From a virus: DNA of 26,130 nucleotides. A model generated the notes under the pieces. That model was given only the letters and a program-made list of their open reading frames with translations, was not told the DNA's origin and did no database searches. Below are positions 1-26,130 of this stretch, in pieces. Both the position numbers and the translations under genes were made by a program. The stretch lies in the IMG/VR virus record IMGVR_UViG_3300030101_001144, positions 1-26,130 of that record. One strand, written 5' to 3'. Each line of letters starts with the position of its first letter. Within the stretch, counting starts at the first letter, position 1.

Positions 1-486
1 CAAAGCACGGGAGCAACATCAACATATAATAATTTTTGGGGTTCTTCACCTGCAAATAGTAATGTAATGAGAATAGCAGGTGATGCAACTATTGGGGGTT
101 CAGGTAGCACATATGTAGCCTACGTCTTTGCACAAAAACAAGGCTACAGCAAGTTTGGCAAGTATGTCGGTAATGGAAATGCAAATGGTTCGTTTGTTTA
201 TACAGGATTTAAACCTGCTTTTCTTTTGTGGAAAATAACAAGCACAACTGGAGATTGGAGACTAGTAGATACAAAAAGAGGTGTAAATGGAGCTATACCA
301 AGAATTAAACCAAATGCTTCTTCTGCTGAAGGAAGTGCAGGAGATAATGTAGATTTATTAAGCAATGGTTTTAAGTTTAGAAGCACAGCAGCTTCTGCTA
401 ACGCATCAGGTGCATCATACATCTATATGGCATTTGCAGAAAATCCTTTTACGACATCAACCGGTGTCCCGTGTACAGCACGTTAA
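1..486 (+). CDS. Phage tail protein, C-terminal part (DUF7483-like), 5' partial
   Basis: The reading frame is open from base 1, so the gene starts outside the window and only the last 161 residues are visible. The first internal Met (base 67) has no ribosome binding site and should not be taken as the start. The visible part is a Gly/Ser/Asn-rich beta-type sequence with the landmarks I associate with DUF7483 of phage tail or fibre proteins: TYVAYVFAQKQGYSKFG, then GFKPAFLLWK, then TGDWRLVDTKRG, then LLSNGFKFR, and finally ASYIYMAFAENPF near the C-terminus. Such domains usually sit at the distal end of tail fibres or appendages and are thought to act in surface recognition. The downstream small gene (523-1122) fits a fibre and chaperone-type neighbourhood. 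The family assignment is from memory of the motif pattern. The tail role is likely; the receptor role is inference. Confidence 0.75.
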   Translation, partial: QSTGATSTYNNFWGSSPANSNVMRIAGDATIGGSGSTYVAYVFAQKQGYSKFGKYVGNGNANGSFVYTGFKPAFLLWKITSTTGDWRLVDTKRGVNGAIPRIKPNASSAEGSAGDNVDLLSNGFKFRSTAASANASGASYIYMAFAENPFTTSTGVPCTAR

Positions 487-522
487 ACATTTAACTAACC
501 ACTTTATTATAGGAGAAAAATT

Positions 523-1122
523 ATGTGGGCATTAGTAGAATCGGGAAGTGTAACCCAAATTTACACAAGACCCAAAGCTATAGTAGTGGGAGATGTTAAT
601 TATCCTGCTAATATATTTATGCTTTGGTCAGCTTCTGAACTAGAAGCATTGGGGATTTATAGTGTCGTTTTTGACAATACAAATCTTAAAGATGAAAAGT
701 ATTATGTAAATACTAATCAATCGTTTAACTTCGCAAGTGGCACAGTCACTGCAAGTTATGGTACAGCTACAGCTAAACCAATGGATGATGTACTCTTTAC
801 AGCACAAGACGAAACAGATGGTCTTGGTACTGAAGGTGAAGTTAAGCAACCGGGTATTCGTCAAGGTCATATAGATACTATCAACGCACAAGCTGGTAAT
901 ATGTTAGCACCTACAGACTGGATGGTTGTTAGAGCTGCAGAAGGCGGTACAGCAGTACCTAGTTCTATTACAACTAAAAGAGCTGCAGTAAGAACTAAGG
1001 CTAACGCTATGTGTACACAGATTACAAATGCTGCAGACGTAGATGCTTTAGCAGCTTTGTATGTATACAACGATGCAACACCACCCGTCAGACCTCTTGG
1101 CGAATTACCAACAGTAGAATAA
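523..1122 (+). CDS. Tail-fibre-associated hypothetical protein (possible fibre assembly or chaperone protein)
   Basis: A 199-aa soluble protein preceded by a clear AGGAG Shine-Dalgarno sequence about 8 bases before the ATG. It begins MWALVESGSVTQIYTRPKAI, which resembles the opening of many small phage proteins encoded just after tail fibres. The second half contains an Ala-rich helical stretch with DWMVVRAAEGG and ITTKRAAVRTKANAM, reminiscent of the DUF4376 or tail-fibre-assembly class, whose C-terminal helices contain similar Trp/Arg/Ala patterns. There is no signal peptide or membrane segment. Position directly after the DUF7483-like tail gene supports a role in fibre folding or attachment, but this is inferred from context. 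It could equally be a minor tail component. It ends one base before the next ATG, so the two are probably translationally coupled. Confidence 0.6.
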   Translation: MWALVESGSVTQIYTRPKAIVVGDVNYPANIFMLWSASELEALGIYSVVFDNTNLKDEKYYVNTNQSFNFASGTVTASYGTATAKPMDDVLFTAQDETDGLGTEGEVKQPGIRQGHIDTINAQAGNMLAPTDWMVVRAAEGGTAVPSSITTKRAAVRTKANAMCTQITNAADVDALAALYVYNDATPPVRPLGELPTVE

Positions 1123-1123
1123 C

Positions 1124-1369
1124 ATGGAAATGGTATCACCTTACATTGTTTGGAATGTTCTTATAACTTTGGTACTTGCTCCTATCTGGTTTCAGATTAG
1201 ACAAAACGCAGCAGAGTTAAAAAGACAAGACATACTTTTAAATAAGACACGTGAAGAGATTGCGAAAGAGTATGTTACTAAGAATGAATTAAGAGATGAT
1301 ATGAATGCCATCATGGATAGGATGGATAAAATCAGTGAAAAGCTTGACAAACTGTTTGAAGTTAAGTAA
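1124..1369 (+). CDS. Small membrane-anchored coiled-coil protein (holin- or spanin-like?)
   Basis: An 81-aa protein with one N-terminal hydrophobic segment (about residues 7-24, YIVWNVLITLVLAPIWF) followed by a highly charged helix (residues 25-80) with heptad-like Leu/Ile/Met spacing, for example MNAIMDRMDKISEKLDKLF. This N-in or N-out anchor plus coiled coil is common in phage proteins that sit in the inner membrane, including inner spanins and accessory holins. No lipobox or paired outer spanin is visible. The ATG lies two bases after the upstream stop codon, and a second ATG two codons later is a possible alternative start. I do not recognise a specific family. A 118-aa protein with the same architecture ends the rightward gene arm (15731-16087), so the phage carries two such proteins. 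Confidence 0.6.
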   Translation: MEMVSPYIVWNVLITLVLAPIWFQIRQNAAELKRQDILLNKTREEIAKEYVTKNELRDDMNAIMDRMDKISEKLDKLFEVK

Positions 1370-1391
1370 AATAGGTATATAGGAAATAATA

Positions 1392-3476
1392 ATGTCAAAA
1401 AGAAAAGATAGAAAAAGAAGTTCTAGTAAAAGAGAAGACTATCGTCAAGGTGGTAGAGTTGCAAAACAAATTGGTGGTGTTCCTCAAATAGAAGAATTAG
1501 AAAGACTTCGTGAAGAACAAGAACGTCAAAATACTAGAAATGATTTAGTTGATAGACCTGACATTAATGGTGGTGGCACTGGAGACGTGGTTAAAACTGT
1601 ATCCGTAGACAGACCCGATCCGGGAATGGGTGGAGCAGGTTCTGTTTCTGGAGGTCTTTTAGAAACTAAACCAGTAGATAAACCAAAACCTGTTAAAACA
1701 AGAATTACAAATCCTAAAAGAAGAGCAGAACAATTAGCTGCTGGAGACATGACAGGTGTTCCTCAAGTTCAAGCACCTCAACAAGTAGAAGTAGGTGAGA
1801 TGGGTGTAGCTAAAGAAGTAGCACCTCGAGAAGATTTAGTAGCTGAAACTGCTGATATGCCAACAGCTCCAGAAGCTGTAACTGCAGAAGCTGCACCAGC
1901 AGTGTCTGCTCCTGAACCACTTACTGCTGCACAAATGGAAGCAGCTCAAATTACAGAAGCTCCAGAAGTAGATGTTGCAGAAGGTGAGGTAAGACCTGAA
2001 GCATTAGCAGAAGCTGCAGAAGTAGAACGTGTGGCTCCTATTGAAGCTGCTGAAGTAGAAATTATTCCCGGTGCATTAACTGAAAGAGTTATAGGAACTA
2101 TGAGTCCTAATGCTATGGCAGAAGCTGCTCAAGTAGCAGGTACTACTCTAGCACGTGTTACAAGGGCTAAGAAACAGTTAGCTAACGCTGGTGTTAGTGC
2201 TGAAGATATAGCTATATTAGGTAACGACCCTGAAGACCTAGAAGCTAGGTTGATGGATTTAACAGAAGCTGAACGTGGAGTTATCGCTGGTCTACCTGAA
2301 GAAGCTTTAGTATCTAATCAGTTAGACAGTTTACTAAGTGGTATTGAAGAAGGTGAGATACCTGTTTGGGCTAGACCTGCTGTTGCTAGTGTAGAAAAAT
2401 TATTAGCACAACGTGGTATGGAAGCTTCAACAGTGGGTAGAGATGCTTTGCTCAATGCTATTATTCAATCTGCTGTTCCTTTAGCACAAGCTAATGCACA
2501 AGCAATTCAGCAAAGTGTAGGACAACAGAAAGCTATTGAAGCTCAAGCTGAAATACAAAATGCTCAGTTTAGACAACAAACAGCACTTGATAACGCTGGT
2601 AAAGTTTTTCAATTAGACATGGCTCAGTTTAGTGCTGACCAACAAATAGCGTTATCTAACAGTAAATTTTTACAAACTGTAGGAATTACGGAAGCCAATA
2701 TGACACAACAAAGCACTATACAAAATGCTATGCTTATGTCACAGGCTAATTTAGCTGAAGCAGATTTTAATCAACAAGCACAAATAAATAATGCAAGGTC
2801 TTTTTTACAAATGGATTTAACAAATCTTAATAATGAGCAACAAGCTAATATATTAAAAGCTCAACAAGCTCAACAAACTTTATTAAGTAATCAGTCTTCA
2901 CAAAATGCTGCAAGACAATTTAATGCTGCTAGTGAGAATCAAACACAGCAGTTTATGACAAGCCTAGCAACTCAAGTCGAACAGTTTAATACACAACAAG
3001 CTAACGCTATGTCGCAGTTTAACACACAACAAATTAATGCTAGACAAGCGTTAGAGTTTCAAGTTGAAGCAGATTTAGAAAAGGCTAATGCTGCAATGGT
3101 TAATCAAATAAATCAATTTAATTCTCAGGTAGAGTTTGATAGAGAAAAGTTTAATGTAGCTAATGCACAAGCAGTTGAACAAGCAAACTTAGCATGGCGA
3201 AGACAAGCTAATACTATTAACACTGCTGCTGCAAATCAAGTATCTATGCAGAACGCACAGAATGCATTTAATTTATCTGCACAAGCACAGGCATTTTTAT
3301 GGCAAGAATTGAGAGATCAAGCTGATTATGATTTTAGAGCTTATGAAAATGAAGAAAATAGAAAAGCTCAACTATATGCACAGGCTCTCGCTAATGAAGG
3401 AGAGTCAGCAAAAGACTGGGGTGCAACAATGACAAATGTGTCACAGATATGGAATACTATGTTTGGTAAAGGTTAA
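1392..3476 (+). CDS. Large Ala/Gln/Asn-rich coiled-coil virion protein (hypothetical)
   Basis: A 694-aa protein in three parts. Residues 1-110 are basic and Gly-rich, with YRQGGRV at 17-23. Residues about 115-240 are a low-complexity Ala/Glu/Pro/Val tract (repeated EAPEV, AEAAP and EAAEVE units) that is probably disordered. Residues about 360-670 are a long helical region very rich in Gln, Asn and Ala, with a recurring phrase in which Phe-Asn is followed by two or three polar residues and an Asn-Ala pair (MSQFNTQQINARQ, INQFNSQVEF). There is no enzyme motif, signal peptide or membrane segment. I have seen similar Gln/Asn helical proteins in the structural modules of marine phages, so a virion or internal protein is the best guess. 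It starts a run of five closely spaced genes (1392-11022) that look like one virion or ejection module. An AGGA ribosome site precedes the ATG. Confidence 0.6.
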   Translation: MSKRKDRKRSSSKREDYRQGGRVAKQIGGVPQIEELERLREEQERQNTRNDLVDRPDINGGGTGDVVKTVSVDRPDPGMGGAGSVSGGLLETKPVDKPKPVKTRITNPKRRAEQLAAGDMTGVPQVQAPQQVEVGEMGVAKEVAPREDLVAETADMPTAPEAVTAEAAPAVSAPEPLTAAQMEAAQITEAPEVDVAEGEVRPEALAEAAEVERVAPIEAAEVEIIPGALTERVIGTMSPNAMAEAAQVAGTTLARVTRAKKQLANAGVSAEDIAILGNDPEDLEARLMDLTEAERGVIAGLPEEALVSNQLDSLLSGIEEGEIPVWARPAVASVEKLLAQRGMEASTVGRDALLNAIIQSAVPLAQANAQAIQQSVGQQKAIEAQAEIQNAQFRQQTALDNAGKVFQLDMAQFSADQQIALSNSKFLQTVGITEANMTQQSTIQNAMLMSQANLAEADFNQQAQINNARSFLQMDLTNLNNEQQANILKAQQAQQTLLSNQSSQNAARQFNAASENQTQQFMTSLATQVEQFNTQQANAMSQFNTQQINARQALEFQVEADLEKANAAMVNQINQFNSQVEFDREKFNVANAQAVEQANLAWRRQANTINTAAANQVSMQNAQNAFNLSAQAQAFLWQELRDQADYDFRAYENEENRKAQLYAQALANEGESAKDWGATMTNVSQIWNTMFGKG

Positions 3477-3487
3477 TTGGAGATTAT

Positions 3488-4348
3488 ATGGGAATATTAA
3501 GTAAAATAGGAAAATCTTTTAAAAAGATTGTAAAAAAAGTAGGAAGGGGTATTAAAAAGATTGCCAAAAAAGTAGGTAAAGTTATTGGTAAAATTGCAAA
3601 ACCTTTTCAAAAACTTGGTATTGTTGGTCAACTTGCGTTAGGCTTTATTATGCCTTGGGCAATTGGGTCTACATTTAGTTACTTAACAGGTAGTGCATTT
3701 AGTTCTACTATTGCAGGATTAACAGGACCCGGTGCAAACATATTTCAAAAGGCTGTAGGTTATACTTTTCAAGGCATTCAAATGGCAGCTAATGGAATTA
3801 AAGGAGCTTACAATACTGTTAGTGGTGCTATTAATGGTGCATTTGATTATGTAGGTGAAAAAATTGGAGACTTTGGAGATTGGATAAAAGGTAATGTTGA
3901 AAAAGATCCAATGAATATTACACAAGACGTGCCAAAAACCGAAGTTATTTCTACTAAAGATGTTCCTACAGAAGTAGTAAAAGATACAGTAAAAAAAGAA
4001 GCTGAAAATAAAACATTTTTTGAAACTGCTGTAGATGCTGCAAAAGAGATACCTGATAAATTAAAAACAGAAATAACTGAAGCACCTACAAAAATTGCAG
4101 AAAAAATTACAAGTGCAGGTATAGACTATCTGTTTGATAGAGATGAAAATGAATATGGTTATTCATCTCCTTATGTTGCAGATTTTAGTAACATATCAGA
4201 GCCTTCAAGAATAAATAAAGAGGAAAACATATATAATTCTAATGGTCTTTATTATAATACACCAGCAGCAATTTTACAAGGAGCAGAAACAACGTATCGT
4301 GGTAATGAATGGAACGCTTGGTTTACTCAAGGTATTAACAGGAATTAA
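3488..4348 (+). CDS. Lys-rich amphipathic membrane-active virion protein (putative internal or ejection protein)
   Basis: A 286-aa protein with a striking N-terminus. Residues 1-42 carry 14 lysines and one arginine, with repeated KKIxKKVG phrases, and there is no acidic residue before Asp120. This is followed by a hydrophobic, Gly-rich segment (residues about 44-80, including GQLALGFIMPWAIG). Residues 80-135 are Gly/Ala-rich, and the rest is a charged, Lys/Glu-rich helical tail. Cationic amphipathic helix plus hydrophobic segment is the layout of membrane-perturbing peptides and of some virion proteins that help genomes cross membranes. DNA binding in the capsid is an alternative for the basic part. 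It lies between likely virion genes, with an SD-like GGAG before the ATG. By order and size it could be the counterpart of the small T7 core protein gp14, but no sequence match supports that. Confidence 0.55.
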   Translation: MGILSKIGKSFKKIVKKVGRGIKKIAKKVGKVIGKIAKPFQKLGIVGQLALGFIMPWAIGSTFSYLTGSAFSSTIAGLTGPGANIFQKAVGYTFQGIQMAANGIKGAYNTVSGAINGAFDYVGEKIGDFGDWIKGNVEKDPMNITQDVPKTEVISTKDVPTEVVKDTVKKEAENKTFFETAVDAAKEIPDKLKTEITEAPTKIAEKITSAGIDYLFDRDENEYGYSSPYVADFSNISEPSRINKEENIYNSNGLYYNTPAAILQGAETTYRGNEWNAWFTQGINRN

Positions 4349-4351
4349 ATA

Positions 4352-4951
4352 ATGATAGAAAAAAATTATAAAAATTACGATCAAGAAGGATTAAACTTTT
4401 TGGGAAGTATGCAAAGACCTATTCCCGGTCAATCATTAACAAACAATCCAGATAATCCTTATCCTTGGGAGCAACCGCCACAGTTTACAGAACTTCAACC
4501 AGCTATTGATGCTTTGTTTATTGATATGACTGAACCTGAATCTTATAGTGGTATTGTTGAAATGGCAAGAAGAGGTACTCCTATTTCTGATATTACGCAG
4601 TTTATTTTATATTCTGGATTTCAAGAAGGTAGCTGGAATCCAGATTTAATGATGTTATTAATTGAGCCTACTATGTATTTAATCATGGCATTGGTTGAAA
4701 GAGCTGGTGTACTTGATTATACAATTTATAGAGGTGAAGAAGAAGAAGATTTTGATGATGATGAAGAGCAATTGTCAGCGATGGAAAAAGTTATGGAAAC
4801 TGCAAAGGAAAAAATTAAAGAGCCTACAAAAGGACAAATACCTTCAGGAGTTTTACCGTCAGATATTATGGAACAAATTAAAGAAGTAGAAGTTCCAGAA
4901 AGTTTACTAGCACAACCCGAACAAGGATTATTAACTAAGAGAGAATTATAA
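4352..4951 (+). CDS. Acidic virion-associated protein of marine phages (hypothetical)
   Basis: A 199-aa acidic protein. The N-terminus contains RPIPGQSLTNNPDNPYPWEQ followed by PPQF (residues about 22-45). I recall this Pro-rich phrase (PIPGxSLT...PWExPP) from a family of structural proteins in marine T4-like and other phages. Residues about 65-125 are helical, and the last third is very acidic, with EEEEDFDDDEE around residues 130-140. No enzyme motif or signal peptide is present. The ATG follows the upstream stop by three bases, and its own stop overlaps the next start by one base (TAATG), so production is likely coupled to the flanking virion proteins. The acidic protein could neutralise the basic N-terminus of the upstream 286-aa protein, as a scaffold or partner would; that is speculation from charge only. 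Confidence 0.55.
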   Translation: MIEKNYKNYDQEGLNFLGSMQRPIPGQSLTNNPDNPYPWEQPPQFTELQPAIDALFIDMTEPESYSGIVEMARRGTPISDITQFILYSGFQEGSWNPDLMMLLIEPTMYLIMALVERAGVLDYTIYRGEEEEDFDDDEEQLSAMEKVMETAKEKIKEPTKGQIPSGVLPSDIMEQIKEVEVPESLLAQPEQGLLTKREL

Positions 4952-6747
4952 TGGCAATTGAACAACTAGGCGAATCACTATTAGCTCAAGCACGTAAAAA
5001 AAGTAAAAAAGAAAAGAAAAAGGCTTATGCTTTTACAGGACTATTACTAGGATTAAAAGCTAAAAATTATTATTTAAGAAAAAAAGCAGCATCTAGAATG
5101 CAGGAATTTAATAATAGTTTAATGCCTGTTATTCAAAACGTTGCTGGAAACTTAAATGAAGCTAACCAATATTTTTCAGAGAGGGATAAGTTACTTACAA
5201 AATATAATACACAAGATTATAAAACTGCTTTAAGATTACAAGAAGATGCTAAATTAAAAGCAAGTCAAGAATATAAAGCTCCTACGGATACAATTGAATA
5301 TTCTAAATATTTAGACTCTTTGGTAGAGAAAAAATACGAAGCTGACCAAGAAAAAAATAAATTATATTTACAATATTTACCACAATATAAAGCTGGAAAT
5401 TTAGGCATTGATTTAAAATCATTTAATTTATCAGATGTAAAAGATGTTAAAAAGCTACCACCACAATTACAAAAAATTATTGTTGATACTCAAAAAACTT
5501 TAGCGAGAACATCAAAAACTGGCGGTGCTATGATGGCATATATGCAAGGTAAAACCGGACAACTTGTTGAAGCAGAGCTTGGTGGTAGAACAGTATTAAT
5601 TCCTAGAGGTGTTGAAGAGTCTGAAGCTATGACTAGATTAGCTGCATACTTAGAAAGTGTGCAACGAACTAACACAGGTGTTGAATTAATTAAAGACGAG
5701 TCTGGTGTAACTCCATTGTATAAACAGCCACCAGAAATTCAAGCAATATTTAAAGATAAACAACCTGACTTTACTCGTAATAAAGCTATTGATTCATATA
5801 TTGTAAGTATGATAGATATAAATCCAAACAGCACTACACAGAAAGATATTCTTAAATCTCAATATGGAAAAAATTGGAAAGATAGATTACCTAGTTTAGA
5901 TATTCCGGATGATGACAAAGGTGGGATTCCTCTATATGATATAGCAAATATGTTAAGTTATGCACCTACAAAACAAACTAATGGTACAACTGGTCCAAGT
6001 AACAAAGAAAACTTTATGAGTGCTTTGGCTTATGAAGCAACAAGAATTGAAGCATCAAAATCTGCAATAGATAAAAATATACAAGTATCTACTCAAGAAG
6101 CACTAAGTAGCTTTGGTGAAAGGGGGTTATTTGTTATGAGAGATACAGATCAGTATGATAGGCATAACAAGCCTATCCAAGAATTTCATTTTAAATATGA
6201 TGAATTTAAAAACGCTGTAGATAAAGCAGATAACGATATACCAAATAAAGATTTATTCCCAAGTGATGCATCAGACGAAGAAATTCTTCAGGGTATTAAT
6301 CAAGCTATAGCTGATAAAAAAGCAACAGTTAAAGATAAATTAGATTTTATTATTCGTGCCCAAGAAACATATGGTGGGTCTAAAAATAAAGAGTTAGATT
6401 TAAAACTTAATGAACTAAGAAAATCTTTAGAAGAAAAGAAAAAAGATCCAATAATGTCCGGTCTTTATAATGCACGTGGAGAACCTATTAAAGAAATGCC
6501 ATCTATACCTAGTTTACTAGGAATGGATAAAGAATCTCAAAAAGAAAGAAGTGTGAAACGAGCTGAAAATGCCTTGAGTTATATTGAAGAAGATGGAAAT
6601 ATTAACCGAGCATTAGGAATTTCTGGAATTACACGAAGTAAAATGTTTAGAGAATTTTTAAAAGAAAGAGATATCAAAACTACAAAACTTGCTAAACTTC
6701 CTAATATTACAGATTTATTAGAAGAATTTATAACTTTACAATCTTAG
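4951..6747 (+). CDS. Putative internal virion (ejection) protein, helical, 598 aa
   Basis: A 598-aa mostly helical protein. Residues 10-50 are very basic (RKKSKKEKKKAYAFTGLLLG), with a short hydrophobic stretch inside. Residues 60-150 look like a coiled coil rich in Lys/Glu/Gln, and residues about 165-200 include a Gly/Met-rich segment (GGAMMAYMQGKTG). The remainder is charged and unrecognised. There is no signal peptide, enzyme motif or cysteine-rich site. It overlaps the preceding stop by one base and sits nine bases before the 1421-aa lysozyme-containing protein. In T7 and relatives, two large helical proteins (gp15 and gp16) are encoded side by side and form the ejection channel. Order and size match a gp15-like role, but this is inference from position rather than sequence similarity. 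Confidence 0.55.
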   Translation: MAIEQLGESLLAQARKKSKKEKKKAYAFTGLLLGLKAKNYYLRKKAASRMQEFNNSLMPVIQNVAGNLNEANQYFSERDKLLTKYNTQDYKTALRLQEDAKLKASQEYKAPTDTIEYSKYLDSLVEKKYEADQEKNKLYLQYLPQYKAGNLGIDLKSFNLSDVKDVKKLPPQLQKIIVDTQKTLARTSKTGGAMMAYMQGKTGQLVEAELGGRTVLIPRGVEESEAMTRLAAYLESVQRTNTGVELIKDESGVTPLYKQPPEIQAIFKDKQPDFTRNKAIDSYIVSMIDINPNSTTQKDILKSQYGKNWKDRLPSLDIPDDDKGGIPLYDIANMLSYAPTKQTNGTTGPSNKENFMSALAYEATRIEASKSAIDKNIQVSTQEALSSFGERGLFVMRDTDQYDRHNKPIQEFHFKYDEFKNAVDKADNDIPNKDLFPSDASDEEILQGINQAIADKKATVKDKLDFIIRAQETYGGSKNKELDLKLNELRKSLEEKKKDPIMSGLYNARGEPIKEMPSIPSLLGMDKESQKERSVKRAENALSYIEEDGNINRALGISGITRSKMFREFLKERDIKTTKLAKLPNITDLLEEFITLQS

Positions 6748-6756
6748 GACTTCTCT

Positions 6757-9700
6757 ATGGAATCTAATCGAATATATGATATATTTAAACAAACGGTTAC
6801 GTCTAAAGACCCTGATGTTTTTGAAACAGAAGAAGAAAGACGTAGACGATTAGAAAAAGAAAAACTTGAACAAATGCAACAAGATGTTCAAGAAACTCCT
6901 ATTGAATCTATTGAAGAAGAAGCAACTATTCCTACAGTCTCAGTAAAAGAAGAACCTCTTTCTCCAGAAATTATACCTCAAACAAAAGAGCAGCAAATTC
7001 AAGATGTCAATCGAATTTATGCTGCCTTTAAAAAATCTATCGCTATTAATACATATGATGATGATAGGATTGTTATTGATAATACAACACCTACTTCGAT
7101 TGAACCAACATCTGCAGAAAAATTTGAATTAGGTACACGTTTAGAAACATGGACTGCTGGTAATATTTTTAGATTAATTAAGGCTGGTGGATTAACGTTA
7201 AGTAATAATAAAAGTTATCAACAAAATGTAGAAGATTTAGCTAAAGAAAGAGTTGATAAAGTTTATAATTTAATGAAAACAAAGTATGGTAAAGACTTTA
7301 CAAAGTTTAGTAGGGATGCAGAAGTTATAGCTGGTAGTGTATCAACTGCACTAGTAGACCCTCTAACATTTTTAATTCCTTGGGCAAAGATTGCAAAAGT
7401 TGGTAAAGCTGGAGCAACGGGAATAGGTGCTGGAATTGGTGCTGTAGACATATCTATATATGAATATGCAAATCACGGAGAAGTTAGTCCAAGCAATGTA
7501 TTTTTTGCTGCAGGTTTGGGTGGTCTGTCAACATTAGGAGGTACTGTACTTGCTAATAAGATGTATGGTCCAAAAGATAAAAATATAAATCTTGGTAAAG
7601 TTGATGATTCTGGAGAAGATGTTATTGTACAAAGTTCTGCAAAAGATACACAGGCTCCAAAATTAACAAATGAAGAAGTTGAACAGCTTGCTTCTGTTGT
7701 TCCTGAAATTAGTGCCGATGTTGCACCACTTTTAAAACAACTTGAAAGTTCTACTTATCTAAATCAAATTGTTAAAAAATATCAAATTGACGTAGATAAT
7801 TTTAATAACGCTAAAAAATTATTAGCTGACGTTGTAGATGAAGATGGTTATAGAGTTATGTCCCAACTTGATGTTGTTGTAAAAGGAACCAAAGTAAGTA
7901 AAGCAGAACAATATAGGTTAGCTGGTATATCTGCACAAAAATTTTCAAATCTTAAAAAGAAAGATAAAGAAGCAACTGATTTTCTTAAAAATAAGTTACC
8001 AAATTTAATGAGACAAATGGCAGATGGTCAAGTTGAATTAGTTGAATCTACTCTAAAAGGTCTTAGACAAAACAATATTCCTATAAGTGAAAGCATGTTA
8101 CTTAACATTATGGATGGATTTGTTCGACCATTGTTTGGTGGTGGTTTAGGTTATAGTATTGGTACGTTTGTTGGTGACGAAGATGATAATACTTCACAAT
8201 ATTCTTTTATGGCTGCTGGTTTAGCGTTAGGTGGAATGAGTAGAATGATTGAAAAAACTCCATACTTAACAAAAGATTCTAAAGAAAAAGCATTTGGATT
8301 TTTAAATAATTCTGCTGCGGTTGGGCTTCATAACTTTTTAAAAGTTTGGACATCCGGTAATATAACAACTAGAAACATTGCACATGGTGGACCAAATGAA
8401 ACTTTTGCTAGAACATTATTTACTGTTTTAGACGGAAGAAAAAAATCAATTATAAGTGCAGAACAAGCAACAGATTCTTTTAATGTTTGGTTCTCTGGTA
8501 GAATTGCAAAAGTTTTAAAAAATGCAAACGAAAATGAAATGAATGCAGCTTTTAAAATTGTAAGACAATTAGATACAGAGAAAAATTTAATTAAAGAATT
8601 TAATTTAACTCCCGAAAATATTAAAAATGTTAGACAACTTGTAGCAAATGTTGAAGTGTTTAAAGCTGATGTTGTTAAATATGCCAAACAAGCTGGAATT
8701 GATTTTGAACAAATTGCTAACTATGGATTACCACAAATTTATAGTAGAGAAATTATGTCAAATCCCACAGGATTTAAAAAAGCAATTCGCCAAGCTTTAA
8801 AAGTAGAAAAGCCTAAATTAAAAGGTAATAAACTAAACGCACAAGTAGAAGAAATTTATGAAAATATGACTGGTCAGTCTCAAAAAACTTTGTTTGATAT
8901 AGAAGGAGCACAGCCAATTTTTAAAGGAGTTCCATATCTTAAAAACTTTGAAAGAGAAAGATTTTTTAAAGACCCAAAAGCTATTAAGATATTAGAACCT
9001 TATTTAGAAACAAACTTGGTTCAAGTTTTAGATAAATGGGTAAGTAATACAACCCGGGGTGTAGAATTTGCACGTAAGTTTGGGCAGCGTGGTGACCGAA
9101 TGAAAGTATTTTTCCAAGATTTATACAAGCAAAAAGAGCTAGGAAAAATAAGTGAAAAAGCATATAAAGAAAAACGAAAATTAATTATTGATTCTACGAA
9201 TGCTTACTTTGGAGTACACGGAGCAACAAGCCCTGTGTCAGATATGTCTAAAAATTCTATGGCATTACTTACATTTTTAGCCAATACAACTTTCTTACCT
9301 CGTGCTGTTATTTCGCAGCTTGGAGATTTAGTCCAACCATTTACAAACTCTAGTATTGGGTCAGCTTCTACAGCATTACTTGCAAGATGGAGAGGAGATA
9401 GAGATTTTGCTAGAAAACTTGGTATTGCTACTGATCGAACCTCTATGAAATCTAAAGAAATAGATGCGTTATTAGCATCTGGTAATCATCCAACAACAAA
9501 CTTTGAACAAGGTGTTGTAGATGCAACACAAAAATTTTTTAGATATAATGGTATGATACCACTTACCGATGCTGCTGCAAGATGGGCATTTAACACAGGT
9601 ATTGAGGATGGTTTTAAATTAGCAAAAAGATATGCTACAAGTAAAAAAGTTTCAAAAGCTGTAGCAAATCAATTGAACTCCAAAGGATTAACTAAAAAAG

Positions 9701-11022
9701 AACTAACTTATCTTAATAAGTTTGATACGATTACTGATGCTTTTGATGATTCTATTGGTCAAAGTATTTTGGTTAAGGCTGGAAACAAAACAATGAATAG
9801 GGATGTTCTAGTTCCAACAGCAGGAAATAGAATGTTATTTAACCAAAGTAAAAATCCTTATGTTAAATCTATGGGATTATTTTTATCTTGGGCACAAGCA
9901 AAATCAGTTCAGATGAACACGTTAATTAGAAGAGTTGAAGACGGAGACATGAAACTTGCTATTAAACTTTTAGGTAGTACAGCTATTTATGGTGGTATAA
10001 GAGAGTTACAAATTATGGCAAGTCCAGCTCAAGAGTATTATGAAAAAAACGCACCAGATAGATTTAGTGAAAAATGGTGGGCTGAAGCTGTAAACTTATC
10101 TGGAGCTGCGGATTGGAGAGCTGAGAAATTTTTAAGAACTTTTCAATACTGGACTGGTTCTGGTAGTAAAAGTCCAATTGTAAATCTATCTCCTATTTTA
10201 TCACAGGTAGACTCTTTAACAAAAGTTCCTATGAAAGTTAGTAAAAATTTAGAAGCTAGTGATTATGAGGGTGCTGTAGTGTCTGTATTAAAACCTACTC
10301 CTGCTAGAGAATTTATTAATGTTTATAATAGATTGATTATTCCAGTAGTTAATGATACGGAATATGGTATTCATTTAGAAGAATTAAGTGATGAACCTAA
10401 CATTGTAAGACGAACAGAATTTGAAAAATTACGCAGACCTTTTGATGAAGGTGGAGAAGTTCAAGACGAATACCCTGTATCGTTTGTAAAGAAAGACCCA
10501 AAAGACAGAGAAAGCGATGATTTGGGTGGTATGAGTTATGCAGAACAAATGAATAGGTTAGGATTTAATAATGGTGGTAATGAATCTCAAGCACGAATAC
10601 AAAAAATAAATAATTATCTAAAAAAATTAGGCTATTCTAAAAATGCTAGGGCTGGAATCTTAGGCAACATAGGTGTTGAAACAGCGTATACTTACGATCA
10701 TACAACTAAACAACGTAATGGTAATGGATATGGTTTATTCCAATTTGATTTTCAAAAAAAATATTATGATGATTGGCGAGATAAAAATAAATTAAATGAT
10801 ACACCGGAATCTCAAATTCAATTTATGCACGAAGTTTTAAAAGGCAATGAGGAAGCAATGGGATTTAATACAGATGATAGACAAGAACTTCAAAGGATTT
10901 TTAAAGAAGGCACACCAGATGAAGTAGCAATTCAATTTTCAGAAAAATATGAAAAACCAAGTGAGCCACATTTAGACAGAAGAATTGAAACAACAAATAA
11001 ATTATTAAATATAATTGACTAA
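6757..11022 (+). CDS. Giant internal virion protein with C-terminal phage-tail-lysozyme domain
   Basis: A 1421-aa protein, the largest in the window. Residues 1-110 are charged and helical. Residues about 189-270 and 455-500 are Gly/Ala-rich hydrophobic stretches typical of proteins that insert in membranes during DNA ejection. The centre (about 830-1160) is helical, with MALLTFLANTTFLPRAVISQ. Two GG motifs follow: FDEGGEV at 1229 and FNNGGNE at 1270. The last about 140 residues resemble the phage tail lysozyme family (PF18013 type): INNYLKKLGYSKNARAGILG, then NIGVE with the likely catalytic Glu1308, then NGYGLFQFD ending about 1331. The protein would locally cut peptidoglycan during genome entry. 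T7 gp16 (about 1318 aa) combines the same functions but has its transglycosylase at the N-terminus; here the muralytic domain is C-terminal. The lysozyme call is good; the ejection role is inferred. Confidence 0.75.
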   Translation: MESNRIYDIFKQTVTSKDPDVFETEEERRRRLEKEKLEQMQQDVQETPIESIEEEATIPTVSVKEEPLSPEIIPQTKEQQIQDVNRIYAAFKKSIAINTYDDDRIVIDNTTPTSIEPTSAEKFELGTRLETWTAGNIFRLIKAGGLTLSNNKSYQQNVEDLAKERVDKVYNLMKTKYGKDFTKFSRDAEVIAGSVSTALVDPLTFLIPWAKIAKVGKAGATGIGAGIGAVDISIYEYANHGEVSPSNVFFAAGLGGLSTLGGTVLANKMYGPKDKNINLGKVDDSGEDVIVQSSAKDTQAPKLTNEEVEQLASVVPEISADVAPLLKQLESSTYLNQIVKKYQIDVDNFNNAKKLLADVVDEDGYRVMSQLDVVVKGTKVSKAEQYRLAGISAQKFSNLKKKDKEATDFLKNKLPNLMRQMADGQVELVESTLKGLRQNNIPISESMLLNIMDGFVRPLFGGGLGYSIGTFVGDEDDNTSQYSFMAAGLALGGMSRMIEKTPYLTKDSKEKAFGFLNNSAAVGLHNFLKVWTSGNITTRNIAHGGPNETFARTLFTVLDGRKKSIISAEQATDSFNVWFSGRIAKVLKNANENEMNAAFKIVRQLDTEKNLIKEFNLTPENIKNVRQLVANVEVFKADVVKYAKQAGIDFEQIANYGLPQIYSREIMSNPTGFKKAIRQALKVEKPKLKGNKLNAQVEEIYENMTGQSQKTLFDIEGAQPIFKGVPYLKNFERERFFKDPKAIKILEPYLETNLVQVLDKWVSNTTRGVEFARKFGQRGDRMKVFFQDLYKQKELGKISEKAYKEKRKLIIDSTNAYFGVHGATSPVSDMSKNSMALLTFLANTTFLPRAVISQLGDLVQPFTNSSIGSASTALLARWRGDRDFARKLGIATDRTSMKSKEIDALLASGNHPTTNFEQGVVDATQKFFRYNGMIPLTDAAARWAFNTGIEDGFKLAKRYATSKKVSKAVANQLNSKGLTKKELTYLNKFDTITDAFDDSIGQSILVKAGNKTMNRDVLVPTAGNRMLFNQSKNPYVKSMGLFLSWAQAKSVQMNTLIRRVEDGDMKLAIKLLGSTAIYGGIRELQIMASPAQEYYEKNAPDRFSEKWWAEAVNLSGAADWRAEKFLRTFQYWTGSGSKSPIVNLSPILSQVDSLTKVPMKVSKNLEASDYEGAVVSVLKPTPAREFINVYNRLIIPVVNDTEYGIHLEELSDEPNIVRRTEFEKLRRPFDEGGEVQDEYPVSFVKKDPKDRESDDLGGMSYAEQMNRLGFNNGGNESQARIQKINNYLKKLGYSKNARAGILGNIGVETAYTYDHTTKQRNGNGYGLFQFDFQKKYYDDWRDKNKLNDTPESQIQFMHEVLKGNEEAMGFNTDDRQELQRIFKEGTPDEVAIQFSEKYEKPSEPHLDRRIETTNKLLNIID

Positions 11023-11258
11023 TGCTACTTTACACAGAGAAACAATTAGACAAAGCTTATCGTATAGATTGTAAAGCTCGTACAATTTGTAACGAGCCTT
11101 GGATAAAGCGAGAAGATTTTAGACCATTGTATGAAGACCTTATAGAGTCTTACATGGTTGCATACAACGAAGATGATATACTTGGTAAAGATGTACCAGA
11201 GTATTTATTAGATTCTATAAACGATTTACTTGAAACAACTTTAACACTGGATAAATAA
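11022..11258 (+). CDS. Small acidic hypothetical protein, 78 aa
   Basis: A 78-aa acidic soluble protein (YEDLIESYMVAYNEDDILGK in the middle) with no membrane segment or recognised motif. Its ATG overlaps the stop of the 1421-aa virion protein by one base (TAATG), so translation is probably coupled to it. Its stop is followed immediately by the ATG of the holin-like gene. It contains two Cys in the N-terminal third (CKARTICNEPW), too few for a zinc site. The protein lies between the virion block and the membrane or lysis block. I do not recognise a family and assign no function. Confidence 0.6.
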   Translation: MLLYTEKQLDKAYRIDCKARTICNEPWIKREDFRPLYEDLIESYMVAYNEDDILGKDVPEYLLDSINDLLETTLTLDK

Positions 11259-11259
11259 T

Positions 11260-11691
11260 ATGTTCCCTTTTGAAATTATAACAATGCTTGGCTCAACACT
11301 TCTTAGTAGTGTGTTAAGTCTATGGTCTCAACGTATGAAGGCTAAACAAGATGAGCAAAAGATGTTGATTACAAGAGGTGAGTTTCAACTTAAAGCTGTA
11401 GAGTCTGCACGTAACGTACAAGACAAAGGATTCCAGTGGACCAGACGTATAATTGCACTATCATCTGTTTTTGCAATTGTTATACTACCTAAACTGGTAG
11501 CTGTTTACTATCCAGATGTAGATGTAACAGTAGGATACACACTATTTCAACCGGGCTTTTTATTCTTCTCAGATGATAGAGAGATATTTGAATGGATAAC
11601 TTTTCAAGGCTTGGTAATAACACAATTAGATACAAACCTTGTATCAGCTATTATCGGTATGTATTTTGGTGGTAGCTTAGTTAAAAAGTAA
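11260..11691 (+). CDS. Holin-like membrane protein, 143 aa
   Basis: A 143-aa protein with three hydrophobic segments: residues about 5-22 (EIITMLGSTLLSSVLSLW), about 64-84 (IIALSSVFAIVILPKLVAVYY) and a C-terminal Gly-containing segment about 115-140 (LVSAIIGMYFGGSLV) that ends in two lysines. A charged amphipathic helix (25-62) separates the first two. Length, three-segment topology and the short Lys-terminated tail fit a class I-type holin, and the next gene is another small membrane protein, as in holin plus accessory-holin pairs. Many marine phages carry look-alikes with no proven role. No separate endolysin is visible in the window, so the lysis partner would lie elsewhere. It could also be an unrelated membrane protein involved in exclusion or assembly. 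Confidence 0.55.
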   Translation: MFPFEIITMLGSTLLSSVLSLWSQRMKAKQDEQKMLITRGEFQLKAVESARNVQDKGFQWTRRIIALSSVFAIVILPKLVAVYYPDVDVTVGYTLFQPGFLFFSDDREIFEWITFQGLVITQLDTNLVSAIIGMYFGGSLVKK

Positions 11692-11700
11692 GAGGATATT

Positions 11701-12075
11701 ATGCAAAACAATATGGGTGGCTTTAGTGGCGACATGGACAGGAACGAGGTTGAGATAGACCTTAATAAATTCATGGCTTTGTTACAAGAAAAGTCAGAAT
11801 TAAAAGATAGGATAAGAGAGTTAGAAGATACTAAAAATGATAACCCTTATCAAAAATTAATATTTGTAGCACAAGCTGTAGACAGTTGGAGAATAATACC
11901 TAGAGCATTTTTAGGTGTCTACATGTATTTATTATATTATACAACATTTTGGTTTATGGGACTAGACAATCCTACAATGGAACAATCAGGTTTAATATCT
12001 GTTGTTGTAGGTGCAGGAGCTGCATGGTTTGGTCTTTATACTAGCACATCTAAAAAACCGGGAGGAGATAAATAA
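11701..12075 (+). CDS. Two-pass membrane protein, holin-like, 124 aa
   Basis: A 124-aa protein with an acidic helical N-terminus (residues 12-48, Leu/Glu/Lys-rich, coiled-coil-like) and two membrane segments: about 66-88 (IIPRAFLGVYMYLLYYTTFW) and about 97-115 (GLISVVVGAGAAWFGLYTS). It finishes with a Lys/Gly-rich tail. The hairpin of two membrane segments joined by a short polar loop resembles class II holins, and similar sequences ending in GAGAAWFGLY are familiar to me from marine phage genomes. An AGAGGAT ribosome site precedes the ATG. Together with the upstream three-segment protein it may form a holin pair or holin-antiholin set; which one makes the pore cannot be told from sequence. 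The GGAGG used by the next gene lies in its last codons. Confidence 0.6.
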   Translation: MQNNMGGFSGDMDRNEVEIDLNKFMALLQEKSELKDRIRELEDTKNDNPYQKLIFVAQAVDSWRIIPRAFLGVYMYLLYYTTFWFMGLDNPTMEQSGLISVVVGAGAAWFGLYTSTSKKPGGDK

Positions 12076-12076
12076 A

Positions 12077-13168
12077 GTGTCAAGAGGGGATATAAATAGA
12101 GGATTTTTTGGACCGTTAATTTTAATAGGTTTGTTTTTACTTTCATTTAGTGTAAGTGCCGACCAAACAGGAGACTGTACTTCAGGTACACAGTATTGTG
12201 AAGACAATGGTTTGACTACTATTAATACTACAGTAACTACGAATACTAATACTAATAATAATACTAATAATAATACTAACACTAATACTAATACTAATAG
12301 TAATACTAATGTAAATACAAACACTAATACTTCTACCAATAATAATACTAATGTTAATACATCAACCAATAATAACATTAATACCTCTACCTCTACGAAT
12401 ACTAATAACAATAATAATACTAATACAAATATAAATACTTCTACGTCTACATCAAACTCTACTGTAAATTCTACAGTAAATCAAAATGTAAACAATACAA
12501 GTAATTCTACAAGTAATAATACTAATACAAATACTAACACAAACATTAATCAATCTACATCAGACTCTAATGTTACTACTGAAAATACTAACAACAATAA
12601 TAATAACACTACATCTGATAATACGAACAGAAATATTAATGAGTCTAACTCTACCCAAACAATTAATCAGAATGTCAAAAGCAAGGCACCTCCTGCTTCT
12701 GCTATTGCCCCATCTATAATGTCTTATTCACAAGACTTATGTACGGTAGGTCGTTCTGGTGCGTTTCAAGGGCAAGTATTTGGGTTCTCTACAGGAGCAA
12801 CTGTGACTGACGAGAACTGTGAACGCTTAAAACTTTCCAAGTATCTCTATGATACCGGTATGAAAGTCGCTTCAGTATCTATACTTTGTCAAGACCCAAG
12901 AGTATTTAAAGCTATGGAAATGGCTGGTACTCCTTGCCCTTACCAAGGTAAGATAGGTAAAGAAGCTACAGTTGCTTGGGCAGAAAACAAATCTAAAAGA
13001 CCCGATGCTAAAGAGCAAGAGAAACTTTTTATACAGCAATGCACACACGATAGAAACCCTAACAGAGATAAGATTAACAAAGATGTTGTTGGGGCGGTTA
13101 AAGTTATATATACAAGAAAAACTAAAACTAAAAGGCAATGCAAAAAAGAATTTTATGCTACGCAGTAG
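12077..13168 (+). CDS. Secreted Asn/Thr-repeat protein with conserved Cys-containing C-terminal domain
   Basis: I choose the GTG start at 12077 because GGAGGA lies ten bases upstream and it places a classic signal peptide at the N-terminus: basic start, hydrophobic core GPLILIGLFLLSFSVSA, likely cleavage after Ala28. An in-frame ATG at 12011 would overlap the upstream gene and bury the signal. The 363-aa product has three parts: signal (1-28), a tract about 150 residues long made almost only of Asn, Thr and Ser with Thr-Asn alternation (about 50-200), and a C-terminal region (about 205-363) with CTVGRSGAFQGQVFG, VTDENCERLKLSKYLYDTGM and SILCQDPRVFKAMEMAGTPC. The C-terminal part looks like a real conserved domain shared by marine phages, but I know no function for it. 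It overlaps the next secreted protein's gene by 31 bases. Export to the periplasm or surface is a strong inference. Confidence 0.75.
   Translation: MSRGDINRGFFGPLILIGLFLLSFSVSADQTGDCTSGTQYCEDNGLTTINTTVTTNTNTNNNTNNNTNTNTNTNSNTNVNTNTNTSTNNNTNVNTSTNNNINTSTSTNTNNNNNTNTNINTSTSTSNSTVNSTVNQNVNNTSNSTSNNTNTNTNTNINQSTSDSNVTTENTNNNNNNTTSDNTNRNINESNSTQTINQNVKSKAPPASAIAPSIMSYSQDLCTVGRSGAFQGQVFGFSTGATVTDENCERLKLSKYLYDTGMKVASVSILCQDPRVFKAMEMAGTPCPYQGKIGKEATVAWAENKSKRPDAKEQEKLFIQQCTHDRNPNRDKINKDVVGAVKVIYTRKTKTKRQCKKEFYATQ
12221..12676 (+). repeat. AAT/ACT trinucleotide-repeat tract encoding poly(Asn/Thr)
   Basis: Inside the secreted protein gene the DNA is built almost wholly of AAT, ACT, ACA and AAC codons, with long near-perfect runs of the six-base unit AATACT between about 12240 and 12310. 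Because the units are multiples of three, strand slippage would lengthen or shorten the tract without shifting frame. The opposite strand reads as an open Leu/Val-rich frame, which is a mirror effect of the repeat and not a gene. Confidence 0.9.
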
Positions 13169-15114
13169 CGTGTCTATTAAGTCTTAATGTATTTAGTGAA
13201 TACATACCTGAAGGTAATCAACCTTTAATAGACCTTACAAACGAATCAAACACCACCAGTCTAAACTCAGGAGACGATCAGCTTTCGTCTGCTTTTAATT
13301 TAGATTTTACGTTTAACTTTTACGACCAACAATTTACATCTGCTCGTATGGCTACGAATGGCTGTCTGCATTTTGGGTTAGGTACAGGTAACGTAAACTA
13401 TAATAATTACTGTGGTGATTATACACCTGACCCACTTCCACAATACAACTATACACTGTTTCCATTTTGGACTGACCTAATTAGAGATAATCAGTCTAAG
13501 ATGTTAGCTAAAAACTTTAGTGATAAAACAGTTTTTGGTTGGTATAATATGCGAGAGTACAATCGTAGTAATACTGATAACAGTTTTGAAGTTATACTTT
13601 GGACAAACTCTACATTTGATTTTAGATATGGTGCATTAGATATTATACAACACGATGTATTAATAGGTCAACAAAAAGATTCAGATACTTACTATCAATA
13701 CTTGTTTCACGATGAATGTAATACAGGTACAACTAATACTAGCTCGTGTGTGAGTACTGATTGGAATAATACTGCAGCAAATACTTTACTAGAAAATGGT
13801 GGTTCATTATATGGTACAAGTGAAACTATTGACTGTAGTAATCCTTTGAATGATGTAAGCTGTGCAGGATATTGGGATGCGTATGATGATTTACAGTGTG
13901 ATCTAGACCCCCAGTATGGACCTTTCTGTCAAGGCTACAGACAAGAAGAAGATATAGGTTACTATCAAGAAGAAGAATATTTTGACTACGGATATGAAGA
14001 AGAAATGTTTGACTTTGGTTATGAAGAGTATGACACTTTGTATGACACTTTTGAAGAGCCAGAAATATTTGAAGAATATATCTTTGAACCTGAGTACGAG
14101 CTGTTTGAAGAACCAGAGTTTGTGTTTGAAGAAATGATAATATTTGAACAGCTACAACCACTAGAAGAATTTATAGAACCTCTACCATTTATAAGAGATG
14201 AAGAAGTCTTTGTACCCATTGAAGATTTAATGATTGAAGAATTTGTATTTCAAGAAACATTTATTGAAGAAGTGGAGGAATGGTTTGAGGAAGAGACAAT
14301 TGTGGAAGAAGAACTTGCGTATGCAGAGGAGCCGGAGGAAGAACTCATTGAAGAACTTGTTGAAGAAGAAGATGAGGTTATAGAGGAAGAGATAGAAGAA
14401 GAACTAGTTGCTGAAGTTTCAGAAAGTGAAAGCTCGATTAGCAAAGAAACAGCGTTACGTGTCGTCTCGTCCACTCTAAGCACAGCTAAGGCTAGTGTTA
14501 GTGGAACTACATCAGGAAACTCTATACATGCTACAGGTGGCACGACAGGAGCTTCTAGCGTATCATCATCTAATTCTGGTGGCGGTGTAAGTATTAGTAA
14601 CTCTCCTAGTATATCTGAACAATTTGCATCTTCTACTGCACAAAACAATCAAGTATTAAGCATGAGTACAAATGTCACAGACTCTACAAACTCAACAAGT
14701 GTTGAAGTTGAATCAGTTGAGACAACAAGTGTTGCTGTGGGTACAACACCTACTCAAACTTTACAAAGTCAAATAGATGTTTCAGTATCTAATGATGCAT
14801 CAGCTACCGAAGCTGAACAAACTGTGGCTAATGTTATAGCTCAAAACTTACAAGATGCACAAGAAGATGTACAGGCTAAACAAGAAGAGACAGGAGAGTA
14901 TGGGTCAGAGAATACTATCATAGCTTACATGGGGTTTGTTCCTAACTTTAATAATTATAGATTAGTTACATTACCCGATCAAGATATGTGGTATGAGTCT
15001 ACAGATATATATGCTAACAATATGTTGTCAGATAACATCGAAGGTTTTTATCAAATGGCAGGACAAAGTTTAGATACCTTAGTTGAAATGAGAGAAATGC
15101 AACCACCATTATAA
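13138..15114 (+). CDS. Secreted NIDO-domain protein with Glu/aromatic-rich and Ser/Thr-rich regions
   Basis: A 658-aa protein starting inside the previous gene (31-base overlap). Residues 1-20 form a signal peptide (MQKRILCYAVACLLSLNVFS, cleavage likely before Glu21). Residues about 40-190 match the nidogen-like extracellular domain pattern: FTFNFYDQQF, MATNGCLHFG, YTLFPFWTDL, TVFGWYNMREY, SFEVILWTN. Residues 190-265 hold several Cys, probably disulfide-paired. Residues about 269-425 are extremely acidic, with Phe/Tyr/Ile spaced between Glu pairs. Residues 430-540 are Ser/Thr/Gly-rich, and the end (595-658, IAYMGFVPNFNNYRL to the terminus) is again globular. In cellular proteins NIDO domains are extracellular and associated with adhesion. 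An exported protein in a phage late operon could alter the infected cell's surface, act in exclusion or decorate particles; none of these can be proved here. The NIDO call rests on motif order only. Confidence 0.7.
   Translation: MQKRILCYAVACLLSLNVFSEYIPEGNQPLIDLTNESNTTSLNSGDDQLSSAFNLDFTFNFYDQQFTSARMATNGCLHFGLGTGNVNYNNYCGDYTPDPLPQYNYTLFPFWTDLIRDNQSKMLAKNFSDKTVFGWYNMREYNRSNTDNSFEVILWTNSTFDFRYGALDIIQHDVLIGQQKDSDTYYQYLFHDECNTGTTNTSSCVSTDWNNTAANTLLENGGSLYGTSETIDCSNPLNDVSCAGYWDAYDDLQCDLDPQYGPFCQGYRQEEDIGYYQEEEYFDYGYEEEMFDFGYEEYDTLYDTFEEPEIFEEYIFEPEYELFEEPEFVFEEMIIFEQLQPLEEFIEPLPFIRDEEVFVPIEDLMIEEFVFQETFIEEVEEWFEEETIVEEELAYAEEPEEELIEELVEEEDEVIEEEIEEELVAEVSESESSISKETALRVVSSTLSTAKASVSGTTSGNSIHATGGTTGASSVSSSNSGGGVSISNSPSISEQFASSTAQNNQVLSMSTNVTDSTNSTSVEVESVETTSVAVGTTPTQTLQSQIDVSVSNDASATEAEQTVANVIAQNLQDAQEDVQAKQEETGEYGSENTIIAYMGFVPNFNNYRLVTLPDQDMWYESTDIYANNMLSDNIEGFYQMAGQSLDTLVEMREMQPPL
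13942..14412 (+). repeat. Low-complexity Glu/Phe/Tyr-rich coding tract
   Basis: About 155 codons of the NIDO protein gene are dominated by GAA and GAG, interspersed with single aromatic or aliphatic codons (phrases such as FEEPEIFEEYIFEPEYELFE). The first half alternates Glu with Phe/Tyr; the second half is mostly Glu/Val/Ile. The opposite strand gives open Ser- and Leu-rich frames that are artefacts of this composition. Confidence 0.85.
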
Positions 15115-15115
15115 A

Positions 15116-15316
15116 ATGAAAATACCACAACAACAAAGTTTATTATTAAACAAACCAAATGAAGCATCGCCTGAAGAGTTTTTAAAGTGGCAAGAAACTG
15201 AACTAAACTGGTGGGCAGATAGACAAATGAATATTGTAGCTATTATGTCTGTAGTACAAGTTGTAGTCTTTGGTTTAATGTTATTAGTTTTTTATGTAAA
15301 TTCAAAGGCATTCTAA
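15116..15316 (+). CDS. Small single-pass membrane protein, 66 aa
   Basis: A 66-aa protein with a polar, Trp-rich N-terminal half (FLKWQETELNWWADRQ, residues 23-37) and one strong membrane segment at residues about 39-60 (NIVAIMSVVQVVVFGLMLLV), ending with a short tail. Starting one base after the NIDO protein's stop and overlapping the IscU start by one base (TAATG), it is embedded in the same translational chain. The layout (cytoplasmic amphipathic helix, C-terminal anchor) could suit an antiholin, a small spanin component or a partner of the exported proteins. No lipobox or second segment is seen, and I do not recognise the family. Confidence 0.6.
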   Translation: MKIPQQQSLLLNKPNEASPEEFLKWQETELNWWADRQMNIVAIMSVVQVVVFGLMLLVFYVNSKAF

Positions 15317-15729
15317 TGGCATACTCAAATAAAGTTGTAGATAGATTTGAAGGAGTTTTAAATAACCCAGAAAAATATTCAGTGGGTAGATTTGATCCTA
15401 AAGATTTAGATGTAGGTACTGGTATGGTTGGTGCACCTGCATGTGGTGATGTAATGAAGTTACAAATTAAATGTAAGTTGCAAGGCAACAGACATATTAT
15501 TGATGATGTTAAGTTTAAAACTTATGGCTGTGGGTCAGCAATAGCATCAAGCACAATGTTTGTTGATATGTTAAAGGGCAAAACAATTGAAGAAGCTTGT
15601 GAAATAAAAGATAAAGACATAGCTGAAGCTTTGGAGTTACCACCTATAAAATTACATTGTAGTGTGTTAGCAGAAGATAGTATAAAAAAAGCCATAAGTG
15701 ATTGGCAGGATAAACAGAACGGAGAATAA
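15316..15729 (+). CDS. iscU: IscU-type iron-sulfur cluster assembly scaffold
   Basis: A 137-aa protein very close in layout to bacterial IscU (about 128 aa). All functional positions are present: Cys43 and Asp45 in GMVGAPACGDVMKLQIK, Cys72 in YGCGSAIASS, and His114-Cys115 in KLHCSVLAED. The loop ELPPIK (107-112) corresponds to the LPPVK site that the HscA chaperone binds in E. coli IscU. IscU builds [2Fe-2S] and [4Fe-4S] clusters on these cysteines with sulfur from IscS, then passes them to client proteins. No IscS, HscA, HscB or ferredoxin is encoded in the window, so host partners would be needed. It lies late in the structural/membrane operon, not beside the nuclease that might use a cluster. 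The identification is secure; its purpose in infection is unknown. Confidence 0.95.
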   Translation: MAYSNKVVDRFEGVLNNPEKYSVGRFDPKDLDVGTGMVGAPACGDVMKLQIKCKLQGNRHIIDDVKFKTYGCGSAIASSTMFVDMLKGKTIEEACEIKDKDIAEALELPPIKLHCSVLAEDSIKKAISDWQDKQNGE

Positions 15730-15730
15730 T

Positions 15731-16087
15731 ATGGATTGGTTACAAAATAAAACAACACAGTTTATTGCATTGATGGGTATCATTGGAACTCTTGCAGGGT
15801 TTGGATACACAGGTGCAACCTACGTGAATAGAATAGAGAACTTAGAATCAAAAGCTCAACAAGCTAAAGAAACTGAGCAAGGAGTTGATGAGGTTATCAA
15901 CAGGATTGAAGCATTAGAAACATCAGTAGAATATATTAATAAAACTATTGATGAGACTATCTTGCTTAAGATTAATAATCTTGAGTCTATCAAGTCCGAT
16001 ATATCAGGTATGAAAGCTGATATCGAAAGTGTTAAGACTGATATAAAAATATTTAAAGAAGAGAATAAGAATCCTTTAGCAGGATAA
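15731..16087 (+). CDS. Membrane-anchored coiled-coil protein, 118 aa
   Basis: I start this gene at the ATG at 15731, which has GGAG about six bases upstream; an earlier in-frame ATG (15698) would lie inside iscU. The 118-aa product has a hydrophobic segment at residues about 10-32 (QFIALMGIIGTLAGFGYTGA) followed by an 80-residue coiled coil with repeated Ile/Leu at heptad spacing (VINRIEALETSVEYINKTI, then INNLESIKSDISGMKADI). The same anchor-plus-coil plan is seen in the 81-aa protein at 1124-1369. Such proteins are frequent near phage lysis genes and may be inner-membrane spanin-like or tail-assembly factors, but no family is recognised. It is the last gene of the rightward arm, and its stop directly abuts the stop of the oppositely oriented gene. 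Confidence 0.65.
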   Translation: MDWLQNKTTQFIALMGIIGTLAGFGYTGATYVNRIENLESKAQQAKETEQGVDEVINRIEALETSVEYINKTIDETILLKINNLESIKSDISGMKADIESVKTDIKIFKEENKNPLAG

Positions 16088-16306
16088 TTACTTTAAAACA
16101 TTTAACTCTCTTTGAAAGAAGTTATGTAAGTCTCCCATCTTATGCTTACCATTCCGGAGGATAGTTTTAATAATATCTCTCTCATCTGGAGGGAATATTT
16201 CATTAACCATATCCTCTGGTAGCATACTAAACTCTGTAACTATATCATTGTTGCGTGTAAGAAGCACTTTAAAACTTACCAAGTTTGCTTCATTCTTATT
16301 AACCAT
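16088..16306 (-). CDS. Small hypothetical protein downstream of nrdB, 72 aa
   Basis: The start is placed at the ATG at 16306, where GGAG sits six bases upstream inside the end of nrdB; seven more residues upstream (from 16327) are open but lack a ribosome site. The 72-aa product has mixed charge and no membrane segment. The phrases EFSMLPEDMVNEIFPPDERD and IIKTILRNGKHKMGDLHNFF suggest a small alpha-helical fold. It overlaps the nrdB stop by eight bases and is the last gene of the leftward arm. Co-transcription with nrdA and nrdB makes a link to nucleotide metabolism possible, but nothing in the sequence shows it. Confidence 0.6.
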   Translation of the reverse strand: MVNKNEANLVSFKVLLTRNNDIVTEFSMLPEDMVNEIFPPDERDIIKTILRNGKHKMGDLHNFFQRELNVLK

Positions 16307-17282
16307 TCTCTTTCTCCAAGTTTGCAAAGGTTACTTTATCTTGTCTACCACGTAGTCCTGCTTTCATATAAGAAGTAGCACGACCTTCAAAGAAGTTTTG
16401 ATGTTCAACACCCATTACTTCATCTAACCATTCCAAAGGATTTTCTCTCTGGTCATAGTTTGTTTTTAATCCCAATTGTAATAATCTTCTGTCAGCTATG
16501 TATCTATTGTAAGCATACATATCTTTCTTGGTAAGACCTTCAAGGTCTCCCATATCAAACACTAAGTCTAAGAACTTATCTTCTAGTTCCACCATTTGTC
16601 TACAGATTTGATATATTTCTTTTTTGAAATCATCAGTCCATATCTCTATGTTCTCTTGGATAAACTCTCTAAATAGTTTAGTCATAGCTTCAACGTGCAT
16701 AGACTCATCACGGATAGAGTAAGTAACTATCTGTCCCATACCTTTCATACGTCCAAAGCGTGGGAAGTTTAACAATATTGCAAAGCTACTAAACAGCTGT
16801 AGACCCTCAGTAAATGCTGAATAGACTGCTAAAGTTTTTGCAATACTTTTCTTATCAGACTTAGTTGTCTTAATATTGTGAACATAATCATGTTTATCTG
16901 CCATCTCTTCGTACTCTGCAAAAGCTTTGTACTCTATCTCAGGCATACCAACTGTATCAAGTAATAAACTGTAAGCGTGTTGATGAATAGATTCCATGTT
17001 AGCAAACGAACCCATCATCATTCTAGCTTCAGGCTTTCTAAAGATACGCATATATCTATCAACGTATCCTGCACCAACATCTACATCTGATTGAGTAAAC
17101 AGTCTAAAGATTTGTGTAAGTAAGTTCTTTTCTTTTACAGATAACTCTTGCCAATCTTTTACATCTGTATGTAGTGGCACTGATTCTGGCATCCAATGCA
17201 TTTGATTTTGTAAGACATAGTAGTCAAACATCCAAGGGTTGTCGAATGGTTTGTAATAATCTCTTGTATCTAATAAGCTCAT
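16299..17282 (-). CDS. nrdB: Ribonucleoside-diphosphate reductase small subunit (class Ia, tyrosyl radical)
   Basis: A 327-aa beta subunit that holds the di-iron/tyrosyl-radical cofactor needed by NrdA to reduce ribonucleotides. Landmarks: first-helix Asp in FTQSDVDVG (66 or 68), Glu97 and His100 in MESIHQHAY, radical Tyr104 at the exact spacing of E. coli Tyr122, Glu159 in AFTEGLQLF, and Glu193 and His196 in IRDESMH. All metal ligands and the radical Tyr are present, so it is not one of the Tyr-lacking variants. The C-terminal part includes NFFEGRATSYMKAG, a phrase common near the end of bacterial NrdB. Its ATG overlaps the upstream 104-aa gene's stop (ATGA). nrdA lies 0.6 kb upstream, separated by three small genes. 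It supplies dNTPs for rapid phage replication. Confidence 0.95.
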   Translation of the reverse strand: MSLLDTRDYYKPFDNPWMFDYYVLQNQMHWMPESVPLHTDVKDWQELSVKEKNLLTQIFRLFTQSDVDVGAGYVDRYMRIFRKPEARMMMGSFANMESIHQHAYSLLLDTVGMPEIEYKAFAEYEEMADKHDYVHNIKTTKSDKKSIAKTLAVYSAFTEGLQLFSSFAILLNFPRFGRMKGMGQIVTYSIRDESMHVEAMTKLFREFIQENIEIWTDDFKKEIYQICRQMVELEDKFLDLVFDMGDLEGLTKKDMYAYNRYIADRRLLQLGLKTNYDQRENPLEWLDEVMGVEHQNFFEGRATSYMKAGLRGRQDKVTFANLEKENG

Positions 17283-17305
17283 GTTTTTTCCTTGTTAAAT
17301 TTTTT
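17278..17305 (-). repeat. 28-bp gene-junction repeat, copy A (104-aa gene / nrdB)
   Basis: The stretch spanning the end of the 104-aa gene, its ribosome site for nrdB and the nrdB ATG matches 17589-17616 at 25 of 28 positions. On the coding strand it contains AAATTTAACAAGGA followed by the start ATGAG. Confidence 0.8.
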
Positions 17306-17593
17306 TAATAATTTTTCGATAGAATCTATCTCTATCTTTAGTGTATTTAGTTCTTTTTTTCTGTTGTGTAGCTCTAGTTTTTTATCATAATGTTTTTTTA
17401 AATCTTGATAACGTTTTTCATAGTCCGGTGGTTTCCAATCTGGAGACCTTAACTGTTCTTCACTTACCATGCCATAGTGAGCTTTACCATAATCATCTAT
17501 TGATTTTACAATGTACATTCCTTCTGAAAAATAAACATGAGATGCACCATCTTCTGCGTAGCCTTCAAAATGTGATTTCATAAAACCACTCAT
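17279..17593 (-). CDS. Hypothetical protein between nrdA and nrdB, 104 aa, C-terminal coiled coil
   Basis: The ATG at 17593 has GGAG six bases upstream. The 104-aa product has an N-terminal globular part with many aromatics (SHVYFSEGMYIVKSIDDYG) and a C-terminal Lys/Glu/Leu-rich helix (residues 58-104) with heptad spacing. It ends KKFNKEKT, nearly the same as the end of the preceding 59-aa gene (KKFNKENT), and the DNA around both junctions is repeated. Its stop overlaps the nrdB start (ATGA), and its own start overlaps the previous stop in the same way. I do not recognise a family. Position inside the RNR operon suggests, but does not prove, a role in nucleotide reduction. Confidence 0.65.
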   Translation of the reverse strand: MSGFMKSHFEGYAEDGASHVYFSEGMYIVKSIDDYGKAHYGMVSEEQLRSPDWKPPDYEKRYQDLKKHYDKKLELHNRKKELNTLKIEIDSIEKLLKKFNKEKT

Positions 17594-17616
17594 GTGTTCT
17601 CCTTGTTAAATTTCTT
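17589..17616 (-). repeat. 28-bp gene-junction repeat, copy B (59-aa gene / 104-aa gene)
   Basis: This second copy of the junction element spans the end of the 59-aa gene, the GGAG ribosome site and the ATGAG start of the 104-aa gene. Three mismatches separate it from copy A. It has the better Shine-Dalgarno (AAGGAG versus AAGGAA in copy A). Confidence 0.8.
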
Positions 17617-17769
17617 AACTAAATATTTAAAATTTTCAATTACGTATCCTGCATAATCTTTTGTTTTTGCGAATGGATTATTATTTTCATCACAATAATC
17701 TAACCACATCCTACTTGTAAAGCCAGAAAATTTCTGACTAAATACATTTGTAAATTCTTCTTGTTTCAT
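17590..17769 (-). CDS. Small hypothetical protein between nrdA and nrdB, 59 aa
   Basis: A 59-aa frame from ATG 17769 to TGA 17590-17592, found by reading the gap between annotated-size genes. The upstream AGGATTAAT gives a ribosome site, and the stop overlaps the next ATG (ATGA) like its neighbours. The product begins MKQEEFTNVFSQKFSGFTSR, continues with RMWLDYCDENNNPF and ends VKKFNKENT. It is mixed-charge, soluble and rich in Phe/Tyr, with no motif that I recognise. Its place in an otherwise gapless operon, its coupled start and stop, and normal codon use argue that it is a real gene. Confidence 0.6.
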   Translation of the reverse strand: MKQEEFTNVFSQKFSGFTSRMWLDYCDENNNPFAKTKDYAGYVIENFKYLVKKFNKENT

Positions 17770-17770
17770 A

Positions 17771-17914
17771 TTAATCCTTTGGTAAATATACTATTACAAA
17801 AGAGTTACATTTGGGGCAACTTAAATTAGTTTCCATAATGTATTCATCGTTTTCATCTTCTATATCGTGATCTCCACCCCATATTAATTCTGTTCCACAA
17901 TGCCAACAATCCAT
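17771..17914 (-). CDS. Mini zinc-ribbon protein directly after nrdA, 47 aa
   Basis: A 47-aa frame from ATG 17914 to TAA 17771-17773. It opens MDCWHCGTELIWGGDHDIED and has a second knuckle NLSCPKCNSFVIVYLP, giving two CxxC pairs (Cys3/Cys6 and Cys33/Cys36) that should bind one zinc as a rubredoxin-type ribbon. The start is one base after the nrdA stop, with GAGGGA of the nrdA end as ribosome site. I have seen similar tiny CxHC...CPxC proteins in marine phages without known function. Placement between nrdA and nrdB invites the idea of a redox or regulatory partner of the reductase (a slot where other phages may keep a glutaredoxin), but the CxxC pairs look like zinc ligands rather than a thioredoxin-type active site. 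Confidence 0.7.
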   Translation of the reverse strand: MDCWHCGTELIWGGDHDIEDENDEYIMETNLSCPKCNSFVIVYLPKD

Positions 17915-17915
17915 A

Positions 17916-19811
17916 CTATCCCTCACAAGCAATACATTCAGCATCGTCTAACTTAATACGCTGAACTTTGGTGTTTACATTTTCTACACTACGAGCAGCA
18001 TTAGACCTAAAGTAGTATAAAGATTTAAGTTTGTTCATACCATACCAGTGTACATCATTGACGTACTGCATGTATTCATCATGTACTTCCTGTGGCTCTG
18101 TAGCTTTAGGAAGTGTAAAGAATAAATTAACTGACTGTGCTTGACAAATAAACTCTTGTCGTTTAGATGCATGTTCTATAATCCATATCTGATCTATTTC
18201 ATTAGCAGTTTTAAACACTTCTTTTTCTTCATCTGTTAGTATATCAAGATGTTGTACAGAGCCATCTTTACCTGCAATGTCTTTCCATATATCATTTAAC
18301 TCAGCCTTCTTTAATCCTTTTTCTTGTAATACCTCTTCAAGATATTTATTTTTTACTTGGAATGATCCGGATAAAGTTTTGTGCGTATAAGCATTAGCCC
18401 TGTATGGCTCAATCGAAGGAGATGTCCCACCACATATGATACTAGAAGAAGCGTTAGGAGCAACAGCGAGTAGATGAGCATTCCTACGACCACTACCACT
18501 GATATCAGGTGACTCACCACGTTCATCAGCAAGTCGTTCAGTTGCTCTAGTTGAATGTTTCTTAATGTGCTTAAACGCTTTGTAATTAAATCCCGTAGCG
18601 AATATACCTTCGAAAGGAATATTGTGTGCCTGTAAGTACGAATGGAATCCCATCGCCCCCAAACCCAACGACCTTTCTCGGTAAGCCGAGTACGCAGATT
18701 TAGTAAAGCCTTCTTTACCGGGCTTGATATGTTTTTGAAATCTTTTAAAGTTTGCATTATACTCTCCTAAGTTATCTGTGTCAACAGCGTTATCAATATA
18801 ATGTTGAAGAACGTTGTCAAGCATGGTAATTAAATCATCAATGAACAGAGGATTCTCACTCCAATCATCAAAGTATTCTAAGTTTACAGAAGACAAACAA
18901 CATACTGCTGTTCGTTCTTCGTTAGTAGGTAAAGTAATCTCAGAACAAAGATTGCTCTGTTTGATTTCTAATCCTAAATCTTTTTGTTCTTTGGGTAATG
19001 CTTCGTTACATGTATCTATATTAATCATGTATGGCTCACCTGTCTCTGCTCTTGCATTAATGATCTGCCACCACAAGTCTCTAGCATTTACAATCTTTGT
19101 AGGTTCGTTAGTCTTAGGGTCAATCAATCTAAAGTCTGCATCGTCTTCAACAGCTTTGAGAAAATCATTAGTGATGTTTATACCATTGTGAAGATTAAGA
19201 TTCTTACGATTAATATCTCCACCAGATTCTTTACGCATGTTAATAAACTCTTCTATCTCCGGATGAGATATATCCATGTAAGCAGCATAAGAACCACGTC
19301 TAGTCGTGCCTTGATTGAAGGCTAACATTTGAGAATCTACTACATGGATGAAAGGGATTGAACCAGTAGACTTGCTACCGTGAGTAGTAGAAATACCATT
19401 ACTACGAATATCTCCCCAAAATCCACCAATACCTCCACCCGAACTTGCCAACCAAATATTTTCGTCATAGTGAGCAGATAAACCATCCCTGCTATCAGGT
19501 ACATAATTGAGAAAACAGCTAATAGGAAGACCACGACTTGTTCCCCCGTTACTAAGTATAGGAGTGCTAAACATGAACCAACAACTGGAACTGTAGTGAT
19601 AAAGTCTCTGAGCCAATTCAAAATCTGTGTGACCTTTGTAAGTGGCTGCGAAGACTGATGCTCTGGCAAATGCTTCTTGTGCATGTGTTTCATTCTCCCA
19701 TAAGTATCTATCCTTGAGAGTATCAAGGCTAAACTTATCTAAATTTTTTTCATTACTATAATTTATTTTGATACCAAGGTATTCCTTGATACCGACTTTA
19801 TCTTCTACCAT
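17916..19811 (-). CDS. nrdA: Ribonucleoside-diphosphate reductase large subunit (class Ia), no ATP cone
   Basis: A 631-aa catalytic subunit, about 130 residues shorter than E. coli NrdA (761). Active-site residues are all present: Cys99 (GLPISCF) and Cys304 (AVCCLSS) as the reducing pair, Asn287, Cys289 and Glu291 in QSNLCSEI as radical site, Tyr599 and Tyr600 in SLYYFR for radical transfer, and the C-terminal shuttle pair Cys626/Cys629 (CIACEG). The missing length is mostly N-terminal: the about 90-residue ATP-cone domain that shuts the enzyme down with dATP is absent, so overall allosteric inhibition should be lost while substrate-specificity control may remain. It overlaps the DUF3310 gene by one base and starts an nrdA-nrdB operon with three small genes between. 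It would recycle host ribonucleotides to dNTPs. Confidence 0.95.
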   Translation of the reverse strand: MVEDKVGIKEYLGIKINYSNEKNLDKFSLDTLKDRYLWENETHAQEAFARASVFAATYKGHTDFELAQRLYHYSSSCWFMFSTPILSNGGTSRGLPISCFLNYVPDSRDGLSAHYDENIWLASSGGGIGGFWGDIRSNGISTTHGSKSTGSIPFIHVVDSQMLAFNQGTTRRGSYAAYMDISHPEIEEFINMRKESGGDINRKNLNLHNGINITNDFLKAVEDDADFRLIDPKTNEPTKIVNARDLWWQIINARAETGEPYMINIDTCNEALPKEQKDLGLEIKQSNLCSEITLPTNEERTAVCCLSSVNLEYFDDWSENPLFIDDLITMLDNVLQHYIDNAVDTDNLGEYNANFKRFQKHIKPGKEGFTKSAYSAYRERSLGLGAMGFHSYLQAHNIPFEGIFATGFNYKAFKHIKKHSTRATERLADERGESPDISGSGRRNAHLLAVAPNASSSIICGGTSPSIEPYRANAYTHKTLSGSFQVKNKYLEEVLQEKGLKKAELNDIWKDIAGKDGSVQHLDILTDEEKEVFKTANEIDQIWIIEHASKRQEFICQAQSVNLFFTLPKATEPQEVHDEYMQYVNDVHWYGMNKLKSLYYFRSNAARSVENVNTKVQRIKLDDAECIACEG

Positions 19812-20077
19812 TATGAGTTCTCTGTATCGTGTACGTTAAGCATTATTATACCATAATGTAAGATTTTTAGCAAGTCTTTTCTGTTCTTTCCATCTTTATT
19901 TCCATATCGTTTTGCATACTTCATAATGTTACCTAAAGCAAAACCTTCTCCATGTCCAGAGTCAATGATAATATCTGTAGCTTGATATTTATCTGAAGCA
20001 TAATGCTCACCATATGTCTCATCAATATAAGACTGTAGTTCTTGTATTAATCGTCCTTCATTAAATTTATAATTCAT
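19811..20077 (-). CDS. DUF3310 protein (T7 gp1.7 nucleotide-kinase-like)
   Basis: An 88-aa protein with the core pattern of DUF3310: YQATDIIIDSGHGEGFALGN followed by IMKYAKRYGNKDGKNRKDLL and then KILHYGIIML, giving the usual F-LGN-IKY--R-G--K---DL-KA--YL arrangement at residues 47-80. DUF3310 proteins are widespread in phages; the T7 relative gp1.7 is reported to phosphorylate dGMP and dTMP. Its position just upstream of nrdA, overlapping by one base, fits a nucleotide-supply role. The kinase activity is only by analogy: this protein is short and has no classical Walker A motif. Confidence 0.8.
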   Translation of the reverse strand: MNYKFNEGRLIQELQSYIDETYGEHYASDKYQATDIIIDSGHGEGFALGNIMKYAKRYGNKDGKNRKDLLKILHYGIIMLNVHDTENS

Positions 20078-20319
20078 TATATATCCTTTAATTTTATATT
20101 TGGGTTTTGTTTCATTTGTTTATAGAACCAACGTAAACTGTAGGCACTAAGTAAATATTTATTGTTAGCAAAAATATGAGTTTGTTCTGGTAAGAACTCA
20201 TCAAGATTCTTTCTACTGATTTTAGATGTATCCTCTCCTTCTGGAACCATTGTTCTCAACCATGCGATAAGTAAGTCCTCTGCTTTTCTTCTTAATTTTT
20301 TTGATCTTCTTCCACTCAT
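20077..20319 (-). CDS. Small basic hypothetical protein, 80 aa
   Basis: An 80-aa protein with a very basic N-terminus (MSGRRSKKLRRKAEDLLIAW) and a helical body (EFLPEQTHIFANNKYLLSAY, then SLRWFYKQMKQNP). The basic start and Trp/Tyr-rich helices would suit a nucleic-acid-binding accessory factor. Its ATG overlaps the stop of the PD-(D/E)XK nuclease gene by four bases, and its stop overlaps the DUF3310 start by one, so it is translated in step with replication and nucleotide genes. I recognise no family and assign no function. Confidence 0.6.
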   Translation of the reverse strand: MSGRRSKKLRRKAEDLLIAWLRTMVPEGEDTSKISRKNLDEFLPEQTHIFANNKYLLSAYSLRWFYKQMKQNPNIKLKDI

Positions 20320-21188
20320 ACTTGTGTTACCTCTATAACTTTAGGCGGTTTAGGTGTTAGGGTTAAGTATTTTAATCCATTAGCATACTTAAATACTCGA
20401 AGTCCTTTACCTTCATTGGCATCTTTATGACATTCAAACTTATGTCTACAATAAACACACTCTCTAGGTAGCTGCATGTTACCAGACTTACCATCTGGAA
20501 CTGGGCTATAACATAGATCAGGTGGTGTAGCTAACTTGACAGCCTTTTTAATATTAGAAATCTTTTTCTTGATATTAGGTTTATCAAAGTTATCTGGTCG
20601 ATATAAAGCTAACTCACCAGACTCTTTATTTAAGGCTAAGAAACCTCCTTTGTCAGTACCCTCGGCTGCTTCATATCCGGCAAGTTGAGCCATATATCCA
20701 AACATATCATTCTCTGCAAGAGTTCCATCTTTGAATTTTTTAAATGAAAATCCAGAAGCTGTTTTAATATCCACAACCTCACCGTCTATAACACAATCCA
20801 TGTGTCCTTTAATACCGGATACTTTTATTTCTTTTTGTTCGCTGGTAACTTTATGTCCAGATAGCTTAATAAGAAATAGAACTATCTCTTCAAGTAAATG
20901 TCCATACAAAAATTTAATAAACAAAGAAGGTGGCATCTTCTCAGCAGTGTCTTCCGACTTCATATCAAACCAAAGTTGACGTGACTTTCTACCTATGTTA
21001 GACATACGTAAAGTAGCTTTACCTCTTGGTTCAGGGTGAGACCACTTGTAAAGTATCTCTTTCATAGACTCACCAAACTGGTCTATAGTCTCTGGGTCTA
21101 GATCAATATGCTTACCATCAGCAAGTACACCTATCTTATTATATATATCTTCGACTAATGTGTCAAGAGTCTTTTTAGATTTAGGCAT
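20316..21188 (-). CDS. PD-(D/E)XK exonuclease, Cas4/AddB-like, with C-terminal cysteine cluster
   Basis: A 290-aa RecB-family nuclease. Motifs in order: a GHLLEE helix at 96-101, metal-binding Asp131 in KGHMDC, Asp140 and Lys142 in VVDIKTASG (the D-X-K of the core), and the family's QxxxY motif at Gln168-Tyr172 (QLAGY). Near the C-terminus Cys244, Cys247 and Cys253 form C-x2-C-x5-C, the spacing of the Fe-S cluster triad in Cas4 and AddB, with Cys226 a further candidate ligand. The usual fourth ligand, an N-terminal Cys before the first core helix, is missing (LRMSNIGRKSRQLWF). By position next to DNA polymerase it may replace the T7 gp6 exonuclease in recombination, host DNA breakdown or end processing. 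It is nuclease by motif; Fe-S or zinc is undecided. Confidence 0.8.
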   Translation of the reverse strand: MPKSKKTLDTLVEDIYNKIGVLADGKHIDLDPETIDQFGESMKEILYKWSHPEPRGKATLRMSNIGRKSRQLWFDMKSEDTAEKMPPSLFIKFLYGHLLEEIVLFLIKLSGHKVTSEQKEIKVSGIKGHMDCVIDGEVVDIKTASGFSFKKFKDGTLAENDMFGYMAQLAGYEAAEGTDKGGFLALNKESGELALYRPDNFDKPNIKKKISNIKKAVKLATPPDLCYSPVPDGKSGNMQLPRECVYCRHKFECHKDANEGKGLRVFKYANGLKYLTLTPKPPKVIEVTQV

Positions 21189-21189
21189 A

Positions 21190-21477
21190 TTATTTTTGAT
21201 GTTTTACAAAATTTAACTTCCGAGTCTCTGGATTATAGTTTAATATCTTTACATCTAACTGTAACTGCTCAATACTTCTAGTCCTACCTGATCGACCTGA
21301 TTTTGTTTTTACATCTATCAAAGTTGTCTTACCATCCTTTGTAGCAATTAAGTCTACTGGACCAGTGCAGCCACAGTTTTTAAATACTTCATATCCATTA
21401 TCCCAAAGCCAAGTGACTGCGTAAAACTCAGCCATGTCTCCTTTTCTATTATCTTGTGTGTGATTAATGTGTGTCAC
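21190..21477 (-). CDS. Small PD-(D/E)XK endonuclease (Holliday-junction-resolvase-like)
   Basis: A 95-aa protein. The start is a GTG at 21477, eight bases after a GGAGG within the end of the polymerase gene; the next ATG (codon 15) would cut off part of the first catalytic helix. Core residues are KGDMAEFYAV with Glu17, then CTGPVDLIATKDGKTTLIDV with Asp42 and Asp55, and Lys57 in DVKTKSG, matching the compact E...PxD...DxK fold of archaeal-type Holliday junction resolvases and small PDDEXK endonucleases. T7 encodes a resolvase (endonuclease I) near its polymerase; this protein could fill that role, clearing branched DNA before packaging. It overlaps the polymerase gene by 14 bases. The nuclease fold is likely; resolvase activity is inferred. 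Confidence 0.75.
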   Translation of the reverse strand: MTHINHTQDNRKGDMAEFYAVTWLWDNGYEVFKNCGCTGPVDLIATKDGKTTLIDVKTKSGRSGRTRSIEQLQLDVKILNYNPETRKLNFVKHQK

Positions 21478-23194
21478 TCCAATTACCTCCTACTTTATAT
21501 TCGCCATCCATTGGACAGCGTAGATTAAAATGTTCACCTGATTCTACAATACTTTTAACTGCCATTTCTCCTACAAAGTCTGCCTGAGATTCTCTTACTT
21601 CTATTTGCCATTCATCATGGATGTTAGCAACAAATCTATAATCAATTGCATTAAGTCTTAACAAACTATCTAAGTTGACTAAGGCTTTTTTCATTAAGAT
21701 TGCTCCTGCTCCTTGAAGTAATGTGTTTAAAGCTGCATGTTTATTTCTTATATATAACTTCCTACCATCTAATCCTTTGAGGAAATTTTTTGAAGCTGCT
21801 CTGTCAACTCGTTCTTTAAGAGACTTGTATGTTGGGAGACTACTAAGAAAGCGTTCTCGCAACTGTTTACCTTCTGATCTACTTCCTTTAATAATGCTTC
21901 CAATCTTTTCATCTCCTGCTCCGTACACGAGGGCATATATGAAAGTTTTAGCCTGATCTCTTGATTTAAGTCCAGCAAAGTTTTGGTTAGTTGTGTGAAT
22001 GTCTCCATTAATAATTTCATTTATATACTCCTTATCATCCATGTAATGTGCTAACATGCGTAGCTCTAGTCCACTTGCATCTACACCTACAAGTTTATAT
22101 CCATCTTCTACAGTCCAACATGATCTACATTCTTTACCATAAGGACTGTGAACTGAGGGAACCTGTGCAACATTGGGGTTTCTATGTGTCATTCTTCCGG
22201 TAATAGTTCCATTAGGAATAACGAACCCATGTATTCTGCCATCATCTTTGACCGCTTCTACCCATGAATCAATCTGAGCTATACGCTTTTGCAGTAATAA
22301 AAAATCTGCTATAAGTTTTGCTTCATGGATGTGAGTTATCTTAGATAATGTTTTCTCATCTACAATAGGTTGACCAGTAGGTGTAAATCTATCTGGCTTC
22401 CAACCAAAGTCTATAAGATATTCTCCAATCTGTTTACGAGAGCCAAGATTAAACTCTTGTAAAGTTTGTCTCATAAAAGGATTAAAGTTATCAGTATCTA
22501 AACATCGTTGATACTCTTCATTGGTAAGCCCACGTTTAGATAGATTACCATCTTTCTTAATGTAAGGTGTCACTTGTTTTGTATCTACCCATTTAGGTTT
22601 GAATGTAGAATGAACTTCATCTTCTATTTGTTGCATCTTTTCTCTGAGTTCTGCTAACAAACTTAAAGCTGATTGCATATCAAAAGCAAAACCATCTTGC
22701 TCTTGTTGTTTCATAATCTTGGCTACACCTTGTTCAAGGTCAATGCATTCTGGTTTGAAACCTTTAGATTCTTTACGAAGTTCTTGTAATACTCTAGTGT
22801 TTAACTGTACATCCCGTACACAATAGTTTAACATATCAGTAGAGTAGTTAAGATAATCTTCAAACTCAATCTTTGGATAACCTAACTTGTAACCCCAAGT
22901 TTCAAGACTGTGACCACCATCACGTGTTGGATTAAATAGTCTAGATAGTACCAGAGTATCAATAATCTTTTTGCTACTTAGGTCTACATTACCAAACTTT
23001 TCTACCATAGGTATATCAAAGCCAATGATATTATGACCAATCAACCTATCGGCTGTTGTTAAAAACTGATACCCTTCTTCTAGCTTACTAGGTGGAAACT
23101 TAAATATTTCTCCTGAGTCAGGATTCTGGGCAACGATACACCATACTTTTGTAGCATGAAGATCATCAGTTTCTATGTCAAATACTAAGTCCAT
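21464..23194 (-). CDS. polA: DNA polymerase I family A with 3'-5' exonuclease (T7 gp5-like)
   Basis: A 576-aa family A polymerase. The N-terminal proofreading domain has Asp6 and Glu8 in FDIETDD, Asp60 in GHNIIGFDIP and Tyr124/Asp128 in YCVRDV, so all exonuclease metal ligands remain. The polymerase domain has motif A (VGVDASGLELRMLAHYM, Asp372), motif B (RDQAKTFIYALVYGAG, with Arg412, Lys416 and Tyr420) and motif C (NIHDEWQIEV, with Asp528 and Glu529). Tyr420 is at the position of E. coli Phe762, as in T7; Tyr there allows dideoxynucleotide use and has been associated with virulent, fast-replicating phages. It lacks the 5'-3' nuclease domain and is shorter than T7 gp5 (704 aa). Its ATG overlaps the primase-helicase stop by one base. 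It should be the replicative polymerase. Confidence 0.95.
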   Translation of the reverse strand: MDLVFDIETDDLHATKVWCIVAQNPDSGEIFKFPPSKLEEGYQFLTTADRLIGHNIIGFDIPMVEKFGNVDLSSKKIIDTLVLSRLFNPTRDGGHSLETWGYKLGYPKIEFEDYLNYSTDMLNYCVRDVQLNTRVLQELRKESKGFKPECIDLEQGVAKIMKQQEQDGFAFDMQSALSLLAELREKMQQIEDEVHSTFKPKWVDTKQVTPYIKKDGNLSKRGLTNEEYQRCLDTDNFNPFMRQTLQEFNLGSRKQIGEYLIDFGWKPDRFTPTGQPIVDEKTLSKITHIHEAKLIADFLLLQKRIAQIDSWVEAVKDDGRIHGFVIPNGTITGRMTHRNPNVAQVPSVHSPYGKECRSCWTVEDGYKLVGVDASGLELRMLAHYMDDKEYINEIINGDIHTTNQNFAGLKSRDQAKTFIYALVYGAGDEKIGSIIKGSRSEGKQLRERFLSSLPTYKSLKERVDRAASKNFLKGLDGRKLYIRNKHAALNTLLQGAGAILMKKALVNLDSLLRLNAIDYRFVANIHDEWQIEVRESQADFVGEMAVKSIVESGEHFNLRCPMDGEYKVGGNWSDTH

Positions 23195-24864
23195 TAAAAT
23201 CCTTCCTCACCAACGTTATCAAACTCTATGTCTTCATTAGTAAGTTCAGATAGTCTGCCGGTTTCAATGTCATAGATAACTCTAGCTGCCATACCAACAT
23301 CACCTGTATATCTTGATTTAAGAATTCGTAATTTTGTAGTTCTTGATTCATCAAAATCATCTGACTGTTGATTACGTTCTAATGCAATAACACAATCTGA
23401 TAACTGACCAATACTATTAGACCCACGTAAATGAGATAGGCTTACCTCAATACCATTCTCGTGTCCTTTGTTACCATCTACTCTACGTAAATGAGATACT
23501 AGAATAATACCTGCTCCTGTTTCCTCTACTAAACTTCTAAGTCTAGTCATAATAGAATCAATAGCTCGTCTCTCATCGCCTTCATGTACAGCACTAACTA
23601 ACATATGTAAGTGATCTACAACCACCCATTTACAGTCACAGCCAATAATCATAAATCGTAGCTTGGTAAAGATATCATCAATGTCATTGGTTCCAAAGTG
23701 TGAATGAACCCATACTCTGTTTTTATTCTCACCATCATACAAGATATCAAACATCTTATCGAGTTCTTCTCTAGAAAACTTTTCACGTTCTTGGTCAATA
23801 TATAATCTAGCATTAGCTTCAATAGATAAGATCCCATCAATGGTTCTTCTCCAGTCTTCTTCTAGTGCAATGATACCTACATTGTCTGTAGTTTGTTTGA
23901 CCAACCAATGTTCTAACTCTCTGGTGACACTAGACTTACCTAGTCCTGTTCCACCGGTAAGAGTTACCAGTTCTCCTTGTCTCAAACCATATAGCTTTTT
24001 GTTTAGTCCTTCCCAAGGATAAGGTATACTTTGTTTCTTCTCACGATTATGAAACTTGTCACGTTGCTCAGTAACATTAATAACACCAGAGGGTGTATAA
24101 ACTTTACTAGCCCACCAAGCTTCAACAAAGTCCTTATGTCGGTTAGACTTAAGCATATCGTTAGGGTCTTTAAACCCATTGGGAAGTGTGAGTATCCTAG
24201 CCTTTCCGGGCTTGAAAAGTCTTGCAACTTTAACTGCTGCATCCTTTCCTGCTTTATCATTATCAAAAGCAACGATCACGTTTTCAAAGTCGTCAAAGAA
24301 CTCCAAGCTTTCTTTGATGTCTCTTACTGCACCTTGTGCACCACGCTTGATGGATACCACAGCCCACTTACTACCAAGTAGTTCGTAAGCTGCCATAGCA
24401 TCACACTCCCCTTCGGTTATGGTGACATACTTACCACCCTTAAACAACTGCTGACCAAATAGTCCAGTCTCATTATAACTACCTTGTACAAAGAAATCTT
24501 TTGTTACAGAGTTTCTACACTTAGTAGCTGATAATTCATGTCCATTATAATATGGATAGAAATGTTTAATAACCTGACCCTTTAGGTCTTGAACAGCTTT
24601 GACCCCAAACTTCTGTGCGGTTGCTTGAGATATTTTTCTGTCAGTCAATGCAATGAAGTTACCCTCAGATACATTGTCCGGTTGTTTAGTTTCTATTGGT
24701 TGTGATTGTGTCATAGTTTTTCCTTTACATGCTTGTTCATAGTTAGGCATAAATTCTCCACAACTGAAACACTTTGCGGAGCCATCTTCATTGACTCCTA
24801 CAGCATCACTGCTAGTGCAAAGTGGACAGGGTTGTTTCAACTTATGCCAAGTTGTATCATTCAT
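23194..24864 (-). CDS. Primase-helicase, T7 gp4-like
   Basis: I use the ATG at 24864, which has GAGGAGG seven bases upstream; a TTG five codons earlier is open but unneeded. The 556-aa protein has a zinc-binding domain (Cys13, Cys16, Cys32, Cys35), a TOPRIM primase core (ITEGECDAM with Glu151 and Glu153; VAFDNDKAG with Asp201 and Asp203), and a RecA-type hexameric helicase: Walker A TGGTGLGKSS (Lys310), Walker B KWVVVDHLHML (Asp417), H-motif SHLRR (His458) and the Arg480 loop LSHLRGSNSIGQ. All catalytic residues of both activities are present. It ends in an acidic tail with terminal Phe (EFDNVGEEGF), like T7 gp4, whose tail docks on the polymerase. It unwinds the fork and lays primers for the adjacent polymerase. 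Confidence 0.95.
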   Translation of the reverse strand: MNDTTWHKLKQPCPLCTSSDAVGVNEDGSAKCFSCGEFMPNYEQACKGKTMTQSQPIETKQPDNVSEGNFIALTDRKISQATAQKFGVKAVQDLKGQVIKHFYPYYNGHELSATKCRNSVTKDFFVQGSYNETGLFGQQLFKGGKYVTITEGECDAMAAYELLGSKWAVVSIKRGAQGAVRDIKESLEFFDDFENVIVAFDNDKAGKDAAVKVARLFKPGKARILTLPNGFKDPNDMLKSNRHKDFVEAWWASKVYTPSGVINVTEQRDKFHNREKKQSIPYPWEGLNKKLYGLRQGELVTLTGGTGLGKSSVTRELEHWLVKQTTDNVGIIALEEDWRRTIDGILSIEANARLYIDQEREKFSREELDKMFDILYDGENKNRVWVHSHFGTNDIDDIFTKLRFMIIGCDCKWVVVDHLHMLVSAVHEGDERRAIDSIMTRLRSLVEETGAGIILVSHLRRVDGNKGHENGIEVSLSHLRGSNSIGQLSDCVIALERNQQSDDFDESRTTKLRILKSRYTGDVGMAARVIYDIETGRLSELTNEDIEFDNVGEEGF

Positions 24865-24881
24865 GTTAGCCCTCCTCAAGA

Positions 24882-25178
24882 CTATGTTTCTTTTGTTACT
24901 TTAGATTCATCCTCGATAGTTTCTGGGTCGTCTGCGACAAACTGACCCTTATCATTTCTAGCACGTTCTGTTTCAACAACAGCTTCGTCTCTGTCTTTAA
25001 GTAACTCTTCTAAGTTTGCTCGATGTGTGCGACTTGCAAAGTCTAAAGCTTCTATGATAACTTGTAAGTTACCAACTTTCTGTACAATAACAGTAGCATC
25101 TTGCTTTATTTGCTCGTCACTAATGTTGTTGACATCAAAAGAAGTATTACCATCATCATTATTTATAGTAATAATCAT
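24882..25178 (-). CDS. Hypothetical acidic helical protein between SSB and primase-helicase, 98 aa
   Basis: A 98-aa protein starting directly after the SSB stop (TAA then ATG). Residues 1-20 are polar and probably extended. Residues about 20-75 are a helix (LQVIIEALDFASRTHRANLE), and the end is acidic and disordered, with ETERARNDKGQFVADDP. There is no Cys, membrane segment or enzyme motif. The stop is 17 bases before the primase-helicase ATG, and the spacer contains that gene's AGGAGG site. Tight placement inside the replication operon suggests an accessory replication factor. Nothing more can be said. Confidence 0.65.
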   Translation of the reverse strand: MIITINNDDGNTSFDVNNISDEQIKQDATVIVQKVGNLQVIIEALDFASRTHRANLEELLKDRDEAVVETERARNDKGQFVADDPETIEDESKVTKET

Positions 25179-25592
25179 TTAAAATTCCTCGTTGTCTGTA
25201 TCACCTTCAACATATTCTACTAAGTTTTCAACCTTTACTGCCATGAGTTCAGCAAACTGACCATAGTCATTCTTGTAAGGTTTAATCTTAACAACAACTT
25301 CTGAACCATTACCTACGCTAACATCTAGATCATTACCATCTGTGTCAACAAGTTTAGGTGCAGCATTTGCAGTACCATCATTCCTTGTAGCTCTTTTGCT
25401 AAAAGTAAATGCAGGTTCATCATATTTAGGCTGACCTGATCTGTCTCTAACTTGATTAAGACCTATGCCTTCAAGTTTAGTAGCAGTATCTGCATCTGTA
25501 AGAACAGTTAGCCCATACTTGTGAGGTTGAAACCTCGTGTTTGGCGATGTGATATTAGCCCACATTGCCTTACCAGTTACATACTCATACAT
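25179..25592 (-). CDS. Single-stranded DNA-binding protein, T7 gp2.5-like
   Basis: A 137-aa protein with the OB-fold layout of phage gp2.5-like SSBs: it opens YVTGKAMWANITSPNTRF, has a charged middle with FTFSKRATRNDG and a strand VVVKIKPYKNDYGQFAELMA, and ends in a short acidic tail finished by Phe (EGDTDNEEF). In T7 the acidic C-terminal Phe tail of gp2.5 is essential and contacts the polymerase; the same kind of tail occurs on the primase-helicase here. The call rests on fold pattern, tail and position next to helicase and polymerase, since sequence conservation in this family is weak. The start at 25592 has GGAGG seven bases upstream. It would coat ssDNA at the fork and in recombination. 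Confidence 0.85.
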   Translation of the reverse strand: MYEYVTGKAMWANITSPNTRFQPHKYGLTVLTDADTATKLEGIGLNQVRDRSGQPKYDEPAFTFSKRATRNDGTANAAPKLVDTDGNDLDVSVGNGSEVVVKIKPYKNDYGQFAELMAVKVENLVEYVEGDTDNEEF

Positions 25593-25706
25593 ATTTTTCC
25601 TCCATTGGTTTGTATTAAATGTCCGGTTTTATTGGCACAAGACCGGAAACTTGTAGATATTATAAGTTAAAAAGGAGGGCGAAACTTCTTATAATATACC
25701 TTCGTA
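25593..25706 (-). promoter_or_regulatory. Intergenic leader before SSB with palindrome and stem-loop
   Basis: This is the longest gene-free stretch in the leftward arm. It holds a perfect 10-bp inverted repeat (25657-25666 with 25688-25697) whose arms carry TATAAT on each strand, facing away from each other. The leftward one has no good -35. The rightward one has TTAAAA 17 bases upstream. Nearer the SSB gene, 25622-25630 pairs with 25639-25647 (TCCGGT with ACCGGA plus three weaker pairs) around an 8-base loop. The stem lacks a U-run on either strand, so it does not look like a terminator. A regulatory or mRNA-stability role for SSB is possible. Confidence 0.5.
25657..25697. repeat. 10-bp perfect inverted repeat with divergent -10-like boxes
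   Basis: ATATTATAAG at 25657-25666 and CTTATAATAT at 25688-25697 are exact reverse complements separated by 21 bases. Shape and spacing fit an operator or paired promoter element, but in such AT-rich DNA chance is not excluded. Confidence 0.55.
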
Positions 25707-25907
25707 TTAATCCCTAATCGCAGTGAGTATCTCTTCCCAGAATGTTAATGATGTATCGTCAAGACGAACAATAAATGTATCGTCTAACTTATCAACAACA
25801 TGCCCTACATCTGGATAGTGTTCCGTCATATACAATCCAAACTTTCTATACTCTTCACGAGTAAGTAGTTCTGTATTGTACTGATCTCTTTCTGCTGAGT
25901 AGTTCAT
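25707..25907 (-). CDS. Small early protein, 66 aa, hypothetical
   Basis: A 66-aa acidic protein with N-terminal half MNYSAERDQYNTELLTREEY and a C-terminal half FIVRLDDTSLTFWEEILTAI that may form strand and helix. There is no Cys or membrane segment. It is the first complete gene after a strong-looking promoter and so should be made early. The ATG at 25907 lacks a Shine-Dalgarno and lies only about eight bases from the predicted transcript start, so it might be read as a nearly leaderless message. Small acidic first-expressed phage proteins often inhibit host enzymes, but that is only a general association; I recognise no family. Confidence 0.6.
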   Translation of the reverse strand: MNYSAERDQYNTELLTREEYRKFGLYMTEHYPDVGHVVDKLDDTFIVRLDDTSLTFWEEILTAIRD

Positions 25908-25921
25908 CTTAATAAGCTTGT

Positions 25922-25950
25922 ATTATAACACAGATTGATATAAAAAGCAA
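25922..25950 (-). promoter_or_regulatory. Sigma-70-type promoter with extended -10, leftward
   Basis: Read leftward, TATAAT is at 25927-25922, preceded by TGT to give an extended -10 (TGnTATAAT). Seventeen bases upstream is TTGCTT (25950-25945), sharing TTG with the consensus -35. It lies between the stop of the partial upstream gene and the 66-aa early gene. A start about 25915 would leave a leader of only about eight bases. It is probably read by host RNA polymerase to drive the 66-aa gene and the replication genes behind it. Confidence 0.7.
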
Positions 25951-25953
25951 CCC

Positions 25954-26130
25954 TTAAATGTTAATTGTGAAAGGTAATGTGCAACCTGTGATTGTAGTAG
26001 GATTATCAAACTCTAAATCCATTACATAATTAAAGGTAGCTTGTTTAACTTTGTTAGGTATCTTGCCATCATATTTAACATCGGTGACATTGCCTTGAAA
26101 TAAATCATAGATTACAGTAAACTTTAAAGT
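25954..26130 (-). CDS. Hypothetical protein, 3' end only (5' partial at window edge)
   Basis: The leftward frame is open from the window edge to TAA at 25954-25956, giving the last 58 residues of a protein whose start lies outside. The visible part (TLKFTVIYDLFQGNVTDVKY, then YVMDLEFDNPTTITGCTLPF) is beta-rich, and no motif is recognisable. The small separation from the promoter that follows suggests it belongs to an upstream early transcript. No function can be given. Confidence 0.5.
   Translation of the reverse strand, partial: TLKFTVIYDLFQGNVTDVKYDGKIPNKVKQATFNYVMDLEFDNPTTITGCTLPFTINI

Follow-up and report, generated by a model that had tools for sequence, protein, structure and literature searches.

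The window, that is, the whole stretch of 26,130 nucleotides that was analysed, was an identical stretch of the IMG/VR contig IMGVR_UViG_3300030372_000654 (a 50.8-kb virus record). Its class I RNR genes were encoded on the minus strand together with three small genes, in the order nrdA, zr47, p59, p104, nrdB, with 1-nt gaps or 4-nt overlaps throughout:

17916..19811, minus strand: nrdA, class I RNR large subunit, 631 aa (Pfam PF02867 and PF00317, PHROG 84; NCBIfam NF006577, exceeding its cut-off)
17771..17914, minus strand: zr47, predicted acidic four-cysteine zinc ribbon, 47 aa, widespread in marine phages
17590..17769, minus strand: p59, two-helix protein (model), 59 aa, family nearly restricted to the nrdA-nrdB border
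17589..17613, minus strand: 25-nt repeat, copy 1, covering the p59 end, a ribosome site and the p104 start
17279..17593, minus strand: p104, 104 aa, seen in its own contig only, a recent insert
17278..17302, minus strand: 25-nt repeat, copy 2, covering the p104 end, a ribosome site and the nrdB start
16299..17282, minus strand: nrdB, class I RNR small subunit, 327 aa (Pfam PF00268, PHROG 86; NCBIfam NF007186, exceeding its cut-off)
16088..16327, minus strand: p79, a small gene with a TTG start that overlaps the nrdB end (phrog_27180, function not assigned there)

An earlier note on this DNA had described a 47-aa protein with two CxxC pairs after nrdA, a 59-aa gene, and a three-gene insert (these two plus the 104-aa gene) separating nrdA from nrdB; all were found, the first two as zr47 (17914-17771, minus strand) and p59 (17769-17590, minus strand). 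The near-touching or overlapping neighbours were equally evident: one nucleotide separated the nrdA stop from the zr47 start and the zr47 stop from the p59 start, and 4-nt ATGA overlaps were present at p59/p104 and p104/nrdB. The ribosome sites it had noticed had cores of 4 nt for zr47 and 5 nt for p59 (6 for p104 and 5 for nrdB); among 425 other minus-strand ATGs, cores of at least 4 and at least 5 nt preceded 14% and 5%, respectively. An alternative in-frame ATG lay at 17944, ten codons 5' of the zr47 start, and the zr47 relatives begin M-x-C-W, unlike a protein started there. A scan over 16000-20000 gave no terminators in 17279-17914; its promoter-like matches were not taken as evidence. 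The nearest phage isolate (blastn) was Pelagibacter phage HTVC115P, in which nrdA directly overlaps nrdB with no gene between. No match to PF00462 or PF00085, the glutaredoxin and thioredoxin families, was obtained anywhere in the 50.8-kb record, so this RNR needs an outside reductant. Two further observations were made on the surroundings of the RNR genes: NrdB (16299-17282, minus strand) had a sub-cut-off match to the glutaredoxin-NrdB fusion model NF009398 (E 1.7e-96), and a NifU/IscU-like Fe-S scaffold gene (15316-15729, plus strand; PF01592 E 2e-38; phrog_8429) lay near and facing the RNR operon.

Both zr47 and p59 are real genes, with purifying selection acting on their protein sequences. 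Pairwise Nei-Gojobori dN/dS was 0.18 for zr47 (79 distinct sequences) and 0.24 for p59 (88 distinct sequences); for comparison, nrdB, nrdA and the downstream p79 gave 0.056, 0.10 and 0.17, respectively. That neither frame is translated is scarcely credible: the frames are short, but selection acts at the protein level, ribosome sites precede both frames, and homologs of zr47 occur in other gene settings.

The content of the nrdA-nrdB border was surveyed in relatives chosen by NrdB (the best 80 of at least 599, 79 of them usable; L191 was left out, its nrdA lying outside the contig). Of the 79 junctions, 33 contained both zr47 and p59, 18 only the former of the two, 9 only the latter, and 19 neither one, 4 of these being empty; p59 was thus absent from 37 junctions and zr47 from 28. 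Further cargo comprised the p65 family (phrog_1811; 142 phage records, for the most part of cyanophages, carry it too), an Endonuclease VII-type nuclease, a 2OG-Fe(II) oxygenase, cytochrome c with a membrane protein next to it, lysine/arginine-rich proteins and, according to our reading of its motifs, a putative cytosine methyltransferase. Identical NrdB proteins were accompanied by unlike cargo (e.g. zr47 in L187, an empty border in L189). Since the border takes many other genes and may be empty, the retention of small genes in a gapless operon, which the earlier note had read as a sign of RNR function, is weak evidence. Endonuclease VII-type (HNH-like) genes lay between nrdA and nrdB in L029, L109, L147, L394, L410 and L499, and are a possible driver of cargo exchange.

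The cargo genes differed in stability along the NrdB tree. The fewest changes needed, which are approximate counts because the tree was a quick one with 29 of its 66 inner branches open, were 5 for p59 (mean of 200 shuffles, 26), 15 for zr47 (23), 12 for p65 (21), 6 for p79 (8; 75 of 79 loci scored) and 1 for the upstream DUF3310 gene (4; 60 of 79 loci scored). By these counts, p59 behaves in the manner of a backbone gene and zr47 in that of moving cargo. Pairs informative on a dependence between zr47 and p59 were few on the NrdB tree.

The cysteines of zr47 (C3xxC6 and C33xxC36) were invariant in 25 aligned members, and its AlphaFold2 model showed three strands (pLDDT 94.3). The description of zr47 as a mini zinc ribbon was therefore borne out by the invariant cysteines and, as far as a model can tell, by a ribbon fold, but not by any curated profile above cut-off (best Pfam match zf-C2HE, 19.9 bits vs. 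a cut-off of 30.1); against PDB sequences, the zr47 profile reached a best E of only 0.075. Its members are acidic, with a net charge that averages -7.3 across residues 1-47 (72 distinct sequences); the window protein has a net charge of -9 and no basic stretch.

Zr47 was found in 23 phage records, including T4-like cyanophages, Pelagibacter phage HTVC027P and phage HMO-2011. Among its best 80 viral loci, an RNR gene lay within 1.5 kb in 24 and was absent in 56 (window NrdA and NrdB as queries, E 1e-3, flanks of up to 3 kb, so that some RNR genes may be hidden by distance or contig ends). Neither nrdA nor nrdB accompanied zr47 in the stretch examined of nine bacterial-genome contigs, and in five annotated phage loci its neighbours were helicase, DNA polymerase, sliding clamp, recombinase or hypothetical genes, with RNR genes in none. 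This occurrence, mostly away from RNR, marks zr47 as a general marine-phage protein: it is a widespread, predicted zinc ribbon and a mere visitor to the nrdA-nrdB slot. The redox renewal proposed in the earlier note is unlikely for zr47, given the confident zinc-ribbon-like model and its absence from 28 of the 79 junctions, and Pfam scans gave no thioredoxin-type family in zr47 or p59. We infer a structural zinc ribbon, predicted to bind a protein partner; such an acidic Zn(Cys)4 ribbon would most likely partner a host or replication protein rather than serve RNR as redox partner.

One specific link to RNR was considered, namely that zr47, as a pared-down relative or a decoy of the RNR-gene repressor NrdR, lifts RNR-gene repression. 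The top structural matches of zr47 were NrdR zinc ribbons (VIA Z 5.6-6.2 over 44 residues, next 4.7; by the search tool's own guidance, a Z below 8 may reflect only a common arrangement), and the NrdR zinc-ribbon domain has the four-cysteine fold, the C3xxC6 spacing and a second CxxC pair near 31-36 in common with zr47. However, the Foldseek E was 0.26 or worse, hhalign against one E. coli NrdR sequence detected no profile similarity (probability 1.5, four columns), and the NrdR model TIGR00244 had no match in the record. Zr47 stops at 47 aa with no ATP-cone after the ribbon, lacks the basic stretch that E. coli NrdR has (RRRR), and most of its loci are not next to RNR genes. Kinship with NrdR was set aside as a structural lead for which the comparison with this one sequence gave no support, and a role as relative or decoy of NrdR is highly improbable.

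The relatives of zr47 in four RefSeq phage records (H47, H50, H56 and H62) are named “protease”, as is PHROG 2816. The match of zr47 to this PHROG was weak and partial (E 7e-4, residues 31-46), and a protein of only 47 aa with a zinc-ribbon-like model and no protease features in any scan differs from what the label implies. The naming of zr47 relatives as proteases in reference phage genomes is unsupported by the evidence here.

For p104, a scan of viral contigs returned its own contig only, and phage records gave only partial matches with E 0.2 or worse. A near-twin locus (L002) had the order zr47-p59-nrdB, with p59 directly 5' of nrdB and no p104. Among the contigs searched, p104 is a recent private insert. 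It was flanked by the repeat AAATTTAACAAGGARAAMACATGAG, which contains a ribosome site and a start codon, occurs in two copies in the window, beyond chance expectation, and may be a recombination site for the insertion. An origin of p104 and p59 as duplicates, considered for their similar ends, was ruled out, the likeness being that of the 25-nt ribosome-site repeat.

Close relatives of p59 were confirmed in 210 stretches, of which the best 80 were kept. In the p59 family, 145 of 147 distinct junction sequences adjoined nrdA and/or nrdB: nrdA before and nrdB after in 137, nrdA only in 7, nrdB only in 1 and neither in 2 (the p59-anchored sets were selected for p59, and the NrdB-anchored set alone is free of that choice). 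The p59 stop lay within ATGA in 107 of 143 scorable sequences, and a divergent branch carried the motif FCRRMWLDHCDEN. Both exceptions without RNR belonged to one lineage; on one of these phage contigs (L448, 3932-4150, plus strand), with RNR genes absent nearby, the gene beside the p59-like gene appears, in our reading, to be terminase small subunit-like.

The family matched little that has been described. The window p59 had no match in PHROGs or NCBIfam and only DUF5332 in Pfam (E 0.06, below cut-off), the divergent members matched only phrog_5706 (E 0.024), and tblastn of p59 and two divergent members against 50,697 phage records gave no match. Its model, a two-helix hairpin, was of moderate confidence (pLDDT 73.5), and a fold search in BFVD with this only moderately confident model yielded 39 matches at E up to 10; with a best E of 3.4, no structural relative was found. 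No literature on p59 or its slot in marine phages was recognised from titles and abstract openings. P59 is a new family that occurs almost only beside RNR genes, and this near-confinement to the RNR border makes it a testable candidate RNR partner. The single cysteine of p59 is not conserved, which speaks against a redox role.

These data bear on the proposal of the earlier note that zr47, p59 and p104 belong together as accessories of RNR that act in its assembly, redox renewal or control. The tight operon with its ribosome sites and the need for an outside reductant would fit such a set. Nevertheless, p104 was seen here only, zr47 occurs mainly away from RNR, zr47 and p59 also occur apart, some junctions are empty and the p59 cysteine varies. 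A single functional set is very improbable. What survived in relatives is the conservation, under selection, of zr47 and p59, not that of the trio, and the suggested tie to RNR loses force for zr47 and p104 and is no more than plausible for p59.

On balance, it is probable that the nrdA-nrdB border in the marine phage clade of the window acts as a cargo slot, with zr47 as visitor, p104 as private insert, and p59 as stable resident and possible RNR partner. The slot would hold short cassettes, each with a ribosome site and usually an ATGA stop/start overlap at its end, that are gained, lost and exchanged, as the turnover among the junctions indicates. Exchange may proceed by recombination between the ends of nrdA and nrdB, which are conserved, and nrdB would thereby be translationally coupled to whatever gene precedes it. 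P104 would have entered such a slot recently, as its restriction to one of the contigs searched suggests, and p59 would have been kept beside nrdB across much of the sampled clade.

The role of p59 is where the readings diverge most. It may be an ordinary phage gene without any RNR role, its apparent link being inherited gene order plus in-place exchange via the nrd flanks; this is a serious contender, somewhat short of probable. All p59 loci beside RNR share one gene order and fall in one syntenic clade, so the linkage may be inheritance only; moreover, DUF3310 is equally stable, one lineage has the p59-like gene adjoining a terminase-like gene, and nearly half of the NrdB-anchored junctions lack p59. 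On the other hand, the slot-mates zr47 and p65 are widespread elsewhere and p59 almost never is, and p59 is much more stable than its slot neighbours. The best single guess at a function, itself less likely than not, makes p59 a candidate binder of NrdB or of the NrdA-NrdB complex that would tune assembly or activity, useful yet dispensable. A stronger version, in which p59 is a dedicated third RNR component, a helical hairpin coupled to NrdB translation that would dock on NrdB or NrdA-NrdB and tune assembly or activity, is doubtful; we know of no dedicated phage RNR partner of this kind.

Inserts at this border have precedents. In T4-type phages, the gene for MobE, a free-standing HNH endonuclease, is inserted between nrdA and nrdB and has a UAAUGA overlap; phage class I nrd genes sometimes have genes of unassigned function among them (PMC2988022, PMC3653736). 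The likeness to the slot in insert position and stop/start overlap is clear, and an HNH endonuclease is also present in some junctions of the window's clade; however, zr47, p59 and p104 showed no nuclease above cut-off in Pfam, PHROG and NCBIfam scans, and the slot accepts many unrelated cassettes. The nrdA-nrdB cargo slot is a variant of the already known T4-type kind.

In Autographiviridae pelagiphages, the border was likewise filled by unrelated small genes, the last of which overlapped nrdB by 4 nt in 8 of 8 viewed. Their proteins (e.g. Jormungand gp14) resemble p59 in length (50-60 aa), position before nrdB and the 4-nt overlap onto it. They are small, basic and hydrophobic-tailed, and unrelated to p59 by eye; the phage collection that holds those records gave no p59 match.

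Should p59 bind RNR, it would exemplify a new type of regulation of an enzyme central to dNTP provision in phages, among relatives of those that infect SAR11. Even if it does not, the locus illustrates how little the close spacing of operon genes says about a common function: the genes lodged between two essential partners are swapped, with the partners themselves almost unchanged, and this cargo includes cytochrome c and, putatively, cytosine methyltransferase genes.

Two minor observations were made on individual junctions. In L172 and L173, where p59 is missing, the zr47 C-terminus (KKFNKLNEK) resembles the p59 tail, which looks like a deletion joining the zr47 and p59 ends. In L180, L183, L184 and L185, a cytochrome c gene (PF00034, E 1.3e-7 in the one copy scanned) and a small membrane-protein gene lay inside the nrdA-nrdB pair.
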